NCBI GenBank assembly: GCA_033391075.1
Contig: JAWPMV010000001.1
Span: 7,192,001-7,256,000, forward strand
Source: Bacteroidia bacterium
GTDB lineage: Bacteria > Bacteroidota > Bacteroidia > J057
Length of the DNA stretch: 64,000 nt
Direction of reading: 5' to 3'
The notes beneath the pieces are model-generated. The model had not been told where the DNA came from and made no database searches. It saw only the letters and a list, made by a program, of their open reading frames with translations. Positions 1-64,000 of this stretch are shown one piece after another (position 1 is the first letter of the stretch; every line of letters begins with the position of its first letter). A program made the position numbers and the translations under genes.

Positions 1-95
1 ACTATAAAGACTTTTTAATACAAAAATCAGCCCAAACCTAATTCAGCTAAGAGAAATTTGGACTAAATACGAAGAGATATTCGGAAATTCCGCCT

Positions 96-761
96 TTAGG
101 AATAAAAAACGGCTACTTCTTCCAAATTTTTGCGCGAAAGGTCAGGAACCAGGGCTTCTTCCGGAGGATAGCCTACGGGCATTAGCAAAAATGCCCGTTC
201 GTTGGAAGGCCTGCCGAGAACTTTCCCCAGAAAATCCATAGGGCTAGGCGTATGAGTCAAGGAAACCAGGCCGGCATGGTGAACAGCCGTCAAAAAGAAT
301 CCTGCTGCCAATCCTACAGATTCATTTACATAGTAGTGTTTGCTTTTTTCTCCATTCTCCAGTCCATAGGTTTGTTTAAAAAGAATGATCAACCAGGGAG
401 CGGTTTCGAGAAATTCTTTATTCCAATCGGTCTCAAAAACTTCCAGATCTTTGAGCCAATCCTCGGACATTCGCCCATGGTAGTTTTTATATTCCTCTTC
501 TTCTGCGGCAATTCGAATCTTCTTTTTGATCTCCGGATCAGAAACAGCACAAAAAGTCCAGGGCTGCTTATGGGCGCCTGAGGGAGCAGTGGAACCGGCC
601 AGGATCAATTTTTCAATGACCTCTTTGGGGACAGGCTTATCCGAGAATTGTCTGAGACTTCTTCTTTGTTCTAGCCAAAGGTGATAGGTTTCTGCCCTCC
701 TTTTCATGATGGGGGCTTCATAACTTTCTTTTTGATAAGGAATGAATGAAGATACTTCCAT
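96..761 (-). CDS. Nitroreductase-family flavoprotein, iodotyrosine-deiodinase-like
   Basis: A 221-aa soluble protein of the FMN-dependent nitroreductase superfamily. Seen: RRSLRQFS (33-40) and PSGAHKQPW (60-68), which form the FMN-binding N-terminal part, an ESVGLAAG helix, LTHTPSPM and a C-terminal LLMPVGYP. The acidic EEEEYKNY segment (87-94) and the THTPSPM motif resemble bacterial iodotyrosine deiodinase homologues, where a Glu/Tyr/Lys lid binds the zwitterion of a halotyrosine; a homologue from the Saprospiria genus Haliscomenobacter has been studied. Reductive dehalogenation of halotyrosine is therefore the best guess, but a general nitroreductase or quinone reductase is possible. It is transcribed divergently from the SDR gene, with about 70 bp between the starts. 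Confidence 0.85.
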   Translation of the reverse strand: MEVSSFIPYQKESYEAPIMKRRAETYHLWLEQRRSLRQFSDKPVPKEVIEKLILAGSTAPSGAHKQPWTFCAVSDPEIKKKIRIAAEEEEYKNYHGRMSEDWLKDLEVFETDWNKEFLETAPWLIILFKQTYGLENGEKSKHYYVNESVGLAAGFFLTAVHHAGLVSLTHTPSPMDFLGKVLGRPSNERAFLLMPVGYPPEEALVPDLSRKNLEEVAVFYS

Positions 762-830
762 GAAGATTGCTTTCTTTTTATTCGGGATTCTGCGGCTAAT
801 TTCCGTATTTCAACGCAAAGCTCAAATTAC

Positions 831-1622
831 ATGAACATCTCTTTATTAGGAAAGCGTGCCTTCGTTTGTGGTAGTACCCAGGGAATCGGTCGTGCAGTAG
901 CTGAAGTTTTGGCGAAACAGGGAGCCTCTCTAACCTTACTGGCCAGAAATGAGGAAAGCCTGAAAGAAGTACAGGCATCATTGACTTCAGGTCCCGATCA
1001 GCAACACGACTATCTGGTAGTTGATTTTTCTGATCCTGAGGGATTGAAGCAGAAGGTAGCAGCCTATTTGGATGCAAAAAAAGAAGGAATTCATATCCTG
1101 ATCAATAATACGGGGGGACCTAAAGGAGGGCCTCTCATAGATGCGAAAGTTGAGGAGTTCTTTGGGGCCTATCGTATGCATCTGGCTTGCAATCATTATT
1201 TGGTTCAGGCTTTGGTTCCCGGGATGAAAGAAGCAGGCTATGGCCGAATTATCAATGTTATTTCTACTTCTGTAAAACAACCCATTCCTGGATTGGGGGT
1301 CTCTAACACCACAAGAGGAGCAGTTTCTTCCTGGGCAAAAACCCTGGCAGGAGAACTGGCACAATTTGGAATTACGGTAAACAGTGTTTTGCCCGGATTT
1401 ATCAATACCGGACGCCTGGATTACGTAATACAGACACGCGCCGATAAAGCTGGTCTGAGTTTTGATGAAATGAAGGAAAGTTTTGCCAGCTCTGTCCCGG
1501 CCCGTCGAATCGGAAAGCCTCAGGAAATTGCAGAAGTGATCGGCTTTTTGGCTAGTCCCGCTGCTTCCTATGTATGTGGGGTAAATCTGCAAGTAGATGG
1601 AGGGCGTACACAAGCCCTTTAG
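831..1622 (+). CDS. SDR-family oxidoreductase with altered active site
   Basis: A 263-aa Rossmann-fold short-chain dehydrogenase/reductase. The nucleotide-binding GSTQGIG motif is at residues 14-20 and an NNTGGP segment at 92-97; the C-terminus GVNLQVDGG is typical of FabG-like enzymes. The usual catalytic YxxxK is missing: the aligned stretch reads VSNTTRGAVSSWAKTLA, placing Ser158 where Tyr is expected and Arg162 where Lys is expected. Other SDRs with SNxxR at this place exist and are annotated as 3-oxoacyl-ACP-reductase-like, so this looks like a known divergent subgroup and not a damaged gene. Substrate unknown. Stand-alone gene. Confidence 0.88.
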   Translation: MNISLLGKRAFVCGSTQGIGRAVAEVLAKQGASLTLLARNEESLKEVQASLTSGPDQQHDYLVVDFSDPEGLKQKVAAYLDAKKEGIHILINNTGGPKGGPLIDAKVEEFFGAYRMHLACNHYLVQALVPGMKEAGYGRIINVISTSVKQPIPGLGVSNTTRGAVSSWAKTLAGELAQFGITVNSVLPGFINTGRLDYVIQTRADKAGLSFDEMKESFASSVPARRIGKPQEIAEVIGFLASPAASYVCGVNLQVDGGRTQAL

Positions 1623-1689
1623 GCCCAATTAGGTCTCAAGTTGAGGAAACGAGATAATACTCGTAAATTCGAAGCGTTACAATCTGAAC

Positions 1690-2256
1690 ATGAAAAGAAT
1701 AATACTTCCCGTTCAATGCCTGCTCATCCTTGTATTCTTACTTACAGGATGTGGTTCTGTTGACCTCTCTTTGATCAATGAGGTGAAAAGATTTGAACCG
1801 GAATGGATGAATTTGAGTGAAACGGTGACTTTCATCGAACGCAACCTCAATCTCACCCAAAGGAGGTACGCCAAAGACCTCAAAGAAATCGAACCTTTCA
1901 TCAAAAATCCTCAATCCAATCAGCGAAATGATCTCTATGGACTCAGATCCCAATACGAGAATATGATGGAGAAGAGAGATGAACTTCAGACAAATTTTGA
2001 TACCCAGAAAGGAGACTTTGTCTCTACGGTTTCGGAATTTAATAGCTGGGTAAATGATTTGATGAAAAATAAACTGGGAGAAGATGAAGCCTATACCAGT
2101 TTTCGCGACTATCGGCAGAAGCATGAAACGATGAAAACTGAAATGAGAGATTTGCAAAACAATCTCATCAAGAATATTCAGGAACACAATGCTATTCTTA
2201 AGCGGATCACAGGCAAATTGAAACTCTACAGCAATTTCGATATCAATCCTAAATAA
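1690..2256 (+). CDS. Hypothetical coiled-coil lipoprotein
   Basis: A 188-aa protein with a lipoprotein signal peptide: basic start, hydrophobic core, lipobox LLTGC with the lipidated Cys at 21. The mature part is almost entirely charged and helical (heptad-like runs between residues 40 and 180), suggesting a periplasmic or outer-membrane-anchored coiled coil. No enzymatic motif recognised. It sits about 40 bp upstream of the glycosyltransferase cluster on the same strand, so co-transcription is possible, but nothing in the sequence ties it to sugar transfer. Confidence 0.7.
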   Translation: MKRIILPVQCLLILVFLLTGCGSVDLSLINEVKRFEPEWMNLSETVTFIERNLNLTQRRYAKDLKEIEPFIKNPQSNQRNDLYGLRSQYENMMEKRDELQTNFDTQKGDFVSTVSEFNSWVNDLMKNKLGEDEAYTSFRDYRQKHETMKTEMRDLQNNLIKNIQEHNAILKRITGKLKLYSNFDINPK

Positions 2257-2294
2257 TCCACAGGACCATTTCCTAACCCCCTAATTCGGATTCC

Positions 2295-3902
2295 TTGCAA
2301 CTCATTAGCTATCTCAGGGAAAACCCAAAGGTGCTTTACTGGATTTGTGCCATACTTGTCCTTCCGGCACTGTTTATAAATCTGGGGCTTACGGCCATCT
2401 GGATGGACGAACCCACCCGAGCCCTTGTGGCTATGGAGATGATGCTCTCCGACAATTATGTCACCCCGACCCTCATGGGGGAATATTACTACAACAAACC
2501 CCCGCTTTATAATTGGATGCTTATAGGCTTGATGAATCTCTTTGGGGAGAACAATGAATTTATCATCCGCATACCTGCTGCCTTATTCCTTATCGTGTAT
2601 GGAGTTACGATTTTCCTTACGATCCGAAAGTATCTCAATTGGAAGATAGGCTTTATGACGGCCCTCATGCTGATCACTTGCGGAAGGATGTTGATCTTCG
2701 CTTCCTATATCGGACATATCGATATTTTCTACAGCTGGTTGACTTATATGAGCTTCATCGCGATTTACGAATTTTACCAGCGCGAGCAATATCTCTTACT
2801 TTTCGTAGTATCCTATTTCCTGGCTGCTTTAGGGTTTATGTGTAAAGCCTTGCCAAGCATAGTTTTTCAGGGAGGAGCCTTGCTGGCATTTTTTATCTAC
2901 AACAAAGATTTTAAACGACTTTTCAGCTGGCAGCATATTGTCGGAGGAAGCCTCTTTCTAGTTATAGTTGGGATTTACTTTTATGTCTACAATCAATACA
3001 ATGGACTGGATGTCTATTTCCAAACCTTATGGTTTGAATCCAGCCGCCGAACTCCGATTGAGAAATCATTTCTTGAAAGCATAGGCCATTTATTCAGCTT
3101 CCCTTTTGAGACCATCTATCACCTGCTTCCCTGGACTTTGTTTGTAGTTTTTTGCTTTCGAAAGGGATTTTTTAAAAATCTTTTCGCCAACTCTTTCCTA
3201 AAGTTTTGTGTCTGGATTTTTCTAGCGAATGTACTCGTTTACTGGGCCTCTCCCGATACACGCCCCCGCTACCTTTTCATGCTCTATCCTTTTATGTTTT
3301 GTGTCCTGGCTTATGCCTATGAATCGAGTTTAGAGGATAGAAAAAAATGGGTGAACATCTTCTACTATGTGACTGGAGGTTTAGCGGTAGTTTTGGGATT
3401 AGGGGTTTGGGTCGTGCCTTTTGTGGAGGTTTTGCAAAGCCTGGATTTATTATACCTGAAAGTCGCTTTGGTTTCCCTGCTTATCCTGTCAGCCGCTTAT
3501 CTTTTATTTCGGATGAAAGAGCACCGCTTTGTGCTGCTTGCGATTTGTTTATTGGGAATCCGCTTTGGCTATGACTTCTTTGTTTTCCCTCACCGGCAAA
3601 TGACCGGTACTTTTGATGGATGGAAGCAAAACGCCCTGGACATTGCGGAGATGACAGAAGGGCAGGAGCTCTATGTTTATCCAACTTTTGAATTCAATCA
3701 GGAACTGATCTATTATATCACCCGAGAAAGGGAAGAGATTTTACGCGGAAAAGAAGAACTTCTGCCTGATGCCTTTTATCTTTGCACCGACACCATTTTA
3801 CAGAGCATGCCTCATGAAGTCTATTATGACTTTATCGAAAGAAGGTATATGACCCATGTAAGTTTGGTGAAATTTACGGGTTTGGAGAATAAAGATCAGT
3901 AG
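2295..3902 (+). CDS. ArnT/PMT-like glycosyltransferase (GT39/GT83 type)
   Basis: A 535-aa polytopic membrane protein with about 10-12 hydrophobic helices. After the first helix comes WMDEPTRALVAMEMM (Asp38-Glu39), the acidic catalytic pair in the first periplasmic loop of ArnT and protein-mannosyltransferase families. Such enzymes move a sugar from a polyprenyl phosphate to lipid A, protein or another envelope acceptor. The best start in frame is a TTG at 2295; no good ATG is close. The next gene begins 6 bp downstream and would make the polyprenyl-phosphate sugar donor, so the three genes 2295-5685 look like one operon for envelope glycosylation. Acceptor unknown. Confidence 0.85.
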   Translation: MQLISYLRENPKVLYWICAILVLPALFINLGLTAIWMDEPTRALVAMEMMLSDNYVTPTLMGEYYYNKPPLYNWMLIGLMNLFGENNEFIIRIPAALFLIVYGVTIFLTIRKYLNWKIGFMTALMLITCGRMLIFASYIGHIDIFYSWLTYMSFIAIYEFYQREQYLLLFVVSYFLAALGFMCKALPSIVFQGGALLAFFIYNKDFKRLFSWQHIVGGSLFLVIVGIYFYVYNQYNGLDVYFQTLWFESSRRTPIEKSFLESIGHLFSFPFETIYHLLPWTLFVVFCFRKGFFKNLFANSFLKFCVWIFLANVLVYWASPDTRPRYLFMLYPFMFCVLAYAYESSLEDRKKWVNIFYYVTGGLAVVLGLGVWVVPFVEVLQSLDLLYLKVALVSLLILSAAYLLFRMKEHRFVLLAICLLGIRFGYDFFVFPHRQMTGTFDGWKQNALDIAEMTEGQELYVYPTFEFNQELIYYITREREEILRGKEELLPDAFYLCTDTILQSMPHEVYYDFIERRYMTHVSLVKFTGLENKDQ

Positions 3903-3908
3903 TCAGCT

Positions 3909-4865
3909 ATGTGCAAGATCTCAGTAGTCATCACGCTTTACAATGAGGAAGAAAATATTCAACCTCTGTTAAAAGCCTGTTCCGAAGCATTAACAGATAT
4001 TTCCTACGAACTTATCCTGGTAGATGATGGGAGTACCGACAAAACGGTTTCGGAGATCCATACGCATGCCTATGAGCAGGTCAAACTCATAGAACTGATG
4101 CAGAATTATGGGCAAAGTACAGCTATGGCCGCAGGTATAGATGCAGCCAAAGGGGAGTATGTCGTTACCATGGATGGAGATTTGCAAAACGATCCTAGCG
4201 ATATACCTGCCATGCTGGAAAGGATTGAGAACAGCCGCTACGACATGATAGCGGGGAACCGGGCCAATCGTCAGGATGGATTTATCCTGCGCAAGCTACC
4301 CAGCCAACTCGCCAATCGCATGATCCGCTTTCTCACAGGCGTAAAGATCAGAGATTACGGCTGTACCCTCAAGATATTTAAGAGCAAGATCGCCAAAAAC
4401 CTGGGCTTGTATGGAGAATTGCATCGCTTCATTCCTGTATTGGCAAAGCTTCAGGGAGCAAGAATCGCTCAGATGGATGTGAAACACCATCCTCGTCAAT
4501 TTGGCGTTTCCAAATACGGCATTGGCCGGACCTTCAAAGTAATCAGCGACCTTATTCTGGTCCTCTTCTTTCAGAAATACCTGCAAAAGCCCATGCATAT
4601 TTTTGGGCTCTGGGGTTTTCTCATATTTGTTGCCGGTGTGCTCATCAACTTTTATATGGTCTACCTCAAAATCCTGGGGCAGGACATTTGGGGACGTCCC
4701 CTCCTGGTCTTGGGATTGATGCTTACCCTGGGAGGGATTCAACTGATTACCATCGGTCTGATCGTGGAGGTCCTTATGCGGACCTATTATGAGTCCCAAA
4801 ACAAAAAGACCTACGAAATCCGCGAAATCTATGAAGGTAGCGCCAAAGACAAAAAAATGGCTTAA
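3909..4865 (+). CDS. GT2 polyprenyl-phosphate glycosyltransferase (DPM/GtrB-like)
   Basis: A 318-aa family 2 glycosyltransferase. Motifs seen: ISVVITLYNEEENI at the N-terminus, LVDDGSTD (37-44) and the DGDLQNDP metal/nucleotide site (89-96), followed by two C-terminal transmembrane helices (about 230-255 and 264-290). This is the architecture of dolichol/undecaprenyl-phosphate sugar synthases such as GtrB and ArnC: a nucleotide-sugar is transferred to polyprenyl phosphate on the cytoplasmic face. It starts 6 bp after the ArnT-like gene and its 3' end overlaps the next gene, consistent with translational coupling. Confidence 0.9.
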   Translation: MCKISVVITLYNEEENIQPLLKACSEALTDISYELILVDDGSTDKTVSEIHTHAYEQVKLIELMQNYGQSTAMAAGIDAAKGEYVVTMDGDLQNDPSDIPAMLERIENSRYDMIAGNRANRQDGFILRKLPSQLANRMIRFLTGVKIRDYGCTLKIFKSKIAKNLGLYGELHRFIPVLAKLQGARIAQMDVKHHPRQFGVSKYGIGRTFKVISDLILVLFFQKYLQKPMHIFGLWGFLIFVAGVLINFYMVYLKILGQDIWGRPLLVLGLMLTLGGIQLITIGLIVEVLMRTYYESQNKKTYEIREIYEGSAKDKKMA

Positions 4866-5685
4866 GGCTGCTGCCAAAATTCTGGGAAGTGCCATTTGCT
4901 TGTATTACCTCTTCACTCAGATAGAGTGGGAGAGTATACAAGAACAACTATGGGCGATCAGCTTGCCGGGCTTATTGCTTGCGAGTATTTTCTATTTGGC
5001 TTCTCATTTCCTTTCTGTTAAACGCTTAGGTCTTCATTTCTTTGCCGAGAATATTGAACTGAGTTACATTCGCAATTTGCGACTCTACTTTCAGGGCATG
5101 TTTTACAGCCTTTTTTTACCCGGCATTATCGGAGGAGACGGTTATAAGATGTATTGGCTAAAACAGAAAAAAGAAGTCCCTTTGAAACAATCTTTTCGCA
5201 GCCTGTTGATAGATAGGCTAAATGGTTTGTGGGCAATTTTTCTACTATCAGCTGTCCTGATTTCTTTGATTGATCTACCCTTTCGTTTTCAGCTTTCCAC
5301 AGGAATTGTAGTAGGTACGCTCTATTATGCTGCACACAGAATTTTGAAATTCTATTTTCCTCAATACCTCAAGGTCCTCTTTCCTGCAAGTTTTTATTCT
5401 GCACTGATTCAGGCTTCTTTACTTCTCTGTATTTTTTGCCTGCTTTGGGGCTATGGCATTCAGGAGGATTACCTTAGCTATGGACTGATATTTTTTGCCG
5501 GAGCATTGGCTTCTGTAATTCCCATTTCGATCGGAGGCCTGGGATTTCGGGAGCTCACCTTTTTATATGGAGCCAGCTATTTTGGTCTGGATGAAGGACT
5601 GGCCGTTAGCTTGAGTTTGCTCTTTTATTTCATCACCCTTGCAGTCTCTCTGATTGGTATTGCTGAATTGTGGAAAAATGATTGA
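4831..5685 (+). CDS. LPG-synthase-TM / UPF0104 family membrane protein
   Basis: A protein of about 284 aa with 6-8 hydrophobic helices and the two signature motifs of the lysylphosphatidylglycerol-synthase transmembrane family: LPGIIGGDGYK in the middle and IPISIGGLGFRE near the C-terminus. Members lacking the soluble domain, like this one, are often found with polyprenyl-phosphate glycosyltransferases and are suspected flippases or lipid-sugar transferases. ATG 4831 is chosen (35-bp overlap with the GT2 gene); an upstream ATG at 4789 would add a basic 14-aa tail and a longer overlap. Third gene of the envelope-sugar operon. Confidence 0.85.
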   Translation: MKVAPKTKKWLKAAAKILGSAICLYYLFTQIEWESIQEQLWAISLPGLLLASIFYLASHFLSVKRLGLHFFAENIELSYIRNLRLYFQGMFYSLFLPGIIGGDGYKMYWLKQKKEVPLKQSFRSLLIDRLNGLWAIFLLSAVLISLIDLPFRFQLSTGIVVGTLYYAAHRILKFYFPQYLKVLFPASFYSALIQASLLLCIFCLLWGYGIQEDYLSYGLIFFAGALASVIPISIGGLGFRELTFLYGASYFGLDEGLAVSLSLLFYFITLAVSLIGIAELWKND

Positions 5686-5747
5686 GGGTCAAATGAACAA
5701 AGCAGCGCTTAGCTGAGTTTTCAGAGAAACAATCACCTTATTAAAAT

Positions 5748-6227
5748 ATGGCTGTAGTAGGAACAATAAAATTACTCCCCACTGGCTCTTCTGTACCTGA
5801 TGTTTCTCTTACAAATCAAGACGGTAAAGCGATCTCTCTGACTGATTTTAAAGGTCAAAAACTGATCGTTTTTATCTATGCAAAAGGAGGAAGTGGTACC
5901 TGCCTGAAAGAGACGCTGAATATGAAAGAGGGATATGAAAGCCTAAAAGCCAGAGGCTATGAAGTTGTAGGCCTGAGTCCTGATAAGGAAAAAGCGCAGA
6001 AAAGAGAAGTCGAGAAAAGGGAATTGCCTTTTGATCTCATTTCTGATCCGGAAAATAAGTTGATCGAAGCCTTGGGTGGATGGGGCTTGAAGAAAATGTA
6101 TGGGAGAGAATATATGGGGGTGATTCGCAGCACTTTTCTAATCGATGAGGCAGGCAAAGTAGAGCATGTGATTGAAAAGGTAAAGAGCAAAGAGCATGTA
6201 GAGCAAATCCTGCAATTACTCCCTTAA
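5748..6227 (+). CDS. Peroxiredoxin, Bcp/AhpC-TSA family, single-cysteine variant
   Basis: A 159-aa thioredoxin-fold peroxidase. It opens with the Bcp-type VPDVSLTNQDGKAISLTDFKG and keeps the downstream GVIRSTFLID segment with the conserved Arg. Bcp proteins normally have TPGCTxEAC with peroxidatic and resolving Cys five residues apart; here the stretch is GSGTCLKETL, so Cys52 is kept as the likely peroxidatic residue and the resolving position is Leu. There is no other Cys in the protein, so it should act as a 1-Cys enzyme that needs an external thiol. Stand-alone gene. Confidence 0.85.
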   Translation: MAVVGTIKLLPTGSSVPDVSLTNQDGKAISLTDFKGQKLIVFIYAKGGSGTCLKETLNMKEGYESLKARGYEVVGLSPDKEKAQKREVEKRELPFDLISDPENKLIEALGGWGLKKMYGREYMGVIRSTFLIDEAGKVEHVIEKVKSKEHVEQILQLLP

Positions 6228-6326
6228 AGAGTGTTAATTCACGCGCAAATACTCTCTAAATAAATTTATTTTCAAAAAAAGTTGGAACATGGTGTTTCTA
6301 ATTTTCCATCCTCCTATATTGGTGTT

Positions 6327-7382
6327 ATGGATGGAAATGCTATTGTCTTTACGAACGGAAAATTGCAGGACAATGCGGCCAAAACTACCCATGGTCTCAT
6401 TCGAGGTTCAGCCCGCTACAAGGTGGTGGGAGTGATCGATCCTGTTCATGTCGGCAAGGATGCCGGAGAATTATTGGATGGTGTGCATAGAAACATACCC
6501 ATTTATCCTAGTGTCTCGGATTTCCTGAATCAATCAGAAGAAAAAGCGGATTACTTCATCATCGGTATTGCCAATGCCGGAGGAAAGCTTGATCCCCATT
6601 GGATGCCTGAAATTGAGCGTAGTTTGCAAGCTGGTATGTCTATCGTGAATGGCATGCATGAATTTCTTTCTGAAAAATCAGAAGTCGCTAGCCTTGCCCA
6701 AAGCCACAATGCCAGCCTGATTGATGTGCGTAAACCTAAAGTACGCGGAGATCAGAAATTTTGGTCGGCGGAGATTTATGAAGTAAAGTGTCCGATCATT
6801 CCGGTTATCGGGACAGATTGTGCGGTAGGCAAGCGTACGACGGCTCGCTTTCTGATGGAGGCATTGGAGGAAAAAGGAATCAAAGCACCTATGGTCTATA
6901 CCGGTCAGACCGGATGGATGCAGGGCAATGATCATGGATTTGTATTTGACTCTACCCTCAATGATTTTGTCTCCGGGGAACTTGAGCATGCGATCGTTTC
7001 CTGTTATCGAGAAAGCAAGCCCGATATGATATTGGTGGAAGGACAATCTGCTTTGAGAAATCCCAGCGGACCCTGTGGCTCTGAGATGTTGATCTCTGGA
7101 AATGCCTCTGGCGTAATCCTGGTTCATCCCGAAGGAAGAACCTATTATAAAGGCTGGGATTTCACGGGAAAGAAAATCCATTCTATAGAAAGTGAAATCG
7201 AATTGATCCGCATGTATGGAGTTGAAACCCTGGGTGTGGCTTTGAATACAAAACTTGTGAACCTGGAGGAAGCTAAAGCGGCTCAGGCACGCTATACAGA
7301 AAGCCTGGGGATTCCTGTTGCCTTACCTGTTGAAGAAGGAGTAGAGGAATTGCTGGCACCTTTGATGGCCTTGTTGAAATAG
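6327..7382 (+). CDS. DUF1611 / DgcN-family P-loop protein
   Basis: About 351 aa. The N-terminal third is a Rossmann-like domain (residues after NAIVFTNGKL); the rest is a P-loop domain whose phosphate-binding loop reads VIGTDCAVGKRTT, followed by EGQSALRNPSGP and HPEGRTYYKGW. These are hallmarks of DUF1611, whose members include DgcN, a D-glutamate N-acetyltransferase working with the racemase DgcA. No enolase-superfamily partner lies next to it here, so the reaction is inferred from the family only. ATG 6327 is preferred; an in-frame TTG at 6282 would add 15 residues. Confidence 0.8.
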   Translation: MDGNAIVFTNGKLQDNAAKTTHGLIRGSARYKVVGVIDPVHVGKDAGELLDGVHRNIPIYPSVSDFLNQSEEKADYFIIGIANAGGKLDPHWMPEIERSLQAGMSIVNGMHEFLSEKSEVASLAQSHNASLIDVRKPKVRGDQKFWSAEIYEVKCPIIPVIGTDCAVGKRTTARFLMEALEEKGIKAPMVYTGQTGWMQGNDHGFVFDSTLNDFVSGELEHAIVSCYRESKPDMILVEGQSALRNPSGPCGSEMLISGNASGVILVHPEGRTYYKGWDFTGKKIHSIESEIELIRMYGVETLGVALNTKLVNLEEAKAAQARYTESLGIPVALPVEEGVEELLAPLMALLK

Positions 7383-7390
7383 GAAGGGAA

Positions 7391-7438
7391 GTGTTCTGGT
7401 GTTCATGTTTTAGTTCAAGACTAAACAACAACACACCA
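7391..7438. repeat. Short GTGTTCT-type imperfect palindrome
   Basis: The stretch begins GTGTTCTGGTGTTC and ends AACACACC, with the two parts partly complementary. It resembles the larger GTGTTCT palindrome at 26500-26595, which also opens GTGTTCTGGT. It lies between the DUF1611 stop codon and the inverted repeat at 7465. Probably a degenerate copy of a dispersed intergenic repeat. Confidence 0.4.
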
Positions 7439-7464
7439 ATACGTTCTATAGTCCTTCCTACAAG

Positions 7465-7572
7465 CCTGTCATTGCGAGCCTGTACTACAGGCGAAGCAAT
7501 CTCCTTCGATCCAATTGCATGTGATGTTCAAGGGGATTGCTTCGCCCAAAGTTTGGACTCGCAATGACAGGA
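7465..7572. repeat. REP-like long inverted repeat between convergent genes
   Basis: Two nested pairs of arms: CCTGTCATTGCGAG (7465-7478) with CTCGCAATGACAGG (7559-7572), and GGCGAAGCAATCTCC (7490-7504) with GGGGATTGCTTCGCC (7532-7545). The first pair matches perfectly and the second with one mismatch, so the transcript of either strand could fold into a long hairpin. Sequences of this GTCATTGCGAG...GCGAAGCAATC type are scattered in many bacterial genomes. It sits between two converging genes and may also act as a bidirectional transcription end. Confidence 0.75.
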
Positions 7573-7594
7573 CTGTTAAGTTTAATTCTCTTTT

Positions 7595-9934
7595 CTAATC
7601 GTAGAAGGTCCAGCTGGCTCCAAAGCTGAAGGTGCGCTCCAGCATCGGATAAAAAGGAGTGGTATAATACCCCAAATAGGGAAACTGCTCATTTACATGC
7701 TGGAAGCGAAACCAAACATAGGTATTGCTTCTGGGCGGATGCAAGACAAAGAATGCATGCACCCGGGGATAGTCAGGAACCAGATAGGGCGTAGGGAAAA
7801 ACTCACCACTAATGGGATCTACTGTTTGCCCTGCAAAAGAAGAATTGTATTCCAGTTCCACACCTATCCGCAAGCGCTTGGCAATTTTGATATTGCTCCT
7901 TTCAAAATAAAGGCTGGCGCTTCCGTAGAACTCCGGTATGGATTCTCCATATAATTGAAGCGGCACATCTCCTTCGACACTTCCATTTTGAACGGCAACT
8001 GAGGACTCCAGATAAAAATGTTTAAGCACATTTTGCCTCATCCGCGCTTCCACCCCAATCCAGGTAAGTGCCTGTCCATCTCCTGCCTGACGAACTTCCA
8101 TACTATCCGAATAGTAAATCAGATTTCCTACCCGAGATAGGAAGGCCTTTATCCCATAATAATTGGGAAGCAGGGTATCCTTATTTACGATTTGGGCCGG
8201 GCGGTTATAGTCCAGGCCTATAGAGAGGTGATTGACTTGTTGATTGTTGACAATGGGATTTCCTCGGAACATATTATCCTGAACACCCACATAATATTTT
8301 TGGAAGAAAGTCGGATTCACATCTTTTACCTCATACTCTACATTTAGTACCAGGGGTTTGAACTTTTCTATTTCAGGTGAATCCGGATATTTCTCTTTCT
8401 TTTTCTTTTCCAGCAACTCTTTGGGCAGATCCATTTTGCTGGTATCGGGTTCCGAGCTGATACTTCCTTTGCCCTTGATTCTGTATCCTTTATTATTAGC
8501 TACGGGGAAAATGCTGCCTTTTAATGAAAAACTACGTTGAACATCAAATAGGTCAGAAAAGCGTTGATGGAGTTTTGCCTCTGCTTGTAACCAGGGCATT
8601 TGGATGTCTCCATTTACATACTGATCTGTATAATTTTGCTCAAAGTTGATGCTATCATTGCTGAAGGTATATCTTCCATATTTTATTCCTCCATCCAAAT
8701 GAAGCCTATAGCCTTTTTTATTCTGGATCGTATAGCTGGCTTCCCCAAGAAATTTGAACTGGCTGGTTATGAAAGATTCTGAAATGGTATCTCCATCTGT
8801 TACCAGGCTGGGAATGACAGGAACTAAATTTTGGGCGAGCGCAGTATTGTCAAAGGTATTATCCCCAAATCGCTGGTACCCATTTTCAAAAAGAATCTGA
8901 TTCCTGAAGGTCAATTTGTTTGCCTTCTCCACACTATCACTGACTCCCAACAGGTGGAAATAATGGTCAATATAAAACGTCCGGGCAATCTTAATTCCAT
9001 CCGCATCAGTAAGAGAAGTCGACCTGTTTTGCTTAAAGAAAGAGTTGTTGTACAAAACCCGCTGATCATTGTTAAGTAGATCAGGAATAAATCCTCCGGC
9101 AGTAGTTGGATAAAATCCGTCAAGATTTGCCCGGGGAACACCTCCATTATATTGGTCATTGAGCTGATTGAAGGTACCATTGAAGAATAAATAATAGCGC
9201 TTATTCTTTGTATGGTAGTTTCCACTCAGGTACAGATTATAGTGATCCGTAACAAAGTCCCGATAAGCTCCTTCTGTTTGTCTTCTTTTTAAATAGAAAA
9301 CAGCATTCCAGAGGGGAGTGATATTCTGGGAAAGGGTTACATCCGTGATCTGCAATTCTCTGGCTCCCTGAACATAGTTGACCCGAATGTAGGGGGTATG
9401 GGTATCGAAATAGATGACCTGCTGTTCAGGATTGACCATGTAGGGATTGTAGCGACCGAAAATGGGATCAAAATAATAGGGCTGATCCGTGAATCGCTCA
9501 TTGAGTCCATGATAGGATCGCAGGTAGTATTTTCCGACCTGTCCCAAAGACTGGGTAAAACCGTCGCGACCTTCTATTTCATCCCAAAGGTAAGCCTTTT
9601 CATAGCTGGTCCTGTAGCGTTCTGAAAAAGGAAGATGTATGAATAAATCTCTTCGATTTATGAGGCGGGTATTGGGTTTGATTTTTGGTTTTTGCAGAGA
9701 ATCTCCGCCTGTACTGTCTGGATTGGAGAAGGTAAAACCGCCAGCTCCCTGACCCTGTCCAAATCCACCGGGAGTACCCCCAAAGCTCCGGTTACTTCCA
9801 GAAGGATTAAATCCTCCGGAAGAAGAACCTCCAATAGGCCTAATCTGAGCATGACTTTCCCCTAAAGAAATAAAGAGGATAAGCGATAAGCCCAGCCATA
9901 ATATCCGGAAGTATGTAGGATATAGATTCAACAA
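7595..9934 (-). CDS. Putative outer-membrane porin (Bacteroidota Porin_10 type)
   Basis: A 779-aa protein with an N-terminal signal peptide (hydrophobic core 9-22, likely cleavage after SHA before QIRPIGG), a short Gly/Ser/Phe-rich linker, then a long region of alternating strands with aromatic residues at strand ends, closing with FSFGASWTFYD, an aromatic C-terminus typical of outer-membrane beta-barrels. In Bacteroidota, porins of this kind are often beside purine nucleoside phosphorylase, as here: the phosphorylase gene lies just upstream on the same strand. A role in nucleoside uptake is inference from that neighbourhood. Confidence 0.8.
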   Translation of the reverse strand: MLNLYPTYFRILWLGLSLILFISLGESHAQIRPIGGSSSGGFNPSGSNRSFGGTPGGFGQGQGAGGFTFSNPDSTGGDSLQKPKIKPNTRLINRRDLFIHLPFSERYRTSYEKAYLWDEIEGRDGFTQSLGQVGKYYLRSYHGLNERFTDQPYYFDPIFGRYNPYMVNPEQQVIYFDTHTPYIRVNYVQGARELQITDVTLSQNITPLWNAVFYLKRRQTEGAYRDFVTDHYNLYLSGNYHTKNKRYYLFFNGTFNQLNDQYNGGVPRANLDGFYPTTAGGFIPDLLNNDQRVLYNNSFFKQNRSTSLTDADGIKIARTFYIDHYFHLLGVSDSVEKANKLTFRNQILFENGYQRFGDNTFDNTALAQNLVPVIPSLVTDGDTISESFITSQFKFLGEASYTIQNKKGYRLHLDGGIKYGRYTFSNDSINFEQNYTDQYVNGDIQMPWLQAEAKLHQRFSDLFDVQRSFSLKGSIFPVANNKGYRIKGKGSISSEPDTSKMDLPKELLEKKKKEKYPDSPEIEKFKPLVLNVEYEVKDVNPTFFQKYYVGVQDNMFRGNPIVNNQQVNHLSIGLDYNRPAQIVNKDTLLPNYYGIKAFLSRVGNLIYYSDSMEVRQAGDGQALTWIGVEARMRQNVLKHFYLESSVAVQNGSVEGDVPLQLYGESIPEFYGSASLYFERSNIKIAKRLRIGVELEYNSSFAGQTVDPISGEFFPTPYLVPDYPRVHAFFVLHPPRSNTYVWFRFQHVNEQFPYLGYYTTPFYPMLERTFSFGASWTFYD

Positions 9935-9953
9935 TACATCTCTATTTATGCAG

Positions 9954-9961
9954 CAAAGTTA
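9954..9961 (-). promoter_or_regulatory. TAACTTTG -7 box upstream of porin gene
   Basis: Read on the minus strand the bases are TAACTTTG, matching the Bacteroidota -7 consensus TAnnTTTG, and end 20 bp before the porin ATG (9934). No clear -33 TTTG is visible at the expected distance. The box lies in the short gap between punA and the porin gene, so the porin may have its own promoter. Confidence 0.4.
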
Positions 9962-9991
9962 CTACTTCCTGGAAAATGGTTGTATCAGCTC

Positions 9992-10804
9992 CTAGAGTTC
10001 TTTGATCAAAGTCGAAAGAAGGTGGGTCAATTTAGGTTCAGCTTCATTGGCCACAGCTATGACATCCTCCAGAGAAATGGGATGCAAATTGTCAGGGTCA
10101 CCAATATCCGTAATAACGGAGATTGCACATACCCGCATATCCATATGACGCGCAACGATCACTTCAGGAACCGTTGACATACCTACTACATCTCCTCCGA
10201 TGATCCTCATGTATCGGTATTCTGCACGTGTCTCGAGATTGGGACCGGGAACGCCAACATAGACTCCGATATGCGCACGGATATCATTTTCTTTGGCAAT
10301 CTCCAGGGCTCTTGCACTCAATTCTTTGTCATACGGTGCACTCATGTCGGGAAAACGCGGGCCGAATTCACTGATATTCGGACCTGTCAGGGGATTGGCA
10401 GGTTGAAGATTGATATGGTCATCAATCACCATGAGATCTCCGTTTTGAAAACTCAGGTTGACAGCTCCTGAAGCATTTGAGATAAATAGCGTTTCCACTC
10501 CCAGCATTTTCATCATTCGGATCGGGAAAGTGATCTCCTGCATATTATAGCCTTCATAATAATGAAAGCGTCCTTGCATGGCCACTACTTCTTTATCACC
10601 GATTTTTCCAAAAATGAGTTTCCCAAAATGACTTTCAACGGTTGATATGGGAAAATGAGGAATAAAATTATAAGGGAGTGCTTTATCCTGATCTATTTCT
10701 TCTACTAATCTCCCCAGGCCTGTACCTAAAACTATTCCGATTTTTGGCCTGGATGAGATTTGCTTGCTGACATATTCAAATGCTTCCTGAAGTTTCTCCT
10801 GCAT
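9992..10804 (-). CDS. punA: Purine nucleoside phosphorylase, trimeric class
   Basis: A 270-aa phosphorylase that splits purine (deoxy)nucleosides with phosphate in the salvage pathway. Seen in order: phosphate-binding GIVLGTGLGRL (23-33), RFHYYEGY (79-86), SNASGAVN (109-116), GVPGPNLETRAEY (184-196, with the purine-binding Glu191) and VGMSTVPEVIVARH (207-220). The residue aligned with human Asn243, which favours 6-oxopurines, is Asp233 here (VITDIGD), which could widen specificity to 6-aminopurines. It lies between the M42 peptidase (upstream, 35 bp) and the porin. Confidence 0.92.
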   Translation of the reverse strand: MQEKLQEAFEYVSKQISSRPKIGIVLGTGLGRLVEEIDQDKALPYNFIPHFPISTVESHFGKLIFGKIGDKEVVAMQGRFHYYEGYNMQEITFPIRMMKMLGVETLFISNASGAVNLSFQNGDLMVIDDHINLQPANPLTGPNISEFGPRFPDMSAPYDKELSARALEIAKENDIRAHIGVYVGVPGPNLETRAEYRYMRIIGGDVVGMSTVPEVIVARHMDMRVCAISVITDIGDPDNLHPISLEDVIAVANEAEPKLTHLLSTLIKEL

Positions 10805-10839
10805 GAGTATTTATATTGTAATAAGTGATGAATCAGAGC

Positions 10840-11874
10840 TTACCATTGGTAGTCAAAGCGGTCGAGTTCTTCTACGCATTTTGCCAATAGATCAATACTT
10901 CCCATAATGTCCTCCTTATGGCACATTTCAACTACCGAGTGAATGTGGCGGGTTGGAATAGACACACAGCCCACTATTGCTCCATCTCCACTTCTCTGAA
11001 TCGCCCCGGTATCCGTTCCTCCGCCTGTCAATAATTCTTTTTGGAAAGTGATTTCATTTCTACCTGCAACTTCTTCCATGTAGCGTACCATACGAGTATC
11101 ACTGATGACAGATGAGTCCATGATTTTTATCGCAGTTCCTTTACCCAGGACGCAAATATGTTCATGCTCTCCGGCTCCGGGAAGGTCATTGGCGATAGTT
11201 GTATCCAGTCCAAAGCCAAAGTCCGGATTGATTTGACGAGTTGCGGTGATCGCTCCTCTCAAGCCGATCTCTTCCTGAACAGTAAATACAGCATAAAAGT
11301 CATAGGCAGGTGTTTCCATTTTTCGCAAAGCCTCGATGAGGATGAAAACGGAAACTCTGTTATCCAGAGATTTGGTACAAACGGTTTCTCCGATTTCAAC
11401 TAAATCTCTTTCCCTCGTCACTTTATCCCCTACAGATACCAGTTCTTTTACTTTCTTTCCAGGCATCCCAAAGTCTATAAAGTAATCCTTGATCTTGGGA
11501 GCTTTATTTCTTTCCTCCGGACTCATGATATGGATAGGCTTTGATCCCATAACACCCAGGACATCTTCCTTCCCATGAACAATCACACGTTGGGCCGTCA
11601 AGGTTTTGGGGTCGAAACCTCCCAGGGTATGGAAGCGAGCAAAACCATCATCATCCACATGGGTAATGATAAAGGCGATCTCATCCATATGAGCCGCGGC
11701 CATAACTTTTTTGGATTCTTTTCCTTTCTTGATGGCAATAACATTTCCCATGTTATCGACTGAAACTTCATCAACGATACCCTTGATTTCTTCCAGTACA
11801 ATCTCACGTACTCTTTTCTCATCTCCAGGAGCTCCCGGAGTGATACACAACTTTTTTAAGAGTTCTATATTCAT
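10840..11874 (-). CDS. M42-family metallopeptidase
   Basis: About 344 aa from the ATG at 11874; starts at 11898 or 11928 would add unconserved residues ahead of the family-typical MNIELLKKLCITPGAPGDE. Binuclear-metal and catalytic residues are all present: AAHMDE, SLDNR, QEEIG, GLDTT and RHIHSV. M42 enzymes are cytoplasmic self-compartmentalising aminopeptidases (glutamyl/deblocking type); several relatives are mislabelled endoglucanases. It precedes punA on the same strand by 35 bp and may be co-transcribed, though no functional link is evident. Confidence 0.9.
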   Translation of the reverse strand: MNIELLKKLCITPGAPGDEKRVREIVLEEIKGIVDEVSVDNMGNVIAIKKGKESKKVMAAAHMDEIAFIITHVDDDGFARFHTLGGFDPKTLTAQRVIVHGKEDVLGVMGSKPIHIMSPEERNKAPKIKDYFIDFGMPGKKVKELVSVGDKVTRERDLVEIGETVCTKSLDNRVSVFILIEALRKMETPAYDFYAVFTVQEEIGLRGAITATRQINPDFGFGLDTTIANDLPGAGEHEHICVLGKGTAIKIMDSSVISDTRMVRYMEEVAGRNEITFQKELLTGGGTDTGAIQRSGDGAIVGCVSIPTRHIHSVVEMCHKEDIMGSIDLLAKCVEELDRFDYQW

Positions 11875-12052
11875 TTCCGCTTTTCTGTTGGTTTTCATAC
11901 GATTTAAATCTTGGCAAAGTAAAGGCAAAAGGAATCAAAAGAAAAGCCCCTGTCAGAATAAAATGAGTAAAGCTGAACTTTTTGGCTCTCTGTAGTTTAG
12001 GCGAATTTTTATAGCGCTAAAAAATGGCTATTTTGCCTTTTTACCTCAAATT

Positions 12053-12844
12053 ATGGAGATACTACGTCCCATTTCCTTCCTTCTGCTCGGGGCAATTGGC
12101 TTGAGTTCCTGTGTATGGAAACCAAGTTATGACCGACAAAGTTTTCTGGCGGACTCACTTCGATACGAATTAGCTAGAGAAAAGAAGCAAAGGATCGAGC
12201 TACAACAGTATGAAGAGGAACTGTATTATCGCTATGTAGAAAAAAGTATTCAGAAAGAAAATCAAGAGGTCCGGCCGAGGAAACAAGTGGATCAAGGATT
12301 GGATTTGCCAGATGTGAATACCTTACCTCCGCCAAGCAAGGTAAATACTCCACAAGGTCCGAGTAGGGGAGAAGAAACGGAAAGTTCGTCCTCTGAGGAA
12401 GATAACGACCTGCGCGATCTCAATGAAATGATCGCTTTCCCCAATATGAGAGTAAGACCCAGTGGAAACAGTAAGATCATAGATATTCCTCAGGGCGCAT
12501 TTTTTGCTCCAGGAAGTTCAGATTTGACGGAAAAGGCGAAGGAATACCTGTCTGTCTTTGCAAAAGAAATGGCAGGAAGAGAAGACTATGTGATTGACAT
12601 TGAGGGCCATACAGATAATACAGAAGAAAGCAAGGAAGAAGGCATCATGGATCGTTGGGATCTGAGTGCTATAAGGGCTACCCGGGTATTGCGAGAATTG
12701 GTCAAACAAGGAGTTTCTCCTCACAGAGTGATTGCTTCAGGGAGGGGACAGTTTAAACCTCGGGTTCCCAATGAACCTTCCAGCAATAAAATAAAGAATA
12801 GAAGAATAGAAATACGGATTACTCCTTTGCGTCCAAATCCCTAA
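12053..12844 (+). CDS. OmpA-family peptidoglycan-binding lipoprotein
   Basis: A 263-aa protein with a lipoprotein signal (GLSSC, lipidated Cys20), a charged, low-complexity linker rich in Pro, Ser and Glu (residues about 70-125), and a C-terminal OmpA domain: FFAPGSSDLTEKAKEYL, IEGHTDNTEE, WDLSAIRATRVLREL and the closing SNKIKNRRIEI that contacts diaminopimelate in peptidoglycan. It should anchor the outer membrane to the wall. Stand-alone gene. The OmpA domain has an insertion or changed loop (ESKEEGIMDR) after the HTDN motif. Confidence 0.85.
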   Translation: MEILRPISFLLLGAIGLSSCVWKPSYDRQSFLADSLRYELAREKKQRIELQQYEEELYYRYVEKSIQKENQEVRPRKQVDQGLDLPDVNTLPPPSKVNTPQGPSRGEETESSSSEEDNDLRDLNEMIAFPNMRVRPSGNSKIIDIPQGAFFAPGSSDLTEKAKEYLSVFAKEMAGREDYVIDIEGHTDNTEESKEEGIMDRWDLSAIRATRVLRELVKQGVSPHRVIASGRGQFKPRVPNEPSSNKIKNRRIEIRITPLRPNP

Positions 12845-12956
12845 TTTTCAGGCTTTTTCGCGAGCTATTTAAGCAGTCTTTCCTCATAGAATGCTGTAGA
12901 ATTATTTTACCCAGGCACTTTTCCATATCTGGTATAGTGTCCAAGGGAAAATTTAC

Positions 12957-12964
12957 TACCTTTG
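12957..12964 (+). promoter_or_regulatory. TACCTTTG -7 box just before the RND transporter start
   Basis: A perfect TAnnTTTG box ends only 6 bp before the ATG at 12971. Transcription starting at the usual distance would begin at or within a few bases of the start codon, giving a leaderless or near-leaderless message. No convincing -33 box seen. Confidence 0.45.
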
Positions 12965-12970
12965 CTCCTT

Positions 12971-15310
12971 ATGAACCCCGTTTGGCAGGCCATTGCACGT
13001 TTTATCATTCGAAAGCGAATACCTATCCTTATTGTGCTGGGGATCCTGGTCGCCTATATGTGGTCAGTGCGTGCCACAGAATTGGTTCAACGGGTCGCAG
13101 ATATTATTCTTTCCGACGAAGCCGAACTGGAGGGCTACAATAAACTCAAAGAACATTTTGGTGATGATGCTACTGTCATGGTAGTAAGTCTGGATGGAGA
13201 CATCTTTGAATACGAAAGGTTTTCAGCTCTCTATGATCTGACTGAAGAGTTGGAGCAGATAGATGGAGTGGAAAATGTGATCAGCCTCACCAAATTGTAT
13301 GATATTGTAAAGGATACTGCTCGTCGGGGTTTTGCGCTAAAACCCATTGTTGCCACTCGACCTTCCTCCCAAACAGAAGTTGATAGCATCGCCCAACGGA
13401 TTCGGGAATTATTCTTTTATGAGGGACTGATTCTCAATGACAGTACCCAAACAAGTTTGCTGGCAGTCTCTTTTAATGGAGAGTTGCTGGATACGGATTT
13501 TAAGATTCCCCTTTTCCACAATACAAAGGAACCCATTCTCAGGTATGCTGAGAAGTTTAATATAGAACCTCGTTTTGCAGGCATGCCGGTCCTTCGGGTC
13601 AATATGCATGAAAATGTAAAGCGAGAACTCTTCCTGTTTCTTGCGCTGGCATTGATCGTGACAGCCATAAGCCTTCTTCTATTTTTTCGCTCCTTTTATA
13701 ATATGGTCTTTCCGCTTTTAGTAGTGGGAAGTGTAATTATATTTTCAGTGGGACTCATCGGTTTGTTTGGCTATAAAATGAGCCTGATTACCGGCATCAT
13801 TCCCGCCCTGATTACCGTGATCAGCATTCCAAACTGCGTGTATCTGGTTACCAAATACCATATAGAATTTAAGCGGACCGGGAATAAATTGAAATCCCTG
13901 ATCCTGGTGATAGAGAAGATCGGCATTGTTACGGTTATGACCAATGCCACAACCGCCGTAGGGCTTGGGGTATTGGCATTTACAGATATAAAACCCTTGC
14001 AGGAGTTTGGAGTGGTTGCGGGACTGAGTGTGGTCGCAGCCTTTTTCATTTCACTTCTCCTGATTCCAATAGTGTTTAGCTTCCTTCCCCCTCCGACTGA
14101 AATGCAGACCAAGCATTTGGAAAGGCGGTCTCTGGGATTTATCATAAAAAGTCTCAAGAATATTGTAGACAATCACAGATCCCTGGTTTATGTAGTAACT
14201 GCAATTTTGGTCGTGTTTTCTTTATGGGGAATGAGTCGGGTACAACCGATTTCCTATATCGCTGATGATGTGCCTGAGGACAGCAAGATCCTGCAAGATT
14301 TACGCTATATAGAAAACCGCTTCAATGGAACCATGCCTTTCGAAATCCTCATTGACACCAAGAAGAAAAACGGGGTGATCAGAAGGCGGAATTTGCAATT
14401 GATTTCTCAACTGCAGGACAGCCTGTCAAAATACGATGACCTTTCCCGAAGTATAAGCGTAGCGGATTTCTCCAAATTCTTCAATCAGGCCTTTTTCGAA
14501 GGCAATCCCATTTTCTACGAACTTCCCAGCAGACATCAATATCCGATGATCCGGGACTATGTGAGAAAGACAGATGTGTTTGATAATGAAGCCTTATCCA
14601 AAAGCCTGACGGATGATGATTTGCAACTTACCCGCGTGTCAGCTTCTGTTAGAGATATTGGCTCTTTGGAAATGAAACGTCTGGCAGATTCGGTTCGAAA
14701 GGATGTTGCGGCCATATTTGATGAGGAACAATATGATACCTATGTAACCGGTACTTCCCAAATCTTTATCAAGGCAAATGAGGCGCTGATCGAAAATCTA
14801 TTATGGAGTTTGCTGCTTGCCTTCATTGTGATAGCCATCATCATGGGACTTCTATTCAAGTCTCTACGCATGGTTCTGATAAGTCTGGTTCCCAATATAC
14901 TCCCATTGCTCATGGTAGCCGGAGTTATGGGCTTCACGGGCATTCACCTCAAACCCTCAACCGCCCTGGTATTTGGGGTAGCATTCGGAATAGCAGTTGA
15001 TGATTCGATACATTTTCTGGCAAGATTCAGGCTTGCACGGAAATTGGGAGATAGTGTTAGAGGGGCTGTTCGAAACTCTTTCCAGGATACGGGAGTTAGT
15101 ATGATCTATACCTCTATTATCTTATTCTTTGGCTTTGTATCTTTTACCGCCTCAGATTTTGGAGGGACCAAATCTCTGGGACTATTGACGTCAATGACCC
15201 TGGGGATCGCCATGTTTAGCAATCTGTTGATCTTGCCTTCTTTGTTGATCACCTTTTCACAAGAAGAGAAACAAGATCCTGAGGCAGAACTTGAACCCTT
15301 TTTCTCTTAA
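12971..15310 (+). CDS. RND-superfamily (MMPL-type) transporter
   Basis: A 779-aa inner-membrane protein with the RND duplication: helix 1 (about 15-33), a soluble loop of around 190 residues, a five-helix bundle including FGYKMSLITGIIPALITVI, then a second helix, second loop and second bundle ending ILPSLLITF. Both halves show the sterol-sensing-like bundle seen in MMPL and SecD-related exporters; ALVFGVAFGIAVDDSIHF is the typical second-half motif. Likely exports lipids or hydrophobic compounds. ATG 12971 fits the -7 box better than TTG 12962. The biotin carrier gene begins 6 bp after its stop. Confidence 0.88.
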   Translation: MNPVWQAIARFIIRKRIPILIVLGILVAYMWSVRATELVQRVADIILSDEAELEGYNKLKEHFGDDATVMVVSLDGDIFEYERFSALYDLTEELEQIDGVENVISLTKLYDIVKDTARRGFALKPIVATRPSSQTEVDSIAQRIRELFFYEGLILNDSTQTSLLAVSFNGELLDTDFKIPLFHNTKEPILRYAEKFNIEPRFAGMPVLRVNMHENVKRELFLFLALALIVTAISLLLFFRSFYNMVFPLLVVGSVIIFSVGLIGLFGYKMSLITGIIPALITVISIPNCVYLVTKYHIEFKRTGNKLKSLILVIEKIGIVTVMTNATTAVGLGVLAFTDIKPLQEFGVVAGLSVVAAFFISLLLIPIVFSFLPPPTEMQTKHLERRSLGFIIKSLKNIVDNHRSLVYVVTAILVVFSLWGMSRVQPISYIADDVPEDSKILQDLRYIENRFNGTMPFEILIDTKKKNGVIRRRNLQLISQLQDSLSKYDDLSRSISVADFSKFFNQAFFEGNPIFYELPSRHQYPMIRDYVRKTDVFDNEALSKSLTDDDLQLTRVSASVRDIGSLEMKRLADSVRKDVAAIFDEEQYDTYVTGTSQIFIKANEALIENLLWSLLLAFIVIAIIMGLLFKSLRMVLISLVPNILPLLMVAGVMGFTGIHLKPSTALVFGVAFGIAVDDSIHFLARFRLARKLGDSVRGAVRNSFQDTGVSMIYTSIILFFGFVSFTASDFGGTKSLGLLTSMTLGIAMFSNLLILPSLLITFSQEEKQDPEAELEPFFS

Positions 15311-15315
15311 ACACC

Positions 15316-15813
15316 ATGACAGAAGCAAATATTTCCGGAAAGACCTTCGTAGTAAAAACAGGAAAAAAAGGATATGTGATTAATGGATCCGAATTAGATC
15401 CTGATTTGAAAAAACTACATCCTCGTCTCTGGCATGTTTTGCATAAGAATAGTTCGGTAAAGGTATTTGTAAATAAGGTTGATAAAGAAAAACGCACGGT
15501 TGAGCTGGTAGTAAACGGTAAAGCCGTAGAAGTAAAGCTCAAGACCCGAGCTGAACAATTGCTGAAATCCATTGGAATGGAAGGTGCGATGGTAAAAAAG
15601 GTCGATTCCCTGCGAGCTCCAATGCCTGGTTTGGTTCACAGTATTCATGTGCAGGAAGGTACAGAAGTAAAAGAAGGAGAGGCGGTCATGATTCTGGAAG
15701 CCATGAAGATGGAAAATGTCATCAAATCTCCTACCGATGGCATCATTAGCAAAATCCATGTAAATGAAAAAGACTCTGTAGAAAAGAATGCAATCATGCT
15801 AAGCTTTTCCTGA
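15316..15813 (+). CDS. Biotin/lipoyl-carrier protein (acyl-CoA carboxylase BCCP-like)
   Basis: A 165-aa protein. The C-terminal half (about 97-165) is a biotinyl domain with the attachment site EAMKMEN (Lys131) between LRAPMPGLV and the closing VEKNAIMLSFS. The N-terminal half (about 10-85) is a small beta domain like that preceding the biotinyl domain in propionyl/acetyl-CoA carboxylase carriers. It carries carboxybiotin between a biotin carboxylase and a carboxyltransferase, neither of which is in the window. Six bp separate it from the RND gene, yet no functional link is obvious. Confidence 0.88.
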   Translation: MTEANISGKTFVVKTGKKGYVINGSELDPDLKKLHPRLWHVLHKNSSVKVFVNKVDKEKRTVELVVNGKAVEVKLKTRAEQLLKSIGMEGAMVKKVDSLRAPMPGLVHSIHVQEGTEVKEGEAVMILEAMKMENVIKSPTDGIISKIHVNEKDSVEKNAIMLSFS

Positions 15814-15895
15814 GCAAGTTCTCTTCAAAAATTCTGTCCCATCTTTTCAACTGAAAATATATGTTCCTCTCATAGCCGACATATATAATTTTTCA

Positions 15896-15903
15896 TATAT
15901 TTG
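15896..15903 (+). promoter_or_regulatory. TATATTTG -7 box upstream of GNAT gene
   Basis: Matches TAnnTTTG exactly and lies 22 bp before the ATG at 15926, inside an AT-rich stretch between the biotin carrier and acetyltransferase genes. No clear -33 element. Confidence 0.4.
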
Positions 15904-15925
15904 TATATCAAATGTGTGTCCGATT

Positions 15926-16441
15926 ATGTCGAATAGAGTACCTGTGCTGACTTATTATCTGGAAATGCTTGAGGCTCCTGAAAATTATATTTCTCCTCCA
16001 GATCAAAAGTTACATATTCTTCAATCAGAAAATCCCTCAATAGATTTTTATCTATACATATATAATAGAGTAGGTTCAAAGTATAACTGGGTGGACCGAA
16101 ATATCATGTCTCGCGAAGAACTGGCAAAAATCATCAGTTCTGAGGGAGTCGAGATTCATATATTATATGAGTCTGGTTCTCCTGCAGGTTTTGTCGAGCT
16201 GGATTTTAGACAGGAAGGTGTGTGTGAGTTGGCTTACTTTGGGCTTCTACCTGAGTATACGGGTATGGGCCTGGGTAAATACTTTTTAGGTTGGGCGATC
16301 CGGAAAGCCTGGACCAAAGATATCAATCGTCTCTGGGTTCATACCTGTGAGTTGGATCATCCTGCAGCACTCCCCACTTACCAAAAGGCAGGCTTCAAAC
16401 TTTATGAGGAAAAAGAGGTGATGCAGGAGAATTCTGACTGA
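15926..16441 (+). CDS. GNAT-family N-acetyltransferase
   Basis: About 171 aa. The acetyl-CoA-binding core is visible as ELAYFGLLPEYTGMGLGKYF followed by a helix and LWVHTCELDHPAALPTYQKAGF, the usual motif A and B order. The acceptor is not predictable. An in-frame GTG at 15914 would add four residues; ATG 15926 is preferred for its distance from the -7 box. Stand-alone gene. Confidence 0.85.
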   Translation: MSNRVPVLTYYLEMLEAPENYISPPDQKLHILQSENPSIDFYLYIYNRVGSKYNWVDRNIMSREELAKIISSEGVEIHILYESGSPAGFVELDFRQEGVCELAYFGLLPEYTGMGLGKYFLGWAIRKAWTKDINRLWVHTCELDHPAALPTYQKAGFKLYEEKEVMQENSD

Positions 16442-16675
16442 AGCTGACAAAAAAACTGGACACCTTTGTCCTGAGCAGCATACAATTTCCACATGCTATT
16501 GGGAGGTTCATCCCTGAAAATTATCCGTTCAGTAAAGACCGAATCACTTTACGCCAAACTAAGCGTAATATTGTAGTGTTGGATCAGGTTAGATTTCAAC
16601 ATTGTCCGGAATACTGTCATGCCCCTGGCAGCTCCGAAGTTATTTCTCATAATATCGAGAATCCTTGTTTTGAAG

Positions 16676-17053
16676 ATGAAAAACTGGCTTAGCGTTTCTT
16701 GGTTTACTGGACTTTGTCTCTTGTTGATTTTAAGTTCTTGGGTGAATCCAAAATCCCATTACTCCACATTTACCTCCTGTATATCATATATTCCAACTGC
16801 TATCTCTCCAAATGGAGATGGTATCAATGATCAATTCCGCGTACAATGCGAATGTGATCTTGAAACCTATTCCCTGCAGATATTCAATATTTCTGAAGAA
16901 GTAGTGTATGCTAGTTCAGATGCGAAAGCTCAATGGAACGGAAAGTTTAAAGGAACTCCCGTGCCCATAGGTAAGTATACCTGGATCATTGAGTATCAGG
17001 CTCAGAATGGCCAGAAGGCTTTGAGAGAGGGAGAGTTGGTCTTGATTAGATAA
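16676..17053 (+). CDS. Minimal T9SS type-B sorting-domain protein (CHU_C)
   Basis: About 125 aa: a signal peptide (residues 1-24) and then, almost at once, a gliding-motility-associated C-terminal domain. Signature parts: YIPTAISPNGDGINDQF (38-54), LQIFNISEEVVYAS, WNGKFKGTPVPIGKYTWII and a final basic-ended strand GELVLIR. In other proteins this domain is a C-terminal tag that directs a large cargo through T9SS to the surface; here there is no cargo. It could be a tiny secreted product, a remnant of a larger protein, or a competitor for the sorting machinery. ATG 16676 is chosen because it gives a normal signal peptide. Confidence 0.75.
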   Translation: MKNWLSVSWFTGLCLLLILSSWVNPKSHYSTFTSCISYIPTAISPNGDGINDQFRVQCECDLETYSLQIFNISEEVVYASSDAKAQWNGKFKGTPVPIGKYTWIIEYQAQNGQKALREGELVLIR

Positions 17054-17074
17054 AGATATTTGTTTTCATACGAC

Positions 17075-17111
17075 GAGGGGCTGTTCTCTAGGGGGCAGCC
17101 TCATTTTTTTT
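17075..17111 (+). terminator. Hairpin plus T-tract after the sorting-domain gene
   Basis: GAGGGGCTG (17075-17083) pairs with CAGCCTC (17096-17102) with a small bulge, followed by eight T residues. It ends the plus-strand gene and lies at the very end of the converging rsmE gene. Confidence 0.6.
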
Positions 17112-17823
17112 AATATTCCCGGATAAGTTTTAAGGAAGAAAGGGCATAGATAGCGGCAGTTTCCGTACGTAATCGACTTTCTCCTAAACTGATCAGCGGG
17201 ATTCCTTTCTTTTTGGCCTTTTCACATTCTTCCGGGCTAAAATCTCCTTCCGGACCGATAATCATGCATATTTCTTCGCTGGCTTTAAGGGTATCTGTAT
17301 GATGCTGGATCAGATCTTCAGACTCACAAAAGGCCATGAGGCTATAGGCATAGGATTGCTCCTCGACAAAAGAAGAGAAGTCTTTTGCCTCAAGTAATTG
17401 AGGAATCCGTGAACGCTTACACTGTTTGCTGGCTGTAAGAAGGAGAGTCTCCAGACGGGGCCTTTTCAGTTTACTTTTGAATTGATCTGTACGCTGACAG
17501 ATGATCGGTTGTATTTGATCTACTCCCAATTCTACAGCCTTTTCCAGGGCCCATTCGAAGCGGTCCTTTAGGCGGAGAGGGGAAATAGCAAGTATGATTT
17601 TACCGGCTTTTTCGCCCCATTCGGGGACTTTAGACAAAATATGAAGTGTACAGGCTTTGGGATTGGCTTCCTCAATTCGGCAGACATACATATTCCCTTT
17701 TCCATCAATGCAATGAATCTCATCTCCGGATGTATGTCTAAGTACCTTTATACAGTGACGGCTTTCTTGTTCATCCAGACGTGCCTTTACTTCATCTTCG
17801 GTTTGCAGGAGAAAGATTTGCAT
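17110..17823 (-). CDS. rsmE: 16S rRNA (uracil-1498-N3)-methyltransferase RsmE
   Basis: About 237 aa of the SPOUT-fold RsmE family, which methylates U1498 in helix 44 of 16S rRNA with S-adenosylmethionine. Seen: N-terminal PUA-like domain (ESRHCIKVLRHTSGDEI, GKGNMYVCRI), then ILAISPLRLKDRFEWALEKAVELG, QCKRSR and the knot motifs MIIGPEGDFSPEE and SLGESRLRTETAAIYALS. The start MQIFLLQ (17823) is chosen; the frame is open upstream to 17931 but that would run into the divergent DUF4271 gene. About 50 bp separate the two starts. Confidence 0.93.
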   Translation of the reverse strand: MQIFLLQTEDEVKARLDEQESRHCIKVLRHTSGDEIHCIDGKGNMYVCRIEEANPKACTLHILSKVPEWGEKAGKIILAISPLRLKDRFEWALEKAVELGVDQIQPIICQRTDQFKSKLKRPRLETLLLTASKQCKRSRIPQLLEAKDFSSFVEEQSYAYSLMAFCESEDLIQHHTDTLKASEEICMIIGPEGDFSPEECEKAKKKGIPLISLGESRLRTETAAIYALSSLKLIREY

Positions 17824-17872
17824 AATTTTCAGAAAACGTGATAAAGGTATAAAGTTTTTTATTTTTACGGCG

Positions 17873-19447
17873 ATGCGCAGGTCTATATATCCGATTTTCC
17901 TTTTCCTATTTAGCCTGGGATTGCTATGCATTCCCGGACCTGCCTATTCCCAGTCCCCTGCTTCCAGCAAGACCTCACCTGATATTAGTCCCCTTTTCCA
18001 ATACCTCAAGCTCTCCAATAAATGGAAAGAACCCAATGGAATAGAGTGGGAGGTTCCTTTTCAATTTGAAGAAAGCGATCCCCGATCTCTCGTTTATGAT
18101 TTTCGGATATGTACAGGGCCGCAAGATAGTGTCTATTTGTATTTTGAAGGCCTTGCCTGGGACGCAGAGCTTGAAATAGACAACATCTACCTGGGAACCC
18201 ACAATGATCCCTTTAAGCCCTGGATCGTAGCGCTGGCAAGCTCCTGGCTTGATAATAGAAAAGTTCAGCTCAAGCTCAGCCTCTCTGCAGGCAGTACGCA
18301 TCCCAATTATCCCAAAAGTTTTTTGGGAATTTATCGCTCTGTGTATCTATTGGGCCTGGAAGAAAAAGAAAAGCTTACGCGAAATATTCTGCCCTTGAGC
18401 AAAAGCCCGGATACCCTGGCAGTTGTAGCTCCTTACTATCAGGCAGATTCCTATATTTTTGATCCGGCTAAAGCTGCAGAAGCGCTTTTGCCTGCCTGTG
18501 AAAGCGGGATTCGCGATCTGTACTTTCCTTTTGAGGCTGGAAGAGAATTACAAGCCTTTGCCAGGGAATTAGGATTTAGAGAATACAAAGAATATGACCC
18601 TGAACTTACCTATGCCCTGATCAATCAGTATCCTTATGATCGTTCGACTTTTAGCTTCGCGAACAGATTTTGGCTGGATGAAAGCGGTAGAAGACAGGCG
18701 GATTATATGGTGTTTGTAAAAGGCGAAAGATCTTTCTTCGAGAAATGGTCTCCCATGTTAGAGCGGTCAACTTTCCTCATACTGCTAATTCTTTTTCCCA
18801 TCATCAGCCTCTTTTTGATCAAGCTGGCCAATCCCGGCTTTTTCTACGGCTTGCAAGGCCTCCTGATCAATCCTAAGCTTTACATCAGTTCTTCGACAGA
18901 GGTCGCTGCCTTTTCCAACCAGGGCCTGCTGTACATTCTTCATTTGCTAAGTATATGCAATGTGGCGGTATGGCTGAGCCTGGGAGTCTATTATATGCAG
19001 AGCATCAACAATTGGGAATTCCTGCATATCTTCCGTGAAGAAAGCTTACTTGGGCTTCTTTTCAATGAAGAAGATAGCCTCTTATTCATATTTGCCAAAA
19101 GTTTTTCCTTGATGTTGATCTGGTTTGTCCTGAAACAAATTTTGCTTGGTTTTCTCGGCGGGATTTTCAGGATAAAAGCCATGAGACTGGAAATTCTGGG
19201 ACTGGAAATAGTAGCAGATTATCCCCTTATTCTACTTTTGAGTACTCCATTTGCCCTCTTTTTGTTTATGGATAGTTTTTGGGGAAGAGCCCTCTTTTTC
19301 CTGGCCATTTTTATTGCCTTAATTTACTACGTCAGAACCCTGTACGTGCTCTATGTTGGACTGGATCGATTATTTTCCTTTTCCTACACAGTGAAATTTT
19401 TGTATATTTGCAGCCTCAATGTAATACCCTATTTCATTCTGCTTTAA
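17873..19447 (+). CDS. DUF4271 membrane protein with extra N-terminal beta domain
   Basis: A 524-aa protein. Residues 1-26 are a signal peptide. Residues about 50-162 look like a beta-sandwich: the run YLYFEGLAWDAELEIDNIYL, then LGTHNDPFKPW and FLGIYRSVYLL resembles the N-terminal sugar-binding jelly roll of GH2 glycosidases. After a linker come about seven helices (from 299) ending LYICSLNVIPYFILL, the DUF4271 pattern. DUF4271 genes commonly stand beside hemD in Bacteroidota, as here. Most relatives I know of lack the long N-terminal part. Function unknown. Confidence 0.72.
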   Translation: MRRSIYPIFLFLFSLGLLCIPGPAYSQSPASSKTSPDISPLFQYLKLSNKWKEPNGIEWEVPFQFEESDPRSLVYDFRICTGPQDSVYLYFEGLAWDAELEIDNIYLGTHNDPFKPWIVALASSWLDNRKVQLKLSLSAGSTHPNYPKSFLGIYRSVYLLGLEEKEKLTRNILPLSKSPDTLAVVAPYYQADSYIFDPAKAAEALLPACESGIRDLYFPFEAGRELQAFARELGFREYKEYDPELTYALINQYPYDRSTFSFANRFWLDESGRRQADYMVFVKGERSFFEKWSPMLERSTFLILLILFPIISLFLIKLANPGFFYGLQGLLINPKLYISSSTEVAAFSNQGLLYILHLLSICNVAVWLSLGVYYMQSINNWEFLHIFREESLLGLLFNEEDSLLFIFAKSFSLMLIWFVLKQILLGFLGGIFRIKAMRLEILGLEIVADYPLILLLSTPFALFLFMDSFWGRALFFLAIFIALIYYVRTLYVLYVGLDRLFSFSYTVKFLYICSLNVIPYFILL

Positions 19448-19627
19448 TAAAGTAGCATAGAAACAGGCTCTGATGGGCAGGCATTTAGCATTCCGATGTA
19501 TGAAATGCCGAGGATAGGAAAACAGATACGTACACGCATCAAGACCTCCCTGGTAGGACCTGTAATCTGCAAACTTCAAGCAAAACGAGATAGCGTTGAA
19601 AGCTAAAAAAATCTTGGCAGATTAAAT

Positions 19628-20407
19628 ATGAGTGAGCAGCAAGTAGTAAGCAATCCGGTAAAGAGTATTCTCATTTCACAACCCTCGCCAACAGATCAGA
19701 ATTCCCCCTATTTCAGACTTGCTAAGAAATGGAATATCAAAATTGATTTCCGGAAATTCATACAGGTAGAAGGGGTAAACCTTAACGAATTTCGAAAACA
19801 GGGACTCAATCCTCTGGACTTTACGGGTATTATTTTTACTAGTAAAGTAGCCGTTGATCACTTTTTCAGGTTGATCAACGAGATGCGGGTAGAGATGCCT
19901 GCAGATACCAAATACTTTTGCGTAGGTGAAGCAACCTCCAAATACCTCCAAAAATATATCGTCATCCGCAAGCGTAAATTGTTTGTAGGAGAAAGAAGGG
20001 CTATTGACCTTATGCCTTATCTCACAAAGCATAAGAATGAGAAGTTCCTTTTCCCTTGTAGCAATGTGCACAGAAAGGAACTTCCCAATCAGATGATCGA
20101 AAAGGGAATGGATCTTATCGAGGCAGTTATCTATCGTACGGTCAATGCAGATCTCTCAGATCTGAAAGACATTTATTATGATATGATCTGCTTTTTCTCC
20201 CCTTCAGGCATAAAATCTCTGTATAAGAATTTCCCGGATTTCGAACAAAACAAAACCCGGATCGCGGTCTTCGGTCCTACGACTGCAAAAGAGGCCAGAT
20301 CCCATGATCTCAGGGTAGATGTCGAAGCTCCTAAACCCAATATGCCCTCCATGACAGCCGCTATAGAGCGCTATCTGAGAGATATAGGGCAGGAGGACGC
20401 TCTGTAA
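19628..20407 (+). CDS. hemD: Uroporphyrinogen-III synthase
   Basis: A 259-aa two-domain cyclase of tetrapyrrole synthesis, converting hydroxymethylbilane to uroporphyrinogen III. Seen: ILISQPSPTDQNSPYFRLA at the start, GIIFTSKVAVDHFF, YFCVGEATSKYL, FLFPCSNVHRKELP, ICFFSPSGIKSL and IAVFGPTTAKEA, the alternating Rossmann-like pattern of the family. It lies between the DUF4271 gene and porP. A siroheme-synthesis dehydrogenase at 61868-62488 is the only other tetrapyrrole gene in the window. The 180 bp before its start show no clear regulatory signal. Confidence 0.88.
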   Translation: MSEQQVVSNPVKSILISQPSPTDQNSPYFRLAKKWNIKIDFRKFIQVEGVNLNEFRKQGLNPLDFTGIIFTSKVAVDHFFRLINEMRVEMPADTKYFCVGEATSKYLQKYIVIRKRKLFVGERRAIDLMPYLTKHKNEKFLFPCSNVHRKELPNQMIEKGMDLIEAVIYRTVNADLSDLKDIYYDMICFFSPSGIKSLYKNFPDFEQNKTRIAVFGPTTAKEARSHDLRVDVEAPKPNMPSMTAAIERYLRDIGQEDAL

Positions 20408-20557
20408 CTTTTTTTGATCCTTGTATTAGGGGAAAAAAGGGGTGAAAAAAAACTTAGTAAAAAAGTTCGGATTCTCGGTAGGGTAAAAGCCGCTTATTTG
20501 GTTAAATTAAAATAAAAGGGCATCTTTATAGGATATATTTCCCTATCACTAACTAAC

Positions 20558-21568
20558 ATGAGAATCTTTGTTTTAGTAGCTATTTTGCTGGGTGCCCTGA
20601 CTTTTTCTGCGGTCGGACAGACGTTTGTACAGAACACGATGCATCCGTTTAGTCGTTTTCTTTACAATCCCGCTGCAGCTGGTACAAAAATGCCAGGTAC
20701 AGAATACAGAAGTACTTTGACACTATTAGGACGACAGCAATGGCTGGGCCTCGATGGAGCTCCCCGATTGATCAGTGCTATGTACAGCACACCCCTTCAG
20801 GGGATCAGTAGTGCAGTTGGCGCATCAATTATTCGCGATGAGCAAGGACCTCTTTCGACAACTGGCCTGAATGTTGCGTATGCATATCAGTTGAAATTCG
20901 GAGAAGAGTCTGGTGCAGCCAGATTGAGTTTTGGAATAAATGGAGGATTTTTACAAAAATCATTAAATGGAGAATTCATTTATGATAACAGAGCCGGAGA
21001 TGATCCGGTAGTTCCTCTAGGTACCTTTTCATCAAGTACAGTTGTTCCAAGTCTGGGTGCCGGGATCTTTTATACCGGAACTGATGACAAGTTCTTTGTT
21101 GGTTTATCTGGTCAGGATTTACTTGAACCAGAAATTGAAGACCTCCTCCTTACTTCCGGAGTTGGACCAGCTTCAAAGGTGGCACGAAGTTTCTATTTAA
21201 TGGGTGGTTACACTTTTGATCTGCAAAATGATATGAGTTTACAACCTGTGGTGATGTTAAAAACAGATGGAGTTGGGCAGCCACAGTATGATGTAAGTCT
21301 ATACTGGAGATATAAGCCGATGGTCTTTGGAGTTTCTAACCGCTTTAATACAAATTCTTATGAGTCTGTAAGTGGAATTTTAGGCTTCAATGTGCTGGAT
21401 AGGACATTTGTGGGGTATTCATTTGACTTTACCGTTAACGCCCTAAGTAGGGGAAGAGACGTTAACTCACATGAAATAATAGTATCATGGGCCTTTCCGG
21501 GAGCTAGTTCAAATCCTGGTAAACTTCAGGATATTGATTCTGAAAGACTCAAAGACCCAATCAACTAA
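20558..21568 (+). CDS. porP: PorP/SprF-family T9SS outer-membrane protein
   Basis: A 336-aa protein: signal peptide (1-20, cleavage near VGQ), the family signature FLYNPAAAGT, then repeated amphipathic strands ending in the FVGYSFDFTV and HEIIVSWAF region, i.e. a predicted 14- to 16-strand outer-membrane barrel. PorP-type proteins link the T9SS periplasmic ring to the outer membrane or attach to type-B cargo. It is the first gene of the motor cluster; the porP-K-L-M-N order is that described in Porphyromonas gingivalis. About 195 bp separate it from gldK. Confidence 0.9.
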   Translation: MRIFVLVAILLGALTFSAVGQTFVQNTMHPFSRFLYNPAAAGTKMPGTEYRSTLTLLGRQQWLGLDGAPRLISAMYSTPLQGISSAVGASIIRDEQGPLSTTGLNVAYAYQLKFGEESGAARLSFGINGGFLQKSLNGEFIYDNRAGDDPVVPLGTFSSSTVVPSLGAGIFYTGTDDKFFVGLSGQDLLEPEIEDLLLTSGVGPASKVARSFYLMGGYTFDLQNDMSLQPVVMLKTDGVGQPQYDVSLYWRYKPMVFGVSNRFNTNSYESVSGILGFNVLDRTFVGYSFDFTVNALSRGRDVNSHEIIVSWAFPGASSNPGKLQDIDSERLKDPIN

Positions 21569-21762
21569 GCGTTCTAAAGTGTGTTAACATTTGTGTGATA
21601 TTACTTTTAAATAATTCAATAATCTTTATAAAATAGCGTAGTAAATAATGAAGAGGTCAAAATATAGAGCGGCAATTTATATTAGATGATCTTTTTACTT
21701 CGTTTTTTTTGCGAGTTAATCATTTCTACTGGATAAATACTTATTTGAAACTTTTCGCAGAT

Positions 21763-22845
21763 ATGAAAAAGGCATTTCTCTCACTCACCGTCTTGGCATT
21801 CATCGCTTCAGGCTGTGGGCTTTTCGGCGGCAAAGGAACTGGACACCATGGTGAACTGACTGGCGTAACAGACAGACTCGAATGGGATCAGTACCAGCCT
21901 ATGGGCATGGTATTCGTAACCCCTGGTAGTTTCCACATGGGACAAAATGACCAGGACGTTCCTTACTCCCAAATTGCCCACAATCGCCAGATTACGATCA
22001 GTGGGTATTTCATGGATGAATTTGAGATTACTAACAATCAGTATCGTCAATTCGTTTATGGACCTTCTGCTAATGAAGCTAATGCATTCCAGCAAAACGG
22101 TGCCCTTGACACTATAGACCCCATTTTGCAGGAAATCATCATTCCCGACACTACTGTCTGGATTCGTGATTTTGCATATGCATACAATGAGCCACTAATG
22201 GAAAACTATTTCTGGCATCCTGCTTTCGACAACTATCCGGTTGTTGGAGTAAACTGGTATGCTGCACAGGAATTCTGTAAATGGCGTACCCTTCACCTGA
22301 ACCAGTACAGAGAAGAGAAAGAATTGCCTGCAATGCCTCGTTTCCGTCTCCCTACAGAAGCTGAATGGGAATATGGTGCAAGAGGTGGATATGAGCACAA
22401 AATCTTCCCATGGGAGAGCCCATATCTAAGAAATAGCAAAGGGTGTTTCCTTGCAAACTTTAAACCTGGTAGAGGAGATTACATTGCGGATAATTTTGAA
22501 TATACGTCTCCTGTTGGAGCTTACTTCCCCAACGAATACGGACTCTGGGATATGCCTGGAAACGTTGCAGAATGGTGTGAAGATGACTTCGAAGAAACAG
22601 GTTACAGATATGCACATGATCTAAACCCTGTATACTATGATCGCGATCGCTTCCCGGATGAAGTAAGAATTCCCGGTGGTGGCAAAATCCGCAAAGTTAT
22701 TCGCGGTGGATCATGGAAAGATATAGGATACTTCCTCTCTTGTGGTACTCGTTCTTTCGAGTATGCAGATACAGCTAAGTCCTTCATTGGATTCCGTACT
22801 GCAGTAACAGTTATCGGACGCTCAGGCGCCGCTGGTAACTTCTAA
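21763..22845 (+). CDS. gldK: T9SS / gliding ring lipoprotein GldK (PorK)
   Basis: About 360 aa. Signal peptide with lipobox IASGC (Cys18), then an FGE-sulfatase-type domain: MGMVFVTPGSFHMG, DEFEITNNQYRQFV, YPVVGVNWYAAQEFCKW, RFRLPTEAEWEYGARGG, MPGNVAEWCEDDF and RGGSWKDIGYF. GldK with GldN forms the large periplasmic ring under the outer membrane. The catalytic Cys pair of true formylglycine enzymes is not needed here. ATG 21763 gives a proper lipoprotein signal; the upstream in-frame codon at 21709 does not. Confidence 0.93.
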   Translation: MKKAFLSLTVLAFIASGCGLFGGKGTGHHGELTGVTDRLEWDQYQPMGMVFVTPGSFHMGQNDQDVPYSQIAHNRQITISGYFMDEFEITNNQYRQFVYGPSANEANAFQQNGALDTIDPILQEIIIPDTTVWIRDFAYAYNEPLMENYFWHPAFDNYPVVGVNWYAAQEFCKWRTLHLNQYREEKELPAMPRFRLPTEAEWEYGARGGYEHKIFPWESPYLRNSKGCFLANFKPGRGDYIADNFEYTSPVGAYFPNEYGLWDMPGNVAEWCEDDFEETGYRYAHDLNPVYYDRDRFPDEVRIPGGGKIRKVIRGGSWKDIGYFLSCGTRSFEYADTAKSFIGFRTAVTVIGRSGAAGNF

Positions 22846-22885
22846 AAAGCAAAATTTCATTGACAGATATTTGAAGAATTAGTAA

Positions 22886-22921
22886 GAGTGTTGTCTTGTT
22901 CGCATGAGGCAAGCAACACTC
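22886..22921 (+). promoter_or_regulatory. Hairpin in the gldK-gldL gap
   Basis: GAGTGTTG (22886-22893) plus CTTG (22895-22898) pair with CAAG (22910-22913) plus CAACACTC (22914-22921): 12 bp with one bulged T and an 11-base loop. No T-tract follows, so it is more likely an RNA-processing or stabilising element, or a weak attenuator, than a terminator. It separates the outer-membrane ring gene from the inner-membrane motor genes. Confidence 0.55.
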
Positions 22922-22982
22922 CTTCAATATCATCTCATAAACAAAAATCAATCATCATCAGGCAAAATTTAAGGAAAGTAAA

Positions 22983-23762
22983 ATGGCAAGAAAAAAAGGT
23001 TTATTAAAGTCGCGTGGAGCGCAGGTAACCATGAACTTCATTTATGGTGCCGCTGCAGCAGTGGTAATCGTAGGAGCCCTTTTTAAAATATTACACTGGG
23101 AAGGGGCGAATGAAATGCTGATCATCGGAATGTTTACAGAAGCATTCGTATTCTTGATCTCAGCTATCGATCCACCTTCAGAAGAATATGAATGGGAAAG
23201 AGTATATCCTGTCCTTGCTGATGACTCTATGGTAGGTGATACATTAGTTGATACTACCTGGACGCAGGATGTAAAAAATCTCGACGGCGCTGTATTTGGA
23301 GAACTCTCCACTACACTTACCGGACTCAATGATAATGTATCCAAGCTTTCAAGCGTTACTGACGCTGCTGGTGCAACCAATGAGTATGCAAGCAAAATCA
23401 AAGAAGCTTCTAGCAAAATCGAAAGCCTGAATCAAAGCTATTCTATCGCTGTTGATTCTATGTCTGGATTCGCTAATGCTGCAACTGATGCGCAAGCCTA
23501 CCACGAGCAGGTTCAAACTATCACTCGCAACCTGAGCTCTCTGAACTCTATCTATGAGCTTGAATTGCAAGATGCCAAGACTCACCTGAAGTCTTTGAAC
23601 CAGTTCTACGCCAGCATGGGTGAAGCTATGCAAAGCATGGCTGAAGCTTCTACGGATGCTCAGCAATACAAAGAAGGAATGGAAGTTCTGAACAAGAATT
23701 TGCAGCGCCTGAACAATGTTTACGGTAACATGCTTTCAGCTATGGCTGGTGGTACCAACTAA
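22983..23762 (+). CDS. gldL: T9SS / gliding motor protein GldL (PorL)
   Basis: A 259-aa inner-membrane motor subunit. Two transmembrane helices near the N-terminus: TMNFIYGAAAAVVIVGALFK and MLIIGMFTEAFVFLISAI. Residues known to matter for proton-driven rotation in Flavobacterium GldL have counterparts: Tyr21, Lys35, His38 and the in-membrane Glu53. The rest (about 70-259) is a cytoplasmic helical tail with internal similarity (two copies of an SMSGFANAATDAQAYHEQV / SMAEASTDAQQYKEGM type unit followed by NRL/NLQRLN-type coils). With GldM it forms the rotary motor that powers gliding and secretion. Confidence 0.93.
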   Translation: MARKKGLLKSRGAQVTMNFIYGAAAAVVIVGALFKILHWEGANEMLIIGMFTEAFVFLISAIDPPSEEYEWERVYPVLADDSMVGDTLVDTTWTQDVKNLDGAVFGELSTTLTGLNDNVSKLSSVTDAAGATNEYASKIKEASSKIESLNQSYSIAVDSMSGFANAATDAQAYHEQVQTITRNLSSLNSIYELELQDAKTHLKSLNQFYASMGEAMQSMAEASTDAQQYKEGMEVLNKNLQRLNNVYGNMLSAMAGGTN

Positions 23763-23813
23763 TGCATCCTTTCTCTAATATATTTATTAACCTAAATCAG
23801 AAAGGAATAAGTT

Positions 23814-25505
23814 ATGGCATCAGGTAAATTATCACCAAGGCAGAAAATGATCAACATGATGTACCTCGTGTTGCTCGCACTACTTGCCTTGAACGTAAGT
23901 GCCGAGATTCTGAATGCCTTCCAGGTATTCAAGGATAAACTGGGCACATCAGCTCTGGAAGCAAATGCAAATTCCGGAGACTTCATGGCATTGATGAAAG
24001 AAACCATCAATGAAGAGATCAAGAACGAAGGAAAACGTTCCAATGAAGGCTTGCTGGATACCCTGGATCAAATCAAAGGGCAAACCAGCGAAATCATCGG
24101 CAAGATCAATGGACATATTAGCCACCTCGAAAATGAGATCATCAAACGTGATCCAGAAACCAACAAATTGGTAAACCTCGGTGAAACTGAGAAGAACATC
24201 CAATATTGGTTAGGACAGGGAGATTCTCAAGAGGCCAATGACGGAAGAGGAGAAGGAGAAGCATACAAGCTTCACCAGGAGTTGGATGGTTATGTAAAAT
24301 ATCTGGTTGACATGTATAATGCTCAACTTAAGGACCAATCTCAAAGACTGAATCTTCCGGAAGAATTGCTCACTTCTGATGCAAAGCCTGAAGACACTCA
24401 GGACGGAGAACCCAAAACCTGGGAACTCTTTACTTTCGAAGGTCCTGCTATTGCAAACACTGCAATGCTTGAGAAAATCAAACTGGATATCTACGAAAAA
24501 GAAAAATCACTGCTTGACCTGCTCAACTCTCGTTTGGGAGTAGCAACCTTTAAAGCAGATAAAGTTGTTGATATCAACGCACCAATTTCTACCATCGTTC
24601 CTGCTGGTTTGCAATTCCAAACCAAGCTATATGTAGCGATGTCTTCCAGCCAAATCCAACCTAAGTTCTCTAGTAGCTCCGGTTCGATCAAAGTTGAAGA
24701 AGATGGTGGTGCATTGTTGACCATTGGGGCAAGAGGCGGCTCTATCCCTAAAGGAAGAAACGAAGGAAAACAGTCATACACTTATACTGTTCAGGTACCT
24801 AAGGCTACTGGTGGATTCGAAACCATCAATAAAACAGCTGAATTTGTGGTTCGTAAGCCAGAGGTTGTAATTACTTCTGCTGCTATCCAGATCCTGTACT
24901 CTCAGTGTGGTAATGATGTAAACATTGATGTTCCTGCTTTGGGAGATCAATACAATCCCTCTGTTTCTGTCAATAATGGATCTGTGATTCCTAATAAAAA
25001 ATCCAAGAAGAAATTCCGGATTGTACCTACAGGAAGAACTGCAAGAGTTGCTGTTAGCAGTGTTACAAATGGACAGAAGCTCCTGATTGGAAACGTGGAT
25101 TACAAAGTAATTCGTCCTCCCAAACCAGGAATCGATATGCGTGTAAACGGAAAACAAGTTAAAGGACCTGTTTCTAAATCTAGTAGGGTTCAGGTAAGAC
25201 TTACTGCTGATGCTGACTTTGCATCTGCGCTTCCTCAAGACGCAAGATATGGAATTGGTAGTGTTGAAGTTAAAGCTCAGCTTTCTCTCGGACCACCAAC
25301 CACAGTGAATCGTGTAAATACAGCTGGTAAAGATGCCTTGAAGCCCATCAACATTACTATGGGTACACAAGTAAGGCAGGCGCGCGCAGGTACCGCTGTT
25401 TACATCATCCTGAATGATATCTATAGAACAAATTTCCAAAACAAACGCATCGTGGATAAGCGTTTCTCTGAAGTAGAGAGAACTCTCCAGGTGGTTGTTA
25501 AATAA
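23814..25505 (+). CDS. gldM: T9SS / gliding motor protein GldM (PorM), first copy
   Basis: A 563-aa protein with one N-terminal transmembrane helix (SPRQKMINMMYLVLLALLAL, with Arg9 matching the Arg important in Flavobacterium GldM) and a long periplasmic part of four domains. Family landmarks: the helical D1, FEGPAIANTAML, VPAGLQFQTKLYV, SQCGNDVNIDVPALG in D3 and QVRQARAGTAVYIILNDI near the C-terminus. GldM carries rotation from GldL through the periplasm to the GldK/N ring. It follows gldL by 51 bp and precedes gldN by 33 bp. Confidence 0.94.
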   Translation: MASGKLSPRQKMINMMYLVLLALLALNVSAEILNAFQVFKDKLGTSALEANANSGDFMALMKETINEEIKNEGKRSNEGLLDTLDQIKGQTSEIIGKINGHISHLENEIIKRDPETNKLVNLGETEKNIQYWLGQGDSQEANDGRGEGEAYKLHQELDGYVKYLVDMYNAQLKDQSQRLNLPEELLTSDAKPEDTQDGEPKTWELFTFEGPAIANTAMLEKIKLDIYEKEKSLLDLLNSRLGVATFKADKVVDINAPISTIVPAGLQFQTKLYVAMSSSQIQPKFSSSSGSIKVEEDGGALLTIGARGGSIPKGRNEGKQSYTYTVQVPKATGGFETINKTAEFVVRKPEVVITSAAIQILYSQCGNDVNIDVPALGDQYNPSVSVNNGSVIPNKKSKKKFRIVPTGRTARVAVSSVTNGQKLLIGNVDYKVIRPPKPGIDMRVNGKQVKGPVSKSSRVQVRLTADADFASALPQDARYGIGSVEVKAQLSLGPPTTVNRVNTAGKDALKPINITMGTQVRQARAGTAVYIILNDIYRTNFQNKRIVDKRFSEVERTLQVVVK

Positions 25506-25538
25506 TCTAGATCTGTTGATCAAATACTTTATTGAAAT

Positions 25539-26441
25539 ATGAGAAATATCCTGCTTGTCACCATCCTAATTACGGCGTTCAGTCTCCCGGCTTTGGCACA
25601 GTTCAAGACTGAAGAAATCCGTCCTGAAGACCACTTTTGGCGTCGCAAGGTTGTAAACCGCATTGACCTCAATGAAAAGGTAAACAGCCCCCTGATCAAA
25701 CGCGAGAGCAGCTTCTACACAGGAGATAATACTCCTTATGCAGAAACTGATGGATTGATCATGACCCTGTTCAATGGCCTAAAGCAAGGTAAGTTCGTGG
25801 CTTTTGACCCCGATAGCCTTGAGAAGCCTATGAGTTATGATGAGGTACTGCAAAAGATCCAGGAGATCGAAGGTAGCCTCGAAGGAGAAGATGATTTTGA
25901 TTCCGGAGCAGAAGACGACTTTGGTGATGGAGAAGATGGAGAAGGATTCGATGACTTCGATGGGGATGAAGAAGATGACTGGGGATTCGGTGATGAAGGT
26001 GATGACGGATTCGGTGGAGACGAACTTGGAGACTCCATTGACGAAGTTGGCAAATCTGCATTTGGTGGAGGTGATTTCGATCCCGCTCCATTTGAAAATG
26101 TAGTTCACTTCATCGAAGACAGAATTTTCGACAAGACCCGTTCTGATATGGTGTATGACATCCAGTTGATCGATATCATTTGGACTGATCCAGGCGAAAC
26201 GCTTCCTGAGAAGCAGCTGATCACTTTCCGTTATGATGATGTTCGCGAAACCCTGGAAAGTGCACAGTGGAAAAACCGTTACAATGATGCTGAGTACAAA
26301 ACATTGCGTGAAGTATTCGAGCTGCGTTTGTTCCACAGCTATATCATCGACATATCTGGAGAAGGTATCCGCTCACTACATGAATCTGAATACCGTCGTC
26401 AAAAGATGGTTGAATTCGAGCACCACCTCTGGAGCTACTAA
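25539..26441 (+). CDS. gldN: T9SS / gliding ring protein GldN (PorN) with acidic insertion
   Basis: A 300-aa periplasmic protein, signal peptide 1-20 (PALA before QFK). Conserved family parts flank an odd centre: FWRRKVVNRIDLNEKVN and ETDGLIMTLFNGLKQG before it; HFIEDRIFDKTRSDMVYDIQ, LEVREVFELRLFHS-like and EYRRQKMVEFEHHLW after it. Residues about 111-170 (25869-26048) are almost only Asp, Glu, Gly and Phe in repeats such as DDFGDGEDGEGFDDFDGDEE. GldN joins GldK in the ring. The insert could bind calcium or be a flexible spacer. The operon ends at a terminator 20 bp downstream. Confidence 0.92.
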   Translation: MRNILLVTILITAFSLPALAQFKTEEIRPEDHFWRRKVVNRIDLNEKVNSPLIKRESSFYTGDNTPYAETDGLIMTLFNGLKQGKFVAFDPDSLEKPMSYDEVLQKIQEIEGSLEGEDDFDSGAEDDFGDGEDGEGFDDFDGDEEDDWGFGDEGDDGFGGDELGDSIDEVGKSAFGGGDFDPAPFENVVHFIEDRIFDKTRSDMVYDIQLIDIIWTDPGETLPEKQLITFRYDDVRETLESAQWKNRYNDAEYKTLREVFELRLFHSYIIDISGEGIRSLHESEYRRQKMVEFEHHLWSY

Positions 26442-26460
26442 TAGCAGGAAATGATTAAAA

Positions 26461-26497
26461 AACCCGGCACTGAGAAGATCAGTGTCGGGTTTTTTTA
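26461..26497 (+). terminator. Rho-independent terminator of the gldKLMN operon
   Basis: AACCCGGCACTGA (26461-26473) pairs with TCAGTGTCGGGTT (26479-26491) with one G-T wobble, loop of five bases, followed by seven T residues. Runs of A ahead of the stem let it work on either strand. It separates gldN from the second gldM. Confidence 0.9.
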
Positions 26498-26499
26498 TG

Positions 26500-26595
26500 T
26501 GTTCTGGTACTCCTGTGTTCTCGTGTTCTAGTGATTATCCCGAAATCAGAACCCAAAGAACAGGAGAGTGCTAGAACACCTGAGCACTAGAACAC
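26500..26595. repeat. GTGTTCT imperfect palindrome in the gldN-gldM2 gap
   Basis: Arms GTGTTCTAGTG (26523-26533) and CACTAGAACAC (26585-26595) are perfectly complementary, and further GTGTTCT / AGAACA copies line both sides (for example 26500-26506 and 26517-26522 against AGAACAGGAG). The 305-bp gap between gldN and the second gldM holds only the terminator, this element and an AT-rich leader. A related sequence lies at 7391-7438. Confidence 0.6.
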
Positions 26596-26746
26596 AATTT
26601 TCCTCCCTCTCCTGTAACCTTTCTGCCCTCCACCATTATGGGAGTATAGCATAATTCAACCACTCATACGAATTTCAAATAAAGTCGAAAAGCCAAGAAT
26701 CGACCTGGGAGAAGTATGCTCATTAACGAACCATCAGAAAGAAATT

Positions 26747-28420
26747 ATGGCAAATCAAAAAGTATCACCCCGGCAGAAAATGATCAATATGATGTATTTC
26801 GTTTTGCTGGCTATGCTCGCAATGAATGTAACCAATGAGGTACTGGATTCTTTTGAGTCGATCCGAGAACGTCTCAAGATTTCAGCGACTCAGGCAGAAA
26901 ACAACAACCAGGGATTTATCTCCATTATGAATGCTGAAATCGAGCGGCAGATGGAGATCGAGAAAAAAGAAGACAACAAAGGTTTGATCGATACACTGGC
27001 CATCGTCCAGGGTATGACAAATGAACTAATGAAATCCCTGGATCAACATGTCTTGGAAATGGAGAAGCTGGCGAAATATGATCCGGAGAAGAAGGAGTTT
27101 ACCAAGAAAGATGAACTGGACGAAAACTATGTGTATTGGATGGGCGAAACAGAAGAAGCGAATCAAAGAAGGGGAGAGGGAGAAGCATATGACTTGCGGG
27201 AAAGTCTCGATCAGTACGCACGGGCATTGACATCCATTTACAACTCACAGGTGAGGGATTCTATGCAAAGAAATCCCTTGTTAAGACAGGATCCTAAAGA
27301 AAGCAGTAAAGACCCTGGCAAGCGTTGGGAGCAATATACCTTTGAAGGGCCTGTAGTTGCCAATCTGGCAACTTTGGAAGCTTTACGGGTAGATGTCCTC
27401 CAACAGGAGAAAGAGTTATTGGAGGTGCTTAATAATCGTATAGCAGGGAAGATAAATATCATCGTCGATAGTATCGTAGCAATTAGCTCTCCCCTTGCCC
27501 AAATCGTTCCTGCAGGTCTCCCTTTTGAGACCCAATTATCCGTAGGGATGGTATCTCGTCAGGTGAAACCCAATTTCAGCAGTCCTTCTGGTAGAGTGAA
27601 TGTAGATGAGGGAGGAAATACAGCGACTTTGCAAGTGATGGCAAACGCCAGCAATATCCCTGCAGGGAAAGCAGAGGGCATGCAAAGCTATACGGCTAAT
27701 GTGTATGTACCCAAACCTGATGGGACTTTTGATACTTTGCAGGTTCGTCAGTCCTTCAAAGTTACCAAGCCGGAATTACAGGTATATTCTTTGGCCGTAA
27801 ACAACCTTTATCGCAACTGTGGAAATGGTTTGAATATAGATGTGCCTGCATTAGGTGTACATTATGATCCTGTAGTAACAGCAAGCAATGCCCAGGTAAC
27901 GCAGGCCAATGATTCTAAAAAGAAGTTTTTGATCATCCCTAATGGCAGAAGTAGTGTGGTAAGTGTTAGCTCCAGGACTCAGGGAAGGACGCTAAAGATC
28001 GATGACAGAAAATACAATGTGATTTCCCCGCCTAAGCCCGAGATCGATTTCCGGGTAAACAGAAGGTCTTATGTAGGCGGTGCTTCTGTTCCTAAAAGCA
28101 GTAGCTTTCATGTGAAACTGGTACCTGATGCTGAGTTCAAGCGCTTACTCCCCAGAGATGCTCGTTACCGCATTACCAAAATCAGTATAAAACTTAAAGA
28201 TGGGCTAAGACCCCCACGTACCCTACGCACAATCAATGTCTCCAATCAAAATGCTTTGGAAATGATCAGTTTGCCGGTTCCTGCAGAAATCAGACAGGCT
28301 AGAGCGGGTGATAGAGCATTTTTCGTAATCGAAGGAGTAGAGCGAATCAATTTTAGAGGAGGAACAGAGGAAGTGAAATTATCAGAAAGGGTGAGAACCC
28401 TGGCCGTGGACCTTCGATAA
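26747..28420 (+). CDS. Second GldM paralogue
   Basis: A 557-aa full-length GldM-family protein. Its N-terminus SPRQKMINMMYFVLLAMLAM keeps Arg9 and the transmembrane helix almost unchanged; FEGPVVANLATLEAL, VPAGLPFETQLSV, NCGNGLNIDVPALG and AEIRQARAGDRAFFVIEGV match the four-domain pattern of the first copy, but the rest has diverged widely. It has no GldL, K or N partner here and lies beyond a strong terminator, so it is a separate transcription unit. It may form an alternative shaft with the same GldL, or serve another system. The reading frame is intact, arguing for function. Confidence 0.9.
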   Translation: MANQKVSPRQKMINMMYFVLLAMLAMNVTNEVLDSFESIRERLKISATQAENNNQGFISIMNAEIERQMEIEKKEDNKGLIDTLAIVQGMTNELMKSLDQHVLEMEKLAKYDPEKKEFTKKDELDENYVYWMGETEEANQRRGEGEAYDLRESLDQYARALTSIYNSQVRDSMQRNPLLRQDPKESSKDPGKRWEQYTFEGPVVANLATLEALRVDVLQQEKELLEVLNNRIAGKINIIVDSIVAISSPLAQIVPAGLPFETQLSVGMVSRQVKPNFSSPSGRVNVDEGGNTATLQVMANASNIPAGKAEGMQSYTANVYVPKPDGTFDTLQVRQSFKVTKPELQVYSLAVNNLYRNCGNGLNIDVPALGVHYDPVVTASNAQVTQANDSKKKFLIIPNGRSSVVSVSSRTQGRTLKIDDRKYNVISPPKPEIDFRVNRRSYVGGASVPKSSSFHVKLVPDAEFKRLLPRDARYRITKISIKLKDGLRPPRTLRTINVSNQNALEMISLPVPAEIRQARAGDRAFFVIEGVERINFRGGTEEVKLSERVRTLAVDLR

Positions 28421-28426
28421 AAACCT

Positions 28427-28826
28427 CGTCATCTCGAAGTTTGGATTTGCGGTGGCATGCAGTGCTGAGAGATCGTGTATTTTATCTCGAACCGAAATAC
28501 AAGCTCCCTCGGCACACAGGAGCCAAAGCGCATCCTGGCTTCGGGATGACAGGATGTTTTCGTCATCTCGAAGTTTGGATTTGCGGTGGCATGCAGTGCA
28601 GAGAGATTGTGTATTTTATCTCGAACCGAAATACAAGCTCCCTCGGCACACAGGAGCCAAAGCGCATCCTGGCTTCGGGATGACAGGATGTTTTCGTCAT
28701 CTCGAAGTTTGGATTTGCGGTGGCATGCAGTGCTGAGAGATCATGTATTTGAATCGATCCTGAATACAATGTCCCTCGGCACACAGAAGCCAAAGCGCAT
28801 CCTAGCCTCAGGATGACAGAATGTTT
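28427..28826. repeat. Three tandem 134-bp repeats with inverted ends
   Basis: Copies start at 28427, 28561 and 28695. The first two differ at only two positions; the third has a diverged middle. Each unit begins CGTCATCTCGAAG and ends CTTCGGGATGACAGG (CCTCAGGATGACAGA in copy 3), so GTCATCTCGAAG and CTTCGGGATGAC form near-perfect inverted termini. Open frames run through the array in several directions but only reflect the repetition. This fills the 421-bp gap between gldM2 and uvrC. Related GTCAT-ended pieces lie at 44060-44088 and 44121-44206. Confidence 0.9.
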
Positions 28827-28841
28827 CAAATGAAATGGAAT

Positions 28842-30656
28842 TTAAATTACTCCCTCTTCAATGGCTTTGAGAACAAGCATTGCGCGATGCTTACCTAGTT
28901 TGGCTTCCAACTCTTTTTGGCTGGCGGCTTTGAGCTTTTTAACTGACTTGAAGGTTTGCAAAATTTCCTGCTCCGCCTTACTCCCAATGCCTTTGATTTT
29001 AGTGAGTTTAGACCGCTGACCATCTGCTTTACTTCGGAGGTTTCTATGGAGGGTAATGGCAAAGCGGTGCGCTTCATTTCGAAGCTGCTGTAATAAGTAT
29101 AAAGCCGGACTCTTTTTATCAATATGGAGAGGAATGCTATCTCCGACCCGGTAGATTTCCTCCAAACGTTTAGCTATACCGATAATCGGAATTTTATCAA
29201 TCAAGCCCAGTTTCCGTAAAGAATTAGCCGCACTGCTCAATTGCCCTTTTCCTCCGTCTATCAGAATCAATTTGGGTAAAGGTTGATTTTCATGTAAGAG
29301 TCGCTTGTACCTCCGCTCCACGATCTCTTCCATAGAAGCAAAATCATCGGGACCCTCTACCGTTTTTATTTTGAAATGACGATAATCTCGTTTCGAAGGC
29401 TTCCCGTTTTTAAAGACCACACAAGATGCTACGGGGGAAGAACCCTGAAAATTAGAGTTATCAAAACACTCGATGTGGTCAGGAGGCTCAGTCATACGAA
29501 GTTCTTTCTGCAATTCGTCTACCATGATTTCAGCCTGACTTCTCCTTTTTTTGAAGGTCTGGGTATAGAGTTTTTCGGTTAAAAGGGCCTTACAGTTTTT
29601 TAGTGAAAGTTCAATGAGGTGCTTTTTATCTCCTTTCTGTGGGATGGACCAATTGATTCCTTCGGGAATTGCAGCACTGCTCAAGTCGATATTCGCCACC
29701 CAATCTGTGAAGAATTCCTGTTCCTGGTCAGCCAGCATTTGAGCCATCCCCGCCATGAGGATTTCCTCTGCTGTCTCCTGATTTTTCTGTTTGAATTCGA
29801 AGGAATGGGTTTGAACAATGGCTCCATTTTGAACCTTGAAGTGATTGACGACTGCCAAATGTTGTTCAACTAGAATTGTTATCACTTCCAGGTCATTGAC
29901 CGAAGAGGAAACAACTCTACTTCTTCTTTTGTAGGCTCGAAGTCTTTCCCATCTTTTCTTAAATAACTCTGCTTTCTCAAACTCATAATTCCCTGCAGCT
30001 GCTTGCATCTGTTCTTCCAGCTTTCGCAAAACAGGGCCCAGGTTTCCTCTGAGAATATGTTTAACCTGATCAATCCCTTCCATATAATCCTCTTCGGATT
30101 GCAAACCCTCGCAGGGAGCTTTGCAGTTGCCTATCTGGAATTCCAGGCATTTTTTGAATTTGCCTGCCTGTATGTTAGCATCAGTCAGGTGGTAATTGCA
30201 GGTTCTGATCTTAACGAAATCCCGGATCAGTCGAAGCATGGTTTTCATATTGGTCACACTAGGGTAGGGACCAAAGTATTGAGAACCATCTTTTATGCGG
30301 TTTCTTGTGCTAAAGACTCGTGGGAAACGCTCATTTTTAATGCAGATATAAGGGTAGGTTTTTCCATCCTTTAGAAGGATGTTATATCGGGGCTGATGCG
30401 TTTTGATCAGATTGTTTTCTAAGAGGAGGGCTTCGATCTCGCTATTGGTGAGGGTATAGGCGAGGTCTTCGATCCTTTCTACCAAATGCTGTATGCGGTA
30501 GCTATGCTTTCTCCCGGACATAAAATAGCTGCTGACCCGCTTACGCAGATCTTTGGCTTTTCCGATGTAAAGGATTTTCCCCGATTTATTGAGGAAACGA
30601 TAAACACCGGGTGCTTGTGGTAGATTTTTTACTTTGTCGAGAACAGCCGTACTCAT
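28842..30656 (-). CDS. uvrC: UvrABC excinuclease subunit C
   Basis: A 604-aa nucleotide-excision-repair nuclease. In order: GIY-YIG domain (PGVYRFLNKSGKILYIGKAK, with KRVSSYF), a cysteine cluster region (KFKKCLEFQIGNCKAPCEG), a UVR motif binding UvrB (about 205-240), the RNase-H-like endonuclease half (HIECFDNSNFQGSSPVAS, LILIDGGKGQLSSA, RNEAHRFAITLHR) and C-terminal helix-hairpin-helix motifs (LTKIKGIGSKAEQEIL). It incises on both sides of a lesion. Stand-alone on the minus strand, 34 bp downstream of the PBP gene. Confidence 0.95.
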   Translation of the reverse strand: MSTAVLDKVKNLPQAPGVYRFLNKSGKILYIGKAKDLRKRVSSYFMSGRKHSYRIQHLVERIEDLAYTLTNSEIEALLLENNLIKTHQPRYNILLKDGKTYPYICIKNERFPRVFSTRNRIKDGSQYFGPYPSVTNMKTMLRLIRDFVKIRTCNYHLTDANIQAGKFKKCLEFQIGNCKAPCEGLQSEEDYMEGIDQVKHILRGNLGPVLRKLEEQMQAAAGNYEFEKAELFKKRWERLRAYKRRSRVVSSSVNDLEVITILVEQHLAVVNHFKVQNGAIVQTHSFEFKQKNQETAEEILMAGMAQMLADQEQEFFTDWVANIDLSSAAIPEGINWSIPQKGDKKHLIELSLKNCKALLTEKLYTQTFKKRRSQAEIMVDELQKELRMTEPPDHIECFDNSNFQGSSPVASCVVFKNGKPSKRDYRHFKIKTVEGPDDFASMEEIVERRYKRLLHENQPLPKLILIDGGKGQLSSAANSLRKLGLIDKIPIIGIAKRLEEIYRVGDSIPLHIDKKSPALYLLQQLRNEAHRFAITLHRNLRSKADGQRSKLTKIKGIGSKAEQEILQTFKSVKKLKAASQKELEAKLGKHRAMLVLKAIEEGVI

Positions 30657-30690
30657 GAGGGCCTCCTAATTAGGCTAGGGAACAGGGAAA

Positions 30691-33006
30691 TTAGTCGAAA
30701 CTATTCAGATCATCTGAACTTTGTGGTAGATTTTTATCCTGAACCAACAATGTTTTTCCTTCTTCATCTCCATCATTGAAGCAGTCGAAGTTGGTTCCAT
30801 ATCCCCGAGGTCTACGGAAACGTGCCTTCTCAAGTTTCAAGCTAGGATCATCATCCACCTTCTGAATAAAGTTTGCCCAAATCGGCATTGCCATATTGGC
30901 TCCCTGTCCATTTTTAATATCTCTGAATCGCATCCTGCGATCTGCACATCCTACCCAAACACCAGAAACCATTTCCGGAGTAACAGCTACAAACCATCCA
31001 TCTGCATGATTCTGCGTAGTTCCGGTTTTGGCACCGATTTCCTGGGTGAAATTATATTCGGTACGAAGGGCATGTGCTGTTCCAGCGGCTTCATCGACTG
31101 TACCTTTGAGTAACTCCAGGACACCATAAGCATCCTTTGCATTCATGCCTTCTTTGCTATTAGGCGAAAACTCAACCAAGACATTTCCTTTGCGATCCTC
31201 TATACGGGTAACAAATATGGGCTCATTGCTGATCCCCTGATTTGCGAAAGTCGAATAGGCTCCGGTCAACTCAAGAACAGAAAGATCGGCCGTTCCAAGA
31301 CACAAAGCATAAACAGCTTCGAGGGGACTTTGGATCCCGACTCTTCGTGCAAATCGAACTACATTTTCCGGTCTTACTCTGTCCATCAGACGAGCAGTAA
31401 CCAGATTGGTAGAAGTTGCGAGAGCTGTACGCAGGGTCATTTTACCTCCATACTTGCCATTTGCATTTTTAGGTGTCCAGGGAGTTCCTTTTCCATCCGT
31501 ATCCGGGAAGGTCCAGGGTTGATTCAATTCTTCTGTACAGGGAGAAAGGCCCGCTTCTATTGCGGCTCCGTATACAAAAGGTTTGAAGGTAGATCCTACC
31601 TGTCTTTTACCTGTTTTTACATGATCATACTGGAAATAGCGATAATCAATACCTCCTACCCAGGCTTTCACCTGACCATTTCTTGGATCAATAGAAACAA
31701 ATCCAGTTTCTAGATAACGACACATATACTTAATAGAATCCAGAGGACTCAAGGTCGTATCTATTTCTCCTCCCCAACTGAAGAGGGTCATTTCAACTGG
31801 CTTATCAAATTCTTCTTTGATTTCCTTTTCTGATTTCCCGGCTTTCATCGCTCTGCGATAGCGGGGAGATTGTATGGTGAGATCCTCAAGAATCTTGGGA
31901 TCGTATTTATAGGGCTCTTGCCCGTCGATATGCTCGTCAAAGTCTTGTTGCAGTTTAGTCAAGTGCTCTCTAACCGCTGATTCAGCATGTATCTGCATAC
32001 GTGAATCCAGGCTGGTAAATACCTTTAACCCATCAGCATAAAGGTTGTATTTACTACCATCTGGCTTGGGATTCTTTTCCGCCCAATCCTTCACAAACTC
32101 TTTCACAATCTGACGAAAATAAGGAGCAGTACCCTGATAGTGCATTTGGCCTTGAGCTACCGTAACGACCGGCAATTGCTTGATGCTATCGACATCAACT
32201 TCTGCAGGATTGAGAAAACCATGTTTTACCATGAGATTGATCACAACATTTCGGCGTTCTTTACTTCGCTCTTTTTTGCGGATCGGATCATACACTCCCT
32301 GGCCCTTTAGCATACCTACAACCAGGGCAGATTCCTCTATGCTCAACTCAAGAGCCGTTTTACCAAAGAGTCTTTTTGCTGCCATTTCTACTCCATAGGC
32401 ATTACCGAAAATGTTGACCGTATTCAAATAGGCCTCCATGATCTCTTGCTTGGTGTACTTTTTCTCTAAAATGGCGGAAACGATGATCTCTTTAACTTTT
32501 CTGAAAACCGTACGCTCTCTGCTTACAGCATTGAAGAGGTTACGAGCCAACTGCATAGTGATGGTACTACCCCCACTGGTTGTTCCTGAAAGGTTACGTT
32601 TGACCAAAGCTGGAATGGACCAGTAATCCACTCCACTATGATCATAAAAACGTGCGTCCTCCGTTGCGACCAGGGCATTGATCACATGAGGAGACACTTC
32701 GTTAAGGTGTATATTCACCCGATTTTCACGGGCGAAGAAGTTGTCCAATACAATCCCATCAGAGGATAGCACCTGCGTAGATAGGGTGGACTGAGGATTT
32801 TCGATTTCGTTTAGGGGCGGAAGATACTGTGTAGAAAACAGTATGAAGCCCAAGACCAGCGTTGCCATGCCGGCAATTACTCCCAGAAAGATTTTCCTGG
32901 GAAGCTTGTGCTCGGGCAAGAATTCAATGCCTATCCGGGGGGAAGACGGTTTTAGGCGTTTACTCTCATGGCTTATTTCCTTTTCTAATACCGAAAGTTC
33001 ATTCAT
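30691..33006 (-). CDS. Class A penicillin-binding protein (PBP1A-like)
   Basis: About 771 aa from the ATG at 33006 (an upstream start at 33042 would overlap the -7 box). Cytoplasmic tail, one transmembrane helix, then a GT51 glycosyltransferase (ATEDARFYDHSGVD with the catalytic Glu, GGSTITMQLARNLF, KEIIVSAILEKKYTKQEIME) and a transpeptidase with the three penicillin-binding motifs: STFK (in GSTFKPFVYG), STN (ATSTNLVTAR) and KTGTTQNHADGW. It polymerises and cross-links peptidoglycan in the periplasm. Confidence 0.93.
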   Translation of the reverse strand: MNELSVLEKEISHESKRLKPSSPRIGIEFLPEHKLPRKIFLGVIAGMATLVLGFILFSTQYLPPLNEIENPQSTLSTQVLSSDGIVLDNFFARENRVNIHLNEVSPHVINALVATEDARFYDHSGVDYWSIPALVKRNLSGTTSGGSTITMQLARNLFNAVSRERTVFRKVKEIIVSAILEKKYTKQEIMEAYLNTVNIFGNAYGVEMAAKRLFGKTALELSIEESALVVGMLKGQGVYDPIRKKERSKERRNVVINLMVKHGFLNPAEVDVDSIKQLPVVTVAQGQMHYQGTAPYFRQIVKEFVKDWAEKNPKPDGSKYNLYADGLKVFTSLDSRMQIHAESAVREHLTKLQQDFDEHIDGQEPYKYDPKILEDLTIQSPRYRRAMKAGKSEKEIKEEFDKPVEMTLFSWGGEIDTTLSPLDSIKYMCRYLETGFVSIDPRNGQVKAWVGGIDYRYFQYDHVKTGKRQVGSTFKPFVYGAAIEAGLSPCTEELNQPWTFPDTDGKGTPWTPKNANGKYGGKMTLRTALATSTNLVTARLMDRVRPENVVRFARRVGIQSPLEAVYALCLGTADLSVLELTGAYSTFANQGISNEPIFVTRIEDRKGNVLVEFSPNSKEGMNAKDAYGVLELLKGTVDEAAGTAHALRTEYNFTQEIGAKTGTTQNHADGWFVAVTPEMVSGVWVGCADRRMRFRDIKNGQGANMAMPIWANFIQKVDDDPSLKLEKARFRRPRGYGTNFDCFNDGDEEGKTLLVQDKNLPQSSDDLNSFD

Positions 33007-33030
33007 GGAAAAACGCTTTTCTTGCGAATT

Positions 33031-33038
33031 CAAAGATA
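33031..33038 (-). promoter_or_regulatory. TATCTTTG -7 box of the PBP gene
   Basis: Reads TATCTTTG on the minus strand, a perfect TAnnTTTG, 24 bp before the ATG at 33006. No sure -33 box. Confidence 0.45.
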
Positions 33039-33066
33039 CCACATAATTATAATATATGGTAGAAAG

Positions 33067-33096
33067 TGTGGATTAGTACCCTACAAATGTGGATAA
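33067..33096. promoter_or_regulatory. Two DnaA-box-like 9-mers upstream of the PBP gene
   Basis: TGTGGATAA at 33088-33096 is the exact complement of the DnaA box TTATCCACA. TGTGGATTA at 33067-33075 differs at one position and is 21 bp away, two helical turns on the same face. They lie in the 339-bp gap 33007-33345, which has no convincing gene; apart from the -7 box nothing else was seen there. dnaA is not nearby, so an origin is unlikely. Confidence 0.35.
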
Positions 33097-33345
33097 GGTG
33101 TAGGAAGGAGGCTGTTTTTGTCGTCCTTTCGAAGGCAAAGGAGAGCTTGTCTTATTTCTTCGGATAAAAAAATTCGCCAAATCAAATCTCTTTGCCCGAG
33201 CAAGGAATTTTCCTTATTCCGCTGGAGGGAGAGGAAATCCATCAATATATGATCTCCATTCTCATGCCAAAGCAGTCAAAATCCAGGAATTATTTCATGA
33301 ATCGTAAGAAATGGATCTCATGTGCTAAATTCAGTACAGATAATC

Positions 33346-33915
33346 TCATTTTTGTTCATCGCGATTCTTTTTCCACTCCATTCCTTTTTTCACCAAATAA
33401 AGTAATGCTGAGAGCAAAAGAATGAGCTGGGAAATGTAGCTGAGCATACTTTTTAATCCAGTGATCCGGGAAGCATCTGATACTTTTTGTGCATCCAGAT
33501 CAGGAAAGGCAGCCAGCATTTCAAGGGTGTTGAAGTTTTCTATATAATCAACCAGCATCAATAAAATGGGGAAGAGGGCCAGATAGATCCAGTTTGATTG
33601 AGGAGGGCTAATTTTTTTGAGAAAGAAAGCGGTGAGTAAAATGAAAAAAGATCCATAAGCCCAGGGAAAAATCATATCCAGAACTCCCGTAATATTCTTG
33701 TGTATTTCCCGTCCTTCTTCTGTGAGTAGGCTAAAGAATTGATGAATTTCCTGCTGGTCATAATTTTTCCGTAAATCTACAATCGGACTGTCCTTTCCTG
33801 TGAGGGAATTTATTTCCGTTTGGTAGCTCTGGAAAAGGTAGAGGCAGATGATAAAAGCCAAAAAAGCAGGCAGGATGAATTTCCAGTTAGAGCTAGTAGT
33901 GAGTAGCTTTTTCAT
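33346..33915 (-). CDS. Hypothetical four-helix membrane protein
   Basis: A 189-aa protein with four predicted transmembrane helices: about 12-30 (WKFILPAFLAFIICLYLF), 83-100, 110-127 (WIYLALFPILLMLVDYIEN) and 155-172. The segment between helices 1 and 2 is a charged loop. The pattern LVDYIENFNTLEMLAAFPDLD looks conserved in small membrane proteins of unknown role in marine bacteria. No enzymatic residues stand out. Neighbours, on the same strand but separated by a terminator on one side and a 339-bp gap on the other, give no clue. Confidence 0.7.
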   Translation of the reverse strand: MKKLLTTSSNWKFILPAFLAFIICLYLFQSYQTEINSLTGKDSPIVDLRKNYDQQEIHQFFSLLTEEGREIHKNITGVLDMIFPWAYGSFFILLTAFFLKKISPPQSNWIYLALFPILLMLVDYIENFNTLEMLAAFPDLDAQKVSDASRITGLKSMLSYISQLILLLSALLYLVKKGMEWKKNRDEQK

Positions 33916-33942
33916 AAAACGTATTTCGGTTTAGAGCAATCC

Positions 33943-33983
33943 GAATAAAAACAATAAAGCCCGGATCTGAAAATCCGGGCTTT
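33943..33983 (-). terminator. Terminator downstream of sprE/porW
   Basis: AAAGCCCGGAT (33956-33966) and ATCCGGGCTTT (33973-33983) form a perfect 11-bp stem with a six-base loop. Read on the minus strand it is followed by TATTGTTTTTATT. It lies 27 bp after the stop codon of the minus-strand TPR gene. Confidence 0.9.
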
Positions 33984-34009
33984 ATCTTTAGGATCAAAAT
34001 CCTTCTATC

Positions 34010-36727
34010 TTATTTCCCATTTATAATGTATTCGTAATAATTGATGTAATCAACCATTCGTTTCTGCCCATAGGCTACTTTGAAATTGCTATGGCTGATG
34101 TAGAAGACCTTTTCATCCGAACTGGAAATGATCTCTCCAGAGGAGGGGTCTGCTGTGAATGCATCAACATATCCACTGGCATCTTCTACACTTTTAAAAG
34201 TACTGATATAGGGGAGGAGATGCGTTTGCTTATACAGGAAGGCAAATACTTTGAATCTGCTTTGTGCATAGGCTTTTTTGTTGAACTCATTGATGAGTTT
34301 GGTAGCATCAGCCTTGGAAATTTTTTCCTTTCTCACATACATCAGGACAAATATCTTATCCGTTGGTTTTACCTCGGTGGTAAATCCGCGATAAGCGGGA
34401 TTATTAGGATCTCTTTTGGGATCGAGATCGACGGATTCAGATTCCCCGGTAGCTTCACTGATCGGCTTTTTATCTTCCGGAATTCCATTCTGGAGATAAT
34501 TGAGGGTTTTCTGTGCAATGGGAGTAACCTCATGTTCCGGATAGGTATTGACCACCCGCGTGAGGATATTTCTCAAACTATCCTCATCCCCGGTAAATCC
34601 ATAGGACATTCCTCGAATGTAGTGGAGTTTTGCCAGGTCAATGGCTGGATTGTCATTGAACTGAGATTGCGCCAGCAGGTATTCACTGAAACCTAGAGAA
34701 GTTTCATATTGCTTGTCTGCGTAGGCATTAAAGAGGCCTTCATATGCATAAATATAATCCTCTTCATCCTTTTTCAACTCATTGGGGTCTTTACCCAGAA
34801 TGAGGTATGCATAAATGGTTTTAGGGTATTCATTGATGATAATGCTTCGGTGGACCCTGGCCAGTTTATCTCTTTTTTCAGAGTAAAGTTTAAATAAGGC
34901 ATAACGGGTACGCAAGGCATATTCAGATTCTTCAAAACGGTCCAATAAGGTATTGAAGGTTTTGATCGCGGAATCAGGCTCATCAAGTCTTTGGCTATAA
35001 ATCTGCCCCAGTTTGTAAAGGGCTTCCTCTATCATGCCCAAACTCTCTTCTTTCCTTTCCTCTGTGTCGGGAATATCTACATAAAATTTGTAGTTATCTC
35101 CATACTTCTCAAGCATGACACTATCAACGGCAATGGTACTACTACCTCCAGGTCCAGCTTCTTCATTATCTCCTCCTATTCCCCCAATTGCAACAGATGT
35201 TTTATTACTTCGTCGCCAATGATCTGAATTTTGCCGGTTTCCCCATAACTGTTGAAATTGTATTCGACCATTGCTCACAGATCCGGGATTGTCAAAATAC
35301 CATCCGCCTGATCCTCCTTGCTGATTATTTCGATTTCTTTGTTGTTGTTGGTTCTGGAGTAAAGGATTAAAGAAAGGGTCATTATTTTTTAATGCTTCCT
35401 GTTCTTCCAATTGTCTGGCCAGTTCCTCTTTTTTTCGCTTTTCCTCTTCTTTCACCAAAACATCCACAATCTTATCTACTTCTTCTTTGGGCAAGCTCGC
35501 CAGATACAGCATACTGTCCTGATAATGGATGGTATTGATCTGGGTAATGTAGTTTTTGAGGGTTTTTGCTAAAGTGGTGATCTCCTGATATTCGGGAGCA
35601 TCCTGATTGATAGAGGTAGCGGCACTATCATAATAAGCCTGAGCTGTATTGTAGTCCTGAAGTTCGTAAAAATGAATCTGGCCGATCTTATAATAGGACA
35701 GGGCTTTCTGCCGCTGGTTATTCATATTCGATCGGATAGACTCCCTAAGGTATGCAATAGCTTCGTCCTGATTGCCTTTTTTGAGTTCCAGCATCGCAAA
35801 CTCATAATAGATGCGGTCCTGGTATTCTTCATTCTTCTCATCTTTCAGCAGCTTTTTCAAGTAATCCTGGACAATTTGATCATCATCCTTACCTTCCTGA
35901 AAGTCTACATATAAGCGGGCAATCTTCATTTTGGAAATGAAGGTCAGGTAGTAAGTTTCACTGTACTTACTGACCAGTTCAAACTGCTCCAGAGCTTTAG
36001 GGAAATTTTCTGTGGCATCATATAATTGCCCTAAAAGGAAATGGGCCCGGGCTTTTCGCATCCGACCCGTGATATATTCTATATGTTCGGTAAGAATTTT
36101 TAGGGCAGTGGGATAGTCTTCTTTATCTATGGCGAGTTTGGTTCTGAACAGTCCGAGTTCGTCCAGCATTTTATCTTCCAAAATCACGCTATCTGCATAG
36201 AGTAACCTTTCGTCCACAATCTCCGAAGCCACCTCAGGGTTTTCCATTTGGTACTGGGTTTGAGCAATCCAGAACCAGGCCTCAGGTGCGAGTTTGGAGT
36301 CGGGGAAAGAGTCCAGAACAAAATCAAAGTTCTGCAAGGCTTTGTAGTAATCCTGCCTGTAGAACCAGCTTTTTCCATTCAGGAGACGGCACTCATCTAT
36401 GTAGTTTCCATTGGGATGTTTGAAGATCACACGGTCATTTTTCTTGGCGATCTCTTCAAAATCATTTTCAAAGCTTTTTACTTCATCCTTAGATCCGTAG
36501 TAAACAACCTCAATAAATCCCTGTTCAGGATATGAATATTGTGATTCAAGCTTCTTTAGTGTTTCTTCATAGAGGTAATTGGCATTATAATACCCGTTGA
36601 AGTAGGACAGGGAACTATGATATACCCGTGCAGAAAGAGTCTCTTTCTCTTTTGAGCAGGAAATACAAAAAAGCAAACTTAGTATTAAGAGAAAATTTGT
36701 AAGTTTGCCTACGCTCGGTCGTGTCAT
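34010..36727 (-). CDS. sprE: T9SS TPR lipoprotein SprE/PorW
   Basis: A 905-aa protein needed for type IX secretion and gliding. Lipoprotein signal with CISC (Cys24). Then SLSYFNGYYNANYLYEETL, the start typical of PorW/SprE, followed by many TPR units (for example KALQNFDFVLDSFPDSKLAP, KALEQFELVSKYSETYYL, DSAIKTFNTLLDRFEESEYA). A low-complexity stretch about 440-530 is rich in Asn, Gln, Gly and Ser. The C-terminus is a small alpha/beta domain (KIFVLMYVRKEKISKADATK ... YGQKRMVDYINYYEYI). It sits back to back with the M23/bactofilin/ATP-synthase cluster, an arrangement recurring in Bacteroidota. Confidence 0.9.
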   Translation of the reverse strand: MTRPSVGKLTNFLLILSLLFCISCSKEKETLSARVYHSSLSYFNGYYNANYLYEETLKKLESQYSYPEQGFIEVVYYGSKDEVKSFENDFEEIAKKNDRVIFKHPNGNYIDECRLLNGKSWFYRQDYYKALQNFDFVLDSFPDSKLAPEAWFWIAQTQYQMENPEVASEIVDERLLYADSVILEDKMLDELGLFRTKLAIDKEDYPTALKILTEHIEYITGRMRKARAHFLLGQLYDATENFPKALEQFELVSKYSETYYLTFISKMKIARLYVDFQEGKDDDQIVQDYLKKLLKDEKNEEYQDRIYYEFAMLELKKGNQDEAIAYLRESIRSNMNNQRQKALSYYKIGQIHFYELQDYNTAQAYYDSAATSINQDAPEYQEITTLAKTLKNYITQINTIHYQDSMLYLASLPKEEVDKIVDVLVKEEEKRKKEELARQLEEQEALKNNDPFFNPLLQNQQQQRNRNNQQGGSGGWYFDNPGSVSNGRIQFQQLWGNRQNSDHWRRSNKTSVAIGGIGGDNEEAGPGGSSTIAVDSVMLEKYGDNYKFYVDIPDTEERKEESLGMIEEALYKLGQIYSQRLDEPDSAIKTFNTLLDRFEESEYALRTRYALFKLYSEKRDKLARVHRSIIINEYPKTIYAYLILGKDPNELKKDEEDYIYAYEGLFNAYADKQYETSLGFSEYLLAQSQFNDNPAIDLAKLHYIRGMSYGFTGDEDSLRNILTRVVNTYPEHEVTPIAQKTLNYLQNGIPEDKKPISEATGESESVDLDPKRDPNNPAYRGFTTEVKPTDKIFVLMYVRKEKISKADATKLINEFNKKAYAQSRFKVFAFLYKQTHLLPYISTFKSVEDASGYVDAFTADPSSGEIISSSDEKVFYISHSNFKVAYGQKRMVDYINYYEYIINGK

Positions 36728-36767
36728 GTTTACAAATTAAGAAGATTCTTTTTAGAAAAAGAATGCA

Positions 36768-36775
36768 CAAATATA
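36768..36775 (-). promoter_or_regulatory. TATATTTG -7 box of sprE
   Basis: Read on the minus strand the bases are TATATTTG, an exact TAnnTTTG match, 40 bp before the sprE ATG (36727). It lies in the 77-bp divergent gap shared with the M23 peptidase gene. Confidence 0.4.
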
Positions 36776-36804
36776 TCCATATCCTGTAGCAAGCTAAAAC
36801 GTTT

Positions 36805-37716
36805 ATGTTGCGAAACTTTTACAAGCAAATAAAAGCGCGATTAACCAAACAATACAGGGTAGAACTAATTGATGATCTCACCCTTTCCCAATCGAAGCAG
36901 CTCTTTCTTAAACCTATTACGGTAGGATGGGTTGTGGGTTTATTGTTTTTAGGAATCGTAGGTGGGACAATCGTGATGTTTGTCTTCACACCTGCCTTGC
37001 ACCAGTTAATCCCAAATTACCGCCCACCTGCAGAAGTAGCGCAGGAGAAGGCGGAGATTGATTCTATGGTGAATGAGATGGAGAAAAAGATCAATGAGTT
37101 TGAATTGTATGAAGCAAGTCTCAAGGCCGCTACGGGTACAGATACTTCTGCATTCAATTTTGATCAGAGTCGTTTGGATGAGCTTATTGAGGCACAAGGC
37201 AACATTGATCCGGGAACAGGATCTGAAAACTTGGGGGAAATTGTGGAATATGCAGGAAATCCCGATGAAAATGGTGCAGGTCCCACGCAAGTTGTTTATA
37301 TTACAAAACCGGGTAAAGCCGAGATAGAATCTCAGCAAGCGCTGGTAAATTTGTTCCCCCCCCTCATGGGAACAGTAGAAGATACATTCAGGGTAGGTTC
37401 TGGCCACCTGGGGATCGACATTAGCTCAAAGGAAAATTCAATAATCAAGTCTATTTCGGAAGGATTTGTCGTAATTTCCGAATATTCCGTAGAAAATGGC
37501 TGGGTTATTGGTGTAGTAAGTAAAGGCAACGTATTGTCCTTTTATAAGCACAATAGCCGCTTGCTCAAAAAAGTAGGTACATACGTCTATAAAGGGGAAC
37601 CCATTGCGGTCATTGGTAACACGGGGGAAAACTCTACAGGCATACACCTTCACTTAGAAATATGGCATAATGGAATTCCGGTAAATCCGGAGAATTATAT
37701 AGAAATTAACTCATAG
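36805..37716 (+). CDS. M23-family peptidoglycan endopeptidase
   Basis: A 303-aa protein: short basic cytoplasmic start, one membrane helix (about 36-57), a coiled region (78-108) and a C-terminal LytM/M23 domain. Metal ligands are visible as HLGID (His and Asp) and HLHLE (HxH), with GNTGENSTG before the latter. It should cut peptide cross-links in the wall, or act as a scaffold if regulated. The bactofilin gene follows 12 bp later; M23-bactofilin pairs are common and in other bacteria shape the cell wall locally. Divergent from sprE. Confidence 0.9.
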   Translation: MLRNFYKQIKARLTKQYRVELIDDLTLSQSKQLFLKPITVGWVVGLLFLGIVGGTIVMFVFTPALHQLIPNYRPPAEVAQEKAEIDSMVNEMEKKINEFELYEASLKAATGTDTSAFNFDQSRLDELIEAQGNIDPGTGSENLGEIVEYAGNPDENGAGPTQVVYITKPGKAEIESQQALVNLFPPLMGTVEDTFRVGSGHLGIDISSKENSIIKSISEGFVVISEYSVENGWVIGVVSKGNVLSFYKHNSRLLKKVGTYVYKGEPIAVIGNTGENSTGIHLHLEIWHNGIPVNPENYIEINS

Positions 37717-37728
37717 TCAAAACTTCAT

Positions 37729-38241
37729 ATGTTCGGAAACAAAAACGATAGTAACCGCACCTCAATGAACTCCTCTAGCTCTTCATCCAAATCATCAGAA
37801 ATGCGCCGTAATATCATTTCTGAAGGCACAGTCGTCGTAGGTAACATCAATGCAGAGGGCGACCTCCGCGTAGAAGGAAAAGTTATCGGTACCCTGGTTT
37901 GTAACTCCAAGCTGGTTGTTAGCGGAACAGGTTATATCGAAGGAAATGTTGATTCTCGTGTAGCTACAGTTGAAGGCGAGATCAAGGGAAACGTGGTTAC
38001 CCGTGAACTTCTGACCATTGACAAAACAGGTAAAATCTTCGGAGACATTTTCACCCAGAAGCTGGTTGTACAAATGGGTGCTATCTTCACCGGTAGTAGC
38101 AAAATGGCCGAAGCTGCCAAAGATATGCTCACAAAAACTCCTGAGCGCGCGAAGGATTTACTGGCCAAGTCTAGCAGCCGTCCGGTAAATACACCTCCTT
38201 CTTCTCAGCAGCGTCCAGAGAAAGTGGGCAAAGCTAGCTAA
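37729..38241 (+). CDS. Bactofilin (polymer-forming cytoskeletal protein)
   Basis: A 170-aa protein with the bactofilin core at about 28-125: short repeating strands such as GTVVVGNINAEGDLRVEGKVIG, GTGYIEGNVDSRVATVEGEI and GDIFTQKLVVQMGAIFTG form a right-handed beta-helix. Flexible Ser-rich N-terminal and Pro/Ser-rich C-terminal tails flank it. Bactofilins polymerise without nucleotides beneath the inner membrane and place wall enzymes such as the adjoining M23 peptidase. Its stop overlaps the start of the next gene by one base. Confidence 0.93.
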   Translation: MFGNKNDSNRTSMNSSSSSSKSSEMRRNIISEGTVVVGNINAEGDLRVEGKVIGTLVCNSKLVVSGTGYIEGNVDSRVATVEGEIKGNVVTRELLTIDKTGKIFGDIFTQKLVVQMGAIFTGSSKMAEAAKDMLTKTPERAKDLLAKSSSRPVNTPPSSQQRPEKVGKAS

Positions 38242-38453
38242 TGAAAGAAGACAAAAAGAAAAAAGACGTCACGCAATCTTATATGAAATATGCAGGCCTG
38301 GGCTTCGAGTTCCTGGCCTGCGTTCTTGTGTTCATGGGTCTGGGCTATGGCCTGGATCAATGGGTCGGCACAGAAAAACCCTGGTTTTTATTGGTCTGCC
38401 TTGTTTTTGGATGCGTTGCGGGTATATATTTGCTGGTCAAAAGACTTAGTTAA
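38241..38453 (+). CDS. AtpZ/AtpI-family small membrane protein
   Basis: A 70-aa protein with two transmembrane helices (about 16-38 and 46-66): KYAGLGFEFLACVLVFMGLGYGLDQW and PWFLLVCLVFGCVAGIYLL, the pattern of AtpZ (F0F1-ATPase assembly/putative Mg/Ca transporter gene) located ahead of ATP synthase genes. TAATG overlap with bactofilin implies coupled translation. The next gene is a four-helix protein that would be the AtpI-like partner. Confidence 0.85.
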   Translation: MKEDKKKKDVTQSYMKYAGLGFEFLACVLVFMGLGYGLDQWVGTEKPWFLLVCLVFGCVAGIYLLVKRLS

Positions 38454-38468
38454 GCAAATTACCTTATT

Positions 38469-38843
38469 GTGAGCATAGCTCGATTCATCCTTTTCTCCCT
38501 CCTTATTGCTGCCTTCCTGGTACTTACCGCTTATGTGGCCCAACAATACTGGCTTCCCAGCATAAGTTTTCCTGCAATGTCTATTGCAGTTTTGGTGAGT
38601 CTTATCACTACCAATCTTGCCTATTCTATCAATTTTAAGAACCTTTTTAAAGGCAACAGAAGCTTCATTTCTGCCTTGCTTGTGGCTATGACCAGCAAGA
38701 TGATCATCGGCATCATATCTATCCTCTATGTAGCCATTCAATACACCGATCAAATAAAAGAATACGTTACCGCATACTTTCTTTCGTATTTTGCTTTCAC
38801 TGCATTTGAAGTTTATAGCTTAATGCGTAAATTGCGCGCCTAA
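38469..38843 (+). CDS. Four-helix membrane protein, AtpI-like position
   Basis: A 124-aa protein with four hydrophobic helices, starting at GTG 38469. It lies between the AtpZ-type gene and atpB, where many ATP synthase operons encode subunit I (AtpI), a four-helix protein that helps assemble the c-ring. Sequence similarity to AtpI is not evident by eye, so the assignment rests on position and topology. No close ATG fits. Confidence 0.7.
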   Translation: MSIARFILFSLLIAAFLVLTAYVAQQYWLPSISFPAMSIAVLVSLITTNLAYSINFKNLFKGNRSFISALLVAMTSKMIIGIISILYVAIQYTDQIKEYVTAYFLSYFAFTAFEVYSLMRKLRA

Positions 38844-38883
38844 TTCAGTATCGCTATATATAAAGCACGAAAAACACTCTTAG

Positions 38884-40277
<1,394 letters not shown>

Positions 40278-40285
40278 GACACTGA

Positions 40286-40325
40286 GCAGGATTCCTGGGG
40301 AATGCCCAGGGACCTGCCTGGTTTT
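40286..40325 (+). promoter_or_regulatory. Two-step hairpin between atpE and atpF
   Basis: GCAGG (40286-40290) pairs with CCTGC (40313-40317) and CCTGGG (40294-40299) with CCCAGG (40305-40310), loop GAATG. A run of five T residues follows at 40322. It could be a partial terminator or a 3' stabiliser that raises subunit c output over the genes behind it. Confidence 0.6.
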
Positions 40326-40362
40326 TACTTTGAATAATAATTAGACCCTATACTATAGATAT

Positions 40363-40857
40363 ATGGAACTGTTAATGCCCCAATTGGGATTGTTCACCTG
40401 GACCTTGATCATCTTTCTGGTCTTCTTCTTCATTCTGAGGAAAATGGCCTGGAAGCCCATTCTTAATGCGCTTAGTGAGCGTGAAGAAAGCATCGAGAAC
40501 TCTCTACAGGAAGCTGCCAAAGCACGTGAAGAGATGTCTAAACTCAATGCTGAGAATGAAGCTTTGCTGAAAGAAGCGCGTCAGGAAAAGGACAAAATCC
40601 TGAAGGAAGCCAATGCAATGAAAGACCAGATCATTGCTGACGCTAAAAAAGCTGCTGCTGATGTGGCAACTGTAGAGCGTGAAAAAGCCAAAGCTCAAAT
40701 TGATGCTGAGAAAAATGCAGCACTTGCTGAGATCAAACAGACTGCTGCTACAATAGCAGTACAAGTTTCCGAGCAGATCCTTCGCAAAGAATTCTCAGAT
40801 AAAGGCGCTCAGTCTGCTTTTGCTGAAAAGCTTATCTCTGAACTAAACAGCAACTAA
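40363..40857 (+). CDS. atpF: F0F1 ATP synthase subunit b
   Basis: A 164-aa stator protein: one N-terminal transmembrane helix (GLFTWTLIIFLVFFFIL), then WKPILNALSEREESIENSL and a long, Lys/Glu/Ala-rich amphipathic helix up to the C-terminus that dimerises and binds delta. Follows the usual a-c-b order. About 85 bp separate it from atpE, occupied by the hairpin. Confidence 0.94.
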   Translation: MELLMPQLGLFTWTLIIFLVFFFILRKMAWKPILNALSEREESIENSLQEAAKAREEMSKLNAENEALLKEARQEKDKILKEANAMKDQIIADAKKAAADVATVEREKAKAQIDAEKNAALAEIKQTAATIAVQVSEQILRKEFSDKGAQSAFAEKLISELNSN

Positions 40858-40881
40858 TCCAATACTTCTAATAGAAAAATC

Positions 40882-41424
40882 ATGGTAGAAGATAGAATTG
40901 GATATAGATACGCGAAATCCATCTTTGGACTTGCCGAGGAAAAGAAGATGCTCGACAAAGTGCAGACGGATATGGAGACCATTTCACAGGTTTGTACAGC
41001 AAGCCCCGATCTGGTAGCTATGCTCAATAGCCCTTTGATCAGCATGGGTAAAAAAGAAAATATCGTTAAGGCGGTATTTGAAAAGATTTTTACTTCTGAA
41101 TTGGCTCCCTTGCTTACCCAGATGTTGGTGAGAAAAGGACGAGAAATGTATCTGCCTCATGTAGCAAGTGCATTTATCAAACTGTATGATGATTCCAAAG
41201 GAGTTGAAAGGGGCACCCTGGTTTCTGCACACAAACTAAGTAGCAAAGAAGAGAAGGCAATCCAGACTGCGATGGAAGAAAAGATCGGTAAGAAACTTGA
41301 TTTGACGATAGAAGTTGATCCTGAGCTTATCGGTGGCTTCGTATTGAAAGTAGGAGATAAACTCTTCGACGGTAGTGTTTCTTCTTCCTTGAGAAGGATC
41401 AAACAAGAACTGACAAAAAGATAA
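40882..41424 (+). CDS. atpH: F0F1 ATP synthase subunit delta
   Basis: A 180-aa protein linking the b dimer to the alpha/beta head. It starts with DRIGYRYAKSIFGLAEE, the helical N-terminal domain that caps alpha, and ends with the typical DPELIGGFVLKVGDKLFDGSVSSSLRRIK. Start codon ATG 40882, 24 bp behind atpF. Confidence 0.94.
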   Translation: MVEDRIGYRYAKSIFGLAEEKKMLDKVQTDMETISQVCTASPDLVAMLNSPLISMGKKENIVKAVFEKIFTSELAPLLTQMLVRKGREMYLPHVASAFIKLYDDSKGVERGTLVSAHKLSSKEEKAIQTAMEEKIGKKLDLTIEVDPELIGGFVLKVGDKLFDGSVSSSLRRIKQELTKR

Positions 41425-41431
41425 AAATTGA

Positions 41432-41471
41432 CCGGCTTAAAGCAGATTGAAACACACAGATTGTAAGCCGG
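41432..41471 (+). promoter_or_regulatory. Hairpin between atpH and atpA
   Basis: CCGGCTTA (41432-41439) pairs perfectly with TAAGCCGG (41464-41471) across a 24-base loop, immediately after the atpH stop and 43 bp before atpA. No T-tract follows. May mark an mRNA-processing point between F0 and F1 cistrons. Confidence 0.5.
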
Positions 41472-41513
41472 CACTTTATATAAATATTCAAAATCCAATA
41501 ATTCTAATTTAAT

Positions 41514-43091
41514 ATGGCAGCGGTTAGACCAGACGAAGTTTCTGCAATCTTGCGAGAGCAGCTATCAAACTTCAAATCCGAAGCAGAACTGGAAGAGACC
41601 GGGACGGTACTCCAGATCGGTGACGGTATTGCCCGTATATACGGCCTGACTAAAGTACAGGCTGGTGAGTTGATCGAATTTGAAACCGGCCTTAAAGGCA
41701 TGGTACTTAACCTGGAAGAAGACAATGTAGGTGCGGTACTCTTCGGTGATTCTGAAGGAATCAAAGAAGGAGACAATGTACGCCGTACCGGTAAGATTGC
41801 TTCTTTGCAAGTAGGTGAAGGTCTTTTGGGAAGGGTTATCAACCCACTAGGTGAGCCTATCGACGGTAAAGGACCTATTTCTGGAGAACTTTATGAGTCT
41901 CCTTATGAGCGTAAAGCTCCCGGGGTAATCTTCCGTGAGCCTGTTACAGAGCCTCTTCAAACAGGATTGAAGTCTATCGACTCCATGATTCCTATCGGTA
42001 GAGGACAGCGTGAATTGATCATTGGCGACCGCCAGACTGGAAAGACTGCGATCGCGATTGATACAATCATTAACCAAAAAGAATTTTACGATAAGGGAGA
42101 ACCCGTATTCTGTGTATATGTAGCGATTGGACAAAAAGCTTCTACTGTAGCACAGGTAGTAAAATCACTGGAAGACGGAGGAGCGATGCCTTATACGGTT
42201 ATCGTTGCTGCTCCGGCTTCAACTCCCGCTCCTCTTCAATTCTTCGCTCCATTTGCGGGTGCTGCGATTGGAGAATTTTTCCGCGATACCGGTCGCGCTG
42301 CTTTGGCCATCTATGATGACCTTTCCAAGCAAGCGGTTGCTTATCGTGAAGTATCCCTCCTGCTTCGTCGTCCTCCTGGTCGTGAGGCATATCCCGGGGA
42401 TGTATTCTATCTTCACAGCCGTTTATTGGAGCGTGCTGCAAAAGTTATCAATAATGATGAACTGGCCTCTCAAATGAATGATGTTCCTGAGTCTTTCAAA
42501 GGAATCGTAAAAGGAGGAGGATCGCTTACTGCACTCCCAATTATCGAAACTCAGGAAGGGGACGTTTCTGCTTATATCCCAACCAACGTAATTTCGATTA
42601 CAGATGGGCAGATCTTCCTGGAGTCTAACCTTTTCAATGCAGGTATTCGTCCCGCAGTAAACGTAGGTATCTCAGTATCTCGTGTGGGTGGTTCTGCACA
42701 GATCAAGCCTATGAAAAAAGTTGCAGGTACCCTAAAACTGAGCCTTGCTCAGTACCGTGAATTGGAAGCATTTGCGCGTTTCGGTTCTGATTTGGATAAA
42801 GCAACTCAACTTCAGCTGGAAAGAGGAAAGCGTAACGTACAGCTTCTGATCCAAAAGCAATATAGCCCGGTATCCGTTGAAGAGCAGGTAGCTTCTATCT
42901 ATGCTGCATCTAAAGGATTTCTGGACAATGTTCCTGTAAATAAAGTAGACGCATTTGAAACGGCACTTATTCAGGAATTGAAACATAATCATGCTTCTGT
43001 ATTGGAGCAAATCCGCGATAAAAAGTGGACAGACGACATTCAGGCTAAACTATCTGAAGTCGCAGGAGAAGTTGCTAAATCATTTGCATAA
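41514..43091 (+). CDS. atpA: F0F1 ATP synthase subunit alpha
   Basis: A 525-aa nucleotide-binding, non-catalytic subunit of the F1 head. Seen: [20 protein letters not shown]-loop GDRQTGKT (171-178), [17 protein letters not shown], the ATPase signature [17 protein letters not shown], and a C-terminal helical domain. Its stop overlaps the atpG start by one base. The beta and epsilon genes are not here; Bacteroidota usually keep atpD-atpC at another locus. Confidence 0.97.
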
Positions 43092-43987
43092 TGGCGAATC
43101 TTAAAGAAATACGACTGCGCATCAAGTCGGTACAGAGTACACAGCAGGTGACCAAGGCCATGAAAATGGTTGCAGCCGCCAAATTGCGTCGTGCTCAGGA
43201 CCGTATGTTGCAGCTTCGTCCTTATTCTGCCAAACTCTCCGAAATTATCGGCAATGTGGTTTCTTCGGTAAATCCGGAAGAGATCCCAAGCAAATTGGTG
43301 GATGTTCGCGAAGTAAACAATATTCTTGTTCTGGTCATTACCTCAAACAGAGGTCTGGCCGGTCCTTTCAATGCCAATATCATCAAAGAAACCGTGGCAT
43401 TCCTTAAGGAAAAGCATGGCGGTGATTTGGATGCCGGAAAGGTGCAGTTTATGTGCCTGGGGAGAAAAGGACATGAATTTTTCAAGAAGAGAGGCTATGA
43501 AGTAAATGGAGATAATTTTGATGTCTTCACTAAACTCTCTTTCGAAAAGGTCAATGAAGTAGTTGACCTTGTATTTGGAAAATTCGAATCAGGAGAAGTT
43601 GACAAAGTATATGTCGCTTATAATGAGTTCAAGAATGTAATGTCTCAGATCAAGCGGGTTGAACCTCTGCTTCCTTTAGCCGTCAGTAATTTGGGCGAAG
43701 AGGAAGAAGAGAGTAGTACCAAAGCTGATTATATCTTTGAGCCAGACCGGGAAGAAATCCTGATGGAACTGATTCCTAAGGCACTTAGAACTCAGGTCTT
43801 TCAAGCAGTATTGGAATCCAATGCTTCTGAGCATGGAGCGAGGATGGTAGCGATGGATACCGCTACAGAAAATGCTGAAGATCTGCTGAAAAGTCTGAAA
43901 ATTAGCTATAACAAAGCCCGTCAGGCATCTATTACGACTGAGATCCTTGAGATCTCTGCTGGTGCAGCCGCACTGGAGGCGCAATAG
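43091..43987 (+). CDS. atpG: F0F1 ATP synthase subunit gamma
   Basis: A 298-aa central stalk. N-terminal coiled helix LKEIRLRIKSVQSTQQVTKAMKMVAAAKL-type start (seen as NLKEIRLRIKSVQSTQQVTK), ITSNRGLAGPFNANI in the Rossmann-like centre, and the C-terminal MDTATENAEDLL with ARQASITTEILEISAGAAAL that inserts into the alpha/beta ring. Last gene of the operon; terminator at 44021. Confidence 0.96.
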   Translation: MANLKEIRLRIKSVQSTQQVTKAMKMVAAAKLRRAQDRMLQLRPYSAKLSEIIGNVVSSVNPEEIPSKLVDVREVNNILVLVITSNRGLAGPFNANIIKETVAFLKEKHGGDLDAGKVQFMCLGRKGHEFFKKRGYEVNGDNFDVFTKLSFEKVNEVVDLVFGKFESGEVDKVYVAYNEFKNVMSQIKRVEPLLPLAVSNLGEEEEESSTKADYIFEPDREEILMELIPKALRTQVFQAVLESNASEHGARMVAMDTATENAEDLLKSLKISYNKARQASITTEILEISAGAAALEAQ

Positions 43988-44020
43988 ATTCGAAATCGAA
44001 TTAAGAATTATTGGATATAT

Positions 44021-44057
44021 ATGCCGATACCGAAAGGTATCGGCATTTTTGTTTTTT
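44021..44057 (+). terminator. Terminator of the ATP synthase operon
   Basis: ATGCCGATACC (44021-44031) and GGTATCGGCAT (44036-44046) make a perfect 11-bp stem closed by a GAAA tetraloop, then TTTTTGTTTTTT. Lies 34 bp after the atpG stop. Confidence 0.95.
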
Positions 44058-44059
44058 GG

Positions 44060-44088
44060 GTCATCTCGAAGTTTGGGCTGAGGATGAC
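44060..44088. repeat. Short GTCAT...ATGAC repeat relic
   Basis: Opens GTCATCTCGAAGTTTGG, identical to the first 17 bases (after C) of the 134-bp tandem units at 28427, and ends GAGGATGAC like their third copy, with the whole interior lost. A solo, internally deleted member of that family. Confidence 0.6.
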
Positions 44089-44120
44089 ACGACTTTTCCT
44101 TATTGGCCTTAAACAGAATT

Positions 44121-44206
44121 GTCATCCCGGCCTTAATTCAAGAGCCGGGATCTCTGGTAAATATAAGTAAGCAAGAGGTCCCGGACATCTGGTAGATTCC
44201 GGGATG
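44121..44206. repeat. GTCATCCCGG inverted-repeat element split by the IS
   Basis: Left arm GTCATCCCGG (44121-44130). The right arm reads CCGGGATG (44199-44206) and would be completed by AC at 45415-45416 beyond the insertion sequence, giving CCGGGATGAC, the perfect complement of the left arm. Internal GAGCCGGGATCTCTGG and GAGGTCCCGGACATCTGG are further related pieces. Confidence 0.7.
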
Positions 44207-44220
44207 TACTGTAGTAAAAG

Positions 44221-45186
44221 TCAAATAAAATTGGGATTAAATTGAGTTCTATTTTTAGCTACAGCAAAAGCCTGTCTTAAGAGTTTATGAGCAACCGCAA
44301 CTCTAATGACTTTATGATGTTTACCCTTTTGCTTCATGTTTTCTACCATAGATTGACAAAGAGGATTTACTTTCATCGCGGAAAAGGCTCCCATATAGAG
44401 ATACTTTCTTGCCAAGGCCTGCCCCATTTTTACGATCCTCTCCTTTCCCTTTACTGAGCTACCCGATGTGAAAATACGAGGACATAATCCCAAATAAGCG
44501 ACCAATTGTTTGGCAGACTCAAATCGGCTAAAGTCATGGGTAATACAGATCAACAAACAAGCGGTCTTAGGTCCTATACCTGGGATGCTCATAAGCGACT
44601 GATAGCTTTGTGAACAATGCTCTTTACTAAGGCTGAGCATCTGTTGCTCCAGCCGCTTGATCGAAGCTTGTAGCTGTTCGATCAGATAAAGCTGCTGACT
44701 TCTCACCAAAGGATCCACAATAGGAACTTGATCCATAGCCTCGAGCTGATTACGAAGCATCTGGAGCTGTTTTTGAAATAGGTTAATGCTAGTCAAAAAC
44801 TGCTGTAAGCGGAGAAAAATAGCCGCTGGAGGCTGCCAGAGCTTAATAAAGCTTCGGTGATCCCGTCCATATTGAGCAATTAAGCGCGCGTCTTGCTGAT
44901 CGGTCTTGGTTCGCCTTAATTGCATCTGACTGTAGCGGCGAATGACCAGGGGATTAACTACACTTAGTTTAATCCCATGCTGATGTAAACTAAAGGCCAG
45001 GGATAAATAATAGGGACCACTTGCTTCCATGACACAGAGATCTCCTTGAGAGAGGACTTCGATAAATTTACAATGGCCCGAAGCAGTATTGGAATAGCTT
45101 TTTACCCAGCTTTTCCCACTATCATTAAGACAGACTACTTCAAAGCTTTTTTTGGCAATGTCGATTCCATATACGTTATTATCCAT
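44221..45186 (-). CDS. IS110-family transposase (RNA-guided recombinase type)
   Basis: A 321-aa recombinase. The N-terminal RuvC-like DEDD domain has GIDIAKKSFE (Asp9), CVMEASGPYY (Glu54) and TKTDQQDARLIAQYG (Asp96, Asp99). A coiled-coil follows (about 125-190). The C-terminal Tnp domain has SIPGIGPKTACLL, QLVAYLGLCPRI and SGSSVKGKERIVKMG, where the catalytic Ser of IS110 recombinases lies (Ser241 by position). The frame is intact, so the element may be active. The long non-coding stretch upstream of the start is the place where IS110-group elements encode their bridge RNA. Confidence 0.93.
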   Translation of the reverse strand: MDNNVYGIDIAKKSFEVVCLNDSGKSWVKSYSNTASGHCKFIEVLSQGDLCVMEASGPYYLSLAFSLHQHGIKLSVVNPLVIRRYSQMQLRRTKTDQQDARLIAQYGRDHRSFIKLWQPPAAIFLRLQQFLTSINLFQKQLQMLRNQLEAMDQVPIVDPLVRSQQLYLIEQLQASIKRLEQQMLSLSKEHCSQSYQSLMSIPGIGPKTACLLICITHDFSRFESAKQLVAYLGLCPRIFTSGSSVKGKERIVKMGQALARKYLYMGAFSAMKVNPLCQSMVENMKQKGKHHKVIRVAVAHKLLRQAFAVAKNRTQFNPNFI

Positions 45187-45189
45187 AAT

Positions 45190-45412
45190 CCTATATTTGA
45201 GCAGCTCTGATTCGAACTTATCAATCCTACATTCTGGCTCTTAGCCTACTGTACTGTTCTAGTTTTGGATCAGAGGGAGAGGGAAACCAACATCCCGGAC
45301 GGTTTTTTAAACCAATGACACTTAACGGATTTATCCCCTCTCCTTTTGCTGCTTATTCAAATACCACAAACTAAGAATTCTTTTCTTCCCTAGCTCTTAG
45401 GCAAGTATAGGA
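45190..45412 (-). ncRNA. Candidate bridge RNA of the IS110 element
   Basis: Read on the transposase strand: a 5' stem CTAAGA/TCTTAG (45400-45395 with 45376-45371); a target loop closed by GGAGAGGG/CCCTCTCC (45343-45336 with 45283-45276); directly after it a donor loop closed by CTCTGAT/ATCAGAG (45275-45269 with 45211-45205). The target loop has TGTCAT (45320-45315), a GGTTT/AAACC mini-hairpin and TCCGGGATG (45299-45291), matching the two sides of the insertion site. The donor loop has TACAGTA (45253-45247), a GGCT/AGCC mini-hairpin and TAGGAT (45229-45224), matching the element ends. Exact RNA ends are not visible. Confidence 0.7.
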
Positions 45413-45529
45413 TGACAGACTTTTTCGGGGCGTATTCCCTCCTGGAGCTAAGCGCATAATTGATCCGGCTATCAACATTTTTCTCGAAAATTTCGGATAT
45501 TCATACAAACTACCTCAATACACCACATC

Positions 45530-46777
45530 ATGAATTGGAACATCTCCCAAAAGATTGCATTCCGCTTTTTTGCCGTTTACATTTTCCTTTTTACCATGTC
45601 CAACCAGTTTGTGGCATCGGGGATTTTTGACAAACTCTGGCGAATTGTTGTGCCCTGGTTTGCCAAAAACATCCTGAAGCTGGAAAAAGACATCACTGTA
45701 TTTACCAATGGCAGCGGAGACACTACCTACAATTTTGTAAGCCTTTTGGTATTTGTCCTCATCGCAGCTATCGTGACGGTAATCTGGACAGCCATTAATC
45801 CACAAAAACCTAAAGACTCGAAACTGTTGGATCCCCTGGTGGTTTTGGTGCGCTATTATGTGATTTTCCAGATGGTTACCTATGGATTGGCCAAACTCTT
45901 TTACCTCCAATTTCAGGAACCGATGATCTCCCGCCTGATCCAACCTTATGGAGAATCTTCGCCGATGGGATTACTATGGACCTTTATGGGTTTTTCTAAA
46001 GGCTATACCATTCTTGCAGGAGCAGCTGAGTTTTTAGGAGGAATTCTTCTCCTTTTTAGAAAGACCCGTACCCTGGGGGCAATGGTAGTTTTTGGGGTGA
46101 TGCTCAATGTCATGGCGATGAATTTCTTTTATGATGTACCCGTCAAAATCCTTTCTTCCCATCTTGTTTTCTTGAGTGCTTTTCTTTTGGTGCTGGATGG
46201 AAAACGTCTCCTTAATTTCCTGATCCTGAATAAAGAAGTTCCCGCCAGAGAAATCCAACATTTTATCACAAATCCCAAAATCAGACGGATCAAAGACTAT
46301 ATCAAATGGGGACTTATTAGCATAGGACTTGGATTTTCCTTTTACCAAATGACAAATTTTGTGAAGCAATTTGGCCAAGCAGCAGAGAAACCCCCGCTCT
46401 ATGGTTTGCATGAAGTGGAGTCTTTCGAAAGAAATGGGGAAATCATTCCTCCATTAACCACAGATAGCACACGCTGGGATAAATTGATTGTACAAAGAGC
46501 CGGAAGTGCACGCGTCCATTTCATGCCCAACAATCGCAAGTTTTACGATTTTAAGCCAGATAGTCTTGAAAATTTTGTCCTGATCAACATCAGCGGGGAT
46601 ACGACTGCTATGATAGACACGCTATTTTTTAGTCAGCCAGATAGTAGCCTTTTAGAACTGGAAGGAATAGTGGCCTCTGATACATTGAAGATACGTCTGA
46701 AAAGCCGTCAGAAAAACTCTTTCCTTTTAATGAATCGTGGCTTTCACTGGGTGAGCGAATATCCCCATAATCGATAA
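45530..46777 (+). CDS. DoxX-like membrane protein
   Basis: A 415-aa protein with seven to eight hydrophobic helices in the first 290 residues; the segment FSKGYTILAGAAEFLGGILLLFRKTRTLGAMVVFGVM is the DoxX-type core. The last 120 residues are a soluble beta-rich tail (ARVHFMPNNRKFYDF, FVLINISGDTTAMIDTLFF). Function unknown; DoxX-like proteins are associated with redox and thiol stress in other bacteria. It starts about 115 bp behind the IS, so the insertion could have altered its upstream region. The interval 45415-45529 shows no other feature. Confidence 0.75.
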   Translation: MNWNISQKIAFRFFAVYIFLFTMSNQFVASGIFDKLWRIVVPWFAKNILKLEKDITVFTNGSGDTTYNFVSLLVFVLIAAIVTVIWTAINPQKPKDSKLLDPLVVLVRYYVIFQMVTYGLAKLFYLQFQEPMISRLIQPYGESSPMGLLWTFMGFSKGYTILAGAAEFLGGILLLFRKTRTLGAMVVFGVMLNVMAMNFFYDVPVKILSSHLVFLSAFLLVLDGKRLLNFLILNKEVPAREIQHFITNPKIRRIKDYIKWGLISIGLGFSFYQMTNFVKQFGQAAEKPPLYGLHEVESFERNGEIIPPLTTDSTRWDKLIVQRAGSARVHFMPNNRKFYDFKPDSLENFVLINISGDTTAMIDTLFFSQPDSSLLELEGIVASDTLKIRLKSRQKNSFLLMNRGFHWVSEYPHNR

Positions 46778-46847
46778 TCTTAAAAAAAATCTACCTCTTT
46801 GTCATATTCCTCAATCCTTTAGTACTAAATAAGTAGAGACACAGGAA

Positions 46848-47330
46848 ATGGATAAAGAGGCAGAACATATATTTCTTCAAACACTGGAAAAAGAGAAGGA
46901 TCGCATCTTTCGAATCTGTAATACCTATGCGGATGATGCTGAGGATGCCCGAGATCTCTTTCAGGAAGTAGTATATAATTTCTGGAAAACTCTCCCCAAT
47001 TTTCAAGGAAAGTCCAGCATATCAACCTGGCTATACCGAATTGCCATCAATGTCTGTCTCAAGCAAAAAGCCCGCAAGCGAATTGAAACCATTCGCCATG
47101 TGGAAGTAGAGAATTTTGAGGAACGTGTACAGGCAAGTCCACATTTGGAAGCCCTTTACCTGGCGATAAAGAAATTGGATAAGGTGGATCGTGCATTGAT
47201 CATGCTTTATTTAGAGGAATTGCCCTATAAGGAAATTTCTCAAATCACAGGGCTCACAGAAAACCACATTGCGGTAAAAATGAAAAGAATTCGAGAAAAG
47301 TTATCCAGACATATCAAAGCTTTTATATGA
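46848..47330 (+). CDS. ECF-type RNA polymerase sigma factor
   Basis: A 160-aa sigma-70-family factor with only regions 2 and 4. Region 2: FRICNTYADDAEDARDLFQEVVYNFW and STWLYRIAINVCLKQKA; region 4: LDKVDRALIMLYLEELPYKEI, then the helix-turn-helix QITGLTENHIAVKMKRIREKL. Its stop overlaps the next gene (ATGA), suggesting the downstream membrane protein controls it. Targets unknown. Confidence 0.9.
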   Translation: MDKEAEHIFLQTLEKEKDRIFRICNTYADDAEDARDLFQEVVYNFWKTLPNFQGKSSISTWLYRIAINVCLKQKARKRIETIRHVEVENFEERVQASPHLEALYLAIKKLDKVDRALIMLYLEELPYKEISQITGLTENHIAVKMKRIREKLSRHIKAFI

Positions 47331-47914
47331 TGGATCAGGACTTAAAAAACATATGGAAATCTGCCACTCAAGATGAGTTGGTTAAGCTCGATCAACATAA
47401 ACTGATAGGAGACATGGAAAAACAACATCTGAAATTGGAAAAAGGCATTCGTAAACGAGACCGACTGGAAATTGGGGTAGCTATAGCTCTTATGCCCTTC
47501 TTTTTGGCCGCTATATTTTTTCTGTCAAGTACCTTGAGCAAGCTAGGAGCATTTCTCATGCTACCTGCTCTGGGATTCATCATTTATCGCTTAAAGGCTG
47601 TGCGTAAATACGAGCCTACTGCCTTTAGCGAATCAACCCATGATTACCTGCATAAGCTCAAGATCTACTATACCATGCAGAGAGATTTGCTGAAAGAAGT
47701 TGCCTATTGGTATCTGATTCCTCCTTTTATTTGCATCAGCATGATCTATTGGGGGATATCTTCAACTCCTACAGAAAAATTTATCAATATCGGAGTGGCA
47801 GCGGTAATTTATGTAGGGATTTACTTCATGAATCAGGCCGCTGTGCGAAAGAAATTGGATCCCTTTTTAGCGGATATTGAGGAGCAACTCCAAATGTTAA
47901 AAACAGATAATTAA
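47327..47914 (+). CDS. Membrane protein coupled to the ECF sigma factor
   Basis: A 195-aa protein: an N-terminal charged helical segment (1-45), two helices (about 46-68 and 70-86) and two more (about 128-146 and 150-168), with a short charged C-terminus. The 4-base overlap with the sigma gene makes an anti-sigma role plausible. It lacks the His/Cys zinc motif of classical ZAS anti-sigma factors, so this is inference from context. The pair ends at a strong terminator. Confidence 0.75.
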   Translation: MMDQDLKNIWKSATQDELVKLDQHKLIGDMEKQHLKLEKGIRKRDRLEIGVAIALMPFFLAAIFFLSSTLSKLGAFLMLPALGFIIYRLKAVRKYEPTAFSESTHDYLHKLKIYYTMQRDLLKEVAYWYLIPPFICISMIYWGISSTPTEKFINIGVAAVIYVGIYFMNQAAVRKKLDPFLADIEEQLQMLKTDN

Positions 47915-47921
47915 ATAAGAA

Positions 47922-47947
47922 AGGAAGCAATTAGCTTCCTTTTTTTA
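47922..47947 (+). terminator. Terminator after the sigma factor operon
   Basis: AGGAAGC (47922-47928) and GCTTCCT (47934-47940) form a 7-bp stem with loop AATTA, followed by seven T residues. Eight bp after the stop codon. Confidence 0.9.
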
Positions 47948-48069
47948 TAAACTCAGAAGTCATTTAAAGCTAGAGCCCACCTCTTTCTCTTGGTCCCAAT
48001 CTGTAATTTTAGAGAGAATGATCATACCAATGTGTAAATTCACTTCCGGACCTATATTTGGAGGCATCG

Positions 48070-49182
48070 ATGGAACTGATTTACAAGTTTGGCGCGTATC
48101 ATGGCATCTTTCTGGGAATTATCCTCTTCAATTATCAGAGGGAAGGGAAAACAATCTCTAATCGTATCCTGGGGACTGTAATCTTGTTCTTCTCTTTGTG
48201 CCTGCTCGAATGGCTTTCGTATTCAACAGGTTTTGCCGAAGAATATCCGCATGTCTTTCTGGCCAGCAATCCCTTATTGTACGCCATAGCTCCCTTACTT
48301 TATCTCTATGTAGAAAGTTATCTGGATCGAGCATTTCGATTTGATGGGAAGGCCCTTGCTTTGTCTTTGGCTCCCGGCTTACTTTATATGCTTTTTGCAT
48401 CTCCTTTTTATTTTTCTTCAGCAGATGAAAAGCTGCAAATTATCCAGCAGGGGAAATTGTTGGAATATATTATCGGAGGCGAAACCTGGTCTTTATTTTA
48501 TGTTTTGCTGGTAGTGGGCTTTTGTGTGTATAGCTTGAAACGTTTAGGAAAATTGGAGGAAAGTGATCCTCCGGGAGCTGCGAGAAGGATTTGGTTGAAA
48601 CGCATTATCTGGGCCTACATTCTTTTTGCACTATTAGGCTTTGCTGACTGGGGGATTGCTCAATACTTTCCAGCCTTAAATGTTCCGCGAGGCCTGATCA
48701 CTTTGAGTATACAAACCCTGATTATCCATGCCACGGCATATTTAGCCATAATAAATCCTCAGGCCCTGCTATCGTTTGAGCAGGACTTTATCCAGAAAAA
48801 AGAAGAGAAGTATCAAAAATCTCAGCTGGATGAAGGGAAATCCCAGCTACTTACAGAAGAAATTCGAAACATCCTCAAGGATAAGGATATCTACCTGGAC
48901 ATGGATCTATCTCCCGCATACTTTGCCCAAAAACTAGGGATAAGTAAGCACCAACTGTCCCAGCTACTCAATCAAAAGATGGAAACATCTTTTTCTGACC
49001 TCATCAATTCCTATCGGATTGAAGAGGCCAAAAGGCTTATTCGGGAAGAAGGAAATGAAAAATTGAAGCTCTTGCATCTTGCCTTTGATTCCGGCTTTAA
49101 TAATAAGACCACCTTTCTCCGCAATTTTAAAAAATTTGCAGGCATGACACCCGCCCTTTACAGAGAGAGCCTGAAAAAATAA
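48070..49182 (+). CDS. AraC-type regulator with N-terminal membrane domain
   Basis: About 370 aa. The first 235 residues contain seven hydrophobic helices; a linker then leads to an AraC helix-turn-helix pair at the C-terminus: YFAQKLGISKHQLSQLLNQK and then LAFDSGFNNKTTFLRNFKKF with GMTPALYRES. Membrane-bound AraC regulators of this shape are frequent in Bacteroidota and probably sense an envelope signal. Nearest downstream gene is a small DUF1761 protein, a possible target. ATG 48070 chosen over TTG 48058. Confidence 0.88.
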   Translation: MELIYKFGAYHGIFLGIILFNYQREGKTISNRILGTVILFFSLCLLEWLSYSTGFAEEYPHVFLASNPLLYAIAPLLYLYVESYLDRAFRFDGKALALSLAPGLLYMLFASPFYFSSADEKLQIIQQGKLLEYIIGGETWSLFYVLLVVGFCVYSLKRLGKLEESDPPGAARRIWLKRIIWAYILFALLGFADWGIAQYFPALNVPRGLITLSIQTLIIHATAYLAIINPQALLSFEQDFIQKKEEKYQKSQLDEGKSQLLTEEIRNILKDKDIYLDMDLSPAYFAQKLGISKHQLSQLLNQKMETSFSDLINSYRIEEAKRLIREEGNEKLKLLHLAFDSGFNNKTTFLRNFKKFAGMTPALYRESLKK

Positions 49183-49290
49183 TAGGAAGTGGTAACAGAC
49201 AATTGGTTGTGCCCTTTTAGAGGAGAGAAATGCAGAAACTTGTATCGCATCTATTGATAAACAGATGCAATCAAATTTCAAGCTAACAAA

Positions 49291-49704
49291 ATGGACACTG
49301 TACAAGCATTTTCTCCAAGTATTTTGGGCATCCTACTCGCTGCCCTTTCTTCTTTCATCATTGGTGGTTTATGGTATTCGCCTGCCTTATTCGGGAAATC
49401 CTGGATGAAGCTCAATGGCTTTAAAGAAGAGGACCTAAAACCTCAGGCTCGCATTTTTATCTCCACTTTTATTATACAATTACTAGGAGCTCTTTGTCTG
49501 GCTTTTTTTCTGGGGAAATCGGACCTTATGTTTAGTGCCATAGTCGGATTGCAGGTGGGCTTATTATGGGTAGCTGGAGGAATGGGAGTAACCTATCTCT
49601 TCGAAAGAAAACCCTTAAAGCTCTGGCTGATTAATGGAGGCTATCATATTATCACTTTTATCCTTATGGCTACGATAATCGCAGCATTTCAGTCCGCTCC
49701 CTAG
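49291..49704 (+). CDS. DUF1761 small membrane protein
   Basis: A 137-aa protein with four hydrophobic helices. The start LAALSSFIIGGLWYSPALFGKSWMK is the DUF1761 signature, followed by FISTFIIQLLGALCLAFFLG and a last helix with YHIITFILMATII. No known function. It stands about 110 bp after the AraC-type gene in the same direction. Confidence 0.85.
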   Translation: MDTVQAFSPSILGILLAALSSFIIGGLWYSPALFGKSWMKLNGFKEEDLKPQARIFISTFIIQLLGALCLAFFLGKSDLMFSAIVGLQVGLLWVAGGMGVTYLFERKPLKLWLINGGYHIITFILMATIIAAFQSAP

Positions 49705-49829
49705 AGGAAGTTCTCCTACCTACAAATTTGAGGCAGTATAGGGCCTATTCATAAATCAAGATATGGGCCACAGAAGGGCGAAAGTATCTGATCAATTGCC
49801 AGCAAATCTGTATCTTCGGCATTCAGAAA

Positions 49830-50678
49830 ATGCCCATGCTCAAAAAGCTCATTACTCCCAAAAGTGTCGGAAGCTTCCTCAATTTTTTAGCTTTGATTTG
49901 GCCCTCAAAAACAGGGGCTATTTCCTTCCGCTTATTCTGTACTCCTCAGAAAGGGCGTAGCTATACGAGCAAAGATGAACGCTTTCTTTCGAAAGCAAAA
50001 CAGGAGAAAATAGCCTTGTCAGATTTCGAAATCCAGACCTATGAATGGGAAGGAAGTGGCAAGAAAATCCTGCTGGCCCATGGTTGGGACTCTAATGCAG
50101 CCCGCTGGAGAGGCCTGATACCCGTTTTACAAAGAGAAAATTATAGCATACTTGCTTTGGATGCACCTGCGCATGGAAGATCAGGTTCCAAGCTGGCAAA
50201 TGGAGTGATCTATGCGGAGGCGATTGGCAAAGTGATAGAGAAACATAAGCCCGACTATGTTTTGGGGCATTCGTTCGGAGGTATGGCCGCTGCATTTTAC
50301 TTTGCTGATCCCACTGTTCCGTCAGTGGAAAAATTGATTCTGATGGGTACTCCTTCTCGCCTGTCTACAATTATGGAAAACTTTAATGAGGTGCTTGGGC
50401 TAAATGAAAGAAGCCAAAAGGCTACTGCCCGGATTTTCGAAGAAAAGATAGGTTTCCCGATTGAATTTTTTGCGGTAGAGAGATATATCAAAGAAGCGAA
50501 AATATCCGGCCTGGTCATGCATGATGTCGGCGATCCGGTTGCCCCTTTTTCTCAAGCCATAGCAATTCAGGAAAACTGGGCGAACTCAACTTTTTATCAA
50601 ACAGAAGGATTGGGCCATAGCATGCAGGCAGGAAGCGTATTTAAGCGGATTATTGCTGAGTTAAAAGGAAGGGGATAA
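49830..50678 (+). CDS. Alpha/beta hydrolase
   Basis: A 282-aa hydrolase. Oxyanion region LLAHGWDSNAARW (81-93), nucleophile elbow GHSFGG with Ser148, then HDVGDPVAPF carrying the likely acid and GLGHSMQ with the catalytic His. No signal peptide, so cytoplasmic. Substrate not predictable; relatives are esterases or thioesterases. ATG 49830 keeps a normal length. No operon partner close by. Confidence 0.88.
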   Translation: MPMLKKLITPKSVGSFLNFLALIWPSKTGAISFRLFCTPQKGRSYTSKDERFLSKAKQEKIALSDFEIQTYEWEGSGKKILLAHGWDSNAARWRGLIPVLQRENYSILALDAPAHGRSGSKLANGVIYAEAIGKVIEKHKPDYVLGHSFGGMAAAFYFADPTVPSVEKLILMGTPSRLSTIMENFNEVLGLNERSQKATARIFEEKIGFPIEFFAVERYIKEAKISGLVMHDVGDPVAPFSQAIAIQENWANSTFYQTEGLGHSMQAGSVFKRIIAELKGRG

Positions 50679-50746
50679 TTGTAAGTCCCTGATTTTTTTC
50701 TTTCATTGGGGTTAAGGGAAAGCTTTTTTGTAAAACCCATCAACCT

Positions 50747-52759
50747 ATGATTATGCAAATCTTGTCAACACGAATTGCACAAATCCTTTGTGCCTTATTT
50801 TTTGTTTTCCTCCCACTTTTCTCGATTTCTCAGGATATAAATCCCTACGAAAAGAACCTGCATCGATTCGATGAAATGATGTATGTCCTGACCTCAAAGT
50901 GGGTAGATAATGAGGAGAAAGCCTGGAAAGAATATCTACAAGCTTTGAAGAAGGAAGGTTTTGAGTTCAAAGAAAACCCCTCCCATTCCTTACAATATTT
51001 TCATGATTCTGTTAGCCTGGAAAAGGGGATCCAGCTGAAAAGCTATATCACCTCATCAGGAAAAGAATGGGCCTATGTCCTTTCAGCAGATAATACAGAA
51101 GAGATGGTTACTCAATATAAAGCCTATCAAGGTGTGTGGACCCGCAATAGAGAGAAAGGGATAAGGGGAATCGGGGAAAATGCATCCCGTGGAGCGAACA
51201 GGAAGTTCGGACAATATATTATGTATCACACGGGAGAAACCCTATCCAGTATTTTTGCTTTTGTCCTGCGCGACAATAAAATGATGGTAGTAGGCATGCA
51301 ACTCGATTTTCCGGTTCAGGAAAAGTATGACGAACTCAGTCATGAAAAGCGCATAAAAGTCAGAGATAAATATGAGCGCTTTCAAATCCTGTTGGATAAG
51401 TTTTCTGATAGTTTTATTCATCCGGATTCATGGCTTAAAAAGCCCCTGAGAGGAAAGCAATTGACAGCCGAACAAAGACTCTATGGATTTACCCAATTCT
51501 GGACAGAGGTAAAGTACAATTTTGCCTTTTTCGATCAGGTCCCGGACCTGGATTGGGATAAAGTCCTCTACGAATATTTGCCCATCATCCAGCAAGACCA
51601 AAGCAATGAGGAATATTTCAGAACCCTCAAACTGATCTGCGCGAAACTCGGAGATGGACACACCAATATTTATCCCCCAAGAGAAGAGCTTGATTGGCCC
51701 GGCATACAGTTGAAAAATTTTGGAGGGAAAGCTTATGTTGTCAATGTGAAAAAAGACTTTGCGGAGGAAATCCCTCTGGGAACAGAAGTCCTTTCTGTGG
51801 CGGGAATTTCAACCGATACCTACCTGAAAGAAAAGATTTTCCCCTACATCAGTTCCTCTACCGATCACATCCGATACAATTGGGGGATACGGGATATGCT
51901 GGATGGGAAAAAAGGGACAGAAGTGATGCTAGCGCTAAAATTGCCGGACGGAAAATTGAGGGAGAAAAAAATGATTCGGAATAAGGAATTAGGAGGAGAC
52001 TGGGTAAAAGGAAGGGACCAATGGCAATTATTCAACTTAACCATTACGGAGGATAATTTCGCCCATGTCAAACTCAATAGCTTCGGGCGTGAAAATATTA
52101 TAGAGGAGTTTGAGAAAAGGCTGGATAGCATCAAAGCCTGTAAAGGCGTGATCATTGACCTGAGGGGAAATGGAGGGGGAAGTTCAACGATTGGCTATGC
52201 GATCCTCAATCATTTTACAAAAAAGCCCTATAAAGGCTCTCTTTCTCGGACCCGAGACCATAGAGCGGCTCACAAAGCCTGGGGCAAATTTGTCGATGCA
52301 GATACGCCTTTGGAAGATTTGAGTGAATTCGACCAAAGATCAAGGCTTACTTTCAAAGGAGAATACTGGCATGAATTCGAGTTAAGTGAATATCAATCTG
52401 ATGTCGAAGAAATCATCGACTTGCCCGTGGTGGTATTGATAGGCAATAATACGGCTTCTGCTGCTGAAGACTTTTTGGTGGCTTTGGATCAGGTAGGAAT
52501 CGCCAAACTCATTGGTTCCCCTACTTTTGGGAGTACCGGCCAGCCTTTAATGATGGATTTGCCCGGAGGAGGAAGCGCTCGTATCTGTACCAAAAGAGAT
52601 ACTTATCCGGATGGGCGGGAGTTTGTAGGCTATGGGATTCAGCCTGATTATAAAGTTGAACAGAGCGTTGAGGATTACCTGACAGAAAAAGATGTGGTGC
52701 TCACATATGCGGTCGATTTTCTAAAGAAAAATCCAGGCTTTGCCAAAGACAAAAAATAA
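50747..52759 (+). CDS. S41-family (C-terminal processing) peptidase
   Basis: A 670-aa secreted or periplasmic protease, signal peptide 1-29 (ending SIS before QDI). The first 230 residues are a family-specific domain. Then an S41 fold: LGDGHTNIYP (301-310), a PDZ-like middle (about 315-410), GVIIDLRGNGGGSS (467-480) and the nucleophile region IGNNTASAAEDFLVAL with Ser571, followed by GSPTFGSTGQPL. The MBL-fold gene follows 6 bp after its stop. Confidence 0.87.
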   Translation: MIMQILSTRIAQILCALFFVFLPLFSISQDINPYEKNLHRFDEMMYVLTSKWVDNEEKAWKEYLQALKKEGFEFKENPSHSLQYFHDSVSLEKGIQLKSYITSSGKEWAYVLSADNTEEMVTQYKAYQGVWTRNREKGIRGIGENASRGANRKFGQYIMYHTGETLSSIFAFVLRDNKMMVVGMQLDFPVQEKYDELSHEKRIKVRDKYERFQILLDKFSDSFIHPDSWLKKPLRGKQLTAEQRLYGFTQFWTEVKYNFAFFDQVPDLDWDKVLYEYLPIIQQDQSNEEYFRTLKLICAKLGDGHTNIYPPREELDWPGIQLKNFGGKAYVVNVKKDFAEEIPLGTEVLSVAGISTDTYLKEKIFPYISSSTDHIRYNWGIRDMLDGKKGTEVMLALKLPDGKLREKKMIRNKELGGDWVKGRDQWQLFNLTITEDNFAHVKLNSFGRENIIEEFEKRLDSIKACKGVIIDLRGNGGGSSTIGYAILNHFTKKPYKGSLSRTRDHRAAHKAWGKFVDADTPLEDLSEFDQRSRLTFKGEYWHEFELSEYQSDVEEIIDLPVVVLIGNNTASAAEDFLVALDQVGIAKLIGSPTFGSTGQPLMMDLPGGGSARICTKRDTYPDGREFVGYGIQPDYKVEQSVEDYLTEKDVVLTYAVDFLKKNPGFAKDKK

Positions 52760-52765
52760 ATCCTT

Positions 52766-53581
52766 ATGAAAAGATTTCTCCTGATTTTAGCGACACTTCT
52801 TTTTCTTTCGGGAGAAATCTTTTCCCAAAAAACCGACAAACTCGACTTTGTTTATGTCGGTAATATGGGCGTTTTGATCAGCAATGGAAAACAAAGTCTG
52901 GCTATAGATGCCTTCCATGTTTTCTACAATGAAGCTTATCTAAATCCTTCTCCCGAACAGGTGCGAAGCTTGATGCAAGGTCATTTTCAAAATTATCCGG
53001 CAGTCGAAATGGCACTTTTTACCCATGTGCATGGAGATCATTATTACAAAGGATACGGAGCGGACTTTGTTGAGCTAAATGAAAAAAACTGGTTGGTGGC
53101 AGCTAATCAAAGTTGTCAGGAAGCGCGCGAAATCCTAATGGGAAAAGGGAGTGGGCAAATCAAAGAGGTGCCTTATGATCATTCCGAACTCTTGCTGGAG
53201 AAAGGAGATATCAAAGTAAAAGCCTTTCGACTGGACCACGCTAATCCTTCCCGACATAGTGGGACCCAAAATGTAGCTTATATAGCTACAGTAGGAGGCT
53301 GCAAGTCCTTACATGTAGGAGATACGGAATGGGATGCAGTCGAAAATATTTTTCCCCGACATAAAGTTTTAGAAGAAAAAATCGATGTGGCAATTCTTCC
53401 TTATTGGATGCTGCTCTACGATGATCCCCTTGGGCATGTGAAAAAATACATCAATCCCCGCAAAATTATCGCCACCCATATTCCTCCCGATCTCTCTGAT
53501 TCAGATGCAGAAAAGATGAAAGAGCTCTTTCCGGGGATTGTATTATTTCAGAAAATAGGAGAGGACAAATTATCCTGGTAG
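52766..53581 (+). CDS. Secreted MBL-fold metallohydrolase
   Basis: A 271-aa protein with signal peptide (1-20, IFS before QKT) and a metallo-beta-lactamase fold. Metal site: HVHGDH (87-92), a His in LDHANPSRHSG, Asp in LHVGDTEWD and His in IATHIPPD. The LVAANQSCQEAR loop and weak sequence identity do not point to a beta-lactamase; a general hydrolase is more likely. Co-transcribed with the S41 peptidase 6 bp upstream. Confidence 0.85.
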   Translation: MKRFLLILATLLFLSGEIFSQKTDKLDFVYVGNMGVLISNGKQSLAIDAFHVFYNEAYLNPSPEQVRSLMQGHFQNYPAVEMALFTHVHGDHYYKGYGADFVELNEKNWLVAANQSCQEAREILMGKGSGQIKEVPYDHSELLLEKGDIKVKAFRLDHANPSRHSGTQNVAYIATVGGCKSLHVGDTEWDAVENIFPRHKVLEEKIDVAILPYWMLLYDDPLGHVKKYINPRKIIATHIPPDLSDSDAEKMKELFPGIVLFQKIGEDKLSW

Positions 53582-53610
53582 CTAAGGATTGCTATTGTCC
53601 GATATTAGAA

Positions 53611-54237
53611 TCAGACCTGCGCATACAAGCCTTCCAAATCTTTGATCATATCTTCCCCGCTTCGATAGCCTCTGCTCAATAGATAATATTGATCCTCTTT
53701 TTGTGCGACCATACTGGGAAATCCTCGGATGCCCATACCTGCTGCCAATTGGAAATCTGCTTTGGTGTTCTCCTTCATTTCCTCTGACTCAAAGAGCTTT
53801 TTGAAAAGAGTTGTGTCCAGTTCAAATTGCTCAGCTATTTCCAGATAGGTTTCGACCTTGCCGGTATCTTTATTTTCCTTGTAAAAGGCCTTTTGAACGG
53901 CATGATAAAAATCCAGGGCTACTTCAGGCTTTAAGGTACGAGCGGTTTCCACTCCTCTGCATGCAGGTTCTGTATCATAAATGAAATCTCCCTGTTCGAG
54001 AATATCATAAGAAAACTCCTGTCCACTTCTCGCTTCCACATGATCCCAATGTTCCCGAAGGAAATTTCCGAGTTCAGACATGGTTTCAGTTCCATTAGGA
54101 CGTAGGCCTCCCAGGACCAGTTGAAAATCCAATTGAGGAAATGTTGCCAGCACTTTCTCCAATTCCGGCCCAAAGCCATAACACCAGGAGCACATGGGGT
54201 CTCCTACATATATCAATTTATTTGCCTTCTCTTCCAT
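53611..54237 (-). CDS. DsbA-family (FrnE-like) thioredoxin-fold protein
   Basis: A 208-aa protein with the active-site CSWC (16-19) in VGDPMCSWCYGFGPE and a helical insertion typical of the FrnE/2-hydroxychromene isomerase branch. The cis-Pro segment is MGIRGFPSMV. No signal peptide, so a cytoplasmic oxidoreductase or isomerase. Single minus-strand gene between two plus-strand operons, with about 150 bp before the divergent dehydrogenase genes. Confidence 0.87.
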   Translation of the reverse strand: MEEKANKLIYVGDPMCSWCYGFGPELEKVLATFPQLDFQLVLGGLRPNGTETMSELGNFLREHWDHVEARSGQEFSYDILEQGDFIYDTEPACRGVETARTLKPEVALDFYHAVQKAFYKENKDTGKVETYLEIAEQFELDTTLFKKLFESEEMKENTKADFQLAAGMGIRGFPSMVAQKEDQYYLLSRGYRSGEDMIKDLEGLYAQV

Positions 54238-54386
54238 ATTAGCTGCAATTACAGATTTATTTATCTCCCCAAAAGTAAACCCTCAGACATATAACAGGTT
54301 TAAGAAATCCCAGCTGGCTGATTCGCAATTTCCCTTTCCTCTTAGGAATGATTAATTTATGAGAAACCAATTTATTAAGAGAATTT

Positions 54387-55583
54387 ATGAATCCTACTAT
54401 TGCGGGCGATCTAACTGCTTTTCGTGCAGAAACCCATGCCTGGCTGGATGAAAACTGTCCACAGAGTCAGCGTGCACCAGTAAAGAATGGCTTCGAAGAT
54501 ATTTTTGCCGGGGGACGTAATCCCCATTTCCATAATGAAGACCAGAAAGTCTGGTTCGAACGCATGCGAGATAAAGGCTGGACTGCTCCGACCTGGCCCA
54601 AAGCCTATGGAGGTGGAGGTTTGAGTCCTCAGGAAAATAAAGTGCTGGAGGAAGAAATGGCTAAACTGGGTTGTCGTAAACCTTTGTGGAGCTTTGGCCT
54701 GATGATGTTGGGGCCGGCACTTCTGCATTATGGATCAGAAGAGCAAAAGCAAAAATACATCCGTGAGATTGTAAACGGAGAGATCTGGTGGAGTCAGGGA
54801 TATAGTGAGCCGGGATCAGGAAGTGATTTGGCTTCTCTCAAGACCAGTGCGGTCGATATGGGAGATCATTATGTAGTAAATGGTCAGAAAGTATGGACTT
54901 CTTATGCGGATAAATCAGATATGATTTTCTGTCTGGTAAGGACTGATCAGGAAGCACCCAAACATTCCGGCATTTCCTTTTTGCTTATCGATATGAGATG
55001 GGAAGGAGTAAGTACCCGTCCGATCAAATTGATTTCCGGCAAATCTCCATTCTGTGAGACCTTTTTCGATAATGTAAAAGTGCCTAAAGAGAACATTGTA
55101 GGGGAAGTAAATCAGGGTTGGAGCATTGCCAAAAACCTGCTTACCCATGAAAGGACTTCTATTGGTTCACTCTTTAGCAATATTTTCCCCATCCATGAAT
55201 TTGCCAAAGAAAAAGTTGGTCTGGAGAGTGGAAAACTGGCTGATCCGGTTTTGAGAACAGAAGTAGCGCGATTGATGATCGACTCTCTGGGCTTAAAATA
55301 TGCGATTGAGCAAACCATAGATGAAGCAAAGGCGGGTCAGCAACCCGGAGCCAAGTCTTCCTATTTCAAATACACAGGTTCGGAATTGAATAAGACCCGA
55401 AACGAACTCATGGTAGCTTTAGCGGGCTATGAAGGTTTGCATTGGGGAGAAGATATCAAAGAAGGCAAGATCGCGCGTGATATGTGTCGTACCAAAGGAA
55501 ACTCCATCGAGGGAGGAACTTCTGAGATTCAATTGAACGTCATTGCCAAGCGTGTACTTGGACTACCCACATTTAAAGGATAA
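54387..55583 (+). CDS. Acyl-CoA dehydrogenase, large (catalytic) subunit of a pair
   Basis: A 398-aa flavoprotein. Seen: WSQGYSEPGSGSDLASLKT (FAD/substrate loop), NGQKVWTSYADKSD, and IEGGTSEIQLNVIAKRVLG at the end. A Glu sits at 255 in LLTHERTSIG, the position used as catalytic base in FadE26- and PimC-type enzymes. The next gene is a second dehydrogenase lacking that Glu. Such alpha2beta2 pairs in other bacteria oxidise long-chain, dicarboxylic or steroid side-chain acyl-CoA esters. Confidence 0.88.
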   Translation: MNPTIAGDLTAFRAETHAWLDENCPQSQRAPVKNGFEDIFAGGRNPHFHNEDQKVWFERMRDKGWTAPTWPKAYGGGGLSPQENKVLEEEMAKLGCRKPLWSFGLMMLGPALLHYGSEEQKQKYIREIVNGEIWWSQGYSEPGSGSDLASLKTSAVDMGDHYVVNGQKVWTSYADKSDMIFCLVRTDQEAPKHSGISFLLIDMRWEGVSTRPIKLISGKSPFCETFFDNVKVPKENIVGEVNQGWSIAKNLLTHERTSIGSLFSNIFPIHEFAKEKVGLESGKLADPVLRTEVARLMIDSLGLKYAIEQTIDEAKAGQQPGAKSSYFKYTGSELNKTRNELMVALAGYEGLHWGEDIKEGKIARDMCRTKGNSIEGGTSEIQLNVIAKRVLGLPTFKG

Positions 55584-55609
55584 TCACCGGAATCAAATAA
55601 GAATAACAA

Positions 55610-56719
55610 ATGGCTTTAATACTAAGCGAAGAAGAAAAAATGCTCAAATCCTCCGCGAAGGAGTTTTTGGCAGAAAGAGCTCCGGTGGAAGCTTTGCGCC
55701 GATTGAGAGATAGCCAGGATAATTATGGCTATGATCGTAGCCTGTGGAGGGAAATGGCTGAAATGGGCTGGACCGCTCTAACGATAGATGAAGCCTATGG
55801 AGGGCTGGGTTTTGGCTATGTAGGCCTCGGACAAATCATGGAGGAATGTGGCCGCACCCTGGCAGCTTCTCCTATGGTTTCTACCGCCTTATTGGGAACT
55901 ACCGTTATCTCTTTGGGAGGAAGTGAAGCACAAAAGCAGAGTTTACTCCCCGAGATCATGGAAGGCAATATGATTACCGCTCTGGCTTTCGAAGAAAAAA
56001 ATTCACACAGACCTTTTGATGTATCTACTACTGCTGAAAAGTCTGGAGAGGGCTACAGGATCAGTGGGAAAAAAGTCTTTGTTCTGGATGGTCATGTTGC
56101 AGATAAGCTCATCGTATCAGCTATTGCCGATGGAGAGCTAAGTCTTTTCATTGTAGATGCTAAAGCTTCCGGAATCAGCATAGAGCGTAAGTTCATGATG
56201 GATAGCCGAAATGCTGCGACGGTAAGCCTTGAGGGAGTAGAAGTAAAAGCAGATGATAGAGTAGGAGGGAAGGACGTTCTGGAGAAAAGTCTGGACATCG
56301 CGCGTATCTGCCTTTCGGCTGAGATGGTAGGCTCTATGCAAGAGGCTTTTGATCGGACAATTGCCTACCTGAAAGAGCGTCAGCAATTTGGGGTGCCGAT
56401 TGGAAGCTTTCAGGCACTACAACACAGAGCGGCTCATATGTTTAGTGAAATTGAACTTTGCAAGGCGATGACTTTGAAGTGCCTGCAAGCCATTGATAAA
56501 GAAGATAAACATCTGGCAGCAAAAGCCAGTATGCTCAAAGCCAAAGTAGGGGAGGTCCTCAAATTGGTGAGCAATGAAGGCGTGCAGATGTTTGGAGGAA
56601 TCGGGGTAACCGATGATGAGGAAATAGGCTTCTTTATGAAGCGTGCCCGTGTTGCCCAGCAAACCTTCGGGGACTATAATTACCACCTCGATCGCTTTGC
56701 CAGCATAAATGGATTCTAG
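55610..56719 (+). CDS. Acyl-CoA dehydrogenase, small subunit of a pair
   Basis: A 369-aa acyl-CoA dehydrogenase family member 26 bp behind the large subunit. It has the fold landmarks (GLGFGYVGLGQIMEECGR, KERQQFGVPIGSFQALQHR, VQMFGGIGVTDDEEIGFFMKR) but no Glu in the helix corresponding to the base of the first protein (reads AEMVGSMQEAFD). Best read as the partner that completes the FAD site in a heteromer. A terminator follows. Confidence 0.86.
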   Translation: MALILSEEEKMLKSSAKEFLAERAPVEALRRLRDSQDNYGYDRSLWREMAEMGWTALTIDEAYGGLGFGYVGLGQIMEECGRTLAASPMVSTALLGTTVISLGGSEAQKQSLLPEIMEGNMITALAFEEKNSHRPFDVSTTAEKSGEGYRISGKKVFVLDGHVADKLIVSAIADGELSLFIVDAKASGISIERKFMMDSRNAATVSLEGVEVKADDRVGGKDVLEKSLDIARICLSAEMVGSMQEAFDRTIAYLKERQQFGVPIGSFQALQHRAAHMFSEIELCKAMTLKCLQAIDKEDKHLAAKASMLKAKVGEVLKLVSNEGVQMFGGIGVTDDEEIGFFMKRARVAQQTFGDYNYHLDRFASINGF

Positions 56720-56742
56720 CAAATAGATATATACTATCACGA

Positions 56743-56778
56743 AAAGGTTGAGGTGAGAGTCTCAACCTTTTTTTATTT
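56743..56778 (+). terminator. Terminator of the acyl-CoA dehydrogenase operon
   Basis: AAAGGTTGAG (56743-56752) and CTCAACCTTT (56761-56770) form a 10-bp stem with an 8-base loop, followed by TTTTATTTT. About 24 bp after the stop. Confidence 0.9.
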
Positions 56779-56805
56779 TAGCCTTCTGATTCCAAAACCG
56801 AACCC

Positions 56806-57519
56806 ATGAGATTTTATACGTGTCTATTTTGTTGTCTGCTGTTGATTTCTTGCCAAATGCCAGAAAAAGAAAAGAAATCAGAAGTGGCGGATAAAAATTC
56901 TGAGCAGCTTGAGCAAACCCCTATCGAAGAAATGCCGACTATCTCTATACCTGAAGGGATGGAACTTTTGGGGGAAGCAGAAGGCGATTTGAATCAAGAT
57001 GGTATGCCTGAACGAGTTCATATTTATGATACAGGAGAAGAAGTCGAAATGGGAACCAAAAGAATGCTCTACGTATACCAGGCAGAGGGAGATAAATGGG
57101 AGATCTGGCATAAAAGTTCCGGAGCCGTTTTACCCAGTCAGCATGGAGGAATGATGGGAGATCCTTTTGAAGCTGTTCGCATCGAACGCGGATCTCTTGT
57201 CCTTGACCATTTTGGGGGGAGTAGGGAAAAATGGAATTATACGCATCGGTTCCGCTATCAGGGAGGTGCTTTTGAGTTGATCGGGGCAAGTGTACGATTT
57301 GGGGCTCCCTGCGATTATTGGGATCACTTTGATTATAACCTTTCTACCGGACGTATAGATATAAAAATGGAAACAGAGGATTGTGATAATGAGGACAAGT
57401 CTAAGCAGAAATCCTTTACATTCACCGAAAAGAAAGAAAAGCTACCTCAAATGGATGGCTTTTATCCCGGCAATAATGAGGTAGCCCATAGTGAATCCGG
57501 CGCCTCTTTCTATTATTAA
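56806..57519 (+). CDS. Hypothetical lipoprotein with a GDLNQDG motif
   Basis: A 237-aa protein with a lipoprotein signal (LLISC, Cys16) and a charged linker to residue 50. The segment GDLNQDGMPE resembles the calcium-binding DxNxDG of FG-GAP/VCBS-type beta-propellers, and the rest is beta-rich (MLYVYQAEGDKWEIWH, NYTHRFRYQGGAFELIG). No enzyme motif. It starts 30 bp ahead of the S41 peptidase below and may be in the same operon. Confidence 0.75.
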   Translation: MRFYTCLFCCLLLISCQMPEKEKKSEVADKNSEQLEQTPIEEMPTISIPEGMELLGEAEGDLNQDGMPERVHIYDTGEEVEMGTKRMLYVYQAEGDKWEIWHKSSGAVLPSQHGGMMGDPFEAVRIERGSLVLDHFGGSREKWNYTHRFRYQGGAFELIGASVRFGAPCDYWDHFDYNLSTGRIDIKMETEDCDNEDKSKQKSFTFTEKKEKLPQMDGFYPGNNEVAHSESGASFYY

Positions 57520-57549
57520 TCCACAAAGATCATTTACAACAAAGCTCAC

Positions 57550-58767
57550 ATGATAAAAAAATCGATCCTGATCATCACTTCCCTTATACTGGGATTTTCC
57601 AGTCTTTCCGCTCAATCTCTGTACGAAAAAGATTTTGAGTACTTTCTGAAAACCCTGGAAGAAAATTATGCCTATTTCGAAGGCCGGGGAACCAATTGGG
57701 AGCGGGTGAAAGAGATTTACATCCCTCGAGTAGAGAAGATCAAGGATCTGAGCAATTTTATCCGGCTGATCGAAGAGATATGGAATGAGTTATACAATGG
57801 GCATATGTCCATCAATTTCAATTTGCCTTCTTCCAGCCGATTGCTTCCTCAAGGGGCTGACTTTTGGGTAGAATACAGAAATGGGGAATTTGTGATTGTC
57901 GATCTACGAGAGGGATTCAATGCAGAGGAAGTCGGCTTAAAAGCGGGCATGAAGGTTACCCATTTCAATGGGGCTTCGGTCATCCTTGCCTTGCAAAAAT
58001 ACCTGCCCAAATCCTTTACCGATTATGATGCCCGAACGTATGAACATGCTGCGAATGTGCTACTGGCCGGAACCCATGACCAGGACCGAAAGATCACAGC
58101 CGTTTGGAAAGGCAAAAGCAAAGACTACTTTCCGGATGTGACACCCAATAGAACCGCAAATTTCCAGATGCCCGGCTTACTTTCCACCGAAAAAATGGAA
58201 GGGAATATCGGCTACATACGCATCCACAATAGCCTGGGAAATACCGAATTGATTAAGGAGTTTGATAAGGCCCTGGACGGTATGATGGATACGGAGGCTT
58301 TGATTATAGATCTGCGAGAAACAGCTTCCGGAGGAAATACCGTAGTGGCTCGTGGATTGATGGGAAGATTTATTTCGGAGGAAAAGCCGTATCAAAGACA
58401 CCGTTTCCCCTATGAAGAGAAGTTTTTTGGGATCAAAAGAAGCACCATGGAATACGTTTCTCCGAGAGGAAAAATCTATGATAATCCTTTGGTCGTTTTG
58501 GTGAGTCATTGGACTGCCAGCATGGGAGAAGGGATAACAATCGCTTTTGATGCGATGGATAGAGCAAAAATTGTAGGTACCAGGATGGCGGGATTGCTGG
58601 GAGCCATCGACTGCTACCAAATGAAAGAAACTTCCATGCAGTTTTGCTTCCCCACCGAACAACTCTTTCACGTAGATGGAACTCCTCGGGAGGATTTTGT
58701 GCCGGAGTACTTGATGAAAGGGAGTAAAGATGCCTTAGCCAAAGCCCTGGAATTGCTCAAGAAATAA
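57550..58767 (+). CDS. S41-family peptidase, short form
   Basis: A 405-aa secreted protease with signal peptide 1-21 (SLSA before QSL). A PDZ-like part (about 100-190), then EALIIDLRETASGGNT (249-263) and the nucleophile region SHWTASMGEGITIAFD with Ser324, then IVGTRMAGLLGAI. It is unlike the 670-aa S41 protein at 50747 outside the core, so the two are separate subfamilies. Follows the lipoprotein gene by 30 bp. Confidence 0.85.
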   Translation: MIKKSILIITSLILGFSSLSAQSLYEKDFEYFLKTLEENYAYFEGRGTNWERVKEIYIPRVEKIKDLSNFIRLIEEIWNELYNGHMSINFNLPSSSRLLPQGADFWVEYRNGEFVIVDLREGFNAEEVGLKAGMKVTHFNGASVILALQKYLPKSFTDYDARTYEHAANVLLAGTHDQDRKITAVWKGKSKDYFPDVTPNRTANFQMPGLLSTEKMEGNIGYIRIHNSLGNTELIKEFDKALDGMMDTEALIIDLRETASGGNTVVARGLMGRFISEEKPYQRHRFPYEEKFFGIKRSTMEYVSPRGKIYDNPLVVLVSHWTASMGEGITIAFDAMDRAKIVGTRMAGLLGAIDCYQMKETSMQFCFPTEQLFHVDGTPREDFVPEYLMKGSKDALAKALELLKK

Positions 58768-58794
58768 ATGATTTTGCTTTCCTAACTTAGACAG

Positions 58795-59379
58795 ATGAAA
58801 CTCCCTTGCTTATTCTTACTCTTATTTTTTTTCCTCTTTTCCTGTAGCCCAAAAGAAAAGGAAAAACGAATACTCGGACACCATTTGGATGACTTTCAGG
58901 CTTGTATGGATGATCCGGACGAAAGCTTTGATAATATCAGGGATCTTTCTTTGGGCTATTCGCTTTCCTATCCGGAGTACTGGGAGCATGAGACTCGCTC
59001 AGATTCACTTTTTGAGGAAATCTCTGCCTATCGACATATCATAGACACCCTCAACTTTGAGATTCTGGATAGTCATAGCATGGCAGTTTCTTATTATGTA
59101 GATGAGATTGAGGATTTGGATGAATTTATAGAGGGGTTCATGGGAGCTTTTTCAACAGGTAGACTGCCAATAAATAAAGGGAAAGGCATAGCTTTTGGAA
59201 AGGAATGTTATTGGATATTGATTGAAGATGATATGGGAGACTATAAGAATAAAGTTCTTACGCTTATATTTCCGACAAAGGATAAAAAGCATGTAATAAT
59301 TTATAATTACGCCGCATATTCTACTGATCAATGGTATAACAATATTTGCAATATGCTAGGGTTCAAACAGGATGTTTAG
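58795..59379 (+). CDS. Hypothetical lipoprotein
   Basis: A 194-aa protein with a very hydrophobic lipoprotein signal, lipobox LFSC (Cys17), followed by KEKEK. The mature part is mixed alpha/beta and acidic (VDEIEDLDEFIEGFMGAF). I recognise no family. It comes 27 bp after the S41 gene, and the next gene starts at or just after its end, so 56806-59908 may be one operon. Confidence 0.68.
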   Translation: MKLPCLFLLLFFFLFSCSPKEKEKRILGHHLDDFQACMDDPDESFDNIRDLSLGYSLSYPEYWEHETRSDSLFEEISAYRHIIDTLNFEILDSHSMAVSYYVDEIEDLDEFIEGFMGAFSTGRLPINKGKGIAFGKECYWILIEDDMGDYKNKVLTLIFPTKDKKHVIIYNYAAYSTDQWYNNICNMLGFKQDV

Positions 59380-59392
59380 AAAATTTCGATCC

Positions 59393-59908
59393 ATGAAGAT
59401 CAAAGAGAATCAAGTCTTGCTCCGCTCCCTGAACATGGCGGATGCAGCACCTATGGCTCTTTTGGCCAACAACAAAAAGATTTGGGACAATGTGAGGGAC
59501 TATATGCCTTATCCCTATCATGAGCAAAATGGGATAGAATTTATAGAAATGGTCCATAAAGAAGATCGTCCATTGACCTTTGGCATTAGTTACAAAGGCC
59601 GACTTGCGGGAGTAATTGCTTTGGTAGCCCAGGAAGATATTTATCGGAAAACAGCTGAAGTCGGATATTGGCTGGGAGAACCATTTTGGGGGAAAGGAAT
59701 TGCGACACAGGCCGTGAAAATGATCACCAAATACGGTTTCGAGCAGATGGGGTTTATCCGCATTTATGCAGGGATTTTCGAATATAATGTAGGCTCGATG
59801 CGGGTGTTGGAGAAGAATGGATATGTTAAAGAAGGCATCTTTGAGAAAGCCCTCATCAAAAATGACCAAATCTGGGCTGAGCACCGATACGCTATTCTAA
59901 AGCCGTAA
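59393..59908 (+). CDS. RimJ/RimL-type GNAT N-acetyltransferase
   Basis: About 171 aa. Begins KENQVLLRSLNMADAAPM, then VGYWLGEPFWGKGIATQAV with the acetyl-CoA pyrophosphate loop, and FEYNVGSMRVLEKNGYVKEG, all typical of ribosomal-protein alanine acetyltransferase relatives that often act on small molecules. ATG 59393 is preferred to the in-frame ATG 59372, which overlaps the preceding stop by 8 bp and adds MFRKFRS. Confidence 0.87.
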   Translation: MKIKENQVLLRSLNMADAAPMALLANNKKIWDNVRDYMPYPYHEQNGIEFIEMVHKEDRPLTFGISYKGRLAGVIALVAQEDIYRKTAEVGYWLGEPFWGKGIATQAVKMITKYGFEQMGFIRIYAGIFEYNVGSMRVLEKNGYVKEGIFEKALIKNDQIWAEHRYAILKP

Positions 59909-60023
59909 TTGTCAAGTAAATTTGTGGATTAGATAGGATTTCTTCACAAGTTGTAATATATTGCTATTCAAAGGATTGACTTCCTTTTGGGGTAAAATAA
60001 TAAACATCTTTGTTCCAGATACT

Positions 60024-61871
60024 ATGCGAAGGACGCTTTCAGGCCTACTACTTCTGCTCATTCCCTTTTGTATTTTTTCCCAAAGCATTTACGATCTGAG
60101 TCCGATTCGGTCGATTCAGATTCAATACTATAATCCTGCCTATGATTCTATTCTTCAGTCTCATTGGCAGTTGCAGGATGGGCATCGGGAAATGGCGCGC
60201 CTGACGATGGATGGGATTTTGTACGATAGTGTCGGGATTCGGTATAAAGGAAATTCTACTTTCGGCATTACCCAACAACAAGGACTGCCCAAATTTCCCC
60301 TCAATATCGACATGAATGAGTATGTCAAAGGGCAGAAATTGCTGGACTCCAAAAAACTCAAACTTGCCAATTCCATTTTTGATCCCACTTTCGTCAAAGA
60401 ATATTTGGCCTACTCGATCTATCGGAAGTACATGCCTGCTTCCCGGGTCAATTATCTTAGGGTAAATACCAATAATTCATATACCGGATTGTACGTTAAC
60501 GTAGAACCTGTCAATAAGGATTTTCTCGAACGACATTTTGATTATAAGAAAGGAACCCTCTTTAAGTGTGATCCTATCGCTCAATTTGGTACAACTCCCA
60601 CCTTAGAGCCGGATCTCAGCTGGCTGGGCACTGATTCGACGGCTTATTTTCAGGGCTATGAACTTAAGTCAGATGAGGGCTGGAATGATCTGGTGGAACT
60701 GATAGATGTACTTAACAATCGCCCCAATGATATCGAAACCGTCTTAAATGTCGATCGGGTGCTCTGGTACCTCGCTGTATCTATGGTTATCCCTAATCTG
60801 GATATGTACAATGGCTATTTCGTACACAATTTCTATTTGTATAAGCATAAGAATGGTCTCTTTCAGATCATTCCCTGGGACCTGAGTGAGTCTTTTGGAG
60901 GAATATTGCTCAATCTGGATTATGTAGATGAAAATGATATTGTTCAATACAGTCCCTTTCATGGTGGAGACCCTTTCGTCAGCCGGCTTCCCCTCGTTCA
61001 TAAACTCCTCATTCAGGAAGAATATCGTTTGCGGTATGGTGCACATTTGCGAACGGTGATCGAAGAGGTTTATGATACAACTTTACTGGCTACTGAAATC
61101 AATCAGATACAGGCAAGTATAGAGTCTCTGGTTATGTCAGATGTGAATCGGGTATTGCCGGATGATGCCTTTAGAGGAAATGTCAGGGAAAACCTGGACT
61201 TGCCTATCGTAGAGCTGGGAGGTATTCTCAACATTGTCAATCAGCGCAAACCTTTTTTATTGGGACATCCAGAAATTGCCAAAATAGCACCTCAGATTAC
61301 AGGAGTTCGTCGCAATATAGAAAGTCCCGAACCCGGAGAAAGTGTGTGGGTAAGAGCTAGCATTGATCAGGCCACAGAAGTATCCCTGATGACGACCATT
61401 TCCGAGTACAATTCGCATTTTCTGTCTACGCCTATGTTTGATGATGGACAGCACCAGGACGGAGCGGCCAATGACGGAATCTACGGGGCTGAAATCCCGC
61501 ACAAGGATTTGGGAACAATTGTCAAGTACTATGTCAAAGCCAGAAATGTTGATGCGATGATGCTGAATCCTCGTCGGGCAGAATATGAATTCTATTCCTA
61601 TGGTTTGGGAACGACCGGCATCGCTGATGAGCAATTAGAGCCTTTTCAGGTATTTCCCAATCCTGCTAGCAGCCGTATTCAGTTAGATGCAGGGGAGACT
61701 TCTTTTTTGAAGGGGAAGCTGATGTTACTGGATTTGAGAGGAAAGCCTGTTTTTGAAAAAGAGATTTCAGGTGCGCCTGGCAGTTTTACTCTGGATCTGC
61801 CTCAATTGGCCAAAGGGATTTACCTCATTCATATGGAAGGGAAAATGCCTCAAAGGCTTATGATCCGCTAA
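60024..61871 (+). CDS. CotH-kinase-family protein with T9SS type-A sorting domain
   Basis: About 615 aa; ATG 60024 gives a proper signal peptide (1-20, IFS before QSI). Residues about 35-420 are a CotH kinase-like domain: VGIRYKGNSTFG, LRVNTNNSYTGLYVNVEPVN, GTLFKCDP and IIPWDLSESFGG. Then a beta-sandwich (about 440-535) and the C-terminal sorting domain FQVFPNPASSR ... GKLMLLDLRGKPVFEKEI ... LAKGIYLIHM. It should be a T9SS-exported surface protein, so a client of the machinery encoded at 20.5-36.7 kb. Overlaps the converging siroheme gene by 4 bp. Confidence 0.9.
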   Translation: MRRTLSGLLLLLIPFCIFSQSIYDLSPIRSIQIQYYNPAYDSILQSHWQLQDGHREMARLTMDGILYDSVGIRYKGNSTFGITQQQGLPKFPLNIDMNEYVKGQKLLDSKKLKLANSIFDPTFVKEYLAYSIYRKYMPASRVNYLRVNTNNSYTGLYVNVEPVNKDFLERHFDYKKGTLFKCDPIAQFGTTPTLEPDLSWLGTDSTAYFQGYELKSDEGWNDLVELIDVLNNRPNDIETVLNVDRVLWYLAVSMVIPNLDMYNGYFVHNFYLYKHKNGLFQIIPWDLSESFGGILLNLDYVDENDIVQYSPFHGGDPFVSRLPLVHKLLIQEEYRLRYGAHLRTVIEEVYDTTLLATEINQIQASIESLVMSDVNRVLPDDAFRGNVRENLDLPIVELGGILNIVNQRKPFLLGHPEIAKIAPQITGVRRNIESPEPGESVWVRASIDQATEVSLMTTISEYNSHFLSTPMFDDGQHQDGAANDGIYGAEIPHKDLGTIVKYYVKARNVDAMMLNPRRAEYEFYSYGLGTTGIADEQLEPFQVFPNPASSRIQLDAGETSFLKGKLMLLDLRGKPVFEKEISGAPGSFTLDLPQLAKGIYLIHMEGKMPQRLMIR

Positions 61872-62488
61872 TCCTGTTTTTTCTGTTCTTCCAGCCAATC
61901 CTGGGTGATCTGGTCAAGCATTTTTACTTTGTATTCAAAATCTCCTTTCAGGCGATCTCTGATCTCTTTCATATTGTCGAGTAGCTCCTGCATATTTTCT
62001 GTGTCGGGAATTGCTTCAGTGAGGTATTCTCGCATCCGTTTCGAAATGGTTGGAGATTTACCATTGGTGGAAATGGCGATTTTTAGATCTCCTTTTTTTA
62101 CGACAGAGCCTAAATAAGCATCGCAAAGTTTTGGGGTGTCGGCTACATTGGTGATTATATTACGATTTCGTGTAATAGTTTTGATGCCTTCATGTAACTT
62201 CGGATCATCTGTAGCTAAAATCACCAAATCTTTATGGTCCAAATCCCTTTCTTCGAAAGGCCTTTCTATGAGTTCTACAAAGGGATGAGCTTCTGCCAAT
62301 TCACGTATCTCCTCTTGCAAAATTTCTTTAGCAACAAGGGTGATCCGGGCACGAGGACAATTTTTCAACAAAGCTTCCAGTTTTTCCAGTCCTACATAGC
62401 CGCCTCCGACCACCAGGGTGTGGATTTGATCGAGTTTGATGAAGATGGGGAAAAGGGTATTTCCGGAATCCTGGTCCATGAAGCTCAT
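61868..62488 (-). CDS. Precorrin-2 dehydrogenase (siroheme synthase N-domain type)
   Basis: A 206-aa protein of the CysG N-terminal/Met8 family: NAD-binding LVVGGGYVGLEKLEALL, ILATDDPKLHEG, NVADTPKLCDAYLGSVV with the candidate catalytic Asp, and IAISTNGKSPTISKRMREYL. It oxidises precorrin-2 to sirohydrochlorin and may insert iron, giving siroheme for sulfite or nitrite reductase. The methyltransferase half of CysG is absent. Convergent with the CotH gene, divergent from the following plus-strand gene with 81 bp between starts. Confidence 0.88.
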   Translation of the reverse strand: MSFMDQDSGNTLFPIFIKLDQIHTLVVGGGYVGLEKLEALLKNCPRARITLVAKEILQEEIRELAEAHPFVELIERPFEERDLDHKDLVILATDDPKLHEGIKTITRNRNIITNVADTPKLCDAYLGSVVKKGDLKIAISTNGKSPTISKRMREYLTEAIPDTENMQELLDNMKEIRDRLKGDFEYKVKMLDQITQDWLEEQKKQD

Positions 62489-62569
62489 ATGAAATCTTAT
62501 TTTATCTCGCTGAGAGGGTTAAGAATTGAAAACTTAGTCCTAAGTTCACAAAAATTAGAAGCTTTAGCT

Positions 62570-63454
62570 ATGCGAATTCAAATTCTTCTTTTGTCTTTTT
62601 TCCTATTGGGCCTGCCTCATCTCTTTGCACAGGAGGAAGCTACAGATTTTAAAAAGCTGACCCGCGTCCCTAAATCAATTCCAGAAATATCCGGGATTTA
62701 CATTCAGGGAGATAGCATTTGGTCGCATAATGACAGTGGAGGAGATCCGGTTCTCTTTGCTTTTGACGTAGAAGGAAATTTGCTGGACTCAGTTTATATA
62801 GAAAAAACCCAAAATCAGGATTGGGAAGAGTTGACCCACGATGAGCTTGGGAATGTGTATATCTGCGATTTTGGGAATAATAACAACCAAAGGGAAAACC
62901 TGAGGATTTTCAAGTACCATCCGGATCAGGGCTGGTTGGGAACCATCTTCTTTAAGTTTGAGGACCAGAAATCTTTTCCACCTGCTTCTGATCAAAGGAG
63001 GTTTGATGCAGAGGGAGCCTTTTGGTATGAAGATTCCATTTATATCTTTAGTAAAAACCGCAGTGGCTTCTATACCTATATGTATGTGATCCCGGATATC
63101 CCAGGCACCTATACGGCCGTTTTAAAGGATAGTATTGATCTTAAAGACCGCATAGTTACGGCAGCTTCTTTGAGCCCTGATAAAAGCAAGATGGCTTTGC
63201 TGGGTTATACCCTGGACAGGAAGCATGGTTTTCCCAAATTTCTATCCAGCCTTTTTGTCTTTACGGCTTTCACTCCCGGTAACTTTTGCGATGGAGAGAT
63301 GCTTCGAATAAAACTTCCGCACCGACAATTTGAGGCGCTAGATTTTAGAACGAATGACCTAATCTACCTTGGGGCAGAAAAAACACCTATTCACAAGCCG
63401 ATACTTGGAGAAGTTGATCTCACCCAATTGAAATACAGTCCTGCAAAAGAGTAG
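62570..63454 (+). CDS. Hypothetical secreted beta-propeller-like protein
   Basis: About 294 aa with signal peptide 1-19 (LFA before QEE). Repeated beta blocks begin ISGIYIQGDSIWSHNDSGGD, WEELTHDELGNVYICDFGNN, FDAEGAFWYEDSIYIFSKN, VTAASLSPDKSKMALLGY. This layout recalls SdiA-regulated or phytase-like propellers, with WEELTHD...YICDFGNN a recurring motif in Bacteroidota hypotheticals. ATG 62570 is chosen; the open frame extends upstream through the divergent gene but would bury the signal peptide. Its stop abuts the next convergent gene. Confidence 0.78.
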   Translation: MRIQILLLSFFLLGLPHLFAQEEATDFKKLTRVPKSIPEISGIYIQGDSIWSHNDSGGDPVLFAFDVEGNLLDSVYIEKTQNQDWEELTHDELGNVYICDFGNNNNQRENLRIFKYHPDQGWLGTIFFKFEDQKSFPPASDQRRFDAEGAFWYEDSIYIFSKNRSGFYTYMYVIPDIPGTYTAVLKDSIDLKDRIVTAASLSPDKSKMALLGYTLDRKHGFPKFLSSLFVFTAFTPGNFCDGEMLRIKLPHRQFEALDFRTNDLIYLGAEKTPIHKPILGEVDLTQLKYSPAKE

Positions 63455-63727
63455 CTACCAGGTCTTATACCAAACGCGGAATACCTGGTACCAGCGTTCG
63501 GTTTGATTGTAGGGAATTTTGAGTTCCGGATCTTCGCTTCCTTCTTCGCTCGGATTATGGATATTGGGGAGAAGAATGGTTTCGATATTGAGGACTTTGA
63601 GATTGGGCTCTGTCTCCATCCATTCATTCATTTTTATCTTGGTTTCTTCCAGGGCTTCCATTTCTCTTTTTCCGAAAATATTGGGCCCTGCAGTTACACG
63701 GGGAACAAAATCTTTGAAGGTGATCAT
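63455..63727 (-). CDS. Small hypothetical protein
   Basis: A 90-aa soluble protein: TFKDFVPRVTAGPNIFGKRE, then EALEETKIKMNEWMETEPNLK and VLNIETILLPN, closing ERWYQVFRVWYKTW. It looks like a small conserved protein of the alpha-beta type, but I cannot name a family. It shares the minus strand with the epimerase fragment upstream, 22 bp away, so they are probably co-transcribed. Confidence 0.65.
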   Translation of the reverse strand: MITFKDFVPRVTAGPNIFGKREMEALEETKIKMNEWMETEPNLKVLNIETILLPNIHNPSEEGSEDPELKIPYNQTERWYQVFRVWYKTW

Positions 63728-63749
63728 AAGCAGCTAAATTATTGAATAC

Positions 63750-64000
63750 CTATCCGGAAAAATCCTCTTTGATAATTTTGCGAATGCCTTCCAGATAAGG
63801 CGTTGGTTTCATACTAAATTCCAATTCGAATTTACTACTATCAAAAATATAATCGCGATCGTACTGGTAATTCATTTCGGGTAATTCTCGCATGACAGGC
63901 ACAAAGATGCCAATGAGTTTCAGCATGAAATTGGAGATGGTGCGCACTTTCGCCTTTACCCCAAATTCTTTCGCGATCAATTCTACCCATTGCCTTCCCG
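63750..64000 (-). CDS. NAD-dependent epimerase/dehydratase, C-terminal part
   Basis: Partial: the frame stays open to the window edge, upstream of a Met at 63980, as residues reading GRQWVELIAKEFG. What remains is the C-terminal piece of an extended SDR: KVRTISNFMLKLIGIFVPVM, ELPEMNYQYDRDYIFDSSKF and the ending MKPTPYLEGIRKIIKEDF, the usual tail where target sugar or substrate specificity resides. Stop at 63750. The N-terminal nucleotide-binding part lies outside the window. Confidence 0.75.
   Translation of the reverse strand, partial: GRQWVELIAKEFGVKAKVRTISNFMLKLIGIFVPVMRELPEMNYQYDRDYIFDSSKFELEFSMKPTPYLEGIRKIIKEDFSG

Follow-up and report, generated by a model that had tools for sequence, protein, structure and literature searches.

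In the known motor of the type 9 secretion system, five GldL subunits surround a GldM dimer, and Arg9 of GldM pairs with Glu49 of GldL (PMC12239597). In Leone et al. 2018, domain D4 of PorM alone suffices for PorN binding and D2-D4 are needed for PorK, and 'other extra orthologues of porM' are mentioned in passing for Flavobacterium johnsoniae (PMC5790014). The latter resemble the gene described here in being additional GldM-like genes beside gldKLMN; the passages concerned do not compare their number with that of wheels or address their origin, arrangement or function, whereas the present gene adjoins the operon and was traced across its family. The nearest functional precedent for a second axle with a different task is exbB-exbD1-exbD2 of Xanthomonas campestris (PMC3551730), in which a second axle gene lies beside a 5:2 motor operon and ExbD2, dispensable for iron uptake, is required in another role. 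This is, however, a Ton system built from another protein family, and that genome carries a second exbB elsewhere. Myxococcus AglRQS likewise pairs a single wheel protein with two different axles, but it has no clear sequence similarity to GldLM and both of its axle genes belong to the standard set (PMC9389320). GldN/GldO of F. johnsoniae represent a duplicated, partly redundant component of the same machine, although the duplicated part is a ring subunit and not the shaft (PMC9127263). In their count of 5:2 motor genes, Rieu et al. described the numbers of GldL and GldM as 'rather similar' (PMC9389320), and our literature search found no paper devoted to GldM paralogues.

Here we describe a second gldM (gldM2) located behind the gldKLMN operon in a stretch of 64,000 nucleotides (the window; C1:7192001-7256000) from a Bacteroidia genome of 9.49 Mb (G000). 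The features of the locus, in window coordinates, are:

21763..22845, + strand: gldK, ring lipoprotein and first operon gene (TIGR03525, 440 bits, cut-off 350)
22983..23762, + strand: gldL, pentameric wheel and proton channel (TIGR03513, 226 bits)
23814..25505, + strand: gldM1, operon copy of the shaft (TIGR03517, 219.8 bits; groups with the M1 of relatives)
25539..26441, + strand: gldN, ring subunit, operon copy (PF19841, 127 bits)
26457..26495, + strand: intrinsic terminator between gldN and gldM2 (17-pair hairpin, T tail, -25.6 kcal/mol)
26747..28420, + strand: gldM2, second full-length GldM (ORF, Pfam, TIGR03517, AlphaFold2 and PDB matches)
26768..26854, + strand: GldM2 residues 8-36, the GldL-contact segment: transmembrane helix containing Arg9 and Tyr17 (alignment)
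26855..27442, + strand: GldM2 D1, residues 37-232 (diverges no faster than D1 of GldM1, ratio 1.06)
27770..28417, + strand: GldM2 D3-D4, residues 342-557, the ring-facing end (fastest-diverging periplasmic domains)

The original prediction, of a full-length GldM paralogue of 557 amino acids after the motor operon, was correct to the residue. The GldM2 ORF matched the NCBIfam equivalog TIGR03517 over residues 1-545 with 240.4 bits (cut-off 180), a higher score than that of GldM1, and its periplasmic domains D1-D4 are present in order (PF12081, PF21601, PF21602 and PF12080), all above cut-off. The two copies share 43% identity and 63% similarity over 564 columns and have the same predicted fold. 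The AlphaFold2 model of GldM2 is that of a complete GldM (mean pLDDT 91.1), and when it was used as a Foldseek query, PorM/GldM occupied ranks 1-5, with PorM 7cmg and GldM 6ey4 as the best PDB chains. The modelled helix plus D1 gave TM scores of 0.73-0.75 against the cryo-EM GldLM motors 7sau and 7saz (TMt 0.75 for 7sau); whole-chain TM scores against PorM/GldM structures were low (about 0.3), which we attribute to differing inter-domain angles. The Pfam and TIGR03517 matches, predicted fold and PDB matches rule out a chance ORF or mis-annotation. The codon-position base composition of gldM2 is similar to that of neighbouring genes. GldM2 is thus like the GldM/PorM of type 9 secretion systems (TIGR03517; 6YS8, 7SAU, 7SAZ, 7CMG, 6EY4) in its four domains, helix, Arg9/Tyr17, length and predicted fold, and differs from the standard protein in lying outside the operon behind a terminator, in its diverged D3-D4 and in having no gldL of its own. 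An operon position is typical of gldM but does not define the GldM family. Between gldM2 and uvrC (28426-28826) we noted three near-identical tandem repeats of 134 bp, whose 33-base core occurs nowhere else in the window.

The gene starts about 300 bp past gldN, directly downstream of the gldKLMN operon proper and beyond its terminator, which, as originally predicted, is a strong one with 17 pairs and a T run. A strong terminator was present between gldN and gldM2 in all six genomes with a readable gap (G000, G002, G003, G004, G006 and G007), with energies of -17 to -26 kcal/mol. Upstream of gldM2 we found no match to the Bacteroidota -7/-33 promoter consensus. Its position behind the operon terminator suggests that gldM2 is probably its own transcription unit. 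Past the terminator, at 26498-26600, there is a second large inverted repeat (GTGTTCTAG.../...CTAGAACAC), and the entire gldN-gldM2 gap folds 5 sd below shuffles.

Within a family sample of 13 genomes, the named relatives being metagenome-assembled genomes, we identified GldM2 in eight genomes from seven genera (G000, G001, G002, G003, G004, G006, G007 and G010). These sequences form one clade (support 98/96, and 98 in a second tree) beside the GldM1 of the same genomes. The tree rules out a recent strain-specific duplicate and answers the question, raised with the original prediction, of whether the pair is old and conserved: it is both. The K-L-M1-N-M2 order is preserved in G000, G002, G003, G006 and G007 (the G007 contig starts inside gldK). 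The relevant G004 contig ends inside gldM2, and a second contig carries the remainder of a GldM2 next to uvrC and a gene for a penicillin-binding protein, neighbours which match the arrangement in the window. The G005 contig ends after gldN, and one GldM each was found in G008, G011 and G012 (genus g9). An intact gldM2 lies apart from gldKLM1N in G010, adjoining nadD/pssA/lysA-like genes (named by eye), and such genes also flank the linked copy in G002, indicating that gldM2 survived separation from the operon. Judged from the trees, gldM2 is the product of one duplication inside the family followed by long retention.

Genus g3 (G002 and G010) also encodes proteins derived from GldM that carry a lipoprotein-type signal (e.g. 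...LLFLASC, ...LGLFSSC) in place of the transmembrane helix. They retain D3 plus various further domains of GldM, and in the tree they fall inside the GldM1 of g3. Their loci are:

L038:7445-9055, - strand: GldM-derived lipoprotein
L048:8971-10602, - strand: GldM-derived lipoprotein
L049:9307-11100, + strand: GldM-derived lipoprotein
L050:8804-10102, + strand: GldM-derived lipoprotein

Far from being confined to this strain with a dN/dS near 1, the outcome that the original prediction had weighed against itself, gldM2 is under purifying selection: dN/dS was far below 1, and 0.10-0.30 for GldM2 where computable, these ratios being rough because synonymous sites are saturated. Nonsynonymous divergence was 0.49-0.70 for GldM2 versus 0.28-0.53 for GldM1. 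The excess is unevenly distributed along the protein. For matched genome pairs, the GldM2/GldM1 divergence ratio was 1.06 (0.99-1.14) in D1, 1.26 in D2, 1.46 in D3 and 1.50 in D4, and confidence limits separate D1 from both D3 and D4. Faster divergence of D2-D4, strongest in D3 and D4 and absent from D1, fits an altered coupling to the ring. Residues shared specifically by GldM2 sequences occur in D4 at positions 475, 483, 484, 486, 491 and 512. Gene conversion as a process keeping the copies alike was ruled out, as M1-M2 identity was 0.430 within and 0.424 between genomes.

At the GldL-facing end, R9, M12, I13, M16, Y17, L20, L24 and A25 do not vary among the 45 GldM aligned from the class, and a complete helix including R9 and Y17 is found in all seven full GldM2 sequences. 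The claim that the transmembrane helix and Arg9 were nearly unchanged therefore stands for Arg9 (and Tyr17) but not for the helix as a whole: residues 1-36 of GldM2 are 69% identical to GldM1, and helix identity between genomes is 69% for GldM2 versus 86% for GldM1. The divergence ratio of the 36-residue membrane segment was 2.2, with wide limits (1.45-4.05). Because this segment is more variable in GldM2 than in GldM1, we can only infer that GldM2 fits GldL.

Genome-wide searches of G000 returned two GldM, one GldL, one GldK over cut-off and two GldN; a GldJ-like protein scored 327.9 bits, below the GldJ_short cut-off of 382.9. Exactly one GldL over cut-off was found in each of the 12 family genomes having any. 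These counts rule out a hidden second gldL or a complete second set, and leave GldM2 no other candidate wheel of the GldL family. The original prediction that no extra gldL, K or N is present was thus upheld across the genome for L and K, and for N within the window only; of a matching gldL2/K2/N2 set elsewhere, we found the following gene alone:

C1:7910136-7911014 (L053:10136-11014): second gldN (GldN2), an orphan unlinked to the operon (genome search)

GldN2 stands by itself among unrelated genes, is 45% identical to the operon GldN and falls in an orphan-GldN clade common to most family members. A specific co-evolution or pairing of GldM2 with GldN2 gained no support: family members without gldM2 also carry a second gldN, and the distance correlation is weak (r 0.34, weaker than the 0.74 for GldM1-GldN2; 15 non-independent pairs).

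On balance, and with moderate confidence based on these sequence comparisons, we favour gldM2 as an alternative drive shaft of the type 9 secretion/gliding motor, placed on the shared GldL and coupled differently to the ring. With a single GldL available, the wheel of GldM2 is most likely that of GldM1; this part of the original prediction, which saw GldM2 as a possible alternative shaft on a common GldL, gains support from the lack of a second GldL in any family member and from the age of the pair and the purifying selection on it. We envisage that gldM was duplicated once within the family and that gldM2 is probably transcribed separately, which may allow separate regulation. The GldM2 helix would insert into the same GldL pentamer as that of GldM1, most likely as a GldM2 homodimer, giving the cell two kinds of motor with one common wheel. 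With the membrane-side D1 kept as in GldM1 and the ring-side D3-D4 changed, the GldM2 motor would probably couple differently to the GldK/GldN ring. Its ring partner might, as a guess, be the second GldN, which would fit the association of GldN counts across the class described below but fits neither the distance correlation nor the second GldN of members lacking gldM2. A naturally occurring second shaft that keeps the membrane half and changes the ring half may tell which half is generic and which picks the partner. It also bears on the shaft-ring contact and on how a single GldLM motor can drive secretion as well as gliding.

We consider it unlikely, although the best of the alternatives, that GldM2 instead pairs with GldM1 in mixed dimers, so that a single motor type would have an asymmetric shaft. 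The axle is a dimer inside the pentamer, the two copies have the same predicted fold, and the AglR wheel of Myxococcus works with two axle proteins, AglQ and AglS, which may form homo- or heterodimers (PMC9389320). However, a matched 1:1 dosage is not enforced, given the conserved terminator before gldM2 and its unlinked position in G010. An obligate heterodimer should also tie the rates of its subunits, but GldM2 is the faster-evolving copy and the correlation between GldM1 and GldM2 distances is poor (r 0.2). It is still less probable that GldM2 has no distinct role and is a redundant backup or a copy in slow decay. Faster evolution and fewer invariant sites than in GldM1 would agree with decay, but the ORF has long been retained in eight divergent genomes at a dN/dS of about 0.1-0.3 where computable, D1 is as constrained as in GldM1, position and terminator are retained, and there is no sign of gene conversion. 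That GldM2 works without GldL, as a passive structural or regulatory shaft or driven by another wheel, is very improbable: the genus g3 lipoproteins, having lost the GldL-binding helix, indicate that GldM domains are usable without GldL, but the complete helix with R9 and Y17 in seven of seven full GldM2 is something that a passive protein would not need.

The second shaft gene is real, old and conserved, and its interest derives mainly from the recurrence of the one-wheel/two-shaft pattern. The original prediction had treated the arrangement as local, whereas it arose repeatedly in the class. At least 21 of 159 Bacteroidia genomes (counted by hand, and including three of the window's own family) combined a pair of full-length GldM, both over cut-off, with one GldL match. 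In the tree, the second copies group by family (f1, f45, f15, f30, f19 and f48) or fall in a joint f31/f44/f51 group. This grouping by family points to at least six separate gldM duplications in the class (branch support by SH-aLRT only). Among the matches listed, two or more GldN were found in 19 of the 21 two-GldM/one-GldL genomes versus 26 of 90 one-GldM genomes (Fisher p 2e-7), and by family in 11 of 12 versus 14 of 43 (p 5e-4), a test that handles relatedness partly. The repeated origin of two shafts with one wheel suggests that one proton-driven motor can take alternative drive shafts. We tentatively raise the wider possibility that Bacteroidia repeatedly evolved motors in which one GldL pentamer could take either of two dedicated GldM shafts, often with an extra GldN, so that the choice of axle would switch or split the proton motor between two outer-membrane machines, e.g. 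secretion and gliding. In these genomes, at least 21 of 159, the number of wheels does not follow that of shafts, which makes the sharing of one GldLM motor by secretion and gliding, and the meeting of shaft and ring, testable in cultured relatives. Reading 20 two-GldM stretches, we found the order K-L-M-N-M2-N2 in family f30 and several members of f45, and in f15 K-L-M-N followed at a distance of about 2.4-3 kb by M2. In four stretches from f45 and f30 (L108, L111, L112 and L114), a further gldM and a further gldN stand behind the operon, either in tandem or nearby, and each stretch holds one gldL only.

Follow-up and report, generated by a model that had tools for sequence, protein, structure and literature searches.

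The bridge RNA of IS621 has a 5' stem-loop. The IS621 system is reportedly the subject of Hiraizumi et al. (2024; PMC11208158). In its main text, Durrant et al. 2024 (PMC11208160) describe IS621, an element of the IS110 group, together with its bridge RNA, which is encoded in a long left end with the target loop preceding the donor loop. Its left guides base-pair with the bottom strand and its right guides with the top strand. For the IS110 family the same text describes REP-type targets and a promoter at the circle junction, and it puts the share of IS110 elements with a predicted bridge RNA at 85.7%, so that one is to be expected in the element studied here. According to the main text of Siddiquee et al. 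2024 (PMC11187229), a seekRNA derived from a long non-coding region selects the target in elements of both the IS1111 and the IS110 types. In the IS110 family this region lies mainly upstream, whereas IS1111 members have subterminal inverted repeats (7-17 bp) and a mostly downstream region (PMC11187229). Neither of these two papers uses the word stem 'Bacteroid' in its main text, although their supplementary data may well include Bacteroidota members, and the titles listed by literature searches of openly licensed PMC papers include none on a Bacteroidota bridge RNA, which is weak evidence of absence.

We analyzed an IS110 element in the window, the whole 64,000-nucleotide stretch of DNA under study. 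The region from about 45397 to 45205 is very probably the gene of an IS110 bridge RNA of ~190 nt that guides insertion at GTCAT/CCCGG (the slash marks the insertion point). This reading draws directly on the sequences, the covarying structure, the common site of nine genomic copies and the covariation of right guide and site among relatives. The locus thus provides a well-supported case of a readable guide program in a Bacteroidota IS110 element, and represents a clear example of a recently described system rather than a new kind.

As in IS621, the window RNA lies in a long left end and its target loop comes before the donor loop, and the non-coding region is mainly upstream, as in the IS110-family seekRNA elements. 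The pairing of guides with opposite strands, which the sequence-only reading had likened to that of IS621, agrees with the architecture of the window RNA. REP-type targeting is a further point in common with the IS110 family, and the promoter predicted at the circle junction would be another. Unlike in IS621, where the core is CT, the predicted core lies within CAT here; the right target guide matches ~8 nt, compared with the 4 given for IS621 in the main text of PMC11208160; the predicted promoter is of the Bacteroidota type and not of the sigma-70 type; and the repeat is a different one. ISCro4 (PDB 9t56), compared by protein only, has the IS110 recombinase in common. The IS110 elements of Sphingobacterium sp. 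CZ-2 (L093-L097) possess the same RNA scaffold and a similar donor loop, and their target, too, is a palindromic repeat's GTCAT end; they differ in their guides (CGTCAT and TTCGCAATG), in their target (CGTCAT/TGCGA) and in their recombinase, which is about 41-42% identical. The coordinates of all features are collected in Table 1.

Table 1. Features of the IS110 element, its bridge RNA and its insertion site (positions in the window)
Feature	Position	Strand	Remarks
IS110 element, 1,205 bp without core	44207..45411	minus	Block common to nine genomic copies, with divergence outside
DEDD transposase/recombinase, 321 aa	44221..45186	minus	PF01548 + PF02371
Bridge RNA scaffold (target + donor loops)	45199..45356	minus	Covariance model R1, 112.7 bits, E 2.6e-20
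Target-binding stem-loop	45276..45343	minus	Closed by GGAGAGGG 45343-45336 / CCCTCTCC 45283-45276
Left target guide TGTCAT	45315..45320	minus	Identical to left of target; copies' sites, alignment column, left-flank test
Mini-hairpin between target guides, GGTTTAAAAAACC	45301..45313	minus	Helix 3, 98.8% of relatives' cells paired
Right target guide TCCGGGATG	45291..45299	minus	Complement of CATCCCGGA; CATCCCGG at 9/9 sites; covariation
Donor-binding stem-loop	45205..45275	minus	CTCTGAT 45275-45269 / ATCAGAG 45211-45205; inner stem AACT/AGTT
Left donor guide ACAGTACA	45250..45257	minus	Identical to right end ACAGTA + core CA; homologous column; donor ACAGTACAT
Mini-hairpin between donor guides, GGCTAAGAGCC	45236..45246	minus	Helix 5, 93.5% of relatives' cells paired
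Right donor guide TAGGATTG	45222..45229	minus	Complement of left-end CATCCTA with one bulged U
-7 box TATACTTG of predicted junction promoter	45402..45409	minus	Left end; one base off TAnnTTTG
-33 box TTTG of predicted junction promoter	44222..44225	minus	Right end; 20 nt from -7 box once circular
Left half of target, TGTCAT	45412..45417	minus	CAT 45414-45412 recurs at right junction
Right half of interrupted repeat, CATCCCGG... to ...CCGGGATGACA	44120..44206	minus	Far end 44120 = intact TGTCATCCCGG

Recombinase, element copies and target repeat

The element is bounded by CCTATACTTG on the left (at 45411) and TACAGTA on the right (at 44207), and its recombinase gene is flanked by a non-coding left end of 225 bp (45411-45187) and a right end of 14 bp (44220-44207). 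The recombinase matches the two Pfam domains PF01548 (84.5 bits, cut-off 29) and PF02371 (83.1 bits, cut-off 21.3), as well as the NCBIfam model NF033542, 'IS110 family RNA-guided transposase' (217.4 bits, cut-off 140). Residues 5-317, approximately the whole length, align with the IS621 transposase structure 8wt6 (E 1.5e-37), and the ISCro4 structure is matched with an E-value of 6.9e-37. Aligning the window protein with 12 relatives (n=13) shows no variation at five residues that we take to be catalytic (D9, E54, D96, D99 and S244). The DEDD RuvC-like N-terminal domain, the C-terminal domain with its conserved serine, the long RNA-bearing left end with a short right end and the fixed insertion site, all present here, are sequence features of the IS110 group, whereas the IS1111-group feature of an RNA in the right end is at odds with the left-end position of the RNA and the 14-bp right end. 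The C-terminal half of the recombinase also demonstrates a weak similarity to TIGR-Tas proteins (NF052498, E 9.5e-07, below the cut-off), and a comparison with the TasH chain 21kl gives an E-value of 0.0022.

Relatives of the recombinase were searched for in 13 genomes of the family, 22 of the order, 395 of the class and 395 of the phylum. Single-protein scans of genome contigs and viral contigs found no recombinase relative; relatives were recovered by an alignment query of the contigs, from which the best 80 of at least 476 confirmed were kept. Their recombinases are ~36-46% identical to the window protein, and the closest among the genomes sampled are about 46% identical, a figure that depends on the sample.

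The genome (9.49 Mb, five contigs) contains nine copies of the element, each exactly 1,205 bp long with an open frame free of stops and differing from the window copy at 0-18 bases; beyond these nine, a genome-wide search found no PF01548 match at E<=0.001. By sequence, the copies form two groups that are each nearly fixed, with 0-3 base differences inside a group. All nine are inserted at GTCAT/CCCGG. On the left, GTCAT is present in 9/9 copies and TGTCAT in 8/9, the remaining copy having AGTCAT, and the right flank is CATCCCGG in 9/9, followed by A in six of the nine. The target that the sequence-only reading had rebuilt is therefore borne out by the genomic copies, and the first loop matches the sites of all nine, in one case with a single mismatch at the outermost left base. 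In the window copy CATCC is common to both junctions, and CAT is the part of it that recurs in relatives.

The target is one end of a palindromic interspersed repeat, not a unique site. The 11-mer TGTCATCCCGG has 42 intact occurrences in the genome, a count that includes the far ends of interrupted repeats (e.g., window 44120), and its reversed control has 0. Ten TGTCATCCCGG pairs start 62-83 bp apart in opposite orientation, as expected for the two ends of such a repeat. The repeat interrupted in the window runs from 45417 to 45412, continues after the element from 44206 to 44120, and sits behind genes that presumably correspond to the ATP synthase alpha (41514-43091) and gamma (43091-43987) subunits. 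Among relatives, an inverted 10-mer (at least 9/10) within 200 nt was found at 15/41 sites versus 134/1,778 for swapped ones, and since 26 of the 41 have no inverted copy, targeting of palindromic repeats is claimed for a part of the relatives only.

A lone 45-bp palindrome, TGTCATCCTATACTT...AAGTATAGGATGACA, was observed at L010:1509-1553 (G000:C1:5940277-5940321). Its left part consists of TGTCAT and, after it, the initial 27 bases of the element left end, so that the donor end looks like a repeat built along the same general lines as the target repeat. Another stretch, starting TGTCATCCTATACTTGC, is present ~110 bp past the right end of copy L005.

Conserved RNA structure and guide registers

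The two stem-loops and the short 5' stem described upstream of the transposase by the sequence-only reading all appear in the single-strand fold of the region (-62.1 kcal/mol, z -2.18, 3/200 shuffles as good), which taken alone is a modest result; all strings quoted there are present on the minus strand. An Rfam search with window positions 44000-45600 gave no family match at E<=1, and therefore the covariance search was run with a model built in this analysis. This model, R1, was derived from an alignment of the upstream regions of 27 relatives with the window element left out. The next-best R1 match in the window after the scaffold has an E-value of 0.33, and of 88 further loci R1 matches 84 at E<=0.01; these include the nine copies of the window genome as well as some loci nearly identical to ones used in training.

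RNAalifold predicted 22 pairs on the 27-relative alignment, 21 of them with changes on both sides, and 93.8% of 594 cells are paired. Cells with double changes number 128 versus 32.4 in shuffles (0/500 shuffles as high), and sliding the partners by 1-3 columns lowers the paired cells to 35-57%. Among the relatives, both partners vary at 7/7 pairs of the helix homologous to the outer helix of the target loop, and at 4/4 pairs of the donor inner helix 4. Related elements thus possess a conserved and covarying structure. The succession of left guide, mini-hairpin and right guide that had been claimed for both loops is likewise upheld, as the two mini-hairpins were located and are mostly paired in relatives. 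A search of the IS621 locus (L152) with R1 and with filters off gave a best E-value of 3.6, i.e., no significant RNA sequence/structure match, and the kinship to the type system is consequently one of architecture. In our reading of the IS621 left end (L152), a small hairpin separates the guides, and the donor loop contains GGACAGT, as do those of many relatives of the window element.

A contig of Polaribacter marinus contains two bridge RNA matches (L084:1644-1793 and 1822-1980). Its left end and most of the RNA are tandemly duplicated, and the two units meet at a CAT that follows the left donor guide by a few bases, which reflects either self-recombination or an assembly artefact near the contig end.

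In the first loop, TGTCAT is identical to the left of the target and TCCGGGATG is complementary to its right side (9 nt), as proposed earlier, and the sites of the copies agree with both guides. The left donor guide required a correction: the proposed TACAGTA (45253-45247) is present and matches the element end, but its register is 4 nt out according to the alignment of relatives. When the 85 RNA matches are aligned by structure, ACAGTACAG of the window element falls in the column occupied by ACAGTTCAT in many relatives, and TACAGTA matches as well because of the internal repeat ACAGTACAGTA. The ACAGTACAG register matches the donor ACAGTA plus CA and reaches the shared CA of the core, in keeping with the rule given for IS621 that the core is included in each pairing (main text of PMC11208160). 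The last base of this guide is G where the donor core has T, and the same G is found in the left donor guides of several relatives, e.g., L086, L074, L047 and L070. For the right donor guide, the proposed TAGGAT (45229-45224) is a contiguous part of it and the complement of left-end ATCCTA; the guide could pair with the whole of CATCCTA if one U bulges (TAGGA-U-UG), which we liken to the pairing of IS621, described as discontiguous in the main text of PMC11208160. Both target guides include the CAT in which the predicted core lies; of the two donor guides, the left one extends no further than CA, and the right one would extend to C only with the bulge.

When the two loops were shuffled by mononucleotides, 0/4,000 trials attained the four guide matches together. 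The longest matches are 6 nt for the left target guide, 9 for the right target guide, 8 for the left donor guide (that is, ACAGTACA and not the 7-nt TACAGTA) and 6 for the right donor guide, and taken individually they were reached in 178, 4, 8 and 580 of the 4,000 shuffles, respectively. The signal of this chance test is carried by the right target and left donor guides; the other two are unremarkable alone, and the right donor match by itself is within chance.

Predicted circle-junction promoter and proposed mechanism

In Bacteroidota, the -33 promoter box is TTTG, and the joined ends of the element build a predicted promoter of this type, TTTG-N20-TAnnTTTG, which reads TTTG-N20-TATACTTG in the window element. 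The motif TAnnTTTG at -12 to -5 is given in PMC9723704 as the -7 box of the housekeeping sigma factor of a flavobacterium. Among 59 non-redundant right ends, 47 have a TTG starting exactly 18 nt before the core, compared with 0-6 at other offsets. Both boxes (TTG-N20-TAnnTTTG, with Y allowed at the first T of TTT and G/A at the final position) are present in 21/31 elements; this count merges near-duplicates, omits elements (six named) whose left end has no exact match to 5 nt of the right donor guide, includes at least two elements from a second clade of relatives, and represents the window element by copy L008. A promoter rebuilt in the circle has been described for IS110 elements in general (main texts of PMC11208160 and PMC11187229), and the predicted junction promoter would therefore be the Bacteroidota version of a known feature. 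On this prediction, the RNA would be made from the circle, and an inserted copy would yield it only where the flanking DNA contributes a -33 box.

We propose a mechanism in which transcription and its start, promoter activity, RNA binding, strand exchange and the exact core are all predicted from the DNA. The excised element would close into a circle, and its joined ends would act as a Bacteroidota housekeeping promoter transcribing both bridge RNA and recombinase. The recombinase would bind the bridge RNA, the first loop of which would pair with both strands of the repeat end, TGTCAT with the bottom and TCCGGGATG with the top strand, and the second loop would pair with the joined element ends likewise. 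Strand exchange at a short core inside the shared CAT would then result in insertion at GTCAT/CCCGG, and the insertion site predicted for the window RNA is TGTCATCCCGGA. If the right target guide directs insertion, the CZ-2 guide TTCGCAATG would shift the site to GTCATTGCGA.

Covariation of guides and sites among relatives

Nine identical guides in one genome cannot alone separate RNA guidance from specificity of the protein. One could suppose that the recombinase itself reads the repeat, or its DNA hairpin, and that the upstream structure is a leader of the transposase mRNA with loop matches due to chance or remnants. The end of a palindromic repeat could be recognized by its shape, and a single site and guide set common to all nine copies would be explained. 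This proposal can be set against the relatives, in each of which only the left donor guide served to locate the right end, and the right target guide was then compared with the flank that follows this end. Of the 85 alignment rows, 10 were excluded because their left donor guide matched at fewer than 7/8 positions or because they had no right end, and rows with less than 9 nt of right flank were also left out. A first clade, including the window element, was selected by a flank starting with CA and a guide complement starting with CAT, with only the six following bases scored; L031 was retained in it by name although its flank starts with CC.

The 29 distinct guide/site pairs of the first clade comprise 20 guides, and the right target guide matches on average 5.0 of the 6 bases after CAT at its own site, compared with 2.36 in swapped pairs (0/20,000 permutations). 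With no clade selection, the 51 pairs score 4.47 for own versus 2.22 for swapped sites, and again 0/20,000 permutations were as good. The second clade and leftovers (22 pairs) give no such signal (own 3.77, swapped 3.85; 18,004/20,000 permutations as good); guides and sites hardly vary there, and the element boundary may be a few bases off. The expectation that the loops change with their targets thus holds in the first clade and finds no signal in the second. On the left flank, 106/192 positions matched (7/20,000 permutations as good), mostly through the shared GT, and since first-clade elements almost all have the same left target guide (GTCAT), this comparison tests little. Boundaries were also sought from the donor guides, a procedure that put the left end in the wrong place in several loci (e.g., L069, L047 and most second-clade loci); the right-flank test is independent of it.

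Guide and site vary together even between fairly similar proteins. Elements L103 and L129, with 84% amino acid identity, have the guides AAAAT and GTTAA, which fit their own sites at 5/5 bases and the crossed ones at 1/5. The corresponding crossed values are 3/5 for L087/L098 (72% identity; CCCAG and TCCCG) and 2/5 for L073/L081 (66%; GCTGA and TTCGA), with 5/5 at the own sites in both cases. Among the 14 pairs listed, which are the closest proteins with different guides, one guide fits the other's site equally well in four (L083/L089, L083/L091, L045/L076 and L045/L071). Five copies in genome G060, which appears to be the same genome as Sphingobacterium sp. CZ-2 (L093-L097), have CGTCAT as their left and CATTGCGAGG as their right flank, and their guides are CGTCAT and TTCGCAATG (L062). 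Furthermore, the guides occupy homologous alignment columns, the matching NCBIfam family is named as RNA-guided, and shape is not a common denominator, because the 26 sites mentioned above lack an inverted 10-mer in the next 200 nt. A recombinase that reads the repeat by itself is thus extremely unlikely.

Left guides are by nature identical to the target and to the element ends, and could on that account be flanking DNA that was copied into the upstream region and guides nothing; the tandem duplication in L084 would fit such copying. The right guides, however, are complementary and not identical to the flank, they stand at fixed places between covarying stems, and in most first-clade pairs the match ends at ~8 nt where a captured flank would continue, which leaves this explanation with an almost negligible probability. 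It could also be argued that the region was once a working bridge RNA and that the present copies are relics, given the mismatch of the left donor guide at the last core base and the division of the nine copies into two nearly fixed groups. Against decay, length and reading frame have been kept in all nine copies, the few differences within each group indicate recent movement, and several relatives (L086, L074, L047, L070) share the mismatching G, so that we regard relic status as very improbable. The preferred reading is accordingly that of a bridge RNA recombinase with guides legible letter by letter, and the 85-row RNA alignment with its natural retargeting offers a source for choosing recombinases.

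It is somewhat more probable than its converse that the first clade varies only the right target guide and keeps GTCAT, with the donor left end doubling as the -7 box of a Bacteroidota promoter present in the circle only. The right-half variants following GTCAT in the clade include CCCGG, TGCGA, TTCGA, TCCGA and others, and many of the sites would be ends of palindromic repeats. If this view is correct, the clade would constitute a natural series of one-sided reprogramming, in which the junction promoter would fix the donor while the target guide drifts; such a series and the predicted promoter are what this locus would add to the known system.

Members of the second clade are mostly located at CTTTGTTR sites, and at least five copies, among them L051, L060, L063 and L066, are clustered inside 28 kb of G209:C1 (about 111-139 kb). 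A tyrosine recombinase at 146.6 kb of G209 scores 210.8 against an integron integrase cut-off of 265 and passes NF040815, a model named tyrosine recombinase/integron integrase. Integron attC sites are a possible target of the second clade, which we note as a lead. In a Rufibacter element (L102:1799-1958), the left guide TTATACAAT matches its own left flank at 9/9 positions, and TTATACAATGTTAGCGG, which is like the rebuilt site of this element, occurs in the G209 stretch (L154:76-92).
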